Assembly: GCF_002929845.1 (NCBI RefSeq)
Contig: NZ_PJJS01000048.1
Location: 1 to 64,000, forward strand
DNA length: 64,000 nt
Source of the DNA: Cryobacterium sp. M96
GTDB lineage: Bacteria > Actinomycetota > Actinomycetes > Actinomycetales > Microbacteriaceae
Direction of reading: 5' to 3'
The translations under genes and the position numbers were made by a program. A model generated the notes under the pieces. The model saw only the letters and a list, made by a program, of their open reading frames with translations, was not told the DNA's origin and ran no database searches. Shown here piece by piece: positions 1 to 64,000 of the stretch. The number at the start of each line of letters is the position of its first letter. Position 1 is the first letter of the stretch.

Positions 1-1
1 C

Positions 2-118
2 GCGGGCCGCCCGAGCCTTGCCGGGGCCGATCGGGCCGGCGGCCCGGGCGCGGGAGGCGTCGGCGGCGTCGGAAATGAGGACGAGGAAACGTCGCGGCTG
101 GCCATGTCGCCAGCTTAG
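2..118 (+). CDS. 3' end of an upstream CDS (partial), possibly tatC
   Basis: A frame is open from base 2 to a TAG at 116-118. It encodes a Gly/Ala-rich stretch and then an acidic tail (GNEDEETSRLAMSPA). Such low-complexity hydrophilic tails are common at the C-terminus of actinobacterial TatC, and tatA-tatC often precede the DUF3516 helicase gene in this phylum. That neighbourhood argument is inference, because no TatC core is inside the window. A minus-strand reading from an ATG at 105 is also open, so the call is weak. Confidence 0.3.
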   Translation, partial: AGRPSLAGADRAGGPGAGGVGGVGNEDEETSRLAMSPA

Positions 119-281
119 ATTTGCGGCCTGTGAGTCCTCCGCAACGGCCCGTGACGGCCGCGGTGATCGGGCATATCGTCCCCGTGTTCACGCTCAGCCG
201 GAGGAGAGACCATGCTCGGTTCCGACCCGGCCGCCGGGCGCGGAGCGGATGCCCAGTGGAATAGGGCAGGATCGAAGGATC

Positions 282-2801
282 ATGGCAACTCTCACCGCCC
301 TCCCGCATGTCACCGATCCGGATGTGCTGTTCGAGGCCTTCGAAACGTGGGCGGGGGAGCAGGGTCTGTCCCTGTATCCCGCGCAGGAAGAGGCCCTGAT
401 CGAGATCGTCTCCGGGGCGAACCTGATCCTCAGCACCCCGACCGGCACCGGTAAGTCCCTGGTCGCCGTCGGTGCGCACTTCGCCGCGCTCTCGGCCGGC
501 AAGCGCACCTTCTACACGGCGCCGATCAAGGCCCTCGTCAGCGAAAAGTTCTTCGCGCTGGTGGAGATCTTCGGCGCCGAGAACGTGGGCATGATGACGG
601 GGGATTCCTCGGTCAACTCCGACGCCCCGATCATCTGCTGCACGGCGGAGATCCTGGCCAACCTCGCCCTGAGAAACGGTGAGGACACTCCTGTGGACCA
701 GGTCGTGATGGACGAGTTCCACTTCTACGGCGACCCCGACCGCGGCTGGGCCTGGCAGGTGCCGCTGCTGCTCCTGCCCGGGGTGCAGTTCATCCTCATG
801 TCGGCGACCCTCGGCGACGTCACGTTCATCGCCGACGACCTCTCGCGCCGCACCCGTCGGACCACCGCGGTCGTCACGGGCGTGGAGCGCCCGGTGCCGC
901 TGCACTACTACTACGAGACCACGCCCGTGCATGAAACGGTGGAGGAGCTACTGAAGACCGGGCAGGCTCCGATCTACATCGTGCACTTCGCCCAGGCGGC
1001 CGCGCTCGAACGGGCTCAGGCCCTCAGCAGCGTCAAGGTCGCCACCAAGGAACAGAAGGAGGCGATCGCGGAGCTGATCGGCGAGTTCCGCTTCACCACG
1101 AGCTTCGGCAAGACCCTGTCCCGGCTGATCCGGATGGGCATTGGCGTGCACCACGCCGGCATGCTGCCCAAGTACCGCCGCCTGGTGGAGCAGCTTGCTC
1201 AGCGCGGCCTGCTCCGCGTCATCTGCGGCACCGATACCCTCGGCGTGGGCATCAACGTGCCGATCCGCACCGTGCTCTTCACCGCACTCACCAAGTACGA
1301 TGGCGTCAAGATGCGCCAGCTCAACGCCCGCGAATTCCACCAGATCGCTGGCCGCGCGGGCCGGGCCGGCTACGACACGGCCGGCACCGTCGTCATCCAG
1401 GCGCCCGACCACGAAACCGATAACCTCAAGGCCATCGAGAAGGCCGGCGACGACCCCAAGAAGAAGCGCAAGATCATCCGCAAGAAGGCGCCCGAGGGTT
1501 TCGTGTCCTGGGGTGAGCCCTCGTTCCAGCGGCTCGTGGCGGCCGAGCCGGAAACGATGCACTCGAGCATGCAGATGACCGCGGCGATGCTGATCAATGT
1601 CATCGGGCGCGGCGGTGACGCGTTCACCCACGTCCACGACCTGATCTTCGACAACCACGAACCCTGGAATCGCCAGCTCGCGCACGCCCGGCGTGCCCTC
1701 GGGATCTACAAGACCCTGCGCGCGGCAGGGATCGTGGAGCAAAGCGCGGCCGGGGACATCCGTCTCACCGTCGACCTGCAGCCCAACTTCGCCCTCAACC
1801 AGCCACTGTCGCCGTTCGCGCTCGCCGCGTTCGACCTGCTCGACGCCGACCCCGATGTGGCCGGCCCCGGCAGCGGCCACTACGCCCTCGACATGATCTC
1901 CATCGTCGAGGCCACCCTCGACAACCCGCGCCCGGTGCTGATGGGCCAGCAGTTCGCGGCCCGCGGCGAGGCCGTGAACGCCATGAAACGCGAGGGCATC
2001 GAATACGACGAGCGGATGGCGCTGCTCGAGGAGATCACCTGGCCGAAGCCGCTCGAGGAGTTGCTGCACGTCACCTTCACCACCTACAAGGAATCCCAGC
2101 CGTGGATCGCCGACTTCGAGCTCAGCCCGAAGACGGTCGTGCGGGACATGTACGAGCGGGCCATGTCCTTCGGTGAGTTCGTGGCCTTCTACAAGCTCGC
2201 CCGCAGCGAGGGCGTCGTTCTCCGCTATCTCTCGGATGCGTACCGGGCCGCCCGGCAAACCATCCCCGACGACGCCAAGACGGAAGACCTGCTCGACCTG
2301 ATCGAGTGGCTGGGCGAGCTGGTGCGCCAGGTCGACTCGAGCCTGCTCGACGAGTGGGAGGAACTCATCCACCCGGACCTTGCCGTGCACTCGGATGCTG
2401 CGCAGTCGGTGCTGCCGCCCGCGCCCCGCCGCCTGACCACCAATGCGCGCGCGTTCCGCATCCTGGTGCGCAACGAGCTCTTCCGCCGGGTGCAGCTGGC
2501 CGCGCTCGAGAACTATGACGCCCTGGGCGAGCTTGACCGGGAACACGGTTTCCACACGGATGCCTGGGTCGATGCCATGGACGGCTATTTCGCCCTGCAC
2601 GACGAGCTGCTGACCGGGGCGAATGCGCGCAGCGCAGACCTGATCATCTTCGACGAGGGCGCATCCGTCTGGACCGTGCGGCAGATATTCGACGACCCGG
2701 CGGGGGACCACGACTGGGGCATCAGTGCCACGGTCGACCTGGCCGACTCCGACGAGCTGGGCGCCGCCGTCGTGCGCGTCACCGGCGTCGACCGGCTGTA
2801 G
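282..2801 (+). CDS. DEAD/DEAH-box superfamily 2 helicase with DUF3516 C-terminus
   Basis: An 839-residue ATP-dependent helicase of the actinobacterial DUF3516 type, Ski2-like in layout. Walker A is PTGTGKS at about residues 53-59, the DEAH-like box is MDEFH at 143-147, motif III is SAT near 174, and motif VI is QIAGRAGR near 354. The rest is the DUF3516 region. An upstream in-frame ATG would add 88 residues of low-complexity Arg/Ala sequence. The ATG at 282 follows an AAGGA stretch and begins where helicase-like sequence begins, so it was chosen. The nucleic-acid substrate is not evident; a role in RNA or DNA remodelling is family-level inference. Confidence 0.9.
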   Translation: MATLTALPHVTDPDVLFEAFETWAGEQGLSLYPAQEEALIEIVSGANLILSTPTGTGKSLVAVGAHFAALSAGKRTFYTAPIKALVSEKFFALVEIFGAENVGMMTGDSSVNSDAPIICCTAEILANLALRNGEDTPVDQVVMDEFHFYGDPDRGWAWQVPLLLLPGVQFILMSATLGDVTFIADDLSRRTRRTTAVVTGVERPVPLHYYYETTPVHETVEELLKTGQAPIYIVHFAQAAALERAQALSSVKVATKEQKEAIAELIGEFRFTTSFGKTLSRLIRMGIGVHHAGMLPKYRRLVEQLAQRGLLRVICGTDTLGVGINVPIRTVLFTALTKYDGVKMRQLNAREFHQIAGRAGRAGYDTAGTVVIQAPDHETDNLKAIEKAGDDPKKKRKIIRKKAPEGFVSWGEPSFQRLVAAEPETMHSSMQMTAAMLINVIGRGGDAFTHVHDLIFDNHEPWNRQLAHARRALGIYKTLRAAGIVEQSAAGDIRLTVDLQPNFALNQPLSPFALAAFDLLDADPDVAGPGSGHYALDMISIVEATLDNPRPVLMGQQFAARGEAVNAMKREGIEYDERMALLEEITWPKPLEELLHVTFTTYKESQPWIADFELSPKTVVRDMYERAMSFGEFVAFYKLARSEGVVLRYLSDAYRAARQTIPDDAKTEDLLDLIEWLGELVRQVDSSLLDEWEELIHPDLAVHSDAAQSVLPPAPRRLTTNARAFRILVRNELFRRVQLAALENYDALGELDREHGFHTDAWVDAMDGYFALHDELLTGANARSADLIIFDEGASVWTVRQIFDDPAGDHDWGISATVDLADSDELGAAVVRVTGVDRL

Positions 2802-2840
2802 CGGGCCGGGCGGAAGCCGCACCGGGAGTACCGTGGGAGC

Positions 2841-3890
2841 ATGACGCAGTCGCCAGCATCCGTCGCCCCAATCCGCACCGGACTGATCGGGTTCGGCACG
2901 TCCGGACGCGTGTTCCACAGCCCGCTCCTCGGCGCGAACCCCGAGTTCTCGCTCGACCTGATCGTCACCCGCGACCCCGTGCGGCGCGAGCAGGCCGGTG
3001 AGCGTCACCCGGGGGTGCGCCTGATGTCGACCGCCGAGGACCTGTTCGCCGCCGCGGACGACCTGGACCTGGTCGTGATCGGCTCACCGTCGGGCACGCA
3101 CGTCGAACTCGCCCACGCCGCCCTCGACGCCGGGCTCGCCGTGGTCGTCGACAAGCCCTTCGCGGTGACGGCCCGGGAAGGCCGCGGCCTGATCGAGAAG
3201 GCCGTGAGCCTCGGCCTGCCGCTCACCGTGTTCCAGAACCGGCGCTGGGACGGCGACTTCCTCACCCTGCGTGGCGTAATCGAAGCGGGGGCGCTCGGCG
3301 ATGTGCGCCGGTTCGAGTCCCGGTTCGAATGGTGGAAGCCGGAGCAGACCAAATCGTGGAAGGTCGGCGCGACCATCCAACAGGGCGGCGGGGTGCTCTT
3401 CGACCTCGGCGCCCACCTGATCGACCAGGCCCTGCAACTGTTCGGCCCGGTCGACGACGTCTACGCGGAGACCCTCATTCGACGCCCGGGTGGGGTCGCC
3501 GACGATGACACCTTCGTGGCGCTGCACCACGGGTCGGGGGTGCGCTCGCACCTGTGGATGAACGGGATCGCCGCCCAGGTCGGCCCGCGCTTCCACGTCC
3601 TCGGCTCCGAGGCGGGCTACACCAAGTGGGGCCTCGACGGCCAGGAGACCGCCCTCGCGGCGGGTGCCCGACCGACCGACCCGGGTTTCGGCGTCGACCC
3701 GGAGTCCGCCTGGGGCGTGCTCGGACGGGACGGCGCGCTGACCCGGGTGCCGACCGAGCGCGGCAACTATGCGGCGTTCTACACCGGTCTGGCCGACGCG
3801 ATCCTGCGTGGGGCTCCGATCCCGGTCGACCCGCGGGAGTCGCTGCGCACGATCACCCTGATCGAGCGCATCAACCTGCTGACGCACTAA
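2841..3890 (+). CDS. Gfo/Idh/MocA family NAD(P)-dependent oxidoreductase
   Basis: A 349-residue cytosolic dehydrogenase. The N-terminal Rossmann fold starts with GLIGFGTSGRVFHSPLL (about residues 14-30), followed by VIGSPSGTH and the family signature VVDKPFAVT, whose Lys is the usual catalytic residue. The C-terminal half is the alpha/beta dimerisation and substrate domain. The substrate, typically a sugar, inositol or derivative, cannot be deduced. It lies 39 bp after the helicase. A TACCGT box at 2829-2834 ends 6 nt before the ATG, suggesting a leaderless transcript. It converges on the LysM lipoprotein gene across a spacer holding a family A palindrome. Confidence 0.88.
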   Translation: MTQSPASVAPIRTGLIGFGTSGRVFHSPLLGANPEFSLDLIVTRDPVRREQAGERHPGVRLMSTAEDLFAAADDLDLVVIGSPSGTHVELAHAALDAGLAVVVDKPFAVTAREGRGLIEKAVSLGLPLTVFQNRRWDGDFLTLRGVIEAGALGDVRRFESRFEWWKPEQTKSWKVGATIQQGGGVLFDLGAHLIDQALQLFGPVDDVYAETLIRRPGGVADDDTFVALHHGSGVRSHLWMNGIAAQVGPRFHVLGSEAGYTKWGLDGQETALAAGARPTDPGFGVDPESAWGVLGRDGALTRVPTERGNYAAFYTGLADAILRGAPIPVDPRESLRTITLIERINLLTH

Positions 3891-4305
3891 GGCACGTGCG
3901 TCCCGGCCCCGCCGTTGCGGCGCACCCGGACGGACGGACGGGGCCGACTCCACCGCGTGGACGCTGTCCATCGCTTAGGGAGGGCCGTGCTCGGTGTCGA
4001 ACCAATTCGACGGAGATCCTGCTGTAAAAGTGCGTTTTCGGCGTGACTGGGTGCGATTCGGCCACAATCTCCGTCGAATTCGTTCGCAACGGAGTTGTTG
4101 AAGGGACGGCCCGACCGTCCCGCGAGAATGCTCTCCCGCGTGGATGGCGGTGCCATCTGGAGCGTCCGTTTCCGCGTCGGTCTCGGCCCGGAGAATTGTG
4201 GGAACCCCACTGCCGTGCCGCCCCGACGTTCGAGGCGTGTCACCACCTTGACGAGCGGGCTACCGGAGCCATATCGAGAAGCTGGGAATGTACCACCTGA
4301 GCGCG
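3891..4305. other. Convergent intergenic spacer with palindromes
   Basis: A 415-bp gap between converging genes. It contains the family A element at 3999-4085 and a small hairpin (GGGACGG, loop of 5, CCGTCCC) at 4103-4121 that could end transcription of the oxidoreductase. I see no credible coding sequence in the remainder. Confidence 0.6.
3999..4085. repeat. Family A palindromic element, copy 1 (87 bp)
   Basis: The left arm GAACCAATTCGACGGAGAT (3999-4017) is inverted at 4067-4085 with one mismatch. The 49-nt interior carries two near-direct repeats, GTGCGTTTTCGGC and GTGCGATTCGGC. The interior closely matches copy 2 (9522-9617), but not copies 3 and 4. Confidence 0.9.
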
Positions 4306-4791
4306 CTACCCAGTGGTGGTCCAGTCGAGGTTGATCACGTCCCGGATGTAGATATTCTCACCCAGACCCGATACCGACGGATTCATGCGCAACAGCTGCT
4401 GCACCGGTAGGTCGAAGCGCTGCGCGATGGCGAAGAAGTCGTCGCCCTCCAGCACGGAGTAGCTGGTCGGGGCGCCCGCACCATCGGTGACCGGGGCGCC
4501 GGTGGCCCCCGTACTGGCGCCAAGGTCGACGGCCGGGCCCTCGGGCAGCGGCTCCACGGGCACGGCCTCGGCGTTGGGCGTGATAGTCGGATTCGGCACA
4601 ACCGGGGCCTCGGGCTCAGGGGTCGGCGTGGGGGTGGGAGTCGCAGTGGGCGTCGGCGTGAGGGTAACCGTCGCGGTGACCACCGGAGCGGGGGCGCCGG
4701 CGCACCCGGTGAGGCCGAGCGGGAGCAGCAGTATGGCGGCCAGAGCGACCCGCGCCCAGACAGGAGTGGTTGTCGGTCGCGCAGAATTCAT
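4306..4791 (-). CDS. LysM-domain lipoprotein
   Basis: A 161-residue predicted lipoprotein. The N-terminal signal peptide ends in the lipobox LTGC near residue 30. A Thr/Pro repeat (TPTPTATPTPTPTP) and a Pro/Ala-rich spacer follow. The C-terminal 50 residues read as one LysM: YSVLEGDDFFAIAQRFDL, then a LLRMNPS-type turn and an IYIRD strand. It probably sits on the outer face of the membrane and touches peptidoglycan. The partner function is unknown. A GAGGGGG Shine-Dalgarno stretch precedes the ATG. It is downstream of, and in the same direction as, the serine dehydratase gene. Confidence 0.82.
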   Translation of the reverse strand: MNSARPTTTPVWARVALAAILLLPLGLTGCAGAPAPVVTATVTLTPTPTATPTPTPTPEPEAPVVPNPTITPNAEAVPVEPLPEGPAVDLGASTGATGAPVTDGAGAPTSYSVLEGDDFFAIAQRFDLPVQQLLRMNPSVSGLGENIYIRDVINLDWTTTG

Positions 4792-4866
4792 CGGATGTCC
4801 CCCTCGCAGAAAGTTCCGTTCGTGCCCCCGAGCGGATGCGTCCAGCTTAGGGCGCGAGTGGCGATG

Positions 4867-6240
4867 TCAGCACTCGATCACGTTGACGGCGAGGCCACCC
4901 TCACTGGTCTCCTTGTACTTGGTCGACATGTCCAGGCCGGTCTGGCGCATGGTTTCGATCACGGCGTCGAGGGAGACGAGGTGCGTGCCGTCGCCGTGCA
5001 GGGCCAGCCGGGCCGCCGACACGGCGGTCGACGCGGCGATGGCGTTGCGCTCGATGCACGGCACCTGCACGAGCCCGCCGACGGGGTCGCAGGTGAGGCC
5101 CAGGTGGTGCTCCATCGCGATCTCGGCCGCGTTCTCCACCTGCCGCGGCGTGCCGCCAAGAACGGCGCAGAGTGCGCCGGACGCCATGGCGCAAGCGGAG
5201 CCGACCTCGGCCTGGCAGCCGCCCTCCGCCCCGGAGATGGAGGCGTTGGCCTTTACGAGCGAACCGATGGCGACGGCGGTGAGCAGATAGCGACGGATTC
5301 CCGCGGCATCCGCCCCGGGCACGAAGCGCAGGTAGTAGTGGCCGACCGCGGGGATGATGCCGGCCGCGCCGTTCGTGGGGGCGGTGACCACGCGGCCGCC
5401 GGAGGCGTTCTCCTCGTTGACGGCGAGGGCGAATGCATGCAGCCATTCGGTCGAGGTGTCGCGTTCACGCGACGGCAGCCGGTCATATTCCTCTAGCTGC
5501 ATGCGCACGGCCGCCGCGCGGCGCTTGACCTGAAGGCCGCCGGGGAGGGTGCCGGTGGCCTCGAGTCCTGACTCCACGCAGTCGCTCATGGCGTTCCAAA
5601 TCGCGTCGAGGCCGACGTCGAGCGCCTCGGCCCCGTGGATCGTCTCCTCGTTGGCGCGGGCGATGTCGCAGATTGCGACGGCGTGAAGGTCGCAGAGGGC
5701 GAGGAGTTCGGCGCTGGAGGAGTACTGCCGCGGCTGTGGCACGGCCCTGCATGGGCCGATCGGGTCGCCGTCGCGCCGAATGAAGCCGCCGCCGATCGAG
5801 TACCAGGTCTCCTCGAGCAGGGGGACGGCGTCGTGCCCCCAGGCCGTGAGGGTCAGCGCGTTGGGGTGGCCGGGCAGCCGGGTGCGCGCCTCGAAGGACA
5901 CGTCGTCCTTTCGCACGGGGATGGCATGGCTGCCGCCGAGCATCAGCACGGCGTCGTCGGCCAAGCCGGACCAGGCGGAGCGCACGTCATCCGGGTCGCA
6001 GGTCTCGGGGCGGAGCCCGGAGAGGCCGGCCAGGACTGCGTCGGGCGTGCCGTGGCCGAGTCCGGTCGAGCCGAGCGAGCCGTAGAGCGAGCAGCCGATT
6101 CGGGCCACGTCGGCGAGCAGACCGGCATCGCGCAGGTGGTCGGCGAAGGTGAGCGCCGCCCGCATCGGGCCCACCGTGTGGGAGCTGGAGGGGCCGATGC
6201 CGATGGAGAAGAGGTCGAGTGCCGACACATACGCAGTCAT
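4867..6240 (-). CDS. sdaA: L-serine ammonia-lyase (L-serine dehydratase), iron-sulfur type
   Basis: A 457-residue single-chain enzyme that deaminates L-serine to pyruvate and ammonia with a [4Fe-4S] cluster. The N-terminal beta domain begins [20 protein letters not shown]. The alpha domain has [17 protein letters not shown] and the Cys-bearing stretches [23 protein letters not shown] and VPCIERNA. The chain ends in Cys (VNVIEC), the tail residue known in this family to occupy the active site. A TACGAT box (minus strand, 6247-6252) ends 6 nt before the ATG, so the transcript is probably leaderless. Confidence 0.95.
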
Positions 6241-6282
6241 CCGACCATCGTAACCGTGCCGGGGTTGCGCCCCGGGGACGGA

Positions 6283-6912
6283 TCAGCGGATGGTTTTGCG
6301 CGCCGTGATCTGGCCGGTGTCGAACCCGAGGAGGTGCAGCCCTCCGTGGAACCGGGCGTGCTCGATCTTGATGCAGCGGTCCATCACCACGGTGAGCCCC
6401 TTCGATTCGCCGTATTCGGCGGCCTCTTGGTTCCAGATGCCCAGCTGCACCCAGACGGTGGGCGCCCCGATTGCGAGCACCTCGTCGATCACGGCCGGGA
6501 TGTCGTTGGCGCGACGGAACACGTCGACGATGTCGGGCACCTCGGGCAGCGACGCGAGGTCCGGGTAGGCCGTCTCACCGAGGATCGTCTTCGCGTTCGG
6601 GTTGACGAAGTAGACCCGGTAGTCGCTCGACTGCTGCAGGTAGGTACCCACGAAATAACTGGAGCGGGCCGGATTCGGCGACGCGCCGACGATGGCGATC
6701 GACTTCGCCGTCCGCAGGATCTTCAGCCGGGCCTTGGCGTCGGGACCCACCCAGGTGCGCCGGGATTTCAGCAGCTTCGCGAGGGGGGAACCGGTGGGCA
6801 CTGAGCAGCTGAGCCCATTGGCGAGGTGCACGGTGTCGCGCGCGGCGGCATCCGTGACCGTTGCGACGTCGCTGTCGGGGGTGGCGTCGATGTTCACGTG
6901 GTGCTCGCTCAT
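6283..6912 (-). CDS. CoA-binding domain protein (YccU/YneT-like)
   Basis: A 209-residue cytosolic protein with a Rossmann-like CoA-binding domain: IAIVGASPNPARSSYFVG, then VYFVNPNA and TVWVQLGIWN, then the conserved Cys stretch VVMDRCIKIEH. The molecular role of this family is not established. The ATG overlaps the stop of the upstream sulfhydrylase gene by 4 bp (6909-6912), so the two are translationally coupled. The same pairing is seen in other actinobacteria, which suggests a link to sulfur-amino-acid or CoA metabolism (inference). The first 60 residues are a less conserved extension. Confidence 0.85.
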   Translation of the reverse strand: MSEHHVNIDATPDSDVATVTDAAARDTVHLANGLSCSVPTGSPLAKLLKSRRTWVGPDAKARLKILRTAKSIAIVGASPNPARSSYFVGTYLQQSSDYRVYFVNPNAKTILGETAYPDLASLPEVPDIVDVFRRANDIPAVIDEVLAIGAPTVWVQLGIWNQEAAEYGESKGLTVVMDRCIKIEHARFHGGLHLLGFDTGQITARKTIR

Positions 6913-8201
6913 TTGGTCCCCGCAATCCGGCCAAGGGCCTGGTCGAGGTCGTAGATGATGTCCTCGACGTCTTCGATGCCCACGCTGATGCGGACCAGGC
7001 CGGGCAACACGCCGGCGTCGACGAGCTGGGTCTCGTTCAGCTGCGCATGGGTGGTGGAGGCCGGGTGGATGACCAGGGTCTTGGCGTCGCCGATGTTGGC
7101 GAGGTGGCTGGCCAGGTCGACCGATTCGATGAAGGTGCGCCCGGCGTCGCGGCCGCCCTTCACTCCGAAGCTGAAGACCGATCCGGGGCCCTGCGGCAGG
7201 TATTTGAGGCCGCGGTCGTAGTGCGGGTGGGCCGGCAGCCCGGCCCAGTTGACGTACTCGATCCGGGGATCGGCGTCGAGCCACTCGGCCACCGCGCGCG
7301 CGTTGTCCACGTGCGCCTGCATGCGGAACGGCAGCGTCTCGACGCCCTGGGCGAGGAGAAACGCGGAGTGCGGGGAGAGGGCCGGGCCGATGTCGCGCAG
7401 CTGCTCGGCGCGCAGGCGGGTGAGGAACGCGTACTCGCCGAAGTTGCCGGCCCACTCGAGACCGCCGTAGCTGGGCACCGGCTCGCCGAAGAGCGGGAAC
7501 TTGTCGCTGTGCCAGTCGAAGCGTCCGCTCTCGACGACGACGCCGCCGAGGGTGGTGCCGTGCCCGCCGAGGAACTTGGTGGCGGAGTGGATCACGATGT
7601 CGGCGCCCCACTCGATCGGCCGGGTCAGGTAGGGCGTGGCGATAGTCGAGTCGATCACCAGGGGGATCCCGGCCGCGTGGGCGACGGCGGCGAGTCCCTC
7701 GATGTCGGCGACCTCGCCGGACGGGTTGGCCACCGTCTCGGCGAAGATCAGCTTGGTTTTCTCGGTGATCGCGGCGGCGTAGTCGGCCGCGTCGGCGCTG
7801 CGCACGAACGTCGTCTCGACCCCGAACCGGCGCAGCGTCACGTCGAGCTGGGTGATCGAGCCGCCGTAGAGGTTGGCACTGGAGACGATGTGGTCTCCCG
7901 AGCCGGCGAGGCTGGCGAAGGTGATGTACTGCGCGGACAGGCCGCTGGCGGTGGCGACGGCGCCCAGCCCGCCCTCGAGGCTGGCCACGCGCTCCTCGAA
8001 GGCCGCCACGGTCGGGTTCGAGAGGCGGGAGTAGACGTTGCCGTACTTCTGCAGGGCGAAGCGGGCGGCGGCATCCAACGCGTCATCGAAGACGAACGCG
8101 CTGGTCTGGTAGATCGGCAGGGCCCGCGCGCCGGTCACGGCGTCGGGGATGTTGCCTGCGTGGATTGCCCGGGTCTTGAAACCGTACTCGCGATCTGCCA
8201 T
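6909..8201 (-). CDS. metY: O-acetylhomoserine/O-acetylserine sulfhydrylase, PLP-dependent
   Basis: A 430-residue member of the Cys/Met metabolism PLP enzymes, the length expected for O-acetylhomoserine aminocarboxypropyltransferase. Visible signatures are the N-terminal FKTRAIHAG, the YSRLSNPT loop, the PLP-lysine motif HSATKFLGGHGT and the C-terminal LVRISVGIED. It would make homocysteine directly from sulfide. A TAACGT box on the minus strand (8208-8213) ends 6 nt before the ATG. It shares a 121-bp divergent spacer with the amine oxidase gene. Cystathionine gamma-synthase is the alternative, but the length and the inserted segments favour MetY. Confidence 0.93.
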   Translation of the reverse strand: MADREYGFKTRAIHAGNIPDAVTGARALPIYQTSAFVFDDALDAAARFALQKYGNVYSRLSNPTVAAFEERVASLEGGLGAVATASGLSAQYITFASLAGSGDHIVSSANLYGGSITQLDVTLRRFGVETTFVRSADAADYAAAITEKTKLIFAETVANPSGEVADIEGLAAVAHAAGIPLVIDSTIATPYLTRPIEWGADIVIHSATKFLGGHGTTLGGVVVESGRFDWHSDKFPLFGEPVPSYGGLEWAGNFGEYAFLTRLRAEQLRDIGPALSPHSAFLLAQGVETLPFRMQAHVDNARAVAEWLDADPRIEYVNWAGLPAHPHYDRGLKYLPQGPGSVFSFGVKGGRDAGRTFIESVDLASHLANIGDAKTLVIHPASTTHAQLNETQLVDAGVLPGLVRISVGIEDVEDIIYDLDQALGRIAGTK

Positions 8202-8322
8202 GACCTTACGTTAGCGATGATCGGCGGGGGGTTCGGGACAAGGGCGTAACAGTGCGAAACGGATGCCGACTTGCGGCCGCCCCGGTGCCCGCGCCTGCCG
8301 CCCGGTCGGGCAGGATAAGGGC

Positions 8323-9498
8323 ATGGAAGAGCGCGTGGAGACGGTCGTCATCGGCGGCGGGGCAATGGGGTCGGCGACGGCCTGGCAGATGGCGCGGCGG
8401 GGCCGGCCGGTCACCGTGCTGGAGCGGTTCACGCCCGGGCACCTCAACGGCGCCTCGCACGGCGCCTCCCGCAATTTCAACACCGCCTACGCCGAACCGA
8501 CCTACGTGGCGATGCTTGCCGAGGCGCTGTCGCTCTGGCGCGAGCTGGAAGCAGAGACGCAGAGCACACTCCTGCGTCAGGTCGGCGTCGTCAATCACGG
8601 GGCGAATCCGTCGTTCGACCGAGTGGCGGCAATGCTGGCCCGGGTGGGCCTGTGCGCCGAGTTCCTCGCCCCGGAGGCCGCAGCCGAACGCTGGCCGGGC
8701 ATCCGCTTCGACGGCCGGGTGCTGTTCGCCCCCGACGCCGGCCGGGTGAACGCGGACGCCGCGGTGACCGCCCTGCAGACCGCCGCGGCCACCGCCGGGG
8801 CCGACGTGCGGCACAGCATCCGCGTGCAGCGCCTGGAAGTGCAGGGCGATGACCGGGTGCGGGTGACCCACGAGGCCGGCACGATCATCGCCCGCCGCGC
8901 CGTCGTCACGGTCGGCGCGTGGACCAGCGCACTGCTGGCCGGGGTGATCCCGATGCCGCGCCTCACGGTGACGCAGGAGCAGCCGGCGCACTTCGCCTTG
9001 CGCGACGCCTCCCCGGCCGCCGCCGCACACGCCGAGACCGAGTGGCCCGGCTTCAACCATGCGCCCGCCTGGTCCGACCCGCGCTACGGATACTGGTACT
9101 CGCCGGTCTACGGCATGTACACGCCCGGCCAGGGGATCAAAGCCGGCTGGCACGGCGTGGGTCCCGGCACCGACCCGGATGCGCGCAGCTTCCAACCCGA
9201 GCCCGTTCAGCTGGCTGCCCTGGCGCGCTATGTGCGCGAATGGCTGCCCGGCGCCGACCCCGACACGCTCGAACCGGTCAGTTGCACCTACACGACCACG
9301 GCCGACGAGGACTTCGTGCTCGACCGGGTGGGCCCCGTGATCGTGGGGGCCGGCTTTAGCGGCCACGGCTTCAAGTTCACGCCGACGGTCGGGCGAATCC
9401 TCGCCGACCTGACCACGGGCACCGCAGCCGCTCCGCCGCGGTTCGCCCTGAACCGGGCGCCGAACGCCGCGGCCGGGGGCTGGCTCTCCCGCCGTTGA
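8323..9498 (+). CDS. FAD-dependent amine oxidase (sarcosine / N-methyltryptophan oxidase-like)
   Basis: A 391-residue DAO-family flavoenzyme resembling monomeric sarcosine oxidase and SolA. The dinucleotide fold is VVIGGGAMGSATAWQMARRG near residue 7, with DAGRVNADAAVTAL in the middle and the C-terminal flavin contact GHGFKFTPTVGRILADLTTG. It would oxidise an N-methylated or secondary amino acid and yield hydrogen peroxide; the actual substrate is unknown. The ATG at 8323 is 20 codons inside the longest frame. It lies 6 nt after a CAGGAT box and directly before the flavin fold. It converges on the yeiH gene across family A copy 2. Confidence 0.87.
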   Translation: MEERVETVVIGGGAMGSATAWQMARRGRPVTVLERFTPGHLNGASHGASRNFNTAYAEPTYVAMLAEALSLWRELEAETQSTLLRQVGVVNHGANPSFDRVAAMLARVGLCAEFLAPEAAAERWPGIRFDGRVLFAPDAGRVNADAAVTALQTAAATAGADVRHSIRVQRLEVQGDDRVRVTHEAGTIIARRAVVTVGAWTSALLAGVIPMPRLTVTQEQPAHFALRDASPAAAAHAETEWPGFNHAPAWSDPRYGYWYSPVYGMYTPGQGIKAGWHGVGPGTDPDARSFQPEPVQLAALARYVREWLPGADPDTLEPVSCTYTTTADEDFVLDRVGPVIVGAGFSGHGFKFTPTVGRILADLTTGTAAAPPRFALNRAPNAAAGGWLSRR

Positions 9499-9521
9499 GC
9501 GCCACGTCGCTGTTCGGCGTC

Positions 9522-9617
9522 GAACCAATTCGACGGAGATTCTGGCTCTCCTGCTCTGAAAGTGCGTTTTCGGCCTGATTGGGTGCGATTCGGGCCAAAT
9601 CTCCGTCGAATTCGTTC
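9522..9617. repeat. Family A palindromic element, copy 2 (96 bp)
   Basis: The arms GAACCAATTCGACGGAGAT (9522-9540) and its inverse (9599-9617, one mismatch) enclose 58 nt, 9 more than the other copies. The interior shares AAGTGCGTTTTCGGC and GGGTGCGATTCGG with copy 1. It sits between two converging stop codons (9498 and 9641). Confidence 0.9.
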
Positions 9618-9640
9618 GGGACGGAGCCGCTGACACCGGC

Positions 9641-10633
9641 TCAGGGCAGCTGCACGGCGGCGAGGGCGAGGGTGGCGATCAGCGTCCAGGAGGTCAGACC
9701 CACGAGGAGGGCCCTGCCTCCGGTGCGCAGGATGGAACCGAGGTTCACGGCGGCGCCGAGCCCGAAGAGCGCGGCCGCGAGCAGGTAGGTCTGCACGGTG
9801 TCCGCGCCGGCCAGCACGGCGTCCGGCAGCGGGGCGAACGTGCGCACGAGAACGGCGGCCAGGAAACCGGCCACGAACAGGGGCACGAGCGGCGGGCGGG
9901 ACACGGGGGCATCCGTCACCGTGGCGACGCGCGTCTCGCGGCGGCGCTCGCCGACGGCGATGACGGCGACGATCGGCGCGAGTAGCAGCACCCGGGTGAG
10001 CTTCACGACGACGGCCACGGCTAGCGCGGCGGGCCCGGCGATCTGCGCGGTCGCGACGACCTGGCCGACGTCGTGCACGCCGGCGCCGACCCAGTGCCCG
10101 AACTGCAGATCGGTCAGACCGAGCGGATGCCACAGCACCGGCAGAACCGCGATGGCCAGCGTGCCGCAGAGTGTGACCAGGGCGATCGGGGTGGCGGTGT
10201 CGACATCCTTCGCCTTGACCACCCCGCTCATCGCGCCGATCGCGGACGCCCCGCAGATGGAGAAGCCGGTGGCGATCAGGATCGGCTGGCGGCCGGGCAG
10301 GCGAACCGCGCGCCCGAGCCAGTAGGTGCCGACGAAGGTGAGCAGCACGATCAGGACGGTGGTCATGATGGTCACCCAGCCCAAGCCCAGGATGTCCACC
10401 AGGCTCAGCTTCAGGCCGAGCAGCACGATGCCGATGCGCATGAACCGGGTGGCCGCGAGCTTCAGGCCCTTGGAAAGGACTCCCGTCAACGCACGGTGGG
10501 CGACCGGGAGATTACCGGCGACGATTCCGAAGGCGACAGCGAGCGTGAGCAGCGGCAGGGCAGGGAGGAGCGCGTGGACGATTCCGGCGAGCAGCGCGGC
10601 CGCAGCCGCGACCAGCACACCGGGCAGCCACAT
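9641..10633 (-). CDS. YeiH/UPF0324-type putative sulfate exporter family membrane protein
   Basis: A 330-residue polytopic inner-membrane protein with about ten hydrophobic segments and the family stretches GIVLLGLKLSL, GFSICGASAIGA and GAGVHDVGQVVA. The family (Pfam Cons_hypoth698) is annotated as putative sulfate exporters, and transport is not demonstrated for most members. The longest frame would add 34 residues reading through the upstream terminator hairpin. The ATG at 10633 was therefore chosen; it lies 7 nt after a TAAACT box on the minus strand (10641-10646). Confidence 0.85.
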   Translation of the reverse strand: MWLPGVLVAAAAALLAGIVHALLPALPLLTLAVAFGIVAGNLPVAHRALTGVLSKGLKLAATRFMRIGIVLLGLKLSLVDILGLGWVTIMTTVLIVLLTFVGTYWLGRAVRLPGRQPILIATGFSICGASAIGAMSGVVKAKDVDTATPIALVTLCGTLAIAVLPVLWHPLGLTDLQFGHWVGAGVHDVGQVVATAQIAGPAALAVAVVVKLTRVLLLAPIVAVIAVGERRRETRVATVTDAPVSRPPLVPLFVAGFLAAVLVRTFAPLPDAVLAGADTVQTYLLAAALFGLGAAVNLGSILRTGGRALLVGLTSWTLIATLALAAVQLP

Positions 10634-10690
10634 TGCACCGAGTTTACGGCCATCTTTGCCCGCGGCGGGCCTGGTACCGGTCGCCGACCC

Positions 10691-10735
10691 GTGAGAAAAG
10701 CCCCTCTCCCGCACGGGGACAGGGGCTTTGCTCAC
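10691..10735 (-). terminator. Rho-independent-type terminator of the desaturase gene
   Basis: AAAGCCCCT (10697-10705) pairs with AGGGGCTTT (10721-10729). The stem is extended by GTGAG and CTCAC on the outside. Read on the minus strand, a short T-run follows the stem. It lies just past the desaturase stop and upstream of yeiH. Confidence 0.8.
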
Positions 10736-10760
10736 GGCTCGTCGGAGTGCTGCAGCCGAT

Positions 10761-11861
10761 CTACCGGTGGTGGAACCGGGCGACCATCGGGCAGTCGAAC
10801 GGGTCGCGGGCGCCGAGCCCGACCTTGTTCAGGTAAGCGATGACGATGCCGTAGGACTCGAAGAGCGACGTCTCCGTGTAAAGGATGTTGTGCGTCTTGC
10901 AGTATTCCTTGGTGATCTCCTGGGCCTTGCGCAGGTGCGGACGAGCCATGTTCGGGAACAGGTGGTGCTCGACCTGATAGTTGAGCCCGCCCATGAACGT
11001 GTCCATGAACGTGCCGCCGCGGATGTTGCGGGAGGTGAGCACCTGGCGGCGGAGAAAGTCCACTTTGCTCTCGTGGGGGAGCTGCGGCATGCCCTTGTGG
11101 TTCGGCGCGAAGGACGCCCCCATGTAGACACCGAAGACGGCCAGCTGCACGCCGATGAACGCGAACGCCATGCCGACGGGGAGGAAGTAGAAAATCGCGG
11201 CGACATAGAGCACGATGCGGGTGGTCAGCATACTGATCTCGAGCCAGCGCTTGTCGACCTTCTTCTTGCCGAAGACGGTTTTGAAACCCTGCACGTGCAG
11301 GTTGAACCCCTCGGCCATCAGGAGCGGGAAGAAGAGATAGCCCTGCTTGCGCGTGACGAACGAGCCGAGCCAGCTGACCTTCGCTGCGTCCTCTTCCCGA
11401 AAGACGATGAAGTCGGGGGCGATGTCCGGGTCCTTGCCGATGACGTTCGGATTGGCGTGGTGACGACTGTGCTTGTTCATCCACCAGGCGTAGCTGATGC
11501 CGACGAACAGGTTGGCGAGGATGCGCCCGGCGCGGTCATTCGCGCGACCGCCCTCGAACACTTGGCGGTGCGACGCCTCGTGGGCGAGGAACGCGTACTG
11601 GGTGAGGATGATGCCGAGCACGCCCGCGACGATGAGCTGGTACCAGCTGTCGCCGAGCAGCACGAACGCGGTCCCGGTTCCCAGGGTGGCGAGCACGAGC
11701 ATGGAGAAGACGAACCAGTAGAAACCGGTGGCGCGCTTCAGAAGGCCAAGGTTGCGCACGGTGTGCAGCAGCGATGAATACTCGGTGGTGGGGTTTTTCG
11801 AATCGCCACCCGGGCGGGTCTTGACAATGCGCACCGTGGGTGAGGCAACAGCTTCCGACAT
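10761..11861 (-). CDS. Membrane fatty-acid (acyl-lipid/acyl-CoA) desaturase
   Basis: A 366-residue integral-membrane di-iron desaturase. All three histidine clusters are present: HEASH near residue 94, HSRHH near 130 and QVEHH near 299. Hydrophobic pairs flank them. It inserts a cis double bond into membrane fatty acyl chains and so adjusts fluidity. This resembles DesA3/linoleoyl-CoA desaturase-like proteins of actinobacteria; position specificity cannot be read. A weak AAAGG stretch precedes the ATG, and a GATACA-like box lies about 20 nt upstream. A 182-bp AT-richer spacer separates it from the mannosyltransferase gene. Transcription ends at the hairpin at 10691-10735. Confidence 0.92.
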   Translation of the reverse strand: MSEAVASPTVRIVKTRPGGDSKNPTTEYSSLLHTVRNLGLLKRATGFYWFVFSMLVLATLGTGTAFVLLGDSWYQLIVAGVLGIILTQYAFLAHEASHRQVFEGGRANDRAGRILANLFVGISYAWWMNKHSRHHANPNVIGKDPDIAPDFIVFREEDAAKVSWLGSFVTRKQGYLFFPLLMAEGFNLHVQGFKTVFGKKKVDKRWLEISMLTTRIVLYVAAIFYFLPVGMAFAFIGVQLAVFGVYMGASFAPNHKGMPQLPHESKVDFLRRQVLTSRNIRGGTFMDTFMGGLNYQVEHHLFPNMARPHLRKAQEITKEYCKTHNILYTETSLFESYGIVIAYLNKVGLGARDPFDCPMVARFHHR

Positions 11862-11987
11862 GAGGCCTTTGGTTTGTATCCGGACTTCTCAGTCGATGAT
11901 GGAGCAGACACTCGTAAAACAGATATCCATATTCTATGGGCCGGACCCCTTGGAAACGGGTGCTTTCACACCGCTTTCCCAGTCGGC

Positions 11988-12030
11988 ATATGCCCACAGA
12001 GGCATATAAGTGGCTTCCGGTTTCCCGGAA
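11988..12030 (-). terminator. Double hairpin after the O-mannosyltransferase gene
   Basis: On the minus strand, TTCCGG-GAAA-CCGGAA (12030-12015) forms a stem with a GNRA-type tetraloop. It is followed by ATATGCC and GGCATAT arms (12007-11988) around a 6-nt loop. Both come immediately after the stop at 12044, which fits termination. Confidence 0.65.
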
Positions 12031-12043
12031 AAGCACGTGAAAG

Positions 12044-13531
12044 TCAGCGCCAGCTGGGAAGCCAGATGTGCAGTTGCCAGAACGTAAACGGGGTCTGGAT
12101 GCCCGTCCAAAGCGGGTAGAAATACGCGCTGAGGAGCGCGGCCGCCACCAGGAAGCCCAGCACGACCCAGCCTGCCCGGGGGAGCAGGACGCCGATCACG
12201 AAAGTGAGGCCGAGGAGCAGGTAGGGCTCGAACGCGATCGTGTAGAACTGGAAGACCGTGCGGTTCAGGTACATCAGCCAGGGCAGGTAGCCGGCGACCA
12301 GCCCCATCAGGATCAGGCCGACCTGCCACTCGCGATAGCGCGCCAGGCGATACACCAGGTAGAAGGCCGCCGCCGTGGCCGCCCACCAGATCATCGGATT
12401 CGCAATGCCGGTGATCGCCTCGGAGCAGGTGGCGACGTCGCATCCGTTCTCGCCCAGAGCGGAGCCGCGGTAGTACATGCTTGTCGGGCGGCTCATGAAC
12501 AGCCAGGTCAACGGGTTCGCCTGATACGGATGCGGCGTGGAGAGTCCGACGTGATAGGTGTAAGCCGCCACCTGGTAGTGCCAGAAGCTTTGCACCGAGT
12601 CGGGAATCCAGGCGAGGGTGCCGGTCCACGCGGCATCCGGCGTAGTGGCCCAGTCGCGGTAGTAGCCTCCCCGGGTGACGAACCAGCCGGTCCAGGAGGC
12701 CAGGTAGGTGGCGACGGCCACCGGCACGATCAGCAGGAAGGTCGCCGGTGCCTGCTTGAGCACGGCGGCGCTGAACCAAAACGGGAGCCCGGCGCGGCGC
12801 CGGGCGAGGGCGTCGACGAGAACAAGGTAGACGCCGAAGGCGGCGAGGAAGTAGATGCCCGACCACTTGACGCTGCAGGCGAGCCCGAAGGCAAGGCCGG
12901 CCGCGAGCAGCCAGGGCCGCCGCCACAGGGTCGGCCCCCAGCCCGGCTCCCGCCCGGCCTCACGCGCCTGAACCAGGCGGGCAGACAGCCTGGTGGCGTG
13001 CCGGTCCCGGTCGAGCAGCACAGCGCCAAACCCGAGAAGGGCGAAGAACATCACGGAGTTGTCCAGCAGGGCCACGCGCGACATCACGATGGCGTTGCCG
13101 TCGATGGCGAAAAGGAACCCGGCGATCACGGCCAGCACGGTCGACCCGAACAGCTTCTTCGCGATCAACATCAGCAGCACGACCGCCAGCACACCGATCA
13201 GGGCGGTGGCGATCCGCCAGCCCCAGCTGTGTTCGGGGCCGACGACAGCCATACCCAGTGCGATCAGCCACTTGCCGAGCGGCGGATGCACCACGAACGA
13301 CGGGTCGGACAGGAAGACATCGGTCTGCCCGGCGGCGAAGAGGGCGTCCGCCCCCTCGGGCCAGGTCGACTCGTAGCCGAGGTTGTTGAGAGTCCAGGCG
13401 TCTTTCACATAGAAGGTTTCGTCGAACACCAGCCCGTGCGGCACGCCGAGATTCCAGAGTCGCAGCACCGCCGCGAGCAGGGTCACCGCCAGCGGCCCGG
13501 CCCAGAAGAAAACGCGGCTTGTCACGAACAC
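12044..13531 (-). CDS. pmt: Dolichyl-phosphate-mannose--protein O-mannosyltransferase (GT39)
   Basis: A 495-residue polytopic glycosyltransferase that moves mannose from polyprenyl-phosphate-mannose to Ser/Thr of exported proteins. The first extracytoplasmic loop holds the Asp-Glu pair (VFDETFYVKDAW, about residues 36-47) typical of PMT enzymes, followed by HPPLGKWLIALG. About ten transmembrane segments follow. Likely acceptors are Thr/Pro-rich secreted proteins such as those encoded at 4306 and 33767 (inference). The start is GTG, 6 nt after a TACGAT box. It is divergent from rsmI with only 39 bp between start codons; the same pair occurs in many actinobacteria. Confidence 0.93.
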   Translation of the reverse strand: MFVTSRVFFWAGPLAVTLLAAVLRLWNLGVPHGLVFDETFYVKDAWTLNNLGYESTWPEGADALFAAGQTDVFLSDPSFVVHPPLGKWLIALGMAVVGPEHSWGWRIATALIGVLAVVLLMLIAKKLFGSTVLAVIAGFLFAIDGNAIVMSRVALLDNSVMFFALLGFGAVLLDRDRHATRLSARLVQAREAGREPGWGPTLWRRPWLLAAGLAFGLACSVKWSGIYFLAAFGVYLVLVDALARRRAGLPFWFSAAVLKQAPATFLLIVPVAVATYLASWTGWFVTRGGYYRDWATTPDAAWTGTLAWIPDSVQSFWHYQVAAYTYHVGLSTPHPYQANPLTWLFMSRPTSMYYRGSALGENGCDVATCSEAITGIANPMIWWAATAAAFYLVYRLARYREWQVGLILMGLVAGYLPWLMYLNRTVFQFYTIAFEPYLLLGLTFVIGVLLPRAGWVVLGFLVAAALLSAYFYPLWTGIQTPFTFWQLHIWLPSWR

Positions 13532-13570
13532 GTGACCATCGTAGTGATCCGTGGCTGCGAGACTGGGACC
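13532..13570. promoter_or_regulatory. Compact divergent promoter pair, pmt / rsmI
   Basis: Thirty-nine bases separate the two start codons. A TACGAT box for pmt lies at 13543-13538 (minus strand) and a GAGACT box for rsmI at 13559-13564. Each ends exactly 6 nt before its start codon, so both transcripts would begin at the start codon. Each gene's -35 region must overlap the other's -10 region. Confidence 0.55.
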
Positions 13571-14437
13571 ATGATCCTCCTGGCTGCCACCCCGATCGGA
13601 AACCTGGGCGACGCGTCAAAGCGTCTGATCGAGGCGCTCGGCACGATGACGATTATCGCCGCCGAGGACACCCGGGTCACCGTGCACCTGCTCAAGGCCC
13701 TGGGCATCGAGAACCGCCCGCGGCTGATCAGCCTGCACGACCACAACGAGCGCGGCAAGGCGGCCGAACTCGTCGAACTCGCCCGCGACACCGACATCCT
13801 GGTGCTCAGCGACGCAGGGATGCCGACGGTATCCGACCCGGGTTTCCACCTGGTGGATGCCGCGGTGGCGGCCGGCGTCGTCGTGTCGGTGTTGCCCGGG
13901 CCGTCGGCCGTGCTCGCCGCGCTCGCCGTGTCCGGGCTGCCGACGGACCGGTTCACCTTCGAGGGGTTCCTGCCCCGCAAGCACGGCGACCGGGTTTCGG
14001 CCCTCCGCGAGGTGGCCGCGGAGCGGCGCACAATGGTTTTTTTCGAATCGCCCAACCGGCTGGCGGCCTCCCTCACCGATCTGGCTGCGGTGTTCGGGGC
14101 CGGGCGCCGCGTCGTGGTCTGCCGTGAGCTGACCAAATTTTACGAGGAAGTGAAGCGCGGTACAGCGACCGAGCTGGCTGAGTGGGCCGCCGGCGGGGTC
14201 AAGGGCGAGATCGCCATTGTGGTCGCCGGGGCGGAGGCACGCGTGCTGGATCTGGAGACCGGGGTGGTCGAGGTGCTCGCGCTGGTGGAGTCGGGCATCC
14301 GTCTCAAGGATGCGGCCGCCGACGTGTCCGCCGCCACCGGGCTCGGCAAGCGCGCCCTCTACGAGGCGGCGCTGGAGCGCAAGACGGGCAAGCCCGCCGC
14401 GGCCCGCGCGGACTTCCAGGCTCTGCCTCTGCCCTGA
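13571..14437 (+). CDS. rsmI: 16S rRNA (cytidine(1402)-2'-O)-methyltransferase
   Basis: A 288-residue tetrapyrrole-methylase-fold enzyme that 2'-O-methylates C1402 of 16S rRNA using S-adenosylmethionine. It opens MILLAATPIGNLGDASKRL and contains AAEDTRVT, LISLHDHNE, VLSDAGMPTVSDPG, the SAM-site VLPGPSAVLAALAVSGLP and FEGFLPRK. The frame stays open about 1.5 kb upstream, but that part is only the antisense of the mannosyltransferase gene. Homology begins at the ATG at 13571. The C-terminal helical domain is complete. Confidence 0.95.
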   Translation: MILLAATPIGNLGDASKRLIEALGTMTIIAAEDTRVTVHLLKALGIENRPRLISLHDHNERGKAAELVELARDTDILVLSDAGMPTVSDPGFHLVDAAVAAGVVVSVLPGPSAVLAALAVSGLPTDRFTFEGFLPRKHGDRVSALREVAAERRTMVFFESPNRLAASLTDLAAVFGAGRRVVVCRELTKFYEEVKRGTATELAEWAAGGVKGEIAIVVAGAEARVLDLETGVVEVLALVESGIRLKDAAADVSAATGLGKRALYEAALERKTGKPAAARADFQALPLP

Positions 14438-14680
14438 CAGGAGTTCGCGGCCGGGGGGCACGACGGCGCGATCGTGCTCAGCAGATCCCGTGGACTACCC
14501 GCACCAAAAGGTGCACGGCCCGGACGTGCGGGAGTCCCTCGCCCTCCGGGACGCCCCGAACCGGACCCGGGCCCGGCCGCGCGGCAGGTGCTGCCGCCGG
14601 ACTTCGGCCTACGCACCACGACGATCGCGGCACAAAGTAACACGGCCAGCGTCATCCGCTGCTCCTAATAGGATGAGAGC

Positions 14681-16243
14681 ATGTCCGACGGCTTATCTTT
14701 TTACATCACCACGCCCATTTTCTACGTGAATGATGTCCCCCACATCGGGCACGCCTATACCGAGGTGGCTGCCGACGTGCTCGCACGCTGGCACCGGCAG
14801 TCCGGCGAGGATGCCTGGCTGCTCACCGGAACGGACGAGCACGGGCAGAAGATCCTGCGCACCGCGACCGCCAACGGCGTCACGCCGAAGGAGTGGGCCG
14901 ACCGTCTGGTCGAAACCGCCTGGAAGCCGCTGTTGAAGACGGTCGACATCCGAAACGACGACTTCATCCGCACCACTGATGTGCGCCACGAAGTGAACGC
15001 GCAGAAGTTCCTGCAGCACCTCTACGACTCCGGCCACATCTACACCGGCGAGTACGAGGGCTTCTACTGCGTCGGCTGCGAGGAGTACAAGCAGCCGAGC
15101 GACCTCATCGATGGGGTCGGCGAGTACGCCGGGCAGCAGGTCTGCGCCATCCACTCCATCCCCTGCGAGCTGCTGCACGAGAAGAACTACTTCTTTCGGA
15201 TGAGCACGTTCGCCGACCAGCTCCTCGCCCTGTACGAGGAGAACCCGAACTTCGTACAGCCCGCGTCGGCGCGCAACGAGGTCATATCCTTCGTCAAGCA
15301 GGGCCTCAGCGACCTGTCGATCTCCCGCTCCAGTTTCGACTGGGGCATCAAGGTGCCCTGGGACGACAGCCACGTCGTCTACGTCTGGTTTGACGCCCTG
15401 CTCAACTACATCACCGCCGCCGGCTACGGCCACGACGACGAGAAGTTCAGCCGCCTCTGGCCGGCGACGCACGTCGTGGGCAAAGATATTTTGCGTTTCC
15501 ACGCCGTCATCTGGCCTGCAATGCTCCTCGCCGCGGGCATCGAGGTGCCTCGGCAGGTCTTCGGCCACGGCTGGTTGCTCGTGGGCGGCGAGAAGATGAG
15601 CAAGTCCAAGCTCACCGGCATCGCCCCAAACCAGATCACGGATACGTTCGGCTCCGACGCCTTCCGCTATTACTTCATGCGCGCGATCAGCTTCGGCCAG
15701 GACGGCTCCTTCTCCTGGGAAGACCTGTCCGCCCGGTACCAGTCCGAGCTGGCCAACGGCTTCGGCAACCTCGCCTCCCGCGTGATCGCCATGGTCGTGC
15801 GCTATTGCGACGGCGAGATCCCCGTCGCCGGCGACTTCAGTGAGGCCGACGAGCTCATTCGCGGCACCGAGAAGCGGGTGACGGATGCCGCCACACTGGC
15901 CATCGGACACCTCGCCATCCACGACGCCATCGCCGCGATTTGGGAACTGGTCGACGAGCTCAACGGCTACATCACCGCCCAGGAGCCGTGGTCGCTCGCG
16001 AAGGACCCGGCCGACCGGGACCGACTCGAAGCCGTGCTGGTCACCGCCGTGCGCGGACTGGGCACGCTCGCCGTGCTGCTCTCGCCGGTCGTACCGCAGG
16101 CCACGGCGAAGCTCTGGACCGCCCTCGGCGGCATCGGCCTGGTCACCGACCAGCGCATCGACCGGGCCTGGGAGTGGACCGGCGGCCCGCGGGTCTCCCC
16201 GCTCGAGGCGCTTTTCCCGCGCATCGAGGCCACGGTTGGCTGA
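14681..16243 (+). CDS. metG: Methionyl-tRNA synthetase
   Basis: A 520-residue class I aminoacyl-tRNA synthetase that charges tRNA-Met. The HIGH motif is PHIGHAYTE near residue 21 and the KMSKS loop is GEKMSKSKLTGI near residue 307. The C-terminus is the anticodon-binding domain with no added dimerisation domain. A TAGGAT box (14669-14674) ends 6 nt before the ATG and no Shine-Dalgarno is visible, so the mRNA is probably leaderless. Codon 5 is TTA, very rare in such a genome. It heads the metG-tatD-rsmA run. A 243-bp spacer after rsmI shows no recognisable gene. Confidence 0.97.
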   Translation: MSDGLSFYITTPIFYVNDVPHIGHAYTEVAADVLARWHRQSGEDAWLLTGTDEHGQKILRTATANGVTPKEWADRLVETAWKPLLKTVDIRNDDFIRTTDVRHEVNAQKFLQHLYDSGHIYTGEYEGFYCVGCEEYKQPSDLIDGVGEYAGQQVCAIHSIPCELLHEKNYFFRMSTFADQLLALYEENPNFVQPASARNEVISFVKQGLSDLSISRSSFDWGIKVPWDDSHVVYVWFDALLNYITAAGYGHDDEKFSRLWPATHVVGKDILRFHAVIWPAMLLAAGIEVPRQVFGHGWLLVGGEKMSKSKLTGIAPNQITDTFGSDAFRYYFMRAISFGQDGSFSWEDLSARYQSELANGFGNLASRVIAMVVRYCDGEIPVAGDFSEADELIRGTEKRVTDAATLAIGHLAIHDAIAAIWELVDELNGYITAQEPWSLAKDPADRDRLEAVLVTAVRGLGTLAVLLSPVVPQATAKLWTALGGIGLVTDQRIDRAWEWTGGPRVSPLEALFPRIEATVG

Positions 16244-17189
16244 CGAGCCCGGGCCCGAAGCCGGCCCCGTGCGCCAGCGCGAAAAAGGTGCCGGCCGGGA
16301 CCTGAGCTACCCGCCGCTGCCCGACCCGCTCGTCGTGCCGGTCTACGACAACCACACCCACTTGGAGATCGCCGACGGTGAGCAGTCGCTCAGCGTGGCC
16401 GAGCAGCTCGACCGCGCGTCCAGCGTCGGCGTGCGCGGCGTCATCCAGGTCGGCGGCGACCTGGAGACCTCGCGCTGGTCGGCCGCGATGGCCGCCCGGG
16501 AGCCGCGCATGCTCGCGGCCGTCGCCATCCACCCCAACGAGGCCCCGGTCTACGAGGCCGCCGGCACCCTCGACGACGCCCTGGCTGAGATCGCCGAGCT
16601 GGCGACGCGCCCGCGCGTGGTCGCCATCGGAGAGACCGGACTGGACTTTTTCCGCACCGGCCCCGAAGGACACGCCAGCCAGCTCCGCTCCTTCGAGGCG
16701 CACATCGACATCGCCAAGCAGAACGGCCTCGCGCTGCAGATCCACGACCGCGACGCCCACGCCGCGGTGATCGAGACCCTGCTGCGGGTCGGCGCGCCCG
16801 ATCGCACCGTCTTCCACTGCTTCTCCGGCGACGTCGAGATGGCCCGCATCCTCGCCGACAACGGCTGGTACCTCTCGTTCGCGGGAACCGTGACCTTCAA
16901 GAACGCCCAGAATCTGCGGGAGGCCCTGGCCGCGGTGCCGCGCCGGCTGCTGCTGGTCGAGACGGATGCCCCGTTCCTCACCCCCGCACCCTTCCGCGGC
17001 CGCCCGAACGCGCCGTACCTGCTGCCGCACACCCTGCGCGTCATGGCCGACCACCTAGAAACGGAGGCCACCATTCTCGCCACCCAGATTTCGTCCAACA
17101 CCGAACTCGTCTACGGGCGGTGGGACGCCGAACCGGTGACGGTCACCGAGCCAGAGCCCGACACGAGCTGGGTCGGAGGCCTCGCATGA
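16236..17189 (+). CDS. tatD: TatD family metal-dependent deoxyribonuclease
   Basis: A 317-residue TIM-barrel hydrolase with DNase activity known in the family. Metal-ligand motifs are DNHTHLEI near residue 34, IGETGLDFFR, IHDRDAH, the VFHCFSG stretch and ETDAPFLTP. I chose the TTG at 16236. It overlaps the metG stop by 8 bp and has GAGG about 7 nt upstream; no ATG or GTG precedes the homology except an internal GTG 11 codons in. The 33-residue N-terminal extension is usual in actinobacteria. The stop overlaps the rsmA ATG, so the genes are translationally coupled. Confidence 0.92.
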   Translation: MADEPGPEAGPVRQREKGAGRDLSYPPLPDPLVVPVYDNHTHLEIADGEQSLSVAEQLDRASSVGVRGVIQVGGDLETSRWSAAMAAREPRMLAAVAIHPNEAPVYEAAGTLDDALAEIAELATRPRVVAIGETGLDFFRTGPEGHASQLRSFEAHIDIAKQNGLALQIHDRDAHAAVIETLLRVGAPDRTVFHCFSGDVEMARILADNGWYLSFAGTVTFKNAQNLREALAAVPRRLLLVETDAPFLTPAPFRGRPNAPYLLPHTLRVMADHLETEATILATQISSNTELVYGRWDAEPVTVTEPEPDTSWVGGLA

Positions 17190-18226
17190 CCCCGCCCCGC
17201 CACGGCTACGCTCCCGGAGACGAACCCGAGGCCGGCACCCGACCCGTCAGCGACGAAGTCACCGGCGGCCGGCATGCCGCGCCGGCCGCCGTGCCGGAGC
17301 CGGCATCCGCTCTCGAAACGGATGCCGAGCCCGCGGATCCCGCTGCAGCACCCGCTGCTGCTCCAGCCGCCGCTCCCGGCGCACGGTCCCTCCTCGGCCC
17401 CGCCGAGATCCGCGACCTGGCCGAGATGCTGGGCGTCAACCCCACCAAGAAGCTCGGCCAGAACTTCGTCATCGACGGCAACACCGTGCGCCGCATCGTC
17501 AGGGTCGCAACCGTCTCACCCGGCGACACTGTGCTGGAGGTGGGCCCCGGGCTGGGATCCCTCACGCTGGGGCTGCTCGAGACCGGCGCGACCGTCGTGG
17601 CCGTGGAGATCGATGACCGGCTCGCCGAGCAGCTGCCGCTGACGGTCGAGCTGATGCATCCCGGCGCGCCGCTCACCGTCATCCGCAACGACGCGCTCAA
17701 GATCATGGAACTGCCCGGCGACCCGAGCCGCCTCGTGGCGAACCTGCCGTATAACGTGTCGGTGCCGGTGCTGCTCTACCTGCTGGAGCACTTTGCCTCC
17801 ATCCGGGCCGGAGTGGTCATGGTGCAGGCCGAAGTGGGGGAGCGCCTCGCGGCGCCATCCGGTAGCAAGGTCTACGGCAGCCCGAGCGTCAAGGCCGCCT
17901 GGTACGGGGCATTCCGCACCGCCGGCAAGGTCAGCCGCCAGGTGTTCTGGCCGGTTCCCGGCGTCGATTCGATCCTGATCGCCTTCGAACGACGCGCCCG
18001 GCCGCTCGAATCCGAGGAATTGCGCCGCGCCACCTTCGCCCTCGTCGATGCCGCGTTCCAGCAGCGCCGCAAAATGCTGCGCCAGTCGTTGTCCTCCGTT
18101 CTCGGTGACCCATCGAGTGCCACCGAGATAATGACGCACGCCGGAATCGACCCTACCGAGCGCGGCGAGCAGCTCACGGTCGAGGACTTCCTGGCGATCG
18201 CCCGCGCCCAGCTCGCCGCACACTGA
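17186..18226 (+). CDS. rsmA: 16S rRNA dimethyladenosine transferase
   Basis: A 346-residue enzyme that dimethylates A1518 and A1519 of 16S rRNA. Core motifs are KLGQNFVIDGNTVRRIV, the SAM-binding VLEVGPGLGSLTLGLLE and the catalytic NLPYNVSVPVLL. The first roughly 68 residues are an Ala/Pro/Glu-rich low-complexity stretch with no counterpart in the enzyme core. They are probably disordered, or the true start lies further in, but no better start with a ribosome site is seen. The ATG overlaps the tatD stop by 4 bp. Confidence 0.95.
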   Translation: MTPPRHGYAPGDEPEAGTRPVSDEVTGGRHAAPAAVPEPASALETDAEPADPAAAPAAAPAAAPGARSLLGPAEIRDLAEMLGVNPTKKLGQNFVIDGNTVRRIVRVATVSPGDTVLEVGPGLGSLTLGLLETGATVVAVEIDDRLAEQLPLTVELMHPGAPLTVIRNDALKIMELPGDPSRLVANLPYNVSVPVLLYLLEHFASIRAGVVMVQAEVGERLAAPSGSKVYGSPSVKAAWYGAFRTAGKVSRQVFWPVPGVDSILIAFERRARPLESEELRRATFALVDAAFQQRRKMLRQSLSSVLGDPSSATEIMTHAGIDPTERGEQLTVEDFLAIARAQLAAH

Positions 18227-18278
18227 CGCGTGCCGCCGCGGGGCAGTCGCGAGTGTGCGGCTGGGCTAGGTTAGTCAC

Positions 18279-19214
18279 ATGACCAACCCGGCCCCTTCCC
18301 CCGTGGTGCATGCGCGGGCGCCCGGCAAGATCAACGTTTGCCTCAAGGTCGGTGCGGTCCTCGAAGACGGGTACCACGAGGTGGCCACCGCCTACCAGGC
18401 CGTGTCACTGTTCGAAGACGTGCGCGCTTGGCCGGCCGACGACTTCTCGGTCGTGTTCACCGGCACCATAGATGCCTCGGGTCTCGCCGTCGACGGCAGC
18501 AACCTCGCCATCAAGGCCGCGCGCGCCCTGGCCCGCAAGGCCGGCTATCGCGGGGGAGTGCGCCTCTCGATCGAGAAGAACGTGCCCATCGCCGGCGGCA
18601 TGGGTGGTGGGTCGGCGGATGCCGCGGCCACCCTCCTCGCTTGCGACACCCTGTGGGGAACCGACGCCACCCGCGACGACCTCATCGAGATCGCCGCGAC
18701 CCTCGGCGCTGACGTCCCGTTCGCCTTCACCGGCGGCACCGCCATCGGCACCGGGCGCGGCGACCAGCTCAGCCCAGCCCTGGCCAAGGGGCAGTTCCAC
18801 TGGGTGCTCGCCCTCGCCGACTTCGGCCTCTCGACCCCCGGCGTCTACAACGAGCTCGACCGCCACCGCGAACGCCACGCCCAGGACATCTTCCCAGCCC
18901 AGATCCAGCCCTCCGTCGACACCAACGTGCTGCAGGCGCTTCGGGCCGGCGACCCGCGGATGCTGGCCGAGGCGCTGCACAACGACCTGCAGGCCCCCGC
19001 GCTGCACCTAGCCCCCGGCCTGGGCAAGGTGCTCGAGTTGGGCGAGGCGAACGGCGCCCTGGCCGGCCTGCTCTCCGGCTCCGGCCCGACCGTGGCCTTC
19101 CTGGTCGCTGATGCCGACAGCGCCCTCGAACTGCAGGTCGCGCTGAGCGCGTCCCGGCTGCGCGTGGTGCGCGCCACCGGGCCGGTGCACGGGGCCCGGA
19201 TCATCCACGACTAG
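18279..19214 (+). CDS. ispE: 4-diphosphocytidyl-2-C-methyl-D-erythritol kinase
   Basis: A 311-residue GHMP kinase that phosphorylates CDP-ME in the MEP isoprenoid pathway. Substrate-site motif [14 protein letters not shown] lies near residue 12, the ATP loop [17 protein letters not shown] near 106, and the C-terminal [14 protein letters not shown] near 265. A TAGGTT box (18267-18272) ends 6 nt before the ATG, so it may be transcribed separately from rsmA as a leaderless mRNA despite the short gap. A family B palindrome begins 16 bp after its stop. Confidence 0.95.
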
Positions 19215-19230
19215 CCCCCCGTTTTGCCGC

Positions 19231-19295
19231 AACTGTGGCCCGGTCGGACATCTGTTGCCGGTGTGCCGGCAACAGATGTCCGATTCGGCAACAGT
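19231..19295. repeat. Family B palindromic element, copy 1
   Basis: GGACATCTGTTGCCGG and CCGGCAACAGATGTCC form a perfect 16-bp stem around TGTG. An outer AACTGTGGCC and GGCAACAGT pair extends it imperfectly. It lies between ispE and the ABC-F gene. Copies 2 and 3 are at 42645 and 43818. Confidence 0.88.
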
Positions 19296-19360
19296 CAGGC
19301 CACCGGGTGCGAAACCGGGGCGCGCGGGCCTCTCAGCCGCGCCAGCTAAACTCGAAAGCT

Positions 19361-21166
<1,806 letters not shown>

Positions 21167-21361
21167 AGTCGCAGATGCTGTGACCGCGTGTGACGTTGGC
21201 GCGCACGCGGCGCAGCATCTCCCGTTAGCCTTGGAACGTGCCTCGCGACGCAGCGGCACAGACTCCCACCCCTCTTTGTCCCGTGGTTCCTCTGTGCCCG
21301 AAATCGCGCCGGCACCCACCGCCGTTCAGACGGCACCGAAGCCAACAAGGGGAACCCCATC

Positions 21362-22231
21362 GTGAACAAGAAACTGCTCGCCGCTCTCGCGGTCGTACCG
21401 CTCGTCGCCCTGCTCGCCGGTTGCTCCGGTGCGGCCGCCGACGAGACCGTGAAGATCGGCGTCGTCGGCGCCAGCGACCCATACTGGGCCGTCTACGAGG
21501 AAGCCGCGGCGGATGCCGGCATCACCGTCGACATCGTCGACTTCACCGAGTTCGGGCAGCCGAACCCGGCCCTGTCTGCCGGCGAGCTCGACCTGAACCA
21601 GTTCCAGCACATCGTCTACCTCGCCGAGTACAACGTGGCCGGCAAAGAAGACCTCGCGCCGGTCGGCGCCACCGCGATCTACCCGCTCGCCCTGTACTCG
21701 ACCCAGTATGACGACGTCAGCAAAATCAAGAAGGGCGACACCGTCGCTGTGCCGAACGATGCCAGCAACCTGGCTCGCGCGTTGCTCGTACTGCAGTCGG
21801 CGAAGCTGATTACGCTCTCCGACGGTGGCAGCATCTACTCGACCCTCGACGATATCGATAAGAAAAAGTCCAAGGTCACCGTGACCGCGCTCGAGGCCTC
21901 GCTCACCGCCACGTCGCTTCCCGACGTCGCCGCCGCGATCATCAACAACGACTTCGTCGAGAAGGCCGGTTTGAAGGTTGAGGATGCCCTCGCCCAGGAC
22001 GACCCCGCCGACCCCAACGCGCTCCCGTACGTGAACGTTTTCGCGGCCCGCGCAAAGGACAAGGACAACGCCACCTACCAGAAGCTGGTCGAAATCTACC
22101 AGACCACGAAGGCCGTTCAGGATGGCGTGATCGACGTGTCCGCCGGTTCCGCGGTGATGGTCAAGACCCCGGTCGCCGACCTCGAGGCCTCCCTCGCCAC
22201 GGTCGAGAAGGACACCATAGCCCAGAGGTAG
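21362..22231 (+). CDS. metQ: Methionine ABC transporter substrate-binding lipoprotein
   Basis: A 289-residue NlpA/MetQ-family lipoprotein. The signal peptide ends in the lipobox LLAGC near residue 21. The domain starts VKIGVVGASDPYW and includes IVDFTEFGQPNPALSAGELDLNQFQH, whose stretch from FTEF to QFQH is characteristic of MetQ. It captures methionine outside the membrane for MetNI. The start is GTG, and the order is metQ-metN-metI on one strand. The 195-bp upstream spacer shows no recognisable riboswitch or operator. Confidence 0.93.
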   Translation: MNKKLLAALAVVPLVALLAGCSGAAADETVKIGVVGASDPYWAVYEEAAADAGITVDIVDFTEFGQPNPALSAGELDLNQFQHIVYLAEYNVAGKEDLAPVGATAIYPLALYSTQYDDVSKIKKGDTVAVPNDASNLARALLVLQSAKLITLSDGGSIYSTLDDIDKKKSKVTVTALEASLTATSLPDVAAAIINNDFVEKAGLKVEDALAQDDPADPNALPYVNVFAARAKDKDNATYQKLVEIYQTTKAVQDGVIDVSAGSAVMVKTPVADLEASLATVEKDTIAQR

Positions 22232-22297
22232 CGCCGCCCGACCTCAGCCCAGCACAGCCGCACAGTCCGGCGCCACGCCAGTCAGTAAGGACGTCCC

Positions 22298-23359
22298 ATG
22301 CCTGCCCCCACCCCCGTTGTCGAACTGCGTGACGTGAGCAAGGTGTACCTGCCCACGACCCGGGGCGGGGCCGAGGTCGTCGCCATCGACAAGGTCAGCC
22401 TCACGATCGACGCCGGGGATGTCTACGGCATCATCGGTTATTCGGGGGCAGGCAAGAGCACCCTGGTGCGGCTTGTGAACGCTCTCGAACGGTCGACGTC
22501 GGGCGAGATCCTGATCAACGGCACCGACATCGCCCGCCTGCCCGAGCGGGAGCTGCGCCCGGTGCGGCTGGGCATCGGGATGATCTTCCAGCAGTTCAAC
22601 CTTCTGGGGTCACGCTCCGTCGCGGCGAACGTCGCCTACCCGCTCGAGGTGGCCGGACAATCGAAGGAGACGCGCCGGGCCCGGGTCGCCGAGATGCTCG
22701 ACTTCGTCGGGCTCGGCGACAAGGCGGGCGCCTATCCCGACCAGCTCTCCGGCGGTCAGAAGCAGCGCGTGGGCATCGCACGGGCCTTAGCCAGCCAGCC
22801 GGGCATCCTGCTCGCCGACGAGGCCACCAGCGCCCTCGACCCGGAGACCACCTCCGAGGTTCTGGACCTGCTCGGGCGGGTGAATAAGGAATTCGGGGTC
22901 ACCATTATCGTGATCACGCACGAGATGGATGTCATCCAGACCCTGGCGACGAAGGTCGCCGTGATGGACCAGGGCCGGGTGATCGAGCGCGGCGACGTGT
23001 TCGACGTGTTCTCGAACCCGCAGCAGGCGGCCTCCGCCCGGTTCGTCTCGACTGTTGTCAAGGGTCTCCCTTCTTCGTCGGAACTCGCCGTGCTGCGGCG
23101 GCGTCACCCGGGCCGCCTCGTCACGCTGGCGTTCCGCGACAGCAGCGTCGATCAGGCCCGCGTGTTCGGCGAGTTCGTTTCCGCCGGCGTCACCTTCGAG
23201 GTCGTCTACGGCGGCATCAACGAGATCCAGGGCCGGTCGTTCGGACACCTGACGCTGGCACTGGCCACGCCGGGGGCGACGGATGCCGCGGCCGACGCCG
23301 CCATCGACGCCGCGCTCGACCGGGTGCGAACCCTCACGACCGTGACCGAGGTGCGCTGA
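22298..23359 (+). CDS. metN: Methionine ABC transporter ATP-binding protein
   Basis: A 353-residue cytosolic ATPase. Walker A is GYSGAGKSTLVRLVN near residue 48, the signature is LSGGQKQRVGIARALA, Walker B is ILLADEATSALD and the switch His lies in VITHEMD. The last 75 residues form the NIL domain that binds methionine and inhibits the transporter when the cytosolic pool is full. The Leu in the ARALA helix is encoded by TTA (22787-22789). One base separates its stop from metI. Confidence 0.95.
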   Translation: MPAPTPVVELRDVSKVYLPTTRGGAEVVAIDKVSLTIDAGDVYGIIGYSGAGKSTLVRLVNALERSTSGEILINGTDIARLPERELRPVRLGIGMIFQQFNLLGSRSVAANVAYPLEVAGQSKETRRARVAEMLDFVGLGDKAGAYPDQLSGGQKQRVGIARALASQPGILLADEATSALDPETTSEVLDLLGRVNKEFGVTIIVITHEMDVIQTLATKVAVMDQGRVIERGDVFDVFSNPQQAASARFVSTVVKGLPSSSELAVLRRRHPGRLVTLAFRDSSVDQARVFGEFVSAGVTFEVVYGGINEIQGRSFGHLTLALATPGATDAAADAAIDAALDRVRTLTTVTEVR

Positions 23360-23360
23360 G

Positions 23361-24020
23361 ATGGACAGCCTGATCGACCTGTTGCCCGAACTCTGGATCG
23401 CCGCGGGGGAGACCCTCTACATCGTCGGCCTCACGCTCTTCTTCGGCGGGATCGGCGGCCTGCTCGTGGGCCTCGGCCTGTATCTGACCCGCGCCGGCAG
23501 CATCCTCGAGAACCGCGGGGTCTTCGTGGTGTTGAACCTGTTGGTGAACATCGTGCGGCCGATCCCGTTCATCATCTTCCTTGCCGCCGCCCAGCCGCTG
23601 GCCCGGACCGTGGTGGGAACCGGCATCGGCAACGCGGCGATTATCTTCACGATCTCGCTCGCGGCATCCTTTGCCATGGGGCGCATCGTGGAGCAGAACC
23701 TCCTCACGGTGACGCCCGGTGTGATCGAGGCGGCCCGCAGCGTGGGGGCCGGGCCGATCCGGATCATCTTCACGGTGCTGCTGCCCGAGGCGCTCGGCCC
23801 GCTCATCCTCGGCTACACCTTCATCTTCGTGGCGCTCGTGGACATGTCGGCGGTAGCCGGCTACGTCGGCGGCGGCGGCCTCGGAAACTTCGCGCTGCTC
23901 TACGGTTACCGCCAGTTCAATCCCGTGGTGACCTGGGCGGCCGTGCTGCTGATCATTGTGCTTGTGCAGCTGGTGCAGTTCCTCGGAAACTGGCTGGCCC
24001 GGAAGGCATTCCGCCGGTAA
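23361..24020 (+). CDS. metI: Methionine ABC transporter permease
   Basis: A 219-residue membrane protein with about five transmembrane helices. It includes the coupling-helix region VIEAARSVGAGPIRIIFTVLLPEALG that contacts MetN, and YVGGGGLGNFALLYGYRQF near the end, typical of MetI. It forms the translocation pore with MetN and MetQ. The gene is directly abutted to metN. Confidence 0.94.
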   Translation: MDSLIDLLPELWIAAGETLYIVGLTLFFGGIGGLLVGLGLYLTRAGSILENRGVFVVLNLLVNIVRPIPFIIFLAAAQPLARTVVGTGIGNAAIIFTISLAASFAMGRIVEQNLLTVTPGVIEAARSVGAGPIRIIFTVLLPEALGPLILGYTFIFVALVDMSAVAGYVGGGGLGNFALLYGYRQFNPVVTWAAVLLIIVLVQLVQFLGNWLARKAFRR

Positions 24021-24212
24021 GACGACCCCCGAGTGCGGGACATCTTTCGCGCGTTCTTTCAGCGCCGGACATCCCTCGTTCACCTCCGGTTCAGGTGATG
24101 CTCCCGGACCGGACATTCGTGGGCTGGACAGTACACGCGGGGTCGGCCTATTCGAGCCGCTTACACGTCACAGTGGCCCCTGCGCTGCATCATCCTTGCC
24201 CAGGGAGTCATC

Positions 24213-24752
24213 TTGTCGCCGAGCCCGAGCATCGTCTTCTCGGCGTTTGAATCCGCCGCCGACCCCCGATTGCATGGATGGGTGGCTTTCCGTGAGAGCG
24301 TGCAGAATGTCGGCACTCCCGTGAGGGCGGTCGCCGTGCGTGACGGGCACCGCGCCGGTCCCTTGCTCACGGGAGCGCCGCGGCACTCCGGTATCTGGCG
24401 ACTGCTCGCCTCGAACCGGCGCGAGCTCGGCCGTAGCTCCTCCGTCTACGCAACGTTCTCCAGCGCGCGAGCCCACGTCCTCGAACTCAAGGGCCAGTGC
24501 GATTCGATGGTCGCCACGGTTGTCACGGGTCCCAAGGCCGGCACACACGGGAGGGTGATCAGCGTCGGTGATGTAGTCGTGATGACTGCAGGGCGCTGGT
24601 ATGGCGCGGCGTCGACCAGCCGCGAGGCCTCGGCTGGAACCATTGAGGCTTTCCACAGCGCGCTCGTCGGTGCGGACGCCCGTCATGCCACGGAGGCCGG
24701 GCAGCGCGGCAACCGGGTACTCACCGACGAGGAACGGGCCCTGTCCTGGTGA
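24213..24752 (+). CDS. Uncharacterised protein with two YegP/DUF1508-like repeats
   Basis: A 179-residue soluble protein with no signal peptide or membrane segment. I do not recognise a named family with certainty. Two stretches, IWRLLASNRRELGRSSSVYA and GRWYGAASTSREASAGTIEA, share the pattern of the short beta-hairpin module of YegP (DUF1508). The start is TTG with GGAG five bases upstream. Its stop overlaps the GTG of the lytic transglycosylase gene by 4 bp, so they are co-translated; a cell-wall-related role is inference. Three imperfect GGACAT direct repeats lie upstream. Confidence 0.65.
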   Translation: MSPSPSIVFSAFESAADPRLHGWVAFRESVQNVGTPVRAVAVRDGHRAGPLLTGAPRHSGIWRLLASNRRELGRSSSVYATFSSARAHVLELKGQCDSMVATVVTGPKAGTHGRVISVGDVVVMTAGRWYGAASTSREASAGTIEAFHSALVGADARHATEAGQRGNRVLTDEERALSW

Positions 24753-25552
24753 CCGTGCGCAAGCACCGCGGAACCCCCATGATCGCCACGGTTGCCGGCC
24801 TCTCCGTGGTCGGCTGGCTGGTACCCGGTTTCCAGGCACCCGAGGGCGTGCGGGCGAGTCTCGCACCGGCCGCGTCGGCGGTCATCACCACCGTGCCGCC
24901 AGAGGTTGCCCGATCGCTGCCCGCGGCCGAACCAGCGCCCGCCACGCTTGCCCTGCCGACGGTTACGCCTCCGATTGATGGCAATGCGGCGCTCGCCGAC
25001 CCTGCCTGGGCCACCCGCGTCGCCCAAGCGGCCGGCATCCCAGTGCGCGCCCTGCTCGGCTATGCAGGGGCGTCCCTGGCCCTGGCGGCCGAACAACCGG
25101 GCTGCCACCTCGGTTGGAGTACCCTGGCCGCCCTCGGCAACGTCGAATCCGGTCACGGCAGCCACGACGGTTCGGCACTCGGAGCGGATGGCGCCGCCCG
25201 CCCGGGCATCTTCGGCCCCGCACTCGATGGCAGCGCTTTCGCCGCGATGAGCGACACCGATCGCGGAGTCTGGGACGGCAGCACCGAATGGGACCGCGCG
25301 GTCGGGCCCCTGCAATTCATTCCGGCAACCTGGCAGCGATGGGGCGCCGACGGCAACGGGGACGGCGTCGACGACCCGCAACAAATCGACGATGCCGCCC
25401 TCGCCGCCGGCCGCTACCTCTGCCACTACGGCGAGCTGTCCCGGCCCGATCGCTGGCGCGCCGCCGTGTTCGCGTACAACCACGTCGAATCCTATGTGAA
25501 CACCGTTGCCGCGACCGCGAATACCTACGCCGCGGTGGCGGGCGCGCGGTGA
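24749..25552 (+). CDS. Secreted lytic murein transglycosylase
   Basis: A 267-residue exported protein. A signal-anchor spans about residues 10-28. A Pro/Ala-rich linker follows, then a transglycosylase domain from about residue 85. The catalytic Glu is in TLAALGNVESGHG, and GPLQFIPATWQRWGADGNGDG followed by YNHVESYVNTV match the SLT/MltB-type fold. It would cut the glycan strand of peptidoglycan to a 1,6-anhydro end. The GTG start overlaps the previous stop. The short C-terminus lacks a separate cell-wall-binding module. Confidence 0.88.
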   Translation: MTVRKHRGTPMIATVAGLSVVGWLVPGFQAPEGVRASLAPAASAVITTVPPEVARSLPAAEPAPATLALPTVTPPIDGNAALADPAWATRVAQAAGIPVRALLGYAGASLALAAEQPGCHLGWSTLAALGNVESGHGSHDGSALGADGAARPGIFGPALDGSAFAAMSDTDRGVWDGSTEWDRAVGPLQFIPATWQRWGADGNGDGVDDPQQIDDAALAAGRYLCHYGELSRPDRWRAAVFAYNHVESYVNTVAATANTYAAVAGAR

Positions 25553-25854
25553 CGCCGTATATAAACGTAGTGAGCTAAACCGCTCGGTGGCGCACGCCAC
25601 TTCGCGCTCACCGCGCGGCCGCCGTTCTCCCGTGACTCGGCTGCCGCCGTGATGCGCGCCCACGTGCGGGCGCCCTCTTCGGGGCCCCCGGTCCTGCACC
25701 GGGTGCAATCCCGCGCGCTCAACTCTCCACTACGCGTCCACCTCTAGCTGGACAAATCGACGCTCAGTGTTAACCAAGCGCCCCAAACATGTGTCTCGGA
25801 CGTGCTACCTCCGCGTTCGTTCCGCTCCCCACACCCGAATGTGCAAGGACACCC
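25553..25854. other. Spacer upstream of the phosphate island
   Basis: A 302-bp noncoding stretch. A small hairpin CCCGGT-CCTGC-ACCGGG (25687-25703) may end the transglycosylase transcript. TGGACA near 25749 with a TTAACC stretch about 15 bases later is a weak promoter candidate for pstC. I cannot identify a convincing PhoP box. AAGGA five bases before the ATG at 25855 fixes that start. Confidence 0.45.
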
Positions 25855-26895
25855 ATGTCGTTTTCGACCCTCTTCGACGCGCCTGCGATCGAGCCGCCAA
25901 CGGTCGATCCGGCGAACCCGGACTCGTCCCCGCGCCGCTTACTGACAGCGCGTCCCTCGGTCTCGGACTCGGTGTTCCGTTCGGTGGCCTTCTTCGCCGG
26001 CTGCATCACCGTGGCGATCATGCTCGCCGTGGGCGTGTTCCTGGCGTTGCGTGCCTCGGAGGCCCTCGGCGTCGCCGGGTTCAGCTTTCTGGTCGAGCAG
26101 GACTGGTCGCCGGAGTCGCAGAAATTCGGCATCGCATCCGTCTTGTTCGGCACCATCACGATCGCGGTGATCGCGATGTGCGTCGCCGTGCCGCTCGCCC
26201 TCGGCACGGCCCTGCTCATCTCCGAGGTCGCCCAGGGCCGGATGCGCTCCACGCTCGTCACGCTCGTCGACCTGATGGCCGCCGTGCCGAGCGTGGTCTT
26301 CGGCCTCTGGGGCGTCTTCTTCCTGCAGGCCAACGTGATCCCGGTCGCCACCTGGATCTCCAGCTACTTCGGTTGGATCCCGCTGTTCCGGGTGGCGGAC
26401 GCCAGTGGGCAAGCGCTCACCGAGGCCAGCGCGTTCACCTCCTCGGCGTTCATCGCCGGCATTGTCGTCGGCCTCATGGTGGTCCCGACCCAGACGTCGG
26501 TCATGCGCGAGGCCTTCTCCCAGGCGCCGATCGGCGAGCGCGAGGCCGCCTTCGCGCTCGGGTCGACGCGCTGGGGCATGATCCGTGCGGTCGTGCTGCC
26601 CTTCGGTCGTGGCGGCATCATCGGCGGCACCATGCTCGGCCTCGGCCGTGCTCTCGGTGAGACCATCGCCGTCTACATGATCATTTCGCCGATCTTCACG
26701 ATCAACTGGGAGGTGCTGAAGACCGGCACCAACTCCGTCTCCGCGCTCATCGCCCTCCGCTACGGCGAATCCAGCTCATTCGGCCTCTCCGCGCTGATGG
26801 CAGCCGGACTCGTACTGTTCCTGATCACCCTCGTGATCAACTTCACGGCCTCGTCGATCGTGGCACGGTCTCGATCCGGGGCGGAGAGCGACTGA
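25855..26895 (+). CDS. pstC: Phosphate ABC transporter permease PstC
   Basis: A 346-residue membrane protein with a roughly 40-residue cytosolic lead and six predicted transmembrane helices. The EAFSQAPIGEREAAFALGSTRWGM stretch is the coupling helix, and LGLGRALGETIAVYMIIS is typical of PstC. It forms the phosphate channel with PstA. The ATG at 25855 has AAGGA at 25845-25849; an earlier in-frame ATG lacks a ribosome site. Codon 29 is TTA. Its stop overlaps the pstA ATG by one base. Confidence 0.93.
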   Translation: MSFSTLFDAPAIEPPTVDPANPDSSPRRLLTARPSVSDSVFRSVAFFAGCITVAIMLAVGVFLALRASEALGVAGFSFLVEQDWSPESQKFGIASVLFGTITIAVIAMCVAVPLALGTALLISEVAQGRMRSTLVTLVDLMAAVPSVVFGLWGVFFLQANVIPVATWISSYFGWIPLFRVADASGQALTEASAFTSSAFIAGIVVGLMVVPTQTSVMREAFSQAPIGEREAAFALGSTRWGMIRAVVLPFGRGGIIGGTMLGLGRALGETIAVYMIISPIFTINWEVLKTGTNSVSALIALRYGESSSFGLSALMAAGLVLFLITLVINFTASSIVARSRSGAESD

Positions 26896-28196
26896 TGACG
26901 ATCACGCACGCACCCAACATCACGCACGCCGCGACCAGCACCTGCACGACGAACGACACCCACACCACGACGATCCCGGCCTACGACGGCACCCCGATCG
27001 GACCGCGACGCCGGGTGCGCGGCGCCCGGCTCGACGACCGGTTCAACGTTCTCGGTGCCGCCGCAGCCGGAATCGCCGTCGCGGTGCTCCTCTTCGGCTG
27101 GATCACTCCGCTTTCCGGCGGCGTGGGCTGGGCGCTCGTGGCGTATCTGGCGTTCCTTGGCTTCTACGCCCTGCTCGTAAGCTTCACGAGCGACGCGCAG
27201 GAGGTCAAGGACCGCGTGATGGCGGTGCTGCTATCAAGCGCCGGTGTGGTGCTCTTCGGCGCCCTGGTCTTCGTCGTGGCGTTCACTCTGATACGCGGGC
27301 AGGAAGCCCTGCCTCATCTCAACTTCTTCATCCAGAGCATGGAATTGGCCGGACCCCTCGACGGCCTCGACCTGGGCGGTATCGTGCACGCGATCCTGGG
27401 CACGCTCATGCAGATTTCGATGGCGCTGGCGGTCACGATTCCGCTCGGCATCACGACCGCCCTGTTCCTGAACGAGGTCGGTGGCCGATTCGCGAGGTTC
27501 GTGCGCACCATTTCGGATGCGATGACCGCGCTGCCGTCCATCGTGGCCGGCCTGTTCGTCTACTCGGCGATCATCGTGCTGATCACGCACCAGCGGTCAG
27601 GCTTCGCCGCGGCCATGGCGATCACCGTCATGATGCTCCCGATCGTCATCCGGGCCTCGGATATCGTGATTCGCCTGGTCGCCGGCAACCTGCGGGAGGC
27701 CGCCTATGCCCTCGGTTCCACCCGCTGGGCCACCATCTGGTATGTCGTGCTGCCGACCGCCCGGCCCGGACTGGCAACGGCCGTGATCCTGGGCACAGCC
27801 CGCGGCATCGGCGAGACCAGCCCAGTGTTGCTCACCTCGGGTGTCACCGCGGTGACCAACCTGAACCCCTTCGCCGGCCCGATGATCTCCCTCCCGCTGC
27901 AGGTCTTCGACTTCGTCAAGTCTCCTGAGCCCACCATGATCGCCCGAGGTTTCGGCACGGCCGCCATCCTGATCCTCCTGGTGCTCACCCTCTTCGCCCT
28001 TGCTCGACTCATTGGCGGCACCGGTCCCGGCCAGTTGTCCCGTCGGCGGCGACTGCGCGTCGACGCCGCATCGGAGCGGGACCTGCAACGGATGAGCGTA
28101 CGGGGTGACCTCGGTCCGGGGATCACCGGAACCAATTCAATGCTCCGGCCGACCAGTTCACCTACCGACCTCACCACGAAGGAGACGTCCTCGTGA
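26895..28196 (+). CDS. pstA: Phosphate ABC transporter permease PstA
   Basis: A 433-residue permease, longer than the usual 280-300. The extra length is an N-terminal Thr-rich lead, two added hydrophobic segments before the core, and a hydrophilic tail of about 50 residues after the last helix. The core has NLREAAYALGSTRWAT (coupling helix) and GTARGIGETSPVLLTSG. It pairs with PstC. The stop overlaps the GTG of the next gene, so pstC, pstA and the tethered PstS gene are translationally coupled. Confidence 0.92.
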   Translation: MTITHAPNITHAATSTCTTNDTHTTTIPAYDGTPIGPRRRVRGARLDDRFNVLGAAAAGIAVAVLLFGWITPLSGGVGWALVAYLAFLGFYALLVSFTSDAQEVKDRVMAVLLSSAGVVLFGALVFVVAFTLIRGQEALPHLNFFIQSMELAGPLDGLDLGGIVHAILGTLMQISMALAVTIPLGITTALFLNEVGGRFARFVRTISDAMTALPSIVAGLFVYSAIIVLITHQRSGFAAAMAITVMMLPIVIRASDIVIRLVAGNLREAAYALGSTRWATIWYVVLPTARPGLATAVILGTARGIGETSPVLLTSGVTAVTNLNPFAGPMISLPLQVFDFVKSPEPTMIARGFGTAAILILLVLTLFALARLIGGTGPGQLSRRRRLRVDAASERDLQRMSVRGDLGPGITGTNSMLRPTSSPTDLTTKETSS

Positions 28197-29872
28197 CGCC
28201 GCAAACCCGACAGATTCGCACAGTCCGAGCCTTATTCGCGCTCGTCGTTGTGCTGCTGAGCGTTTTCACGGCGCCAGCTGCCCAGGCAGCGAGTTACGAC
28301 CTAATCACCGGTACCGGCTCGACCTGGTCGCAGAACGCCCTGGACCAGTGGCGCAAGAATGTTGCCAATAACTACGCGATGACGGTGAACTACTCCGGAG
28401 TCGGCTCATCGGCCGGGCGCCGTGACTTCGTCGCGGGCAACGTGGACTTCGCCGTCAGCGAGATCCCGTTCCAGACCGCCCCGGAGGACGGTTCGGCCCC
28501 TGAGGTGCCTGCCCGCGGTTACGCCTACATGCCCATCGTGGCTGGTGGCACGTCCTTCATGTACAACCTGAAAATCGGCGGCAAGCGAGTCACAAACCTT
28601 CGGCTCAGCGGAGAGGTCATCACCAAGATCTTCACCGGCGCCATCACGAAGTGGAACGACCCTGCCATCGCGACCGACAACCCCGGGCTGGCCATGCCCG
28701 ACAAGGGTATCGTGCCCGTCGTTCGCTCGGACGGCTCCGGCTCCACGGCGCAATTCACACTCTGGATGTCCAAGCAGCACCCGGCCCTCTGGAATTCCTT
28801 CTGCACGAAGGTCGGCCGGTCTGCCCCCTGCGGCCTCACCTCGCAGTTCCCCACCTACGGCAACGCCAAGGCGCAAAGCGGATCCTCAGGCGTCGCCGGC
28901 TACGTGAGCCAGGACTACGGCGAGGGTGCGATCACCTACGTGGAGTACTCCTACGCCAAGAACTCCGGTTTCCCCGTCGCCAAGGTGCTCAACGCCGCGG
29001 GTTACTACACGGAACCCACGGCCAATTCCGTGGCCGTCGCACTGCTGAAGGCATCCATCAACACCACACCCGGGCCTACCTACCTCACCCAGATCCTGGA
29101 CGGCGTGTACAACAACGCGGACCCCCGCACCTACCCACTCGCGAGCTACTCCTACATGATCGTGCCGACCGAAGTCGGCGGCGTCTTCACCGCCAAAAAG
29201 GGCCTGACCCTCGGTACCTTCGCACATTACATGCTCTGCGAGGGGCAGCAGCAGGCCGAAGCCCTGGGCTACTCGCCTCTGCCGATGAACCTTGTGCTGG
29301 CCGGCTTCGACCAGATCAAGCGAGTGCCAGGCGCCGATGCCAGCGGCGTCGACATCAACAAATGCAACAACCCGACATTCAAACCAGGTGACTCCCCGTC
29401 AAGCAACCTGCTGGCCACCACGGCTCTCCAGCCGGCCGCCTGCGACAAGATGGGGGCCAACCAGTGCACCACCGGCACGGCCGGGGCGCTGGCAGACACG
29501 GCCGTGTCCGGTAGCGGATCGGGTGGTGGCGCGGCCGGCTCAGCCGCCGCGACAACTGCCGGGGGAACGGCTTCGCCGGCAGGGTCCGGGGGAACAGGTG
29601 CGGTGGCGCAAGGCGGAACGGATGCGGCATCAGGCGCGGTGGCCTCGCCCGTGTACGACGAGAACGGCGCCCTCGTGTCCACGGTCGGCGCCACGGCAAC
29701 CGGCGTGGTCGGCACGGCCATCGCCGCACCGTTCACGTTGGCGGAAGGCGGGTGGGGCGCCCAGCAATCGATCATGCTCGTCGCCGGGCTTCTCCTGCTG
29801 GCCGCAGCCGTGCTGCCGCCGGTGCTCGCCGGCCGGTTCAAACCGCGTGTCGCGAAGGCAGGAACCAAGTGA
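28193..29872 (+). CDS. Membrane-tethered PstS-like phosphate-binding protein
   Basis: A 559-residue exported protein. The signal peptide ends at AAQA near residue 32. The binding domain (about 34-400) shows ITGTGSTWSQNALDQW, FAVSEIPF, IFTGAITKWNDPAI and the anion-site RSDGSGSTAQFTLW, all PstS hallmarks. A Gly/Ser/Ala linker (about 430-520) follows, then a transmembrane helix (MLVAGLLLLAAAVLPPVLAG) and a basic tail. There is no lipobox. Canonical Gram-positive PstS proteins are lipoproteins, so C-terminal tethering on a flexible stalk is unusual. GTG start overlaps pstA; codon 14 is TTA. The stop overlaps the next GTG. Confidence 0.9.
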   Translation: MTPQTRQIRTVRALFALVVVLLSVFTAPAAQAASYDLITGTGSTWSQNALDQWRKNVANNYAMTVNYSGVGSSAGRRDFVAGNVDFAVSEIPFQTAPEDGSAPEVPARGYAYMPIVAGGTSFMYNLKIGGKRVTNLRLSGEVITKIFTGAITKWNDPAIATDNPGLAMPDKGIVPVVRSDGSGSTAQFTLWMSKQHPALWNSFCTKVGRSAPCGLTSQFPTYGNAKAQSGSSGVAGYVSQDYGEGAITYVEYSYAKNSGFPVAKVLNAAGYYTEPTANSVAVALLKASINTTPGPTYLTQILDGVYNNADPRTYPLASYSYMIVPTEVGGVFTAKKGLTLGTFAHYMLCEGQQQAEALGYSPLPMNLVLAGFDQIKRVPGADASGVDINKCNNPTFKPGDSPSSNLLATTALQPAACDKMGANQCTTGTAGALADTAVSGSGSGGGAAGSAAATTAGGTASPAGSGGTGAVAQGGTDAASGAVASPVYDENGALVSTVGATATGVVGTAIAAPFTLAEGGWGAQQSIMLVAGLLLLAAAVLPPVLAGRFKPRVAKAGTK

Positions 29873-32535
29873 AGCGCGTCACGTTCGCCCCGAAGAACGC
29901 GCTCTGGGCCCGCGCCGGCGCCAGCGGAATCGTCGTCGGTCTGCTGGTCGGCGTGGGTGTCGCCGCGCTCGGCTCCCTGGTTCCCTCTGCAGCATCCGCT
30001 GACACGTCGACCGCGGTCACGGTCGCGTCGAGGGGCTACGACCCGGACGTCGCCACCGCCCCCTTCCCCGACCTCAAGGTCACCGTGTCCCAAACCGAGG
30101 ACCTCGTTTCCCAGGGGATCGTCGTCAACTGGAGCGGAGGCAAGAAGTCCGAGCGGCCCGATGGCAGTTCGGGAGGTCAGGACTTCCTCCAGATCGCGCA
30201 GTGCTGGGGAGACGACCCGACGGATTCCAGCCGCCCGGATCGCACGACCTGCCAGTACGGCGGCTTCCCTGGCAAGGCCGCGTCCACCCGCGACACCGCG
30301 GTCAGCCAGGACCAGGTGGCCCGGCAGGACGCGCAGTACACATCTCCCGCCAACGGGTTCACCATTCCGGCGTTCACCGCGATTCCCTACCGCGCATCCA
30401 CGGGCGGTTCGATCTCGTCGGTGTTCGCCGACTCGGCCAACGTTCTCACGCATCATGTCGTGGATCCCCTGACGGGCCTCGTGCAGAAGGCCACCGGTTC
30501 GCCGTCCGACACCGGGGTCACATTGCCCGACGGCATCTCCGGCGTTGACCTGGCCACCAACGAGTTTTACACCCAGTACACGACGAATGAGGTGCCCTGG
30601 GCCGGATCGAGCGACAGTGGCGACGGCTCCGTCAAATTCGAGGTGCAGACCGCGATGCAGTCCCCGGGCCTGGGCTGTGGCACACCCGTGACCGCCGCGG
30701 ACGGCTCTATCTCCGGAAAATCCTGCTGGCTCGTGGTCATCCCGCGCGGAAAAAGCGACGCGGGGGAGTCCTACATCACCAAGTCCGGCCTGCTGTGGGA
30801 CTCCTGGAAGCACAGTGTGGCCGTCAAGCTGGACTTCAAGCCCATCGGCCAGCGCTGCGCCATCGGCTCGGCCGAGAAGCAGCTCTCCGGAAGCGAACTG
30901 GTCGCCGCGGCGATCGGGTCATGGCAACCCAAAGTGTGCACCGGTGCGGCGGGTTCCTCTTTCGCGCTCAGCATCGGCAACGAGGAGGACGCGCTTGCCG
31001 CGGCGAGCCTCACGACACCCAGCCCGCTGGCTCTCACCTCACGTCCCCTGCAAACCGACAGGGTCGATCCCGTCGCATACGCACCGATCGCCCTCAGCGG
31101 CGTCGCAGTTTCGTTCTCCATCGACCGCCGGGTGAAACCGGTTGGCGCAGTTCCCCAGGAATACAAGGCCAGGAATACCGAGGCGTTCACGTCACTGAAC
31201 CTCACGCCTCGCCTGGTCGCCAAGCTCCTCACTAATTCGTATCTCGACTCACTGCCTTCCGGGGCGCCGGCCACGTCGGACTCCCTCAAGTTCTTCGGCT
31301 ACACCGACTCCGCGAACCCTGGCGCGAACGCGCGCAACCTCATGGTCGACCCCGATTTTCTGGCGGTCAACGACGATGAGTGGAAGTACCAGGACCTGAC
31401 CGGGCCGTCCCTGGGAGACATGCTCCTTCCCTCCGGGAGATCCGACGAGGCCCAGCAACTGTGGCGTTACGTCCTTTCCGACCCCGCCGCCGTCGATTTC
31501 CTGAACGGAACGCCCGACACGTGGGGAATGAAAGTCAACCCCTGGTCGTCCACCAATGCCGCTGTCAACCCGTCCGGGACGGCCATGACGATTCCCCGCA
31601 CGAATTTTCCGAAGGCTGATCCACTGGAGCGGCCCGCGGCCGCTGCCGGCACCGGAACAACGGCAGTGAGCCTGGTCACCTGGCGCCCCTACACCAGCGA
31701 CTTCGAGAGCGGCGCGTATCTCACCCTGCGCGGCGACGGGCAGGAGCTCGGCGACTGGAACCCCACCAGCGTCCCGCCGAAGTTCGGCAAGAGCGTGCGC
31801 AGCCTGGTGGGCAACCAGCGCGTGCTTGGCGTCACCACCGCAGCCGCGGCCGCTCGCTACCAAACGGTGACGGCGTCATTGCAGAACTCAGCGGGCTCGT
31901 TCGTGGCGCCATCGCCGGAGTCCATGCTCGCGGCCTCCGCCGCCATGGTGCCGACCAGCACAAACCCCAAGGTGCTCGAATACGACCCGGCGAACCCAAG
32001 CGCCAAGGCTGCCGCCACAGCGTACCCAATGACGATGCCGGTCTATGCCGCGTTGAATCCGCTGCAAACGGATGCCGCCCAGAGGGCCATCTACGCCAAC
32101 CTGATCCGGTACGCGGTGGTGGCAGGCCAGGTACCTGGGACGGAGATCGGGCAGCTGCCGCGCGGCTACACCCCGCTCCCGAAGAGCTGGGTGGACCAGG
32201 CGCTCGCCGCCGCGACCGCAATCGAACAGGGCGGCAGCCCGGTCGTAGCAATGGCCATGCCCGAGACTGCCCCTGCGGTCGACAGGCCGGCCTATGTGCC
32301 GACCCCGTCAACCTACGGTCCGGCAGAGTTCCAGGCTCAAGCCGCGCCGGTGGTGGCCGACGCCGCGGTCGACCCGGCCGCGACGGGCACCGTCGTCGAC
32401 CCCTTGGTGGCGAGACCGACGCCCGCGGACCCGGTCATGGGACCGGTACGCGCGGCGGTGCCGGCCGGGCTGCTCTCCGGCCTGCTCGCCGCCTGCGGCG
32501 TCCCCTTTATTTCGCGCGTTCGGAGACGATCCTGA
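29869..32535 (+). CDS. Giant membrane-anchored PstS-like surface protein
   Basis: An 888-residue exported protein of no firmly recognised family. The signal peptide ends near residue 44 (SAASA). Scattered PstS-like elements suggest an expanded type-2 binding fold: YAPIALSGVAVSFSID, LNLTPRLVAKLLTNSYLDSL, and near the C-terminus MTMPVYAALNPLQ plus RGYTPLPKSWVDQALAAA. It ends in a hydrophobic helix (PAGLLSGLLAACGVPFISRV) and Arg tail. Several Cys residues (QCWGD, RTTCQYGG, GLGCGTP, KSCWLVV) may form disulfides outside the cell. The GTG at 29869 overlaps the preceding stop. The function is inferred from context only: phosphate or phospho-compound capture. Confidence 0.72.
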   Translation: MKRVTFAPKNALWARAGASGIVVGLLVGVGVAALGSLVPSAASADTSTAVTVASRGYDPDVATAPFPDLKVTVSQTEDLVSQGIVVNWSGGKKSERPDGSSGGQDFLQIAQCWGDDPTDSSRPDRTTCQYGGFPGKAASTRDTAVSQDQVARQDAQYTSPANGFTIPAFTAIPYRASTGGSISSVFADSANVLTHHVVDPLTGLVQKATGSPSDTGVTLPDGISGVDLATNEFYTQYTTNEVPWAGSSDSGDGSVKFEVQTAMQSPGLGCGTPVTAADGSISGKSCWLVVIPRGKSDAGESYITKSGLLWDSWKHSVAVKLDFKPIGQRCAIGSAEKQLSGSELVAAAIGSWQPKVCTGAAGSSFALSIGNEEDALAAASLTTPSPLALTSRPLQTDRVDPVAYAPIALSGVAVSFSIDRRVKPVGAVPQEYKARNTEAFTSLNLTPRLVAKLLTNSYLDSLPSGAPATSDSLKFFGYTDSANPGANARNLMVDPDFLAVNDDEWKYQDLTGPSLGDMLLPSGRSDEAQQLWRYVLSDPAAVDFLNGTPDTWGMKVNPWSSTNAAVNPSGTAMTIPRTNFPKADPLERPAAAAGTGTTAVSLVTWRPYTSDFESGAYLTLRGDGQELGDWNPTSVPPKFGKSVRSLVGNQRVLGVTTAAAAARYQTVTASLQNSAGSFVAPSPESMLAASAAMVPTSTNPKVLEYDPANPSAKAAATAYPMTMPVYAALNPLQTDAAQRAIYANLIRYAVVAGQVPGTEIGQLPRGYTPLPKSWVDQALAAATAIEQGGSPVVAMAMPETAPAVDRPAYVPTPSTYGPAEFQAQAAPVVADAAVDPAATGTVVDPLVARPTPADPVMGPVRAAVPAGLLSGLLAACGVPFISRVRRRS

Positions 32536-32645
32536 TGCGCGCCCAACGTGACGCTTCGCGCGGGTTCCCCGCTTCGGACCGTAGCGCTGAGACAAGAGGG
32601 ACCCATCCGGATCCGTCTCCTGCATCACCCACGAAAGGCACCCCA

Positions 32646-33737
32646 GTGAACACCAAGAAGGCTCTTGCGCTCTGCGCAACTGTCGGCGTGGCCATCTCCG
32701 GCCTTGTCATCGTCAGCCCGGCTAACGCCGAGCCCGTCTCGAACAGCTACTCCATCGTCGGCTCCGACACCCTCGAGGACGTCGTCAGCGCCCTGGCCAA
32801 CGGTTCGGGCCTTTCGGGCGCGTCGGTTCGTTCGACAGCCAACGGAAACAGCATCGGCTCGTTCGACGCGACCGGCACCCCGTTCATCACGACGAAGTCC
32901 TCCGGTGTGCGTTTCGGTCGCCCGAATGGCTCAAGCGACGGGCGCACGGCCCTTCTCCGTTCCATTGACGGCGCCCCGTACACGTCCGGAACCGTCGGCG
33001 CGCCCGCGGGCGTCGTCATCACGGGGCAGATCGACATCGCCCGTTCGTCCGGATCAGGCACGGTCGACCCGGCAGGTAGCCTGATCCAGGTGCCTTTCGG
33101 TCGCGACGCGATCGCCTACGCGTATGACAGCGCTTCGACGGCAGCCGGCATCGGTACCATCGACACCGCGACCATGACGAGTCTTTACACCTGCAGCGTC
33201 ACCACCCTCGGCGGAGTGAAGGTCACACCGGTCATCCCGCAGGCCGGTTCCGGAACGCGCAAGGACTTCATGTCCAAAATCGGCGTCACGGATTCGACCC
33301 TGGGTTCGTGTGTCACCGTGGGTCAGGAGCACGACGCCTCTGACCTGGGTATCAACACTGTCGCGCCTATGTCGGTGTCCCGCTGGGTCGCCATGAACAC
33401 TGGTGCGAGCTTCCCCAAGAAGAAGGACACCACGGTCCTGGGCTCCCTGGTCGCAGGCACCACCCCCGTGACAGGCACCGGCACCTCGATGGCCCCGGTG
33501 GCCGCCTACTACGCCGACTCTCGTTGGGGACGCGACACGTACCTCGTTGTTCAGTACGCACGAGTTGACCCGACGAATGCCGCATATGACTCGACTCTGG
33601 CCGACCTGCTCGATCCGACAAAAAGCGCCAGCCTGACGAACTCCCAGACGACTTTTGCCGCCAAAGCCGGTTCGTTGAAGAAAAAATTCGGCATTCTCGC
33701 ACCCTCGACCACCACCGCCGTTCGAATCTCCAAGTGA
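32646..33737 (+). CDS. Secreted PstS-like periplasmic-binding-fold protein
   Basis: A 363-residue exported protein. The signal peptide ends at PANA near residue 28, with no lipobox and no C-terminal anchor. Binding-fold motifs are YSIVGSDTLEDVVSALANG at the start and an anion-loop-like QAGSGTRKDFMSKIGV in the second lobe. The GTG at 32646 has AAAGG 7-8 bases upstream; a frame opening at 32535 would add 37 residues without a signal peptide. Unanchored, it could be released or bound to its neighbours. This is the third PstS-like protein in the island. Ligand unknown, phosphate likely. Confidence 0.78.
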   Translation: MNTKKALALCATVGVAISGLVIVSPANAEPVSNSYSIVGSDTLEDVVSALANGSGLSGASVRSTANGNSIGSFDATGTPFITTKSSGVRFGRPNGSSDGRTALLRSIDGAPYTSGTVGAPAGVVITGQIDIARSSGSGTVDPAGSLIQVPFGRDAIAYAYDSASTAAGIGTIDTATMTSLYTCSVTTLGGVKVTPVIPQAGSGTRKDFMSKIGVTDSTLGSCVTVGQEHDASDLGINTVAPMSVSRWVAMNTGASFPKKKDTTVLGSLVAGTTPVTGTGTSMAPVAAYYADSRWGRDTYLVVQYARVDPTNAAYDSTLADLLDPTKSASLTNSQTTFAAKAGSLKKKFGILAPSTTTAVRISK

Positions 33738-33766
33738 CCTCCGCCCAAGAACAGGACTGTAAATAA

Positions 33767-34639
33767 ATGAAGATCAACAAGAAGTCGTGTCTCGTCGCCG
33801 CCGGCGTCGTTTCGCTCGCTCTGGTCGCCGGAGCCACGGCCGCGGCGAGTGCCGCGACAGCCGCAACGCAGACGAATGGTTCTGCCGCTCCCGTCTACAT
33901 GTACGACACGGATGCCGTCCAGAAGTCGGACGGCTACGTCTGGGGCTGGAAGGAGGACCTCTTCGGCTCCTCCACTCAGGGCGACATCAACGGCGAGTTC
34001 ACCTGCCCGGCGAACTCAACGAATATCTTCGCCTTCCTGGCCACCCCCGGAACCGAAAACACCGTCCTCACCTGGAAGGCGTACGCGCCCCTCGCGTTCA
34101 ACGGAGCGACACGCAACGTGCTCAACCCGACCCTCGCGCCGATCTCGCTCATCAATAACTCCCAGACTGCGGCCAGGAACGCCGGCGGCAACTACAGCCT
34201 GGGCCTCGCGTGCACGATGAACTCTGGTGTCACAGTGACCGCCGCCTTCTACCGTACGATCAGCGTCGTTCCGGTCACCGGCGCCTTCACGTTCCTGCCG
34301 CAGGCCGATGTGCCGGTGACGCCGACGCCGACTCCGACTCCGACTCCGACGCCGACCGCGACTTCGACGCCGACCGCGACGCCGACGCCGACTGTGACGC
34401 CGACGCCGACCGCGACGCCGGCTGCGGTTCCTGCTGTGACGCCGGGCCTCAACTCCGGCTCGTCGGGCAACCCGGCGTCTGGCTCGTCAGAGCGCGTTGC
34501 CGCAGCGACGAAGGCCGACAAGGAGCTCGCGTCGACCGGAACCGCCAACACCCTTCCGCTGCTGGCTTCGGGCATGCTCGCCCTCGCGGCCGGGGCCGGC
34601 GTGATTATCGCGCGTCGCTTCCGCCGCGCTGACAAGTAG
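33767..34639 (+). CDS. LASTG cell-wall-sorted surface protein with Thr/Pro stalk
   Basis: A 290-residue protein with a signal peptide of about 30 residues and a unique ectodomain (about 35-185) with two Cys. A stalk of TPTP repeats (about 185-225) is encoded by a hexamer-like CCGACG/CCGACT repeat. The sorting signal is LASTG at 254-258, followed by a hydrophobic helix and RRFRR tail. LAXTG is the motif recognised by class E sortases. The stalk is a plausible O-mannosylation target. The ectodomain matches no family I recognise. A strong terminator follows the stop, closing the first transcription unit of the island. Confidence 0.8.
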   Translation: MKINKKSCLVAAGVVSLALVAGATAAASAATAATQTNGSAAPVYMYDTDAVQKSDGYVWGWKEDLFGSSTQGDINGEFTCPANSTNIFAFLATPGTENTVLTWKAYAPLAFNGATRNVLNPTLAPISLINNSQTAARNAGGNYSLGLACTMNSGVTVTAAFYRTISVVPVTGAFTFLPQADVPVTPTPTPTPTPTPTATSTPTATPTPTVTPTPTATPAAVPAVTPGLNSGSSGNPASGSSERVAAATKADKELASTGTANTLPLLASGMLALAAGAGVIIARRFRRADK

Positions 34640-34652
34640 GCAGCACACCGTA

Positions 34653-34689
34653 CGTCCGAAGGCCACGGGACGAGTTGTCCCGTGGCCTT
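34653..34689 (+). terminator. Strong hairpin dividing the phosphate island
   Basis: CCGAAGGCCACGGGAC (34653-34668) pairs perfectly with GTCCCGTGGCCTTCGG (34674-34689) around a 5-nt loop. No long T-run follows. It lies 13 bp after the LASTG gene and separates it from the three distal genes. Confidence 0.8.
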
Positions 34690-34807
34690 CGGGCGTTCGT
34701 CGGCGTCTATGCGTCTGTTGAGTCGATGCATTGGTGCTCGCGGGCGAGATCGCGTTTCCCCGTCGTTTGCTCTGCGTCCAGCATGCCGAAACCTGGAATG
34801 GACTAAC

Positions 34808-35443
34808 TTGATTGTGCTCACATCCACTGCCCCGCCCCGCCTGACGGCCGTGACCCTCATCGCAATGTCCTTGATTTGCGGGCTTGCCGGGCTCACCGCG
34901 ACCCCCGCGAGCGCCGAGGCTGCCACGAATGGGCCTAGCGGTATGAGCGGGGAGCCGACGAACATCCACGATTTCTTCTATGTCAGCGGGCTCACCGTGC
35001 TACCCGCTCCGCAGATCGGGCCGGAAGGTGGGGACCTGACCCTGGAGTTCACGATGAAGAACGTCAGCACCGCCCCGATCACCTCGAGCCTCCGGTTCTG
35101 GCTCGACAATGCGATCAACCTGCCCGTCCAGACGCTCGACACGGTCGAGGTTGCCAACCTCGCACCGGGGGAGACACGCACCATGAGGGCAACCTTTGAA
35201 GATGTCGGCCAGTGGACCTTCTTCCGAGGCCACGTGACGATGACTCCGCCCGTGGACATCGCTGGCACGGCTCTCTGGTCGCTGACCCGCGACTCGTTCA
35301 CGCTCATCCTGCCGTGGTTCCTCACGGCGATGCTCGTGCTCCTGGCAGCGCTCGTCCTGGCGGTGCGCCAGTTGCTTCGGCTCCGCCGGTCGCGACGCCC
35401 ACTGCCCGACCTCGCACTCGGCTACGGGCCGGTCACATCGTGA
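34808..35443 (+). CDS. Small exported protein with one C-terminal membrane anchor
   Basis: About 211 residues. A signal peptide ends near PASAEA. A single beta-rich ectodomain of about 120 residues follows (LTLEFTMKNVSTAPITSSL, LAPGETRTMRATF), reminiscent of CARDB or DUF916-type Ig folds. Then come a transmembrane helix (LILPWFLTAMLVLLAALVLA) and an Arg-rich cytosolic tail. The start is uncertain: TTG at 34808 (GGA 10 bases upstream) or GTG at 34814. Earlier in-frame starts fall inside the terminator hairpin. Its stop overlaps the GTG of the pseudosortase gene, so the two are co-translated and perhaps partners. Confidence 0.7.
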   Translation: MIVLTSTAPPRLTAVTLIAMSLICGLAGLTATPASAEAATNGPSGMSGEPTNIHDFFYVSGLTVLPAPQIGPEGGDLTLEFTMKNVSTAPITSSLRFWLDNAINLPVQTLDTVEVANLAPGETRTMRATFEDVGQWTFFRGHVTMTPPVDIAGTALWSLTRDSFTLILPWFLTAMLVLLAALVLAVRQLLRLRRSRRPLPDLALGYGPVTS

Positions 35444-36372
35444 CGGTTGCCACAACGCTCCGGCGACCGAAGCTGCCAACGCCGCCGCGGCGCATGCCCG
35501 TGCCCCCGCGCCCATTCGTGGTGCTGAGCGCACGCGAGCAGGCCATCCGCACCACGCTCACGATCGTTGCCGTGCTCATCTTCGGCTTTCTCGCCAACCT
35601 CACGATTTTCGGCCAAGTGCAGCACTTCGTCTCGCAGCAGCAGCTGACGAACTCGCTGCGAGCAGAGCTCGCTCAGGGCACGGCCCCGGTCAGCGAGGGC
35701 ACCGTGGAGCAGGTTCTGCTCGAGGCCGGAGCCCCAGTGGCGCTGATCGACATTCCCTCGATCGGGGTGCACGAGGTGGTCGTCGAAGGAACCGACTCCG
35801 GTACCCTGCGTGCCGGACCGGGCCACCGCCGCGATACCGTGTTGCCGGGCCAGGCCGGCTACAGCGTCATCATGGGCCGCGCCGCTGCCTACGGCGGCCC
35901 TTTCGCCCGACTGCAGGAGTTACGACCGGGGCAGCAGTTCACCGTCATCACCGGGCAGGGCCGTCAGGAATTCTCCGTTCTCGGCGTTCGGTACGCGGGT
36001 GACCCCATGCCGGCTCCCCTCGGCGCGGGGAAGAGCCGCCTGATCCTCGTGACGGCTCGCGGCCCCGCGTTTGTGCCGAGCGGGATCGCCCGGGTGGATG
36101 CTGAGCTCGTTTCGGAAACGAAACCGGCGGGCGTCCGAGCGACCACATTCGTGACCCTGCCTGCCGTCGACCGGGAGCTCGCCACTGACACCAGAACGGT
36201 GTGGGCGCTTGTGTTCGCCTTGCAGTTCCTGCTGCTGGTCGAGCTTGCCGCCGTGTGGGCCTATCGACGCGTCGGCCTCCGCAAAACCTGGACGGTTTTC
36301 CTCCCCGTCGTCACCGTGGGCGGCCTGTTCGTGGCCGACCAGGTGGTGCGCCTGCTTCCGAACCTGCTGTAG
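35440..36372 (+). CDS. Class E sortase homologue lacking catalytic His and Cys (pseudosortase)
   Basis: A 310-residue membrane protein. One helix lies near residues 33-55, then a sortase fold, then two further helices at the C-terminus, which ordinary class E sortases lack. The fold is clear: IDIPSIGVHEVVVEGT, LRAGPGHRRDTVLPGQAGY, YGGPFARLQELRPGQ. Where active enzymes read GHR before the YGxPF stretch, this one reads MGRAAAYGGPF, so the His position is Arg147 (35878-35880, CGC). Where they read TLxTC, it reads LILVTARG, so the Cys position is Ala206 (36055-36057, GCT). An Arg fitting the third catalytic residue remains (Arg218). It cannot act as a transpeptidase by the known mechanism. It may bind sorting signals or organise the complex. 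Confidence 0.85.
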   Translation: MTVATTLRRPKLPTPPRRMPVPPRPFVVLSAREQAIRTTLTIVAVLIFGFLANLTIFGQVQHFVSQQQLTNSLRAELAQGTAPVSEGTVEQVLLEAGAPVALIDIPSIGVHEVVVEGTDSGTLRAGPGHRRDTVLPGQAGYSVIMGRAAAYGGPFARLQELRPGQQFTVITGQGRQEFSVLGVRYAGDPMPAPLGAGKSRLILVTARGPAFVPSGIARVDAELVSETKPAGVRATTFVTLPAVDRELATDTRTVWALVFALQFLLLVELAAVWAYRRVGLRKTWTVFLPVVTVGGLFVADQVVRLLPNLL

Positions 36373-36377
36373 AAACG

Positions 36378-37370
<993 letters not shown>

Positions 37371-37457
37371 CGATCGGCGGCCTGGGATCTGAGAACCGGC
37401 CGGAAACTGGGGGTCAGCTTTTCCCCTCCGGGCCGCCTGGCCGAATTACACTGAAGC

Positions 37458-38978
37458 ATGACTTCCGCTGGCTATGCCGAGATCGAGCGCACTTTCGACG
37501 TCAACCCGGCGACGACGCTGCCGCCCCTGCACGACCTGCCGGGCGTCACCCACGTGGAGCCGCCCGTCGAGCACCACCTCGATGCCCTCTACTACGACAG
37601 CATCGACTTGGTCCTCGCCAGCCGGCGGCTGACCCTGCGCCGCCGCACCGGGGGAGTCGACGCCGGCTGGCACCTCAAGCTCCCGGTCGCCGTTGACGAG
37701 CGTCGCGAGATTCGGGAGCCGCTGGGCGAGCACCCGGAGCACATCCCGGAGGCCATCCTCAACCTTGTGCGCGCGGTGCTCCGCGGCCGCACACTGGTGC
37801 CCGTGGTGCGGCTGCGCACCCGACGCACGGTGCACGAACTCGTCGGCGAGGACGACCAGGTGCTCGCCGAGGTGTGCGACGACGAGGTGCAGGCCGACCG
37901 GCTCGCGCCGGAGCCGCTCAGCCAGACCTGGCGGGAATGGGAGGTCGAGCTCGTGCACGGCTCCCGCGACCTGCTCGACGCCGCCCAGGTGCGGCTCGCG
38001 TCGGTCGGCGTGGAGCCATCCGGAACCCCGTCCAAACTTGCCCGCGCCCTCGGCGACGCTCTGCCGCCCTTCGTCACGGTCCCAGTACCTCGGCCGACCC
38101 GCAAGAGCTCCGCCGGTGCCGTGCTGCTGAAGTACGTGCACGAACAGGTGCGGGCGATCGGCACTCAGGATGCCCGGGTCCGAGAGAACGACGTGGACGG
38201 CGTGCACCGGATGCGCGTGGCCACCCGCCGCCTGCGCTCGGTCCTGTCCACTTACCGGGACTGTCTGGACACCGCGGTCACCGGGCCTCTCCGCAACGAG
38301 CTGCGCTGGCTGGCCGGCTCGCTCGGCGCCGCCCGGGACGCGGAGGTGATCCGGCAGCGCCTCGCCCACCGGCTCGGGCAGGAACTGGCCGAACTCGTCG
38401 TGGGTCCGCTGACGGAGCGCATCGACGAACATTTCGCGGCGGTCATCCGGGGTGCCTGCAGCCAGACCCTCGCCGCCCTCGACTCCGAGCGGTACTTCCG
38501 GCTGCTCGACACACTCGACGCCGTGCTGGCCGCCCCGCCGCTGCTCCCTCCGGCGGACAAGCCCGCGAGCATCGTCATCCCCGAACTGATCCGCGCGGAC
38601 TGGAAGCGGCTGCGCGCATCCGTTTTCCTGGCGCAAGGCACCCCGTCGGGCGCTGTGCGCGACGAGGCGCTGCACGAGGCGCGCAAACGGGCCAAGCAGC
38701 TGCGCTACGCGGCCGAGACGGCCACGCCGCTGCGGCGCAGCCGAGCGGTGCGGCTCGTGGCCGCGGCCCGGCAGGTGCAGGACACCCTCGGCGACCATCA
38801 GGACAGCGTCGTCGCCCGGGAGAAGCTGCTCCGGCTCGGCATGGCCGCGTACCTGCAGGGTGAGAACGCCTTCAGCTACGGTCGGCTGCACGCCGTGGAA
38901 CAGAACGGGGCCGCCGCCGTGGAGGCGCGTTTCTTCCGCACCTGGCGGGACTTTCCCAAGGCCTCGATCGCGAAATAA
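37458..38978 (+). CDS. CYTH and CHAD domain protein
   Basis: A 506-residue cytosolic protein. The N-terminal CYTH domain (about 1-200) begins EIERTFDV, the ExExK-like signature of triphosphate tunnel metalloenzymes, with RRLTLRRRTGG and DAGWHLKLPV on later strands. The C-terminal CHAD domain (about 215-500) is helical and His-rich (VDGVHRMRVATRRLRSVL). CHAD domains bind inorganic polyphosphate, so placement right after the phosphate island suggests phosphate or polyphosphate metabolism (inference). A TACACT box ends 5 nt before the ATG. It converges with the MarR gene with one base between stops. Confidence 0.9.
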   Translation: MTSAGYAEIERTFDVNPATTLPPLHDLPGVTHVEPPVEHHLDALYYDSIDLVLASRRLTLRRRTGGVDAGWHLKLPVAVDERREIREPLGEHPEHIPEAILNLVRAVLRGRTLVPVVRLRTRRTVHELVGEDDQVLAEVCDDEVQADRLAPEPLSQTWREWEVELVHGSRDLLDAAQVRLASVGVEPSGTPSKLARALGDALPPFVTVPVPRPTRKSSAGAVLLKYVHEQVRAIGTQDARVRENDVDGVHRMRVATRRLRSVLSTYRDCLDTAVTGPLRNELRWLAGSLGAARDAEVIRQRLAHRLGQELAELVVGPLTERIDEHFAAVIRGACSQTLAALDSERYFRLLDTLDAVLAAPPLLPPADKPASIVIPELIRADWKRLRASVFLAQGTPSGAVRDEALHEARKRAKQLRYAAETATPLRRSRAVRLVAAARQVQDTLGDHQDSVVAREKLLRLGMAAYLQGENAFSYGRLHAVEQNGAAAVEARFFRTWRDFPKASIAK

Positions 38979-38979
38979 C

Positions 38980-39471
38980 TCAGTCGAAGCCGAGGCTGAG
39001 CTTGCGCAGCAGGGTCGCGAGACCGGCCTGCTCGCTCGGCGACAGCATGGCGAGCAATTCGGCCTCGGCGTCGACCAGCCGGGTGATGGCGGCATCCACC
39101 CGGGTGAGCCCGGCCGGGTTCATCCCCACGAAAATGCCGCGTCCGTCATTGGGGTCCGTGCGCCGGGTGACCAGCCCGCGCTCGACGAGCCGGTCGATCC
39201 GGTTGGTCATCGTGCCGCTGGAGACCAGCGTCTGCTGCAGCAGGGCCTTCGGGCTCAGCTCGTAGGGTGCCCCCGCGCGGCGCAGCGCCGAGAGCACGTC
39301 GAACTCCCAGGAGTCCAACTCTGAGCGGGAGAACGCGGTGCGGCGGGCGCGGTCCAGGTGCTTGGACAGACGGGCCACGCGCGACAGCACCTGAAGCGGT
39401 GCGAAGTCGAGGTCGGGCCGTTCGCGCAGCCAGGCGTCAACGATCCGGTCGACTTCGTCATGTGCGGGCAT
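38980..39471 (-). CDS. MarR family transcriptional regulator
   Basis: A 163-residue winged-helix regulator with long dimerisation helices at both ends. LSPKALLQQTLVSSGTMTNRI is the recognition-helix region, and GLVTRRTDPNDGRGIFVGM is the classic MarR wing (DxRxxxV-like). The ATG at 39471 is preferred over one 8 codons earlier because a GATAAT box (minus strand, 39478-39483) ends 6 nt before it. The effector and targets are not evident; the divergent neighbour is tRNA-Gln. Confidence 0.88.
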   Translation of the reverse strand: MPAHDEVDRIVDAWLRERPDLDFAPLQVLSRVARLSKHLDRARRTAFSRSELDSWEFDVLSALRRAGAPYELSPKALLQQTLVSSGTMTNRIDRLVERGLVTRRTDPNDGRGIFVGMNPAGLTRVDAAITRLVDAEAELLAMLSPSEQAGLATLLRKLSLGFD

Positions 39472-39594
39472 CCGTCTATTATCCCGCTCGGGCACGCCAA
39501 CCGGCGCAGGAGCGCGTCCCAGGAGCGCCGGGGCGCGCTATCGGCGCGATATCTGGCAGACTTGTCACCGTTGGTCGACCCGCGGTCGACGAAT

Positions 39595-39666
39595 TCCGCC
39601 GTGGTGTAATGGCAGCACGACAGCCTTTGGAGCTGTTAGGTCTAGGTTCGAGTCCTGGCGGCGGAG
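39595..39666 (+). tRNA. tRNA-Gln (anticodon TTG)
   Basis: The acceptor stem TCCGCCG (39595-39601) pairs with CGGCGGA (39659-39665). The anticodon arm is ACAGC-CTTTGGA-GCTGT with anticodon TTG at 39627-39629, and the T-arm is present (GTTCGAGTC). CCA is not encoded. It lies 62 bp before glmU. Confidence 0.95.
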
Positions 39667-39728
39667 CACTGCATGGCGTCACCATCCGGTCTTCCCCGGG
39701 CGGCTCCACCGAAGCTAGAGGAAACCCC

Positions 39729-41153
39729 GTGACTGATTCCCGACTCGCAATCGTCGTGCTGGCCGCCGGCCAGGGCACCCGCATGAAATCAAGCACTCCG
39801 AAACTGCTGCACGAGTTGGCCGGTCTGCCCATTCTCAGCCATGTGCTGGCGACATCCCGCGCCCTCGAAGCGGCACATGTCGTCACCGTGGTGCGCCACG
39901 AGCGCGACCAGCTGGCCGCCCTCGTCGGCAAGGACCTGCCCGAGAGCCTGATCGTCGACCAGGACGAGCTGCCCGGCACCGGACGGGCCGTGGAGCAGGC
40001 CATCACCGCTCTCCCCGATGACTTCGAGGGCGACGTGCTCGTGGTCAGCGGCGACGTGCCGCTGCTCAACGCGGCCACGCTGGCCAGTTTCGTCGCCGCG
40101 CACCGCGACCGGGACGTCTCGGCCACCGTGCTCTCTTCCTTTCCGGAAGACGCCACCGGCTATGGCCGCATCGTGCGCTCCGAAGAGGGCGCCTTCGACC
40201 GCATTGTCGAGCAGAAGGATGCGACGGCCGAGGAACGTGCCATCTCCGAGACGAACGCCGGGGTCTACGTCTTCCGCGTAGCCGAGTTGCGCGAGCAGCT
40301 GGCCAACGTCACCACCGAGAACGCGCAGGGAGAGAAGTACCTCACCGACGTGGTCGGGCTGCTGCGCCAGGCCGGGGCCGAAGTGCGGGCCGTGCCGGTC
40401 GCCGACGCCTGGCTGGTGGCCGGCATCAACGACCGGTCCCAGCTCAGCGAGACCGCGCGCCAGCTGAACGGCCTCATCGTCTACGGCTGGCAGCTGGCCG
40501 GCGTGACCGTGCAGGATCCTGCCACCACCTGGATCGACCTCAAGGCGAAGCTGGCTCCGGATGTCATCATCCGGCCGGGCACGCAGATCCTCGGTTCGAC
40601 CGTGATCGAGACCGGTGCCGTGATCGGCCCGGACACCACCCTCCTCGATTGTGAAATCGGCGAGAACGCGGTGGTGAAGCGCACGGATGCGACGCTCGCG
40701 GTCATCGGCGCCGGCGCATCCGTCGGTCCGTTCGCCTATCTGCGCCCGGGCACGAATCTGGGCGCTGACGGCAAGATCGGTACCTTTGTCGAGACCAAGA
40801 ACGCGACCATCGGCGTGGGTAGCAAAGTGCCGCACCTCAGCTACGTCGGCGACGCGACCGTGGGAGTCGGATCGAACATCGGGGCCGGCACGATCTTCGC
40901 TAACTACGACGGTGTGACCAAGAACCACAGTGAGATCGGGTCCCACGTGCGCACCGGGTCGCACAACGTGTTCGTCGCGCCGATTAGGATTGGGGACGGG
41001 GCGTACACGGGTGCCGGAACAATCGTCCGTAAGGACGTGCCGGCCGGGGCCTTGGGCCTCACCGTGGCCCCACAACGCAATATGGACGGCTGGGTACAGA
41101 CCAACCGCCCAGGAACCGATGCGGCGGCGGCTGCGGCAAAGAGTGGAGACTAG
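39729..41153 (+). CDS. glmU: Bifunctional GlcN-1-P acetyltransferase / GlcNAc-1-P uridylyltransferase
   Basis: A 474-residue enzyme making UDP-GlcNAc for peptidoglycan and other glycans. The N-terminal pyrophosphorylase domain begins VVLAAGQGTRMKSSTPKLLH. The C-terminal left-handed beta-helix shows hexapeptide repeats and YVGDATVGVGSNIGAGTIFA plus GSHVRTGSHNVFVAPIRIG. The start is the GTG at 39729; the frame upstream runs through tRNA-Gln and is not coding. Its stop is directly followed by the prs GTG. Confidence 0.96.
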   Translation: MTDSRLAIVVLAAGQGTRMKSSTPKLLHELAGLPILSHVLATSRALEAAHVVTVVRHERDQLAALVGKDLPESLIVDQDELPGTGRAVEQAITALPDDFEGDVLVVSGDVPLLNAATLASFVAAHRDRDVSATVLSSFPEDATGYGRIVRSEEGAFDRIVEQKDATAEERAISETNAGVYVFRVAELREQLANVTTENAQGEKYLTDVVGLLRQAGAEVRAVPVADAWLVAGINDRSQLSETARQLNGLIVYGWQLAGVTVQDPATTWIDLKAKLAPDVIIRPGTQILGSTVIETGAVIGPDTTLLDCEIGENAVVKRTDATLAVIGAGASVGPFAYLRPGTNLGADGKIGTFVETKNATIGVGSKVPHLSYVGDATVGVGSNIGAGTIFANYDGVTKNHSEIGSHVRTGSHNVFVAPIRIGDGAYTGAGTIVRKDVPAGALGLTVAPQRNMDGWVQTNRPGTDAAAAAAKSGD

Positions 41154-42131
41154 GTGTCTGGAATCAAGACCAGCGGCGAAAAGCGACTTGTATTGGTTTC
41201 GGGGCGAGCACACCCGCAACTGGCACTGGACATCGCCACGGAACTTGGTACCGAACTCGTTCACACCGACGCACGCACCTTCGCGAACGGCGAGATCTAC
41301 GCGCGATTCGATGAGAGCGTGCGCGGCTCGGACACCTTCGTGATCCAGTCGCACACCGACCCGATCAACGAGTGGCTGATGGAACAGCTGATCATGGTCG
41401 ACGCGCTCAAGCGGGCCTCCGCCAAGCGCATCACGGTCGTGGCGCCGTTCTACCCTTACGCCCGCCAGGACAAGAAGGGCCGCGGCCGCGAGCCGATCTC
41501 GGCCCGGCTGATCGCCGACCTGTTCAAGGTCGCCGGAGCCGACCGGATCATGGCCGTCGACCTGCACGCCGCCCAGATACAGGGCTTCTTCGACGGCCCC
41601 GTCGACCACCTCTTCGCCATGCCCGTGCTGCTCGAGCACTTCAAGGAGAAGCTCGACCCGGCCACCCTGACTGTCGTCTCGCCCGACATGGGCCGCGTGC
41701 GCGTCGCCGACATCTGGAGCGACAAGCTCGGCGCCCCGCTGGCCATCATCCATAAGCGTCGCGACCCGAAGGTCGCCAACCGGGTCTCCGTGCACGAGAT
41801 CGTCGGCCAGGTCGAGGGTCGCGTCTGCCTGATCGTCGACGACATGATCGACACCGGCCGCACAATCGTTCTCGCCGCCGAGGCCCTGCGCGCCGCCGGC
41901 GCGATCGGCGTCGTCGTCGCCGCCACCCACGCCGTGTTCAGCCACCCGGCGCTGGAGCTGCTGCAGAATCCCGCGATCTCCGAGGTCGTCGTCACCGACA
42001 CCCTGCCGATCCCCGAGGAGAAGCGCTTCCCCACGCTCACCGTACTGCCGATCGCGCCGCTTCTGGCACGGGCCATCCACGAGGTCTTCGACGAGGGTTC
42101 CGTCACCTCGATGTTCGAGGGCGCCGCATAG
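41154..42131 (+). CDS. prs: Ribose-phosphate pyrophosphokinase
   Basis: A 325-residue class I PRPP synthetase converting ribose-5-phosphate and ATP to PRPP for nucleotide, His and Trp synthesis. Visible motifs are the flexible loop ARQDKKGRGREPISARL, VDLHAAQIQGFF, VSPDMGRV, IHKRRDPKVANRV and the PRPP-binding loop CLIVDDMIDTGRT. The GTG start abuts the glmU stop with no gap. The glmU-prs pairing is widely conserved. A hairpin at 42159-42190 probably ends the operon. Confidence 0.96.
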   Translation: MSGIKTSGEKRLVLVSGRAHPQLALDIATELGTELVHTDARTFANGEIYARFDESVRGSDTFVIQSHTDPINEWLMEQLIMVDALKRASAKRITVVAPFYPYARQDKKGRGREPISARLIADLFKVAGADRIMAVDLHAAQIQGFFDGPVDHLFAMPVLLEHFKEKLDPATLTVVSPDMGRVRVADIWSDKLGAPLAIIHKRRDPKVANRVSVHEIVGQVEGRVCLIVDDMIDTGRTIVLAAEALRAAGAIGVVVAATHAVFSHPALELLQNPAISEVVVTDTLPIPEEKRFPTLTVLPIAPLLARAIHEVFDEGSVTSMFEGAA

Positions 42132-42158
42132 CCGCGGGCCCTTCGCACAGCGAACCCC

Positions 42159-42190
42159 GGCCGGTCGTCGACTGATGTCGGTGACCGGCC
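42159..42190 (+). terminator. Hairpin after prs
   Basis: GGCCGGTC (42159-42166) pairs with GACCGGCC (42183-42190) over a 16-nt loop, 27 bp past the prs stop. No T-run follows, so termination is inferred from position. Confidence 0.5.
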
Positions 42191-42228
42191 ACCAGTCTGT
42201 CGGGGCTCAGTCCTGATCGGGACCGGGT

Positions 42229-42597
42229 CTACGCCGGCATCTCGGTGCTGGGCGCCCGGGGCGCCGAGGGAATGATGCCGAGCGGCACGACATATGTCTC
42301 GCGCTCGTTCAGATCGATCGCGTAGCACTGCCAGCCGAAGCCGCCCGGACCGTTCAGCTCGAAGCGGGCGTCGAAGTCGACGGCGCCCGGATAGTACCGA
42401 GCCGTGGCCACGCTGCACGCATTGGCGGCCGTGGTCGTCGCCACCTGCACGCTCGTTAGGATGCCGGGCACGATCAGCGCCACGAGCCCGAGCACGACGA
42501 CGATGCGCATGATCAGGAGGGTGCGCGGACTGCGCAGGGGCCGGCCGGCATCCAGCGGCTCGTAACCGGAGAGTTCGGGGTGGTCGTCGCTCGTCAT
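42229..42597 (-). CDS. Small membrane-anchored protein of unknown function
   Basis: A 122-residue protein. A hydrophilic lead of about 28 residues is followed by one transmembrane helix (LLIMRIVVVLGLVALIVPGIL). An extracytoplasmic domain follows with two Cys (NACSVATARYYPGAVDFDAR and FGWQCYAIDL) likely to form a disulfide. I do not recognise the family. It is minus strand, between the prs hairpin and family B copy 2, and seems to be monocistronic. Confidence 0.7.
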   Translation of the reverse strand: MTSDDHPELSGYEPLDAGRPLRSPRTLLIMRIVVVLGLVALIVPGILTSVQVATTTAANACSVATARYYPGAVDFDARFELNGPGGFGWQCYAIDLNERETYVVPLGIIPSAPRAPSTEMPA

Positions 42598-42644
42598 CAG
42601 GCTCCCAGTATCGCAAACAAGGCTGCTTCGTGCTGAACCTCCCC

Positions 42645-42710
42645 AACAGTTGCCCCAGCGGACGACTGTTGCCGGTGTGCGGGCAACAGTCGTCCGCTGC
42701 GGCAACGTTT
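42645..42710. repeat. Family B palindromic element, copy 2
   Basis: AGCGGACGACTGTTGCC pairs with GGCAACAGTCGTCCGCT around a GGTGTGCG loop, with an outer GTTGCC and GGCAAC pair. The GAC/GTC triplet replaces the ATC/GAT triplet of copy 1, keeping pairing. It lies between the starts of the divergent genes at 42597 and 42822. Confidence 0.88.
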
Positions 42711-42821
42711 GTTCCGCCGGGAGCGACGCGGCCACCCCTCCCCAGGCTCCCCGGGCCGCGCGGGCCCCACGGAACACGGGGGAGCGGCACCGCACCCGCC
42801 TCACACCGCGAACCTCGGCAG

Positions 42822-43780
42822 ATGGCTGACGCGCGAATCGACGAGCACACCGGGCTGTACCTCTCGGGCGGGGCCGCCGCCACAGAGTCAGACGACCGGC
42901 ACTTTCGGCGCGAGGCGCAGTTCGGGAGGAGTGCACTACGGCTACGCCGCGGTGTCTTCACCACGACGGAACACTGGGGGCCGCTCCCACCGCGACAGAG
43001 GCACCTCGCCGAGATCCGCGCGGTCGTCGCCACGCGAATGCGCGACCCTCTGATCAGCCATCAATCGGCGGCGGCCGTGTGGGGGATTCCCCTGGCCGAG
43101 GCCTGGCCGAGCACGGTGCACGTGCTCGCACCACCGCAGTCCCGGGCGCGGAGCAAGAATGGCGTGACGGTCCACCGCATCGACGTTCCCGACGGTGACA
43201 TCGTCGACATCGACGGGATGCTCGTGACCAGTCCCGCGCGCACCCTGCTCGACCTGGCGCGCACCAGGAGTTTCGCCACAGCCGTCGTCGCGATCGATCA
43301 TGCCCTCAATCCGCGAAGTGCATCCCCGGAGGTCTTCCTGACGGACGAGGTGCTGCGCGAGAAACTCCAGGAGTCGGTGTCGCCCCGGGGGTGGGTGAAG
43401 GCGGAACGGGCCATCCGCTTCGGACGGCCCAATGCGGACAACCCGGGTGAATCGCTCAGTCGTGTGGCGATCTTCGAGCTGGGCTTCCCCGATCCCCTGC
43501 TGCAGACGTGCCATCGCAACCCTCGCGGCGGCTTCTACTTCACCGACTTCGAGTGGCCGGCCTATCGTCTGATCGGGGAGTTCGACGGGCAGGGCAAATA
43601 CCTGAAGGCGGAGTATCTCCGGGGACTCACGCCCGGGGAGGCGGTCACCCGGGAGAAGGTGCGCGAGGATGACCTCCGCTCGGAAGGCAATCGCATGGCC
43701 CGCTGGGGCCCTCCGATGTGCGCCAGCGCGGGTCGCTCTTGCGCATCCTCACGACCGCAGGCCTCCCGGTCCTCCGATAA
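42822..43780 (+). pseudogene. AbiEi-like / DUF559-type endonuclease-domain protein, frameshifted near the 3' end
   Basis: The product resembles the large actinobacterial family with an AbiEi-antitoxin-like N-terminal wing (LISHQSAAAVWGIPL, VTSPARTLLDLAR) and a C-terminal nuclease-like region (GGFYFTDFEWPAYRLIGEFD, VREDDLRSEGNRMARWG). The frame reads on past 43710 through family B copy 3 and into the antisense of gnd. Shifting frame at GGGGCCC (43705-43711) instead gives PSDVRQRGSLLRILTTAGLP and a TAA at 43778-43780, which is how the family normally ends. One C missing from a C-run explains it. A real mutation, phase variation or a base-calling error cannot be separated here. Two family B palindromes flank the gene. 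Confidence 0.75.
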
Positions 43781-43817
43781 TCTGCCGGCTGACACACAGG
43801 TGTTGCCAGCGCATAAA

Positions 43818-43883
43818 ACTGTTGCCGGAGCGGACAACTGTTGCCGGTGTGCGGGCAACACTCGTCCGCTCCGGCAACAGTTG
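43818..43883. repeat. Family B palindromic element, copy 3
   Basis: The outer stem AACTGTTGCCGGAGCGGAC (43818-43836) pairs perfectly with its inverse at 43865-43883. The inner TGTTGCC and GGGCAACA are separated by GGTGTGC. It lies between the converging AbiEi-like and gnd genes and could act as a bidirectional terminator. Confidence 0.9.
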
Positions 43884-43902
43884 CGCCACCGGAGGAGCGG
43901 CT

Positions 43903-45360
43903 CTAGAGCGAGGAGCCCTCGGTCTCGATCTCGCTGCGGTCCCCCGACCACAGGGTATGGAAGGTTCCGGGCATGTCGACGCGCTTATAGGTGTGCGCGC
44001 CGAAGAAGTCGCGCTGGCCCTGCACGAGTGCGGCGGGGAGCCGTTCACTCGCGAGCGAGTCGAAGTAGCTGAGCGCCGACGCGAAGCCGGGAACCGGGAT
44101 GCCCGACAGTGCCGCCGTCGAGACCACGCGGCGCCACGCCGACTCGCCGTCGGCGACGGCCTGGGCGAAGTACGGGTCGGCGAGCAGGGAGGCGATCGAC
44201 GGGTCGTTGGCGTAGGCGTCGACGATGCGGTTCAGGAACTGGGCCCGGATGATGCAGCCGCCGCGCCAGATCGTGGCGATGGCGCCCTTGTCCACGGTCC
44301 AGCCGTACTTCTTCGCACCGGCGATGATCGCGTCAAAGCCCTGGGCATAGGCAACGACTTTCGACGCGTAGAGCGCCTGGCGCACGTCGTCTTGGAAGGT
44401 GTGGCCGACGACGGCGATTTCCGGGCGCGCGGTGATGGCGGCGCGCACGGGGACGCGCTGCTCCGGATGGCTGGACACGGCGCGGGCGAAGACGGCCTCG
44501 GCGATGCCGCCGACGGGCACGCCCAGGTCGAGCGCGTTCTGCACGGTCCACACGCCGGTGCCCTTCGAGCCGGCCTCGTCGAGCACGACATCGATGAATG
44601 GCAGGCCGGTCTTGGCGTCGACCTGGCGCAGCACCTCGGCGGTGATCTCGATCAGGTAGCTCTCGAGGTCACCCTCGTTCCACTCGGTGAACACATCGGC
44701 GATGGCGGCGGGGGAGTGCCCGGTCACCTTGCGGAGCAGGTCGTAGGCCTCCGCGATGAGCTGCATGTCGGCGTATTCGATGCCGTTGTGGATCATCTTG
44801 ACGAAGTGACCGGCGCCATCCGTGCCGATGTGAGTGACGCAGGGGACGCCGTCGACGACGGCTGCGATCGATTCGAGGATCGGGCCGAGGGTCTTGTAGG
44901 CCTCCACCGAGCCGCCGGGCATAATGCTGGGGCCCTTGAGGGCACCCTCTTCGCCGCCGGAGATGCCGGCCCCGACGAAGTTCACGCCCGTGGCGCGCAC
45001 CTCTTTCTCGCGGCGGATGGTGTCCTGGAAGTCGGCGTTGCCACCGTCCACGATGATGTCGCCGGGCTCGAACAGGGTGGTCAGTCGGCTGATCACGGCA
45101 TCCGTGCCCGCACCGGCCTGCACCATGATGATCGCGGTACGCGGCTTCTGCAGCGACGCCACGAACTCCTCGATGGTCTCTGAGGCGACGAAGCCGGCCT
45201 CGGGGTGCTCGGTCGTGAGCAGGCGGGTGCGCTCGGGGGAGCGGTTGAACACCGCCACGGTGTTGCCCGCACGGCTGGCCAGGTTGCGGGCGAGGTTCGA
45301 GCCCATCACCGCCAGTCCCACTACGCCAATGTTTGCCTGTGCTGCGCCGGTTTCGGCCAC
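43903..45360 (-). CDS. gnd: 6-phosphogluconate dehydrogenase, decarboxylating
   Basis: A 485-residue enzyme of the oxidative pentose phosphate pathway producing ribulose-5-phosphate and NADPH. The dinucleotide fold is VGLAVMGSNLARNLA, the active site has GGEEGALKGPSIMPGG and HFVKMIHNGIEYADMQ, and the C-terminus carries the substrate-binding GTFHTLWSG. Its length fits the NADP-type, dimeric long form. It is monocistronic on the minus strand, with a 339-bp divergent spacer before rplY. Confidence 0.96.
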   Translation of the reverse strand: MAETGAAQANIGVVGLAVMGSNLARNLASRAGNTVAVFNRSPERTRLLTTEHPEAGFVASETIEEFVASLQKPRTAIIMVQAGAGTDAVISRLTTLFEPGDIIVDGGNADFQDTIRREKEVRATGVNFVGAGISGGEEGALKGPSIMPGGSVEAYKTLGPILESIAAVVDGVPCVTHIGTDGAGHFVKMIHNGIEYADMQLIAEAYDLLRKVTGHSPAAIADVFTEWNEGDLESYLIEITAEVLRQVDAKTGLPFIDVVLDEAGSKGTGVWTVQNALDLGVPVGGIAEAVFARAVSSHPEQRVPVRAAITARPEIAVVGHTFQDDVRQALYASKVVAYAQGFDAIIAGAKKYGWTVDKGAIATIWRGGCIIRAQFLNRIVDAYANDPSIASLLADPYFAQAVADGESAWRRVVSTAALSGIPVPGFASALSYFDSLASERLPAALVQGQRDFFGAHTYKRVDMPGTFHTLWSGDRSEIETEGSSL

Positions 45361-45699
45361 GTTTGCTCCTTCAGCTATCTGTTCTCAGAACTCCTTCAAG
45401 GCTAGTCGCTCGGCCCATGGCCGTGACGTGGAGTGACGCGGGCGGTGCCGGTGACGGATGCCGCTGCGCGCGTTCGCCGCGCGCCGTCGCCTCCGCTAGA
45501 CTTACGAGTTGAACTTCGGCGAGGGCTGCCGCCCGCCGGGAAACCGAGGGTGCGGCATCCGTTATCGACGCGGCGGAATGCTTCACGGCCTTTCCTCACG
45601 CTGACACGCGTTCGAGTTGAAAAATGAACCAGTACCCACCTTTGCGGGCATCGTCCGCAAACCAGATCTGGGCCGTAGCGGTCCGCAAGGAGAAACACC
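45361..45699. promoter_or_regulatory. Divergent spacer gnd / rplY with a -10-like box
   Basis: A 339-bp noncoding stretch. TAGACT at 45497-45502 is a good plus-strand -10 candidate, which would give rplY a leader of about 190 nt. AAGGAG lies just before the rplY ATG. No attenuator structure is obvious to me and no gene is seen. Confidence 0.45.
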
Positions 45700-46311
45700 A
45701 TGGCTGACGCCACCAACAAGATTGTCGCCGACCTGCGCGTGAAGTTCGGCAAGGGTGCTGCCCGCAAGCTGCGCGTGCTGGGCAAGATCCCCGCCGTCAT
45801 GTACGGCCACGGCACCACCCCGGTTCACGTCGCGCTCCCCGCGCACCAGATCGGCCTGCTGCTGCGCCGCGCGAACGCAGTCCTCGAGCTGGACATCGAC
45901 GGCAAGAGCCACCTGACCCTGGTCAAGGACGTCCAGAAGGACCCGTTCCTCCAGATCATCGAGCACCTCGACCTGATCGTCATCCGAAAGGGTGAGAAGG
46001 TTCAGGTCGAGGTTTCCGTGCACCTGAACGGCGAGTCGGCCCCCGGCACCATCGCCGACCTGGACACCAAGACCCTCCTGCTCGAGGTCGAGGCCACCAG
46101 CATCCCGCAGAACCTTCCGGTCTCCATCGAGGGCCTCGAAGACGGCGACCAGATCCGCGCGAAGGACGTCGTGCTCCCCACGGGCGCCACGCTCATCTCC
46201 GACGAAGACGCCGTCGTCGCGTTCGTGCACCTGCCGGCCGAGGAAGAAGAGGAAGAGGAAGAAGAGGCCGAGGTCGCCGAGGGCGACGCCGAGGCCGCTC
46301 CCGCCGAGTAG
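45700..46311 (+). CDS. rplY: 50S ribosomal protein L25 / general stress protein Ctc
   Basis: A 203-residue long-form L25 that binds 5S rRNA. The N-terminal domain carries LRVKFGKGAARKLR and IPAVMYGHGTTPVHV, and the TL5/CTC C-terminal beta domain follows. The chain ends in a run of nine Glu and an acidic Ala-rich tail, common in actinobacterial L25. It is upstream of pth, the usual neighbour in these genomes. Confidence 0.95.
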   Translation: MADATNKIVADLRVKFGKGAARKLRVLGKIPAVMYGHGTTPVHVALPAHQIGLLLRRANAVLELDIDGKSHLTLVKDVQKDPFLQIIEHLDLIVIRKGEKVQVEVSVHLNGESAPGTIADLDTKTLLLEVEATSIPQNLPVSIEGLEDGDQIRAKDVVLPTGATLISDEDAVVAFVHLPAEEEEEEEEEAEVAEGDAEAAPAE

Positions 46312-46349
46312 TCATCCCCTTCTGGTTTCGTCGTAAGCGGAGGATTCCC

Positions 46350-46931
46350 CTGGACGACAATCTTTGGCTCGTAGTCGGGCTCGGCAACCCCGGGCCCGAC
46401 TACGCCGGTAACCGACACAATGTCGGCCACATGGTGGCTGCCGTGCTCGCCGACCGCCTGTCGGCGGCTTTCAGGAACCACAAAACGAATTCGTCGGTCG
46501 CCGAGGGGCGCAGTTTCCCCGGGGGGCCGAAACTGGTGCTGGCCAAGCCGAACACGTTCATGAACGTGTCCGGCGGGCCGGTGGCCGCGCTGCTTCGCTT
46601 CTACTCGCTGGAGCCCGCGCACCTGATCGTCATCCACGACGACCTTGACCTCCCGTTCGACACGATGAAGATCAAGGTCGGCGGCGGCCACGGCGGCCAC
46701 AACGGCCTGCGCGACATCATCGCCGCAGCGGGTACGAACGAGTTCATCCGCATCCGCGTCGGCATCGGGCGCCCGCCTGGCCGGCAGCCGGCCGCGGACT
46801 TCGTGCTGCACGACTTCACGTCCCCGGAACGTTCGGCTTTGCCCAACCTGTTGACGGATGCCGCCGACGCGATCGAACTCATCGCAGCCGAGGGCGTCGC
46901 CGCCGCACAGCAGAAGTTCCACGCCCCCTGA
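46350..46931 (+). CDS. pth: Peptidyl-tRNA hydrolase (CTG start)
   Basis: A 193-residue enzyme that releases peptides from drop-off peptidyl-tRNA. Motifs are VVGLGNPGPDYAGNRHNVGHM with its catalytic His, KPNTFMNVSGGPV and the HDDLDLPF Asp, then GGHGGHNGLRDI. The only good start is CTG at 46350, with GGAGG ending 7 nt upstream. No in-frame ATG, GTG or TTG precedes the catalytic N-terminus, and the first internal ATG (46431) would delete the active site. CTG starts are rare. It is 38 bp after rplY and 52 bp before mfd. Confidence 0.92.
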   Translation: MDDNLWLVVGLGNPGPDYAGNRHNVGHMVAAVLADRLSAAFRNHKTNSSVAEGRSFPGGPKLVLAKPNTFMNVSGGPVAALLRFYSLEPAHLIVIHDDLDLPFDTMKIKVGGGHGGHNGLRDIIAAAGTNEFIRIRVGIGRPPGRQPAADFVLHDFTSPERSALPNLLTDAADAIELIAAEGVAAAQQKFHAP

Positions 46932-46983
46932 TTCCCCTTGATCGCCCGGGTTGGCTGTCAGCTGGGTTGCGTAGAATGCTCCG

Positions 46984-49900
46984 GTGACTCTCCAGGGCTT
47001 AATTGCCACACTTTCGCGCGCCTCCACATTCGACAATGCCCTCGCCTTCGCGAACCGGAACGTCGATTTCTCTCTCACCGAGGGGCTTCGCGCCCCGCTG
47101 CTCGCCGCCCTGCTCGAGCAGCGCACCCGGCTGGGCAAGGCCCCGGCCCTGCTGCTGATCACCGCCACCGGGCGGGAGTCGGAATCGCTGCACGAGAACC
47201 TTGCCTGCTTCGCCGCCGACGCCGAGATCATCGATTTCCCGGCCTGGGAGACGCTGCCGCATGAGCGGCTCAGCCCCAGCGCCGAAATCGTCGGCAAGCG
47301 CCTCTTCGCCCTGCGACGGATGCGCGAGTGGGAGGAGAGCGCCCCGGTCGCCCGACGCCCCCTGATCGTCATCGCCTCCGTGCGCGCCGCGCTGCAGCCT
47401 GTGGCCGACAACCTCACCGACTACGAGCCGATCGACCTGGTCGCCGGCCAACGTGGTCACGACCTCTCCGCCATCGCACGTGAGCTCGTCAACGTTGCCT
47501 ATGCCCGGGTGGACATGGTCACGCGGCGCGGTGAGTTCGCGGTGCGCGGCGGCATCCTCGACGTCTTCCCGTCGATCGCCCCGCACCCTTTCCGGGTGGA
47601 GTTCTTCGGGGACGAGGTCGAGCAGATCCGCGCGTTCTCGGTCTCGGACCAGCGCTCCTTTCCTGCCCCGGTCGACTCGGTGAGCCTGCCGCCGAGCCGC
47701 GAGCTGCTGCTCAGTCCCGCCGTTCGGCAGCGGGCCCGTGAGATGCAGCACGAGTTCCCGAGCCTGTCCGGCCTGCTCGCGAAGATCGCCGAGGGCATCC
47801 CGGTCGAGGGCATGGAGAGCCTCGCACCTGCTCTCGTCGACCGGCTCGTGCCGATCACCCACTATCTGCCCGCGGAGGCGGCCGTCGCCGTCATCTCGCC
47901 CGAGCGCGTCGCATCCCGGGCGATCAGCCTGGCCGAGACCAACCGGGAGTTCCTGGGCGCGGCGTGGAGCGCCGCGACCGCGGGCGCCGAGGCGCCGATC
48001 GACCTGGAGTCGGGCGACTTCCTCACCCTCGGGCGGCTGCGGGAGGCCGTGCAGTTCAGTGCGCCCGGCGCCCCGGCGTCCGCGCACGTGTGGTGGACCC
48101 TGAGCTCCTTCCAGGCGGCGCCGACGGATGCCCCGGTGCTGCCCGAGCACCGGGAACTCGACGACCTGCTCACGGTGCGGGTCGAGGGCGACGCCGTGCC
48201 GAGCTTCCAAGGCAGCGTCGAGGGCGCCGTCGGTCACCTGGCCGAGCGGCTGAAGGCCGGCTGGACCGTCGGCATCGTCGCCCAGGGTGCCGGGCTGGTC
48301 GAACGCGCCGCCGACGTTCTGGCCGAGCGGGAGCTGCCCGCCCGGATCGTCACGGAATGGCCGAGCCGACCCGAGGCCGGTATCGCCTACCTGCTGAAAG
48401 CATCCGTCGACCACGGTTTCGAACTGCCGGAGACGAAATTCTCCCTGGTCAGCGAGTCCGAATTCTACGGCCGCACCGTGGGCTACGACGCGCGCCAGGT
48501 GAAGAAGCTGGCCAGCCGGCGCAAGAACGTCGTCGACCCGCTGCAGCTGAAGGCCGGCGACCACGTCGTGCACCAGACCCACGGCATCGGCCGGTTCATC
48601 GAGCTCACCCAGCGTGAGGTCTCCAGCGGCGGGCGCAACCCGGTCAAGACCAAGCGTGAATACCTCGTGCTCGAATACGCGCCGTCGAAGCGCGGGCACC
48701 CGGGTGACAAGCTCTACGTGCCCACCGACCAGCTCGACCTGGTCAGCCGCTACGTCGGCGGGGAGGCGCCGACGCTCAGCAAAATGGGCGGCAGCGATTG
48801 GTCGGCCGCGAAGACCAAGGCGCGTCGTGCCGTGCGGGACATCGCCGTTGAACTCGTCAAGCTCTACTCCGCACGGATGGCCAGCAAGGGCCACGCGTTC
48901 GGGCCGGACACCCCCTGGCAGCGCGAGTTGGAGGAGGCGTTCCCGTTCGCCGAGACGCCCGACCAGCTCACCACCATCGACGAGGTCAAGGCCGACATGG
49001 AACGGCCCATCCCGATGGACCGGCTGCTCTCCGGCGACGTCGGGTTCGGCAAGACCGAGGTGGCCGTGCGCGCCGCCTTCAAGGCGATCCAGGACGGCAA
49101 GCAGGTCGTCATGCTGGTGCCGACGACCCTGCTCGTGCGCCAGCACATGGAGACGTTCCAGGAGCGCTTCGCCGGATTCCCGGTGCACCTGCGCGCGCTC
49201 AGTCGATTCCAGACCGAGAAGGAATCCCGCGAAACTATGGCGGGCATGCTCGACGGCACCGTCGACCTCGTGATCGGCACCCACCGGCTGCTGTCGGACT
49301 CCATCGTGTTCAAGGACCTGGGCCTCGTGATCATCGACGAAGAGCAGCGCTTCGGCGTGGAGCACAAGGATGCGCTGAAGAAGCTCAAGACCAACGTGGA
49401 TATCCTCGCGATGAGCGCCACGCCCATCCCGCGCACGCTGGAGATGGCGGTCACCGGCATCCGGGAGATGTCCACCCTGGCCACCCCGCCGGAGGACCGG
49501 CACCCGATCCTCACCTTCGTCGGACCGTACTCCGACCGCCAGGTGGCCGCGGCCATCCGGCGGGAGCTGCTGCGGGAGGGCCAGATCTTCGTCGTGCACA
49601 ACCGGGTGTCCAGCATCAACCGGGTGGCCGCGAAGCTGGCCGAGCTCGTGCCGGAGGCACGGATCGCCGTGGCGCACGGCCAGTTGCCGGAGGCACAGCT
49701 GGAACAGGTCGTCGTGGACTTCTGGGAGCGCAAATTCGATGTGCTGGTCTCGACGACGATCATCGAAACCGGCCTGGACATCGCCAACGCGAACACGATC
49801 ATTATCGACCGCGCCGACAAGTTCGGGCTCAGCCAGTTGCATCAGCTGCGGGGGAGGGTCGGCCGCGGCCGGGAGCGCGCCTACGCCTATTTCCTCTACG

Positions 49901-50610
49901 ACGAGAACAAACCGTTGACTGAGATCGCCCACGACCGGCTGTCGACCATCGCCGCGAACAACGAACTGGGCGCAGGCATGCAGGTGGCGTTGAAGGACCT
50001 CGAAATCCGCGGCGCGGGCAACCTGCTCGGCGGCGAGCAGGCCGGGCACATCGCCGGGGTCGGCTTCGACCTTTACCTGCGCATGATCGGCGAGGCCGTG
50101 AGCGCCTTCCGCGGCGACGTCGCGGAGGGCCAGACGGAGCTGCGGCTCGAACTGCCCGTCGACGCCCACATCCCCGAAGACTACGTCGACAGCGAGCGGT
50201 TGCGCCTCGAGGCCTACCAGAAGCTGTCCGCCGCAAGCTCGCCGACGGCCGCGAAGGACCAGATCGACCTGGTCCTCGACGAACTTACCGATCGCTACGG
50301 CGAGCCGCCCCAGCCGGTGCAGAACCTCATCCTGGTCTCCCGGCTGCGGTGGCTGGCCCAGCAGGCCAGTCTCGGCGAGGTCGTCGCGATGGGTTCGAAC
50401 CTGCGCGTGTCGCCGGCGAACCTCGCCGACTCGATGCAGGTGCGCCTGCAGCGCATGTACCCCGGGTCGCGCTACTTCACCCAGAACGGTGCGCTGACCG
50501 TGCCCATGCCGCGCATCAACGGGGAACCGCTTGGGGATGCGGCGCTGATCGCCTGGGCCGGCAACCTACTCGACGCTCTCTTCCCGCGTCCCGTCGTCGC
50601 GGTCGCGTAG
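46984..50610 (+). CDS. mfd: Transcription-repair coupling factor
   Basis: A 1208-residue ATP-dependent translocase that removes stalled RNA polymerase and recruits UvrA. The N-terminal UvrB-like domains carry ESLHENLACFAADAEIIDFPAWETLPHER-type sequence. The RNA-polymerase interaction domain includes DHVVHQTHGIGRF near residue 520. The RecG-like motor has SGDVGFGKTEVAVRAAFKA, IIDEEQRFGV and RGRVGRGRERAYAY, and the C-terminal TRCF domain is complete. GTG start; a TAGAAT box (46972-46977) ends 6 nt upstream. Codon 6 is TTA. Confidence 0.96.
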   Translation: MTLQGLIATLSRASTFDNALAFANRNVDFSLTEGLRAPLLAALLEQRTRLGKAPALLLITATGRESESLHENLACFAADAEIIDFPAWETLPHERLSPSAEIVGKRLFALRRMREWEESAPVARRPLIVIASVRAALQPVADNLTDYEPIDLVAGQRGHDLSAIARELVNVAYARVDMVTRRGEFAVRGGILDVFPSIAPHPFRVEFFGDEVEQIRAFSVSDQRSFPAPVDSVSLPPSRELLLSPAVRQRAREMQHEFPSLSGLLAKIAEGIPVEGMESLAPALVDRLVPITHYLPAEAAVAVISPERVASRAISLAETNREFLGAAWSAATAGAEAPIDLESGDFLTLGRLREAVQFSAPGAPASAHVWWTLSSFQAAPTDAPVLPEHRELDDLLTVRVEGDAVPSFQGSVEGAVGHLAERLKAGWTVGIVAQGAGLVERAADVLAERELPARIVTEWPSRPEAGIAYLLKASVDHGFELPETKFSLVSESEFYGRTVGYDARQVKKLASRRKNVVDPLQLKAGDHVVHQTHGIGRFIELTQREVSSGGRNPVKTKREYLVLEYAPSKRGHPGDKLYVPTDQLDLVSRYVGGEAPTLSKMGGSDWSAAKTKARRAVRDIAVELVKLYSARMASKGHAFGPDTPWQRELEEAFPFAETPDQLTTIDEVKADMERPIPMDRLLSGDVGFGKTEVAVRAAFKAIQDGKQVVMLVPTTLLVRQHMETFQERFAGFPVHLRALSRFQTEKESRETMAGMLDGTVDLVIGTHRLLSDSIVFKDLGLVIIDEEQRFGVEHKDALKKLKTNVDILAMSATPIPRTLEMAVTGIREMSTLATPPEDRHPILTFVGPYSDRQVAAAIRRELLREGQIFVVHNRVSSINRVAAKLAELVPEARIAVAHGQLPEAQLEQVVVDFWERKFDVLVSTTIIETGLDIANANTIIIDRADKFGLSQLHQLRGRVGRGRERAYAYFLYDENKPLTEIAHDRLSTIAANNELGAGMQVALKDLEIRGAGNLLGGEQAGHIAGVGFDLYLRMIGEAVSAFRGDVAEGQTELRLELPVDAHIPEDYVDSERLRLEAYQKLSAASSPTAAKDQIDLVLDELTDRYGEPPQPVQNLILVSRLRWLAQQASLGEVVAMGSNLRVSPANLADSMQVRLQRMYPGSRYFTQNGALTVPMPRINGEPLGDAALIAWAGNLLDALFPRPVVAVA

Positions 50611-50689
50611 CCCGCCGCGGCCGGGTGGCCCGTCGCGATCGCTTGACGAGTGGCCGTGGGTCCGACCCGTCTTTCAGCGGTTCCGTCCC

Positions 50690-50776
50690 GAACGAATTCG
50701 ACGGAGATTCTGTCCAAATCGGACGTAAACACACCTAGAGTGCGCTCCTTCGAGAAAATCTCCGTCGAATTGGTAC
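50690..50776. repeat. Family A palindromic element, copy 3 (87 bp)
   Basis: Arms GAACGAATTCGACGGAGAT (50690-50708) and ATCTCCGTCGAATTGGTAC (50758-50776). The 49-nt interior has no similarity to copies 1 and 2 and contains its own small inverted repeat (GTCCAAATCGGAC). It lies between mfd and the KhtT-like remnant. Confidence 0.9.
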
Positions 50777-50793
50777 GACGCCGGATACTCCAC

Positions 50794-50964
50794 TCAGGTC
50801 TCCGGTGCGCCGCTGCCAGGCATCGGGCGCAGGATCGCGGCGGCGGCCCGCAAACGGCTCCGGGTACCCACGATGAACACTGGGTCGCCTACCCGGCGCT
50901 CGCCGGCCACCGTGAGCTCCCGCCGCATCCCGATGCCTGGCAGCGGCACCTCCGTGAAAATCAT
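50794..50964 (-). pseudogene. Internally deleted KhtT/TrkA-C-type cation:proton antiporter regulatory subunit
   Basis: A 56-codon frame from ATG at 50964 to TGA at 50794. Its first 26 residues (MIFTEVPLPGIGMRRELTVA) look like the N-terminus of the roughly 160-residue KhtT-like subunits, which begin with an LPGVG motif. Its next part (GDPVFIVGTRSRLRAAAAIL) looks like the last strand and helix of their TrkA-C domain. About 100 residues between are missing, and the join keeps the frame. A functional mini-protein cannot be excluded. No antiporter gene is adjacent. The call rests on recalled family patterns. Confidence 0.55.
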
Positions 50965-51052
50965 GGCGCCGGCATAGACCGGGGCTGGGGCTCCTCACGG
51001 GACGGATCAGGCCCCGCAGACTCCGTCAATTCCGGGCGATTAGAGTTGTCGC

Positions 51053-51808
51053 GTGTCCTTTACAGAGAATCCCACCGTCCCGGCATCCGTCCCGGCATCT
51101 GTCCCGGCATCCGCCTCGGCATCCGCCTCCAATCTCGACGAACTCGTGCGCGTGGTGGCTCTCCTGCGTGCACCGGACGGATGCCCGTGGGACGCAGAGC
51201 AGACCCACGAGTCTCTGGTGCAGTACCTGACCGAAGAGACGCACGAGCTGATCGAGGCGATCGAGTCGGGCAGCCGCGACGAGATGCTCGAGGAGCTCGG
51301 CGACGTGCTCTACCAGGTGGTCTTCCACGCCGACCTCGCGGCGCACACCGCGGGCGAAGACTTCGACATCCACGATGTCGCCGCGCATATGACCGCGAAA
51401 ATGGTGGGGCGGCATCCGCATGTCTTTGGCGACCTGAACCTGGAAACGGCCGACGACGTGGCCCTCGCTTGGGACGATTTCAAGGCCGCGGAGAAGCCCT
51501 CCCGCACGAGCGTGCTCGACGGGATCCCGCAGGGTATGCCGGCGCTCGCGCTCGCCGACAAGGTGCTCGGCCGAGCCCAGAAGATCGGGCTGCTCGGCAC
51601 CGAGGCCGCGTTCCCTCTTCCGATCGAGACCGAGGGCCAGCTCGGCCCGCTGCTGCTGGCCATCGTGTCTGCGGCCAAGAGTCAGGGGCTCGACTCCGAA
51701 CGTGCCCTGCGCACGGCCCTCCGCGGTCTGCAGGACGAGATCCGCGAGGCCGAGACGACGGATGCCGGCGACGTTGCCGACGCCGGCATCATCGGCCTGC
51801 CCGGCTGA
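51053..51808 (+). CDS. mazG: MazG-type nucleoside triphosphate pyrophosphohydrolase
   Basis: A 251-residue all-helical hydrolase that converts NTPs to NMPs and pyrophosphate. The MazG core begins LRAPDGCPWDAEQTHESL, with metal-binding ELIEAIES and EELGDVLYQVVFHADLA, then VGRHPHVFGD. The first 26 residues are a VPAS/ASAS repeat encoded by a 12-bp tandem repeat. GTG start; a TAGAGT box (51041-51046) ends 6 nt before it. The stop lies inside a second, 15-bp tandem repeat that continues downstream. Confidence 0.93.
   Translation: MSFTENPTVPASVPASVPASASASASNLDELVRVVALLRAPDGCPWDAEQTHESLVQYLTEETHELIEAIESGSRDEMLEELGDVLYQVVFHADLAAHTAGEDFDIHDVAAHMTAKMVGRHPHVFGDLNLETADDVALAWDDFKAAEKPSRTSVLDGIPQGMPALALADKVLGRAQKIGLLGTEAAFPLPIETEGQLGPLLLAIVSAAKSQGLDSERALRTALRGLQDEIREAETTDAGDVADAGIIGLPG
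51077..51130 (+). repeat. 12-bp tandem repeat in the mazG N-terminus
   Basis: GTCCCGGCATCC is repeated three times with one change (51077-51112). It continues as GCCTCGGCATCCGCCTCC, encoding Val-Pro-Ala-Ser and Ala-Ser units. Unit number could vary between strains without frameshift. Confidence 0.85.
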
Positions 51809-51862
51809 GGCCTGCCCGGCTGAGGCTTGCGCGGCTGAGGCCTGCGCGGCTGAGGCTTGCGC
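51803..51862 (+). repeat. 15-bp tandem repeat spanning the mazG stop codon
   Basis: Four units of GGCTGAGGCYTGCSC begin at 51803, 51818, 51833 and 51848, and a degenerate remnant runs to about 51881. The TGA inside the first unit is the mazG stop, and every unit carries the same in-phase TGA. Confidence 0.88.
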
Positions 51863-51922
51863 GAAGGCCTGCGCTGAGGCCACGCGGCGGTGCCGACAGG
51901 GCGGTGGCGGAACAGTCCAACC

Positions 51923-52148
51923 ATGAGCCAGACATCTGTCAATGGTCCTCTGTCCGCTCAGATCGGTGACGAATTCGATGCCTCGCAGCAGTTCATCGCC
52001 ATCGCCGTCTGCTTCGCATCGCCCTGGCGCTGGCCCAGGAGAAGCAGGTCACAGCGCAGGCCGAGGAAGTGGCCTGGATGTCCACCCTCTTGACCATCGC
52101 CAGGGCGCCGGTGACAACCACTTCGACATCTTGCACTACATCGCATGA
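51923..52148 (+). pseudogene. Ferritin remnant with internal deletions
   Basis: ATG at 51923 starts LSAQIGDEFDASQQFIAIAV, the first helix of actinobacterial ferritin (BfrB type), including the Glu and Gln of the ferroxidase region. At about 52013 the frame jumps to ALALAQEKQVTAQ, from the third helix. That runs directly into AEEVAWMSTLLTIA, from the fourth helix. A one-base shift near 52103 then gives GDNHFDILHYIA and TGA at 52146-52148. About 90 internal residues are lost in two pieces. It cannot fold as a ferritin. It sits in the 403-bp spacer between mazG and hisS. Confidence 0.8.
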
Positions 52149-52211
52149 GAGACCGTGTCGGGCGTCCCGGCGGAAATCGACGGGCCGACCCGAACTGACA
52201 CAATTGGGGCT

Positions 52212-53468
52212 ATGGCAACACCAGTGACCCCTCCCCGCGGCATGCGCGACTTCCTCCCCGCCGACAAGGCGTCCCGGGAACACGCACTGGCCGTGATCCG
52301 GCGAAGCTTCGCGGCGCACGGCTTCGACGAGATCGAGACCCCGGTGATGGAAGACGCGGCCCGACTGCACTCCGGGCTCGGCGGCGACAACGAGAAACTC
52401 GCCTTCGCCGTGCTGAAGCGTGGGTTGAAGCCGACGGATGCCGCGGCCGCCGCCGCATCCGGCGACCTGCTCGGGCTGGCCGACCTGGGCCTGCGGTTCG
52501 ACCTCACCGTTCCGCTCGCCCGGTTCTACGCGACTCACCGGGCGGAACTTCCGACGGTGTTCCGGTCCATCCAGATCGCGCCGGTCTGGCGGGCGGAGCG
52601 TCCGCAGAAGGGCCGCTACCGGCAGTTCGTGCAGTGCGACATCGACATCATCGGCGAGTCCGGCCTGCTTGCCGAGATTGAGCTGATCACCGCGACCGCC
52701 GCCGCGCTCGACGCCCTCGGCCTGACCGGGTGCTCCATCCGCGTCAACGACCGCCGCATCCTGACCGCCCTGCTCGCCCATTGGAGCGTGGCTCCCGAGC
52801 TGAACGAACGCGCGCTGATCGTGATCGACAAACTCGACAAGATCGGCGTCGACGGGGTTGTCACGGAGCTCGCCGGCCTGGGCATCGCCACCGACGGCGT
52901 GGCCGATACCCTGACTCAGATCGCCGATGCCGGCTGGACGGCCGCCGAGCCGACGCCGCCGGCCTGGCTCAACACGGACGCCTTCGCCGACCTGCTCGCG
53001 CTGCGCGCCGCGATGCCCGAGGTTCGGCTCGTGTTCGACCCGACCCTCGTGCGCGGGATGGGCTACTACACCGGCACCATCTTCGAGATCTCACACCCCG
53101 ATCTCGGCTACTCCCTCGGCGGTGGCGGCCGGTACGACGGCATGATCGGCCGCTTCCTCGGCACCGAGGTGCCGGCCTGCGGGTTCTCGATCGGGTTCGA
53201 GCGCATCGTCGACCTGTTGGGCGTGGATGCGGCATCCGCTGAGAACGCCGTCGTACTGGTGTACGACAAGGGAACAGACCCGGCCCGGCTCGTGGCGCTC
53301 AAGCGAACACTGGTCGAACAGGGCCTCCGGGTGCGCCTCGAACAGCGCACCAAGAACGTCAAGGCGCTGCTGGAACGCGCGGCCGGAGCCGGTTACGGGC
53401 GCTACTCGTTCGTCGGGGCGGATGCCTCCGGCGCGGGCGAACTCGATTTCCGTCCCCTCGGCGGCTGA
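52212..53468 (+). CDS. hisS: Histidyl-tRNA synthetase
   Basis: A 418-residue class II synthetase. Motif 1 is in GFDEIETPVMED, motif 2 is FRSIQIAPVWRAERPQKGRYRQF, the His-specific loop is VFDPTLVRGMGYYTGTIFEI and motif 3 is GGGGRYDGMIGRFLG. The C-terminal anticodon domain is complete. The ATG at 52212 is 19 codons into the longest frame. It has an ACAATT box ending 6 nt upstream and directly precedes the conserved PPRGMRDFLP. Confidence 0.95.
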   Translation: MATPVTPPRGMRDFLPADKASREHALAVIRRSFAAHGFDEIETPVMEDAARLHSGLGGDNEKLAFAVLKRGLKPTDAAAAAASGDLLGLADLGLRFDLTVPLARFYATHRAELPTVFRSIQIAPVWRAERPQKGRYRQFVQCDIDIIGESGLLAEIELITATAAALDALGLTGCSIRVNDRRILTALLAHWSVAPELNERALIVIDKLDKIGVDGVVTELAGLGIATDGVADTLTQIADAGWTAAEPTPPAWLNTDAFADLLALRAAMPEVRLVFDPTLVRGMGYYTGTIFEISHPDLGYSLGGGGRYDGMIGRFLGTEVPACGFSIGFERIVDLLGVDAASAENAVVLVYDKGTDPARLVALKRTLVEQGLRVRLEQRTKNVKALLERAAGAGYGRYSFVGADASGAGELDFRPLGG

Positions 53469-53478
53469 GGCCAGTCGC

Positions 53479-54855
<1,377 letters not shown>

Positions 54856-54861
54856 TTCGAC

Positions 54862-54914
54862 TGGAGCTCTCGGAGCGCGGGTTCACCCCGCGGCTTCGGG
54901 AGCTCCATTTTTTT
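54862..54914 (+). terminator. Rho-independent terminator after eno
   Basis: TGGAGCTC (54862-54869) pairs with GAGCTCCA (54900-54907), and an inner GC hairpin (GCGGG, CCCGC) lies between. Seven T follow at 54908-54914. This is the clearest intrinsic terminator in the window. Confidence 0.92.
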
Positions 54915-54979
54915 GTCCGATTGCGGTTAGGGTTCCAGTGCGGGACAACCGCGACCAGCGATTCACGAAGGGAGTTGCC

Positions 54980-55456
54980 GTGGCCAGGAAACGCGCCGAA
55001 GAACAGCCCGTCGCGCTGCCCCCGACCGAGACCGCGGCCGCTCGCTGGCTGCGCGGCCTGCGCCTGTCCGGGTTTTCCCTGGTGATGATGGGCCTCCTGA
55101 TCATGGCCGTGATCGTCCTGGCGCCCGGCATCCGCACCTACGCCGACCAGCGCCAGCAGATCGAATCGCTCACGGCGGCGGTCGAGGCCCAGCAGGGCGC
55201 CGTGGAAGAGTTGAAGAGTGAGCGGGAACGCTGGAACGACCGCACCTACGTCACCACGCAGGCCAGGGACCGACTGTCCTATGTGCTTCCCGGCGACGTG
55301 AGCTTCCTCGTGATCAACGATCTGGCCCTGCCCGTCGCGGGCGACGCGGCCGCACCGGTCGCCACCCCCACCATCCAAACCACCAACGTCGATTGGCTCT
55401 CCTCCATGTTCGCCTCCGTAATGACGGCCGGTCTGGCTCCCGAGGCCGCGAAATGA
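54980..55456 (+). CDS. FtsB/DivIC-type septum formation initiator
   Basis: A 158-residue bitopic membrane protein of the divisome. A basic lead (ARKRAEEQP) and one transmembrane helix (FSLVMMGLLIMAVIVLAPGI, about 43-62) are followed by a heptad-patterned coiled coil (QQIESLTAAVEAQQGAVEEL), then RDRLSYVLPGDVSFLVI, typical of DivIC. GTG at 54980 has GAAGGGAG five bases upstream. Its stop overlaps the DUF501 ATG. The eno-ftsB-DUF501 order is standard in actinobacteria. Confidence 0.9.
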   Translation: MARKRAEEQPVALPPTETAAARWLRGLRLSGFSLVMMGLLIMAVIVLAPGIRTYADQRQQIESLTAAVEAQQGAVEELKSERERWNDRTYVTTQARDRLSYVLPGDVSFLVINDLALPVAGDAAAPVATPTIQTTNVDWLSSMFASVMTAGLAPEAAK

Positions 55457-55974
55457 CCAGGCCTCCCTTCGATTCGGTCACCGAGGACGACATCACCATC
55501 GTCTCGGCTCAGCTGGGACGCCCGGCCCGCAACGTCGTGGGCATCGCCGCGCGCTGCGTTTGCGGCGCCCCGACCGTGGTGGCGACGGCGCCGCGCCTTG
55601 CCGACGGCACCCCCTTCCCCACGCTGTACTACCTGACGCACCCCGCGGCGACCGCCGCGCTGTCGTTCCTCGAGGCCACCCAGGTGATGAACGAGTACAA
55701 CCAGTTGCTGGCCGATGACGAGCAGGTGCGTGCCCGCTACCGGCGTGCGCATGAGGGCTTCCTTGCCGACCGCGAGATCCTGGGCACGGTTCCGGAAATC
55801 GTCGGCATCTCCTCCGGTGGTATGCCTGAACGCGTGAAATGCCTGCACGCGCTGGCCGCCCACTCTCTGGCCGCAGGCCCCGGAGTGAACCCGATCGGAG
55901 ATCTGGCCCTCGGCCGGGCGGCCTGGACGCCCGCCGTCTGCGAGTGCCTCGACTACACCACGGCCGACGAGTGA
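55453..55974 (+). CDS. DUF501 family protein
   Basis: A 173-residue cytosolic protein of the actinobacterial DUF501 family, function not established. It has a CVCGAPTVVATAPRL stretch, GTPFPTLYYLTHP, and a conserved C-terminal pair of Cys-containing motifs (MPERVKCLHALAAHSLA, AVCECLDY). ATG overlaps the preceding stop by 4 bp and its own stop overlaps the next GTG, so three genes form a translationally coupled string. Confidence 0.9.
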   Translation: MTRPPFDSVTEDDITIVSAQLGRPARNVVGIAARCVCGAPTVVATAPRLADGTPFPTLYYLTHPAATAALSFLEATQVMNEYNQLLADDEQVRARYRRAHEGFLADREILGTVPEIVGISSGGMPERVKCLHALAAHSLAAGPGVNPIGDLALGRAAWTPAVCECLDYTTADE

Positions 55975-57251
55975 CCCGCTCCGCCTGGCGTCGGATCGGC
56001 GCGGGCGTCGCCCTGGGCCTGACCATGGCGCTGGGCGGGGCTTTCGTTGCACCGACCGCGCCGGCCTTCGCGGAGAACACGCAGGTGCGTGACCTTGAGT
56101 ACTGGCTCAATGACTACGGATTCACCCAGGCCTGGAATACGACCCGTGGCGCGGGCGTGACGGTGGCCGTCATCGATACGGGTGTCGCCGACGTCGCCGA
56201 CCTCACCGGTGCGGTCGTCGGCGGAACGGATGTCTCCGGGCTCGGCTCCGCCAATGGGCAGACGCCCGTCGGAGAAGGCAGTGAGCACGGGACTCTGGTG
56301 GCATCCCTGCTGGCCGGACGCGGCACGGGTGAGGGGTCCGGCGTGCTGGGAGTGGCTCCCGAGGCGTCGCTCCTGGCCGTCTCGGTGGCCTTCGGCACCA
56401 GCGACGCCACCCTCAGCAACGACGACCAGATCGCCGAGGGCATCCGCTGGGCCGTCGACAACGGCGCCGACGTCATCAACATGTCCCTCACCCGCAACAC
56501 CTTGGACTGGCCGCCGAGCTGGGACGACGCCTTCCTCTACGCGTTCGAGAACGACGTCGTGGTCGTCGCCGCCGCCGGGAACCGAGGCAGCGGCACCACC
56601 GAGGTCGGAGCCCCGGCCACCATCCCTGGGGTGCTCACGGTCGCCGGTGTCGACCGCAACAAGGGCGCCAGCTTCGACGCGTCCTCGCAGGGCATCACGA
56701 TCTCGGTGGCCGCGCCCAGCGAGCAACTCGTGGGCGTCGTTCCGGGCGGCGGCTACGTGCAGTGGAACGGCACCAGCGCGGCCGCGCCCATCGTGTCGGG
56801 CCTGGTCGCCCTGGTGCGCGCCGCCTATCCCCGCCTCGATGCTGCGGAGGTGATGAACCGGGTCATCGAAACTGCCGACCCGAACGGGCGGGTCGTGCCC
56901 AGCCCGATCTACGGCAACGGTCTGATCGATGCCGCGGCGGCGGTCACTGCGGCCGTGCCGGCATCCACGAGCCCGGAACCGGCCGCCCTGCTGGAGGAGT
57001 GGATCCGGGTACACCGGCGGGCGGACACCGAGGTCGAGCCCACGCCGCAGACCGCCACGCAGGTGCCGGTCGCGCCGCAGGAAGACCCGGCGTTGCCTGC
57101 CCCCAGCGTCGTCGCGGCATGGTTGCCCAGCCCGCTCACGCTGACGTATGTCACAGTGCCGCTCCTCGTCCTGGTCGGGTTTGGTACTCTGGTAACGCTG
57201 CTCGGCACCGGGGCCACTCGGCACATCAAGCGAATCCGGTCAAAACGGTAA
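55971..57251 (+). CDS. Membrane-anchored S8 (subtilisin-like) serine protease
   Basis: A 426-residue exported protease. A signal peptide ends near residue 35 (APAFAE). The catalytic triad is Asp in VAVIDTGVADV, His in SEHGTLVASLLAG and Ser in WNGTSAAAPIVSGLVAL, with the oxyanion Asn in VAAAGNRGSG. A Pro-rich spacer leads to a C-terminal transmembrane helix and RIRSKR tail. The plan resembles mycosins, but no type VII secretion gene is nearby, so a general surface or divisome-linked role is more likely (inference). GTG start overlaps the DUF501 stop. Confidence 0.9.
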   Translation: MTRSAWRRIGAGVALGLTMALGGAFVAPTAPAFAENTQVRDLEYWLNDYGFTQAWNTTRGAGVTVAVIDTGVADVADLTGAVVGGTDVSGLGSANGQTPVGEGSEHGTLVASLLAGRGTGEGSGVLGVAPEASLLAVSVAFGTSDATLSNDDQIAEGIRWAVDNGADVINMSLTRNTLDWPPSWDDAFLYAFENDVVVVAAAGNRGSGTTEVGAPATIPGVLTVAGVDRNKGASFDASSQGITISVAAPSEQLVGVVPGGGYVQWNGTSAAAPIVSGLVALVRAAYPRLDAAEVMNRVIETADPNGRVVPSPIYGNGLIDAAAAVTAAVPASTSPEPAALLEEWIRVHRRADTEVEPTPQTATQVPVAPQEDPALPAPSVVAAWLPSPLTLTYVTVPLLVLVGFGTLVTLLGTGATRHIKRIRSKR

Positions 57252-57289
57252 GTTTTCGTGCAGCCAAATCATGTAGGAGGACTTTCATA

Positions 57290-58822
57290 GTGCCCAAAAT
57301 TCTTATTGTCGGTGGCGGCTACGCCGGGTTCTACACCGCGTGGAAGCTGGAGAAATGGCTTCGCGCCGGCGAGGCCGAGGTCACCATGGTCGACCCTCTG
57401 CCGTATATGACCTACCAGCCGTTCCTGCCGGAGGTCGCAGCCGGCTCCATCGAGGGTCGCCACGCCGCAGTCGCGCACCGTCGTCACCTCAAGAAGACCA
57501 ACGTCGTGACGGCCAAGGTCACCCACATCGACCACGCCACGAAAACCGCGACCATCACCCCGCCCATTGGCGAGCCCTACGAATTCGTCTATGACGTCGT
57601 CGCGGTGACGGCCGGCGCCGTGTCGCGCACGTTCCCGATCCCGGGCGTCGCGGACCAGGCCATCGGTCTGAAGACCATCGAGGAAGCCGTCGCCATCCGT
57701 GACCGCGTGCTCACCAACTTCGACAAGGCTGCCCAACTTCCGGCCGGCCCCGAGCGCGACCGCCTGCTCACCTTCGTCGTCATCGGCGGGGGCTTCGCCG
57801 GCATCGAGGTCTTCGCAGAGCTGCGTTCCTTCGCGTCATCGCTGCTGAAGTCCTACCCGCAGATCGGGTTCGACGACACCCACTTCCACCTGATCGAGGC
57901 GATGGGGCGCATCATGCCCGAAGTTTCGCTGCCGACCAGCCTCTGGGTCATCAAGCACCTCGACGAACGCGGCGCGCAAATCCACCTGAACACGCAGCTG
58001 ACCAGCTCGGTCGACGGCAAGGTCGAACTGTCCACCGGTGAGAGCTTCGAGACCGATCTGATCGTCTGGACAGCCGGAGTCATGGCTAACCCGGCCATCG
58101 TGCGCCACACCGACCTGCCGATCGAAGATCGTGGTCGCCTGCAGGTGCGCCCCGACCTGCGCGTCGGAACCGATGACGAGATCATCGCGGACGCCTGGGG
58201 CGCCGGCGACATCACCGCCGTTCCCGACCTGAGTGGCGGGGGAGTGGGCGGCTTCTGCGTGCCCAACGCTCAGCACGCGGTTCGCCAGGGCAAGCTCCTC
58301 GCGAAGAACATCGTCGCGGTGCTGCGCGGCGAGAATCCCGAGGAATACCTGCACAAGAACTTGGGTGCCGTCGCCGGCCTCGGCATCGGTTCCGGTGTCT
58401 TCCAGTCCGGCAAGATCGCCATCACGGGTCTGCCGGCCTGGTTCGCCCACCGCGGCTACCACGGCCTGGCCATGCCCAGCTGGGAGCGCAAGCTGCGCAT
58501 CATCTGGGGTTGGATGAACAACTTCTTCCTCGGTCGCGACATCGTCTCGTTGGCCGCGGTGCAGAACCCGCGGGCCACGTTCGCGGAGTTTGCCTCGCGG
58601 CCCAAGCCGGTCGTGGATTCTGCCGCTCCGGCCAAGGCTCCGGTGACCGTCGCCGCATCGGCCAAGGCAGCGGCCACCGTAGCCGGCCCCGGCACGGGTC
58701 CCGCCGCCAAGGCAACGGCGCGTGCACCCCGAGCCCCGCGAAAGACCGCGGCCGACAAGGCTGCGGAAGTCGCTCCGGCAGGGACGACCGAGAAGGCCGC
58801 GGCGACCGCAGCCGTCAAGTAA
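57290..58822 (+). CDS. ndh: Type II NADH dehydrogenase (NDH-2)
   Basis: A 510-residue FAD enzyme that passes electrons from NADH to menaquinone without proton pumping. The FAD fold is ILIVGGGYAGFYTAW, the NADH fold is FVVIGGGFAGIEVFAELR, then DLIVWTAGV and the second FAD motif AWGAGDITAVPD. The C-terminal amphipathic region (GYHGLAMPSWERKLRIIWGW) should bind the membrane. An added tail of about 75 Ala/Lys/Pro-rich residues, resembling a histone-like tail, is atypical. GTG at 57290 follows AGGAGG by 9 nt. Confidence 0.93.
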   Translation: MPKILIVGGGYAGFYTAWKLEKWLRAGEAEVTMVDPLPYMTYQPFLPEVAAGSIEGRHAAVAHRRHLKKTNVVTAKVTHIDHATKTATITPPIGEPYEFVYDVVAVTAGAVSRTFPIPGVADQAIGLKTIEEAVAIRDRVLTNFDKAAQLPAGPERDRLLTFVVIGGGFAGIEVFAELRSFASSLLKSYPQIGFDDTHFHLIEAMGRIMPEVSLPTSLWVIKHLDERGAQIHLNTQLTSSVDGKVELSTGESFETDLIVWTAGVMANPAIVRHTDLPIEDRGRLQVRPDLRVGTDDEIIADAWGAGDITAVPDLSGGGVGGFCVPNAQHAVRQGKLLAKNIVAVLRGENPEEYLHKNLGAVAGLGIGSGVFQSGKIAITGLPAWFAHRGYHGLAMPSWERKLRIIWGWMNNFFLGRDIVSLAAVQNPRATFAEFASRPKPVVDSAAPAKAPVTVAASAKAAATVAGPGTGPAAKATARAPRAPRKTAADKAAEVAPAGTTEKAAATAAVK

Positions 58823-58828
58823 CAGCGT

Positions 58829-58866
58829 CTGCGGGCGTCACCGAGAGAAACCGATGACGCCCGCAG
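58829..58866 (+). terminator. Hairpin after ndh
   Basis: CTGCGGGCGTCA (58829-58840) pairs perfectly with TGACGCCCGCAG (58855-58866) over a 14-nt loop, 6 bp past the stop. No T-run follows. Confidence 0.7.
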
Positions 58867-58901
58867 CCCCTACGCTTGAGGCGTTCGGTTTCGCCGGGCG
58901 T

Positions 58902-58977
58902 GCCCCCGTAGCCCAATGGCAGAGGCAGACGACTTAAAATCGTCACAGTCTGGGTTCGACCCCCAGCGGGGGCACCA
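58902..58977 (+). tRNA. tRNA-Leu (anticodon TAA), class I architecture
   Basis: The acceptor GCCCCCG (58902-58908) pairs with CGGGGGC (58967-58973). Discriminator A and an encoded CCA end at 58977. The anticodon arm is GACGA-CTTAAAA-TCGTC with anticodon TAA at 58935-58937. The T-arm is CTGGG-TTCGACC-CCCAG. The variable loop is only 5 nt (ACAGT). Bacterial tRNA-Leu normally has a long, class II variable arm, so this is atypical, although the anticodon reads UUA. Confidence 0.9.
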
Positions 58978-59555
58978 CACGGTACGTCACAGCGTCACCG
59001 CGTCACCGCGTCACGGCCTCGACTCCCGCCGCCCGGGCGACAGCATCCATGCAGCGTCGTTCAACCTGCCGGCAGACCCTGAACGGATGCCGCGGTAAAT
59101 CCCTGCCCCCGGTCTGTGCCGGGTGAGGCAGCCTGTCCGGCCCGGTTTCGTCGCGCTACGATCCGCGAGTGAAACGGTCGATGCCTCCTGCCACGTGCCA
59201 TTCCCCGATGTAGGAACGGTGTCAGGGGCTTTCTGCAAACAACGTGGGACATCACCCGGTTCTTCTTCTGGAAGTGATCACCACGGCGAAGGTGCTGCCC
59301 GGGCGCGGAACCATCACGACCGGCGAGGGCGCGCCGCTCACGGCCAAGGCGCTGCGCCGACCCGGCCGCTCCCTCGGCGTCACCGGCGCTTTGCACCACC
59401 GACGCCCCGCGCGCTTTCCGCTCACGGCGTCACTCTGTTGGAGTCCAGTCGGCCGAGGGCGGAACCAATTCGACGGAGATTTTGGCCTCAGAGCCCGGTT
59501 CCCGTCTGTTTGGCGCCATTCTCGGCAGAATCTCCGTCGAATTGGTTAGGGGCAG
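58978..59555. other. Long spacer between tRNA-Leu and ppx
   Basis: 578 bp with several open frames on both strands, none of which I recognise and none with a convincing start. It contains family A copy 4 at its right edge. It may hold decayed sequence, as nearby spacers do. Confidence 0.5.
59462..59548. repeat. Family A palindromic element, copy 4 (87 bp)
   Basis: Arms GAACCAATTCGACGGAGAT (59462-59480) and ATCTCCGTCGAATTGGTTA (59530-59548), a near-perfect 18-bp match. The 49-nt interior is unrelated to the other copies. It ends 8 bp from the ppx stop codon. Confidence 0.9.
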
Positions 59556-60482
59556 CTACTCCAGGTGGTCCAGATACCTCAGGATGATGCCCTCGCGGAG
59601 CGCCCACGGCGACACTTCCAGCTCGGTCACCCCGAACGCGGCCATCGCCGCGTGGAGCACGATGCCGCCCGCCACGATCTGGAAGGTGCGGTCGGCGGTG
59701 ATGCCGGGCAGCGCCGGGCGCGCCTCAGCCGGGATCCGGGCCAGCCGGGGGACCCAGTCGCTCAGCTGCGAGCGGCTCAGCTGCATCCGCTCGCCTGAAC
59801 CGAAACCCTCCGCGGTGGAGCCGGCCAGTTTGGCCAGGGAGCGGATGGTCTTGGACGAACCGACGACGTGGTGCGGCGCCGGGAGCCCCTCGAACGCCAC
59901 CAGGGCTTCCGCGAGCACGGCGGCGGCGTGCTCGCGGAGGGCGGAGACCTGCGCGGGCAGCGGCGGGTCGTCGTGCAGGAAGCCGATGGTGGAACGGCCG
60001 GCGCCCAGCGGCAGCGACAGCGCGACCGCAGGCACCTCGTTCGCGCCGGCGGCGATCTCCAGGGAGCCGCCCCCGATGTCGAAGAGCAGGATGTCCCTGG
60101 CGGACCAGCCGTACCAGCGCCGCACGGCCAGGAACGTCAGTCGGGCCTCGTCCTCGCCGGACAGGACCTGCAGGGCGACCCCGGTTTCCCGTTCGACCCG
60201 GGCGAGCAGTTCGGGCCCGTTCACGGCCTCACGGAGTGCGGAGGTAGCGAACGGCAGGAGGTCGTCGACGTGGTGGCGGCGGGCCACCTCGGCCGCGTTC
60301 CGCACCGACTCGAGCACGGCGGTGCACCCCTCCTCGGTGATGGCGCCCTCAGGGGTGAGGTAGCGCATCAGGCGCAGCACGGCCTTGTCGGAGGCCATCG
60401 GCACCGGCTGGGCGCCTGCGTGCGCGTCGACGACCAGCAGGTGGACGGTGTTCGAACCGACATCAAGGACTCCGAGGCGCAC
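59556..60482 (-). CDS. Ppx/GppA family phosphatase
   Basis: A 308-residue ASKHA-fold phosphatase, exopolyphosphatase or guanosine pentaphosphatase. It opens [19 protein letters not shown], with [26 protein letters not shown], the phosphate-binding [29 protein letters not shown] and the C-terminal [13 protein letters not shown]. It lacks the extra HD-like domain of long Ppx. GTG start; a TATCGT box (minus strand, 60490-60495) ends 7 nt upstream. Substrate choice between polyphosphate and (p)ppGpp cannot be made from sequence. Confidence 0.92.
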
Positions 60483-60515
60483 GCTCTCGACGATAGCGTG
60501 CGCGCGGACGCGCCG

Positions 60516-60948
60516 TTACGCGCTGATGCTGTGGCGGCTCGTCGTTCGGGTGCCGTCGACCATGGTGTGCAGGAAGTCCACCAGCGGCAGCGGCAGCAGC
60601 CGCTGGTCGTGGGTGACCAGCACCGTGGCGGTGTCGTGCTCGACGGTGAGCCGCGCGGGCCGTTTGCCGGCCTGGCCCAGAAGACCCACGGCATCCGGCA
60701 TAAGGTTCGACTGCTGGAAGACGATGCCGAGCCGATCCCAGCGCAGCTGCGCCTTTTCGGCCAGGGACAGCAGGGTCGCATCGATTTCGCCCATGTGCAC
60801 GGACCCGCTGTCGGGCGTGATCAGGGTGGACGCCACGGCGAGCAGGCTGGACGTGCCGCTGGATGCTCCAGACCGTGAAGAACGCGCCGAAGACCAGCGC
60901 CGAGATGCCGAACAGCATCGCCACCACGAGCAGCAGGCCGCCACACAT
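60516..60948 (-). pseudogene. Collapsed ABC exporter: FtsX-like permease fragment fused to a LolD/MacB-type ATPase remnant
   Basis: From 60948 the minus strand reads LLVVAMLFGISALVFGAFFT and VWSIQR, a permease helix of MacB-type exporters. In another frame from about 60855 it reads ITPDSGSVHMGEIDATLLSL, then RLGIVFQQSNLMP (Q-loop), then LLGQAGKRPARLTVEHDTAT and VLVTHDQRLLP (switch), ending VDFLHTMVDG and TAA at 60518. Walker A, the LSGGQ signature and Walker B are all deleted. No start or ribosome site is convincing. It cannot be a working transporter. Confidence 0.75.
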
Positions 60949-61077
60949 CTACCCGAAGCTCGGGGTGTCCTCACGCCCGGCAGGCCGGCCTGATCCGTCG
61001 GGCCTGACCGGCCGCGTGACCTCTCGGCGGGCCTGACCCCGCGCCCTCTCGGCGGAATCATCGGGGGTGGCCGAGGC

Positions 61078-63249
61078 TCAGACTCGGGCGGGCGTGACGA
61101 ACCGCTGCCAGGCCCAGGCCCCGATGCTGAGGGCGGCGAACAGGGTGCCTGCCACCCACCACAGGCTGAGGCTGCCACCTTCGTGCCAGAGTTCCACCGC
61201 CGGGGACAGCACTCCGAACATGATCGTGAAGGCGAGCACGGTCAGGCACGCCCAGATCGGCGGTGACCAGGCGAGGATGCTCCGTCCGCTGGTGCGTCCG
61301 ATCGGGATCAGCACCAGCGCTGCCGAACCGATCGCGGCCAGCACCACACTGTTGATGATCTCGGCCGCCAGCGCGCTGAGGAAGCCGTCCGCGGCCGGCA
61401 GCAGGCCCAGCGTCAGCCAGCCGACCACGGCCAGCCCGATCAGGCTGCCGGCCCGAACGGCGGCGAGTGGGCCGCGCCTCGGCGTCAGTACCTCGGGGGC
61501 CACGGTGACGCTGCCGAGCAGCCCGAAGACCAGCGCCGGGTGAACGTCGAAAGCCCGGGAGGCCAACGCGGTCAGGGCGACCAGCAGCAGGTAGCGGGGC
61601 AGGAAAGTCACGGATGCTTTCGTCCGCCACACGCGGGAGCTCCACCAGAGCGGAACGAGTGCTCCGACCGCGTTGACGATGAGGAGGGCCAGCGCCACGG
61701 CGAGGAGCAGCCGCAGGTAGGCAGGCTGGCTGGTGACCGGCCCGGACAGCATGACGAGGGTGGCCGCGGCCAGCACGGCGGCGCCGGCCACCAGCCACCG
61801 GTTCAGAGGTAGTTCGGGAACGGTCTCGAATTCCTCGCGGGAGCGGTTGCGGCCCGCGATCGGCATGCTCTGCCAGAGCGGGTGGCCGTCCGTGGCCCGG
61901 AACACGGTCCCGGCGAGGAGGCGCGCGGGGATGCAGAGCAGCAGGAGGGCACCGAGCGCCAGCAACGCCGCCTGGAACCAGGAGAGGTCGGGGGTCGACC
62001 ACGGCGGCAGCACTGCCGTGGCGAACCGGGTGGGGTCGTTCCAGCCGCCCGGCAGCGGTGTGGCCAGGGCCACGGCCGGACGGTCTGCCTGCGGTGCCGG
62101 CGAGGCCGGGGCTGCAGAACCGGGCGGGGCTTCCGCCGGTGCCGACTCCTCGGCCGGCGGCGGGGCGGCGGGGGCGTCGGCGGACGGGGCGGTCGCCTCG
62201 GGGCCGGTCGAGCCGGAGGGGGAAGGGGTGGGGACGCCGTAGAGCACGTCCACCCCGGGGCTGCCCGGGCCGAGGTTGCCGGCCAGGTCGAGTTGCACCG
62301 CGATCACCCGGAAGGTACCGGCAGCGACTCCGCCCGCCGAGCAACTCCACGACCCGGATGCGACGACGGCGCTGCAGACCGAATATGACCCGGCGAAGAC
62401 GGTCACGGTCGCACCCTCTTCTCCGGTGCCCATGTACCCGGCGTCGGTGAGCGGCAGCTGGGCGCCGCTCGCCGGCGTGGTCAGCGTGGGCGGCGCCGGA
62501 CGGTCGAGGTCGAAGACGAGGTCGACCGGTGCGCTCGAATTGGACCATGAGGGATTGCTGTAGCTCGTCTGCTGGCTGGCCGAGACCTCGGCCTGCCCGC
62601 CGGCGAGGCCGTCGGCGAACGTGCACGACCAGTTGCCGGAGGAGTCGGCGGTGGCCGTGCAGCGCGGGCCGCCGCTCACCGTGATGACGACGGACGCCCC
62701 CGGATAGCCGGTGCCGCGCACCGTGCCGTTGGTCAGGCTCCCACCGGTGGGACCGCCCGTCACCCGGGGGGCGGACAACACGGCGATCGTGTGCTCGTCG
62801 GTCAGGTCGGCGGCTCCGGTGACGACGACGCGAAGCGGCACGGATGGCCCGCTCGGCAGGGAAACCGCGGCGCAACTCCACTGGCCGGCGCCGTCGACCA
62901 CGGCGAAGCAGAGCGGGTCCTGACCGTCGACGGGGGAGAGCAACCGGATCTCCCGGCCGGCTTCGCCCGTGCCGGAGACGGTGGTGGTTCCGCTACCCAC
63001 GAAACTGCCCGGCGGTGGGCTGACGATGGCCGGCGCGTTCGTCGGCGCCGCCTTGGTGTCCCGCTCGCTTGTGGGAGCCGGTGTGGGAGCCGGCGTGGCT
63101 GCGGCAGTCGGTTCGGCGAACGCCGCGCCCGGCACGCCGAGGAGAGACAGGCCGACCAGGGCGACGAACAGAGGCAGGGTGCCGGGCGTCCACCGTCGGC
63201 GACGGCGCCCGGGCGTTCCGCCCGAACCGGCCATACGTGTCCCGTACAT
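61078..63249 (-). CDS. Large membrane protein with Ig-like ectodomains
   Basis: A 723-residue protein. The signal peptide is near residues 18-45, then a Pro/Thr spacer. Three Ig-like repeats follow, of the bacterial adhesin or Big type, each with a GTG-EG/PG-A turn and a paired W-S-C strand (AGQWSCAAVSLP, SGNWSCTFADGL, SGSWSCSAGGVA). A Pro/Ala/Ser stalk precedes about eight transmembrane helices in the C-terminal 320 residues. No enzyme motif is seen; a cell-surface or sensing role is inference. ATG at 63249 has AGGGGG upstream, and an upstream ATG would spoil the signal peptide. Confidence 0.75.
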   Translation of the reverse strand: MYGTRMAGSGGTPGRRRRRWTPGTLPLFVALVGLSLLGVPGAAFAEPTAAATPAPTPAPTSERDTKAAPTNAPAIVSPPPGSFVGSGTTTVSGTGEAGREIRLLSPVDGQDPLCFAVVDGAGQWSCAAVSLPSGPSVPLRVVVTGAADLTDEHTIAVLSAPRVTGGPTGGSLTNGTVRGTGYPGASVVITVSGGPRCTATADSSGNWSCTFADGLAGGQAEVSASQQTSYSNPSWSNSSAPVDLVFDLDRPAPPTLTTPASGAQLPLTDAGYMGTGEEGATVTVFAGSYSVCSAVVASGSWSCSAGGVAAGTFRVIAVQLDLAGNLGPGSPGVDVLYGVPTPSPSGSTGPEATAPSADAPAAPPPAEESAPAEAPPGSAAPASPAPQADRPAVALATPLPGGWNDPTRFATAVLPPWSTPDLSWFQAALLALGALLLLCIPARLLAGTVFRATDGHPLWQSMPIAGRNRSREEFETVPELPLNRWLVAGAAVLAAATLVMLSGPVTSQPAYLRLLLAVALALLIVNAVGALVPLWWSSRVWRTKASVTFLPRYLLLVALTALASRAFDVHPALVFGLLGSVTVAPEVLTPRRGPLAAVRAGSLIGLAVVGWLTLGLLPAADGFLSALAAEIINSVVLAAIGSAALVLIPIGRTSGRSILAWSPPIWACLTVLAFTIMFGVLSPAVELWHEGGSLSLWWVAGTLFAALSIGAWAWQRFVTPARV

Positions 63250-63468
63250 GATTCCCCCTGTGACCATTTCACGGGCCAGCGCCGGGAAAGTCAACGTGCG
63301 ACACGCAATTTGACGGCGACGGCACCCATTCGTGATCGGCGGGGGCCATAGGCCATACTGGCGTCGGAACATCCACGCTGCTGCTTCCCCGCGCAAGAGC
63401 ACGGGGCGGCTGTGGCTGGGTCACCGCGCCGGGTATCCTCAATCCCGGCTACTGAAGGCGGTGCGCCG

Positions 63469-64000
63469 ATGCTCGACCTCTCCCACCGCCTTACGGGCCG
63501 GCCGTGGCAGACCCCGGGGCTGTTCTGGCCCGAGCTCACGGCCGCGACGGCGCACCTGGACGCCCCCGTCGCCGCCCTCCACCTGGGTGCCCTGCGCCAC
63601 AACGCGCACGACCTGCTGGACCGCGCGGCCGGCACCTCCCTCCGGGTCGCGTCGAAGTCGATTCGGGTGAGTGGCGTGCTTGAGGCCATCCTGGCCGTGC
63701 CCGGCTATCGGGGTGTGCTGGCCTACACCCTGGCGGAGGCGCTCTGGCTGGCTGAGACGGTGACGGATGTCGTCGTCGGCTACCCCACGGCCGACCGGTC
63801 CGCGATCCGGAAGTTGGGCCGCTCGCCCGAGCTGGCCAGGGCGGTCACCCCGATGGTCGACTCGATCGCGCACCTCGACGTCATCGACGCCGTGCTTCCG
63901 CCCGGCAGCCGGACCCCGATCCGGGTCTGCCTCGAACTCGACGCGGCCTGGGACGCCCCCGTGCTCGGCCATCTGGGCGTCTGGCGTTCACCCGTGCACA
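63469..64000 (+). CDS. Alanine-racemase-fold PLP protein (5' part, runs off the window)
   Basis: The first 177 residues of a fold-type III PLP enzyme. After an N-terminal lead come AALHLGALRHNAHDLLDRAA and the PLP-lysine motif RVASKSIRV (Lys63), then GVLAYTLAEALWLA and VVVGYPTADR. This matches the D-threonine-aldolase/amino-acid-deaminase-like group rather than a standard Alr. GAAGG lies 10 bases before the ATG. It continues beyond base 64000, so length and C-terminal domain are unknown. Confidence 0.82.
   Translation, partial: MLDLSHRLTGRPWQTPGLFWPELTAATAHLDAPVAALHLGALRHNAHDLLDRAAGTSLRVASKSIRVSGVLEAILAVPGYRGVLAYTLAEALWLAETVTDVVVGYPTADRSAIRKLGRSPELARAVTPMVDSIAHLDVIDAVLPPGSRTPIRVCLELDAAWDAPVLGHLGVWRSPVH

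Follow-up and report, generated by a model that had tools for sequence, protein, structure and literature searches.

A sortase-shaped protein without catalytic residues in Pst-like clusters of many Actinomycetota suggests an enzyme fold reused as a transporter part

What could a sortase homologue do inside a cluster of Pst-like transporter genes if its catalytic residues are gone? We considered this question for the gene at positions 35440 to 36372 of a 64,000 nt-long stretch of DNA from Cryobacterium sp. M96 (hereafter the window, meaning the whole of that stretch), whose product an earlier note had read, from the letters alone, as a sortase homologue lacking the catalytic His and Cys. We call this protein the pseudo-sortase. 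The features considered are collected in Table 1.

Table 1. Features of the window around the pseudo-sortase gene (nucleotide positions in the window; residue numbers in the 310-aa protein)
Feature	Position	Strand	Remarks
PstC-like permease	25855..26895 (listed ORF from 25789)	+	named by sequence reading
PstA-like permease	26895..28196	+	named by sequence reading
PstS1, phosphate-type substrate-binding protein	28193..29872	+	PF12849 7.7e-44
PstS2-like large protein, 888 aa	29869..32535	+	partial PstS match, TIGR00975 33.3 bits of 205
PstS3-like protein	32535..33737	+	no Pfam match itself; L115 homologue matches PBP_like_2, 3e-6
Surface protein, LASTG sorting signal	33767..34639	+	homologue of WxL-like surface protein elsewhere
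IgTM, beta-sandwich and C-terminal helix	34814..35443	+	GTG 34814 start chosen here
Pseudo-sortase (degenerate sortase), 310 aa	35440..36372	+	GTG start, TAG stop
Arg147 codon, catalytic His position	35878..35880	+	alignment columns
Ala206 (favoured Cys site) and Arg207 (other register) codons	36055..36060	+	alignment, motif register
Ile216 codon, catalytic Arg position	36085..36087	+	alignment column
PstB-like ATPase, N-terminal extension	36378..37370	+	TIGR00972 324.3 bits; start codon chosen here
N-terminal helix with TM segment	residues 31-79		AlphaFold model
Sortase barrel	residues 99-223		AlphaFold model
Two C-terminal helices (TM hairpin)	residues 251-278 and 280-309		AlphaFold model

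As in Pst phosphate importers, PstC-, PstA-, PstB- and PstS1-like genes stand together in one operon, PstC and PstA being assigned by reading and by homologues in the same order. Unlike such importers, the window cluster adds two PstS-like proteins and a sortase-fold protein, and its PstB scores below the cut-off of the PstB equivalog TIGR00972 (324.3 vs 343.2 bits); a PstB above that cut-off is encoded elsewhere in the source genome (G000:C26:50769-51533). A simple scan with a PHO box consensus found no such box upstream of pstC and, with the PstB below its cut-off, nothing in the genes examined shows phosphate to be the substrate of the cluster. PstS1 and the PstS2-like protein each have, by eye, a C-terminal hydrophobic segment, and the latter has no Pfam match. 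IgTM weakly resembles the C-terminal part of a WxLIP-like protein, and a fold search with it returned generic beta-sandwich domains only (best E 1.3e-4); no gene for a WxLIP peptidoglycan-binding domain was found at the window locus.

The reading frame of the pseudo-sortase is intact and coupled to its neighbour, as had been claimed. It is open from GTG 35440 to the TAG that ends at 36372, its start codon (35440-35442) overlaps the IgTM stop codon (35441-35443) in the 4-nt GTGA, and the pstB ATG that we chose lies 5 nt past the stop codon of the pseudo-sortase. The minus-strand reading of the same interval, in the frame shown, contains a stop and was rejected. The protein matches PF04203 above the curated cut-off (46.2 vs 26.6 bits), over positions 1-83 of the 125 of the profile, hence with an end ahead of the Cys motif. 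The resemblance to class E sortases noted earlier holds for the sortase fold and not for class membership: the class E model NF033747 is the best NCBIfam model, with 55.8 bits, below its cut-off of 160.

The AlphaFold model of the pseudo-sortase (pLDDT 82.8, pTM 0.73, 64 aligned sequences) was used for a structure search, in which sortases of classes D, C and E covered model residues 65-227 with Z scores from 13 to 19. The highest match was 4d70 (class D, Clostridium perfringens; Z 18.7, rmsd 2.9, 153 aligned), followed by 6ixz as the best of class C (Z 17.7), and by 9j0t (Z 14.0) and 5cuw (Z 13.9, rmsd 2.5, 129 aligned) of class E. The pseudo-sortase, as modelled, is a sortase beta-barrel, and the two classes with the highest structural scores, D and C, are catalytic transpeptidases. 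The two C-terminal transmembrane helices that had been described as an addition are present in the model, and they are not specific to the pseudoenzyme: a rough count of hydropathy shows the pair also in seven of nine active relatives (L286, L293, L294 and L296-L299), while L288 and L292 have a single C-terminal TM. These seven sortases, found in the search with the G627 sequence described below, are thus built, on this rough count, like the pseudo-sortase, with one TM segment before the barrel and two after it, and have a similar LP motif at the C-terminus; unlike the pseudo-sortase, the sortases of this class have intact GHRTT and Cys motifs.

Residues of the active site were assigned from sequence columns, for which 79 degenerate rows were aligned with 52 active-like ones (50 of the latter distinct after trimming). 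The window protein reads GRA at 146-148 and LVTA at 203-206. In the His column all 52 active-like rows have H and all 79 degenerate rows have R, which bears out the placement of Arg147 at the His of the GHR motif. In three of four PDB profile alignments (5uus, 5go5, 5go6) R147 is aligned with the catalytic His; in that with 4d70 this His is a single inserted residue, and R147 pairs with the Arg that follows it. At the Cys site the two approaches differ by one residue, MAFFT pointing to R207 and the strand register of TLxTC to A206, and the intermediate L236 (LILTTSNP vs LILVTARGP) supports A206, the residue originally named and the one that we favour. The MAFFT column has C in 52/52 active-like rows and in 0/79 degenerate ones.

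We then counted 134 distinct degenerate sequences, the window included. Their His site is R in 133 and K in 1, and their Cys site is A in 111, S in 16, G in 4 and M, V and T in 1 each. Neither the A206 nor the R207 site is Cys in any of them, and none has a Cys at positions 198-212 in the aligned columns; the scattered Cys of degenerate rows are, judged by position, in N-terminal or TM parts. The window protein has no Cys in its whole length, so the remark that the sequence offers no Cys was right. The catalytic Arg, which the same reader took to be kept, is not: the true column is R in 51 of the 52 active-like rows, V, I, T or L in 77 of the 79 degenerate rows and Ile216 here, and among the 134 it is R in 12, all of them within a subset of 22 deep sequences. 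The nearby Arg218, two residues past Ile216, is variable (R 47, Y 44, H 6, W 2, L 1 in a set of 100 rows that counts the window's own sequence twice). The His-Cys-Arg triad is therefore absent from the window protein, which has R147, A206 (or R207) and I216 in its place. For comparison, SrtE1 has, according to PMC5148588, its catalytic His251 directly behind b4, its Cys320 where b7 ends and its Arg329 within b8. With class E sortases (Streptomyces coelicolor SrtE1, 5cuw; S. avermitilis SrtE, 5go5; NF033747) the pseudo-sortase shares the fold and similar GxGH and PGQxG motifs; it differs from them in the lost triad, in the Tyr linked to LAxTG and in a shorter b6/b7 span.

Is this a gene in decay or one that is maintained? 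Against six Cryobacterium loci, the dN/dS values (NG86) of the pseudo-sortase were 0.229, 0.130, 0.134, 0.116, 0.101 and 0.162; half of the six underlying dS estimates are above 1 and are rough. In the same comparison the values were looser for IgTM (0.34-0.53) and for the LASTG protein (0.30-0.45); the PstC rows for L110 and L114 were cross-hits to PstA and were left out. Recent decay to a pseudogene was rejected on the grounds of the intact frames, of dN/dS between 0.10 and 0.23 and of the 134 distinct degenerate sequences. With these sequences, all lacking the catalytic His and Cys, and with the supported branch described below, the proposal of a pseudoenzyme maintained by purifying selection is strongly supported by the comparison of sequences.

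Orthologues at E < 1e-60 occur in 16 of 60 relatives, with two copies in one of them (G003). Another 16 of the 60 match more weakly (E 6e-12 to 9.5e-6); these were rejected as orthologues, since the 14 that were read all have His and Cys. The scan of the family gave matches at 1e-20 in 78/398 genomes and 33/85 genera. In that of the order, 61/198 genomes matched at 1e-10, 18 of them orthologues (E 1.9e-67 or better), and 12 of the other 43 were read, His and Cys being present in 12/12. In that of the phylum at 1e-30, 4/149 genomes matched, the own genome among them. In a scan of named genomes, the best 80 of 439 relatives are, by title, mostly Microbacteriaceae with some Propionibacteriaceae, the nearest among these 80 being Cryobacterium cheniae at 94% (the window's own genome possibly excluded).

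In a tree of 82 rows, all 32 degenerate sequences are on one side of a branch with support 100/100. When deep sequences were included (66 rows), 39/39 degenerate rows were beyond a branch with support 100/90, with 27 active rows opposite. Such a one-sided branch is a clade only given a root outside the degenerate group. In both trees the housekeeping class E rows group on their own, and neither tree supports an origin within them; the sister group is weakly resolved, the closest active row being L202 (83/73 in the 66-row tree). The early branches of this tree (L289, L290, which is long, L236 and L291) are graded: the His is replaced by Arg, the Cys often by Ser, and the catalytic Arg is often retained. 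Precisely, L236 reads AGRRTTYG and ILTTSNPEYLASERLVV, that is, with His to Arg, Cys to Ser and the Arg retained. From such intermediates we infer that the His was lost first, then the Cys, then the Arg together with the loop. Moreover, since the degenerate sequences are one group of the tree, the association with Pst genes was probably a single evolutionary event and not many.

That association is close to constant. The usual order in close relatives is pstC, pstA, pstS1, pstS2, pstS3, WxL-like, WxLIP-like, IgTM, pseudo-sortase, pstB. A pstB was seen at 96 of 97 loci (some genomes being counted twice), the exception being a short contig, and in 91/91 non-redundant loci with more than 2.5 kb downstream it lies downstream on the same strand, at 830-8281 nt from the pseudo-sortase (median 1064). 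At 84 non-duplicate loci with 6.5 kb upstream we found PstS3 in 83, PstS2 in 81, and the WxL/LASTG-like protein and IgTM in 73 each. The WxLIP domain was present in 76/84 and absent at the window and at L061, L107, L134, L150, L163, L217 and L218; this count demands the domain part, because the C-terminal part of WxLIP also matches IgTM. These loci were chosen by similarity to the query and are therefore biased to close kin. Among the 60 relatives, PstS2 and the pseudo-sortase occur together in 16 genomes, and neither occurs without the other. A stronger PstB is encoded elsewhere in each of the 16, so that the window-type cluster is a second, Pst-like system; the operon PstB itself passes the cut-off in G003:C83, G014 and G018.

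At most close loci the cluster resembles WxL/WxLIP clusters in its accessory WxL-like and WxLIP-like genes (PF06030 at 4.5e-9 in L115, over the cut-off; PF13731 at 0.003 in L165, weak and below it). It differs from them in being within a Pst-like cluster of Actinomycetota and, at the window, in having no WxLIP gene; in PMC9772566, more than 91% of WxL sequences are assigned to Firmicutes, in clusters with the DUF916 domain. Two of the loci, L217 and L218, have PstC-A-S1-S2-S3-sortase-PstB and no WxL or WxLIP match. Deeper relatives show other orders: PstS2, sortase, PstC, PstA, PstB, PstS1 in L239 (G613), where the PstS2 ORF (stop 9024) overlaps the sortase ORF (start 9021) by 4 nt; sortase, PstS2 and PstS3, divergent from PstC-PstA-PstB-PstS1, in L238 (G627); and PstC, PstA, PstS1, PstS2, sortase, PstB, PstS3, WxL, WxLIP in L237 (G700). 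These arrangements suggest a core made of the Pst genes and PstS2, with the WxL genes as accessories.

The search based on the G627 sequence matched 109/198 genomes, and 30 loci were read, of which 21 are degenerate and 9 have both His and Cys; since degenerate queries were used to choose loci by similarity, degenerate relatives are favoured. Flanks were considered for 19 of the 21 (17 plus G627 and G700; L271 and L272 are outside the set). By tblastn, 18 of the 19 have PstS2- and/or PstS3-like matches; for the 17, PstC, PstA or PstB is nearby in 14 and a PstS2/PstS3-like match in 16, and L306, a 5.2 kb contig, has the PstS3 match only. In contrast, no Pst match was obtained by tblastn near any of the 9 active relatives, three of which are on 5-7 kb contigs; the stretches L320, L321 and L325 of active loci resemble, by eye, the surroundings of cytochrome-c-maturation genes.

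The nineteenth degenerate locus, L316 (G784), gave no tblastn match, yet a single ORF of 974 aa joins there a PstS-like protein to a sortase. Its residues 694-972 are a degenerate sortase resembling that of L239 (E 3.7e-31), and Pfam recognises the sortase only. The N-terminal part matches positions 26-677 of the PstS2 profile, which has 699 in all (62.0 bits with a bias of 33.5; E 2.1e-18 at Z=1000), its single-sequence matches being weak (PstS2 of L238, E 0.003; of L239, 0.010), while the window PstS1 does not match it at E 10. Since the window PstS1 outscores the fusion on the PstS2 profile (236.6 bits), PstS-like is the safe label. As evidence of docking the fusion is limited by its occurrence in one genome, by the large bias term and by the higher score of PstS1 on the same profile.

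The locus of the closest active sortase, L202, was also considered. This locus (L214) encodes an anchored repeat-type ABC transporter (TIGR03770, 471.6 bits; TIGR03771, 334.6 bits), two WxL-like proteins recognised by eye, a WxLIP-like protein and an LPNTG protein. It is similar to the Pst clusters in that an ABC transporter stands together with WxL- and WxLIP-like genes and with a sortase that has hydrophobic segments near its C-terminus. Unlike them, it has both sortase and sorting signal intact and a permease that resembles metal transporters, whereas in the Pst clusters catalysis is gone and the sorting signal is rare. No other full-length match to an L202-like sortase was found in 13 genomes near G593, hence L214 is a single case.

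The reading that we consider probable is that the pseudo-sortase is a non-catalytic, sortase-fold membrane subunit of a second Pst-like ABC import cluster that would dock PstS2-type proteins, the docking being drawn from the gene data. A Pst-like cluster would have captured, on one occasion, an active sortase of the same three-TM layout, in which Arg would first have replaced the catalytic His, the Cys and the catalytic Arg being lost later and the substrate loop shortened. The product would be a membrane-anchored docking subunit holding PstS2 and PstS3 beside the PstC-PstA permease and, where present, the WxL/WxLIP-like surface proteins too, and it would neither cut nor attach proteins. Thus the gene linkage, the co-occurrence with PstS2 in 16/60 genomes and the one PstS-like/sortase fusion speak, in a general way, for the suggestion that the protein scaffolds the Pst surface proteins. 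A broader statement, namely that widespread Pst-like ABC importers contain a once-captured dead sortase barrel, with the His changed to a fixed basic residue, as a docking or anion-sensing part in complex with PstS2, is one that we advance tentatively and with some doubt.

The anion sensing named there may also be taken alone. The former active site would then be an arginine-lined pocket, its ligand being phosphate, the head group of a phospholipid or wall teichoic acid, and through it the protein would sense or channel an anion for the Pst-like pump. Decay alone does not account for a basic residue gained and then fixed at the His site (Arg or Lys in 134/134), Arg is also frequent in the 134 at positions 131 (125), 200 (122), 130 (110) and 207 (95), and the adjoining genes are Pst-like. 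Besides 147, however, conservation of these arginines falls off in the 22 deep sequences (130 in 2, 131 in 14, 200 in 10, 207 in at most 2), and we regard such a site as unlikely to be the main role.

Less likely still is a receptor that binds LPxTG/LAxTG tails and holds surface proteins uncut, as the earlier note had also suggested. The fold is kept and the LASTG protein is encoded two genes upstream in the window. The signal recognised by SrtE is LAETG according to PMC10924467. But LPxTG/LAxTG signals are found within 9 kb upstream at only 8/84 loci, and the part of the site that would read them has changed. In PMC5148588, Tyr229 in the b3/b4 loop of SrtE1 is proposed as the reader of LAxTG, and the b6/b7 loop has 26 residues. 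The corresponding position 130 is Tyr in 46/52 active-like rows, Arg in the window protein and, in the 134 degenerate sequences, R in 110 and Y in 1. The 176-203 (b6/b7) span has 27-28 residues in 79/79 degenerate rows and never fewer than 29 in the active-like ones (36 in 41, 29-33 in 9, 41 in 1, 48 in 1). As some active-like spans have only 29-33 residues, a short loop alone is no proof of inactivity; taken with the lost Tyr and the rare signal, it disfavours the binding of sorting signals.

Some pseudoenzymes pair with active kin, and the pseudo-sortase could in principle regulate an active housekeeping sortase. At least one further PF04203 match does occur in all 16 pseudo-sortase genomes (22 genomes searched), and the source genome G000 has three others, with intact class E motifs on C27, GHV and ITCGG on C29, and the third on C20. 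Nevertheless the pseudo-sortase is linked to Pst genes, no adjoining active sortase was seen in the loci examined, and G036 retains it with a sole other match that is weak (28.1 bits vs the cut-off of 26.6), which makes such a partnership very improbable. An enzyme with other chemistry, built on the polar residues invariant in a 64-row alignment (H129, R131, R147, R184, R200 and D220), is the least credible of all, the old site being Ala in 111/134 with no conserved nucleophile.

Among the matches listed by our literature search, we found no paper on a sortase pseudoenzyme family, and the search combining sortase and Pst terms gave nothing relevant. If the docking subunit is real, it would have no precedent in the literature searched, either as a family of sortase pseudoenzymes or as a transporter subunit with a sortase fold. 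Sortase homologues are usually annotated as transpeptidases, which the group described here, kept by selection, would not be. The series from active sortases outside Pst clusters, through forms with Arg at the His site and Ser at the Cys site in which the catalytic Arg is often kept, to forms with Arg and Ala and no catalytic Arg inside Pst clusters, lets one read in genomes how a pseudoenzyme arises. The prediction is that these genomes hold, besides a canonical PstB, a Pst-type pump that has three PstS-like proteins and, as a component so far overlooked, the pseudo-sortase.

Catalytic motifs were also altered in three other sortase-like proteins (L251, L260 and L265), in which GHR was replaced by GFR or GYR and TTC by TTT, and whose C-terminal part was longer. 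These proteins possibly represent a second loss of catalysis, independent of that in the pseudo-sortase group. In the deep degenerate sortases L289 and L236 the TM helix was preceded by an extra N-terminal region, which by eye was coiled-coil-like in L236. The PstS2-like protein of the L236 locus (L239) carried a PF00960 neocarzinostatin-type domain (1.2e-7, residues 42-126), followed by the PBP domain.

Coordinates of the features considered in this section
Feature	Coordinates	Content
Window LASTG surface protein	33767-34639	Thr-Pro repeat tract
Window operon PstB	36378-37370	N-terminal extension ahead of ATPase domain
L236	L239:9021-10157	
PstS2-like protein	L239:7195-9021	
L289	L312:2996-4663	
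Anchored repeat-type ABC transporter cluster (G593:C22)	L214:2535-16603	WxL-like x2 (by eye), WxLIP-like x1, LPNTG protein, sortase

The extension of the window PstB was about 75-135 aa long, depending on the start codon used. The homologues of the window LASTG protein in L115, L124 and L165 lacked a sorting signal and had a WxL-like stretch at their C-terminus instead.

The anchored repeat-type cluster represents a catalytic parallel to the Pst cluster, in that its sortase, which has C-terminal hydrophobic segments, was intact.

In record L173 (JACEFY010000284.1), titled Stenotrophomonas maltophilia, an actinobacterial pseudo-sortase and pstB were present, probably as a result of contamination. 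The Cryobacterium-group genome G003 contained two pseudo-sortase Pst clusters (G003:C47 and G003:C83), both of the 40-43% type; since the same type was found in a genome of another family (G057), its distribution hints at transfer.
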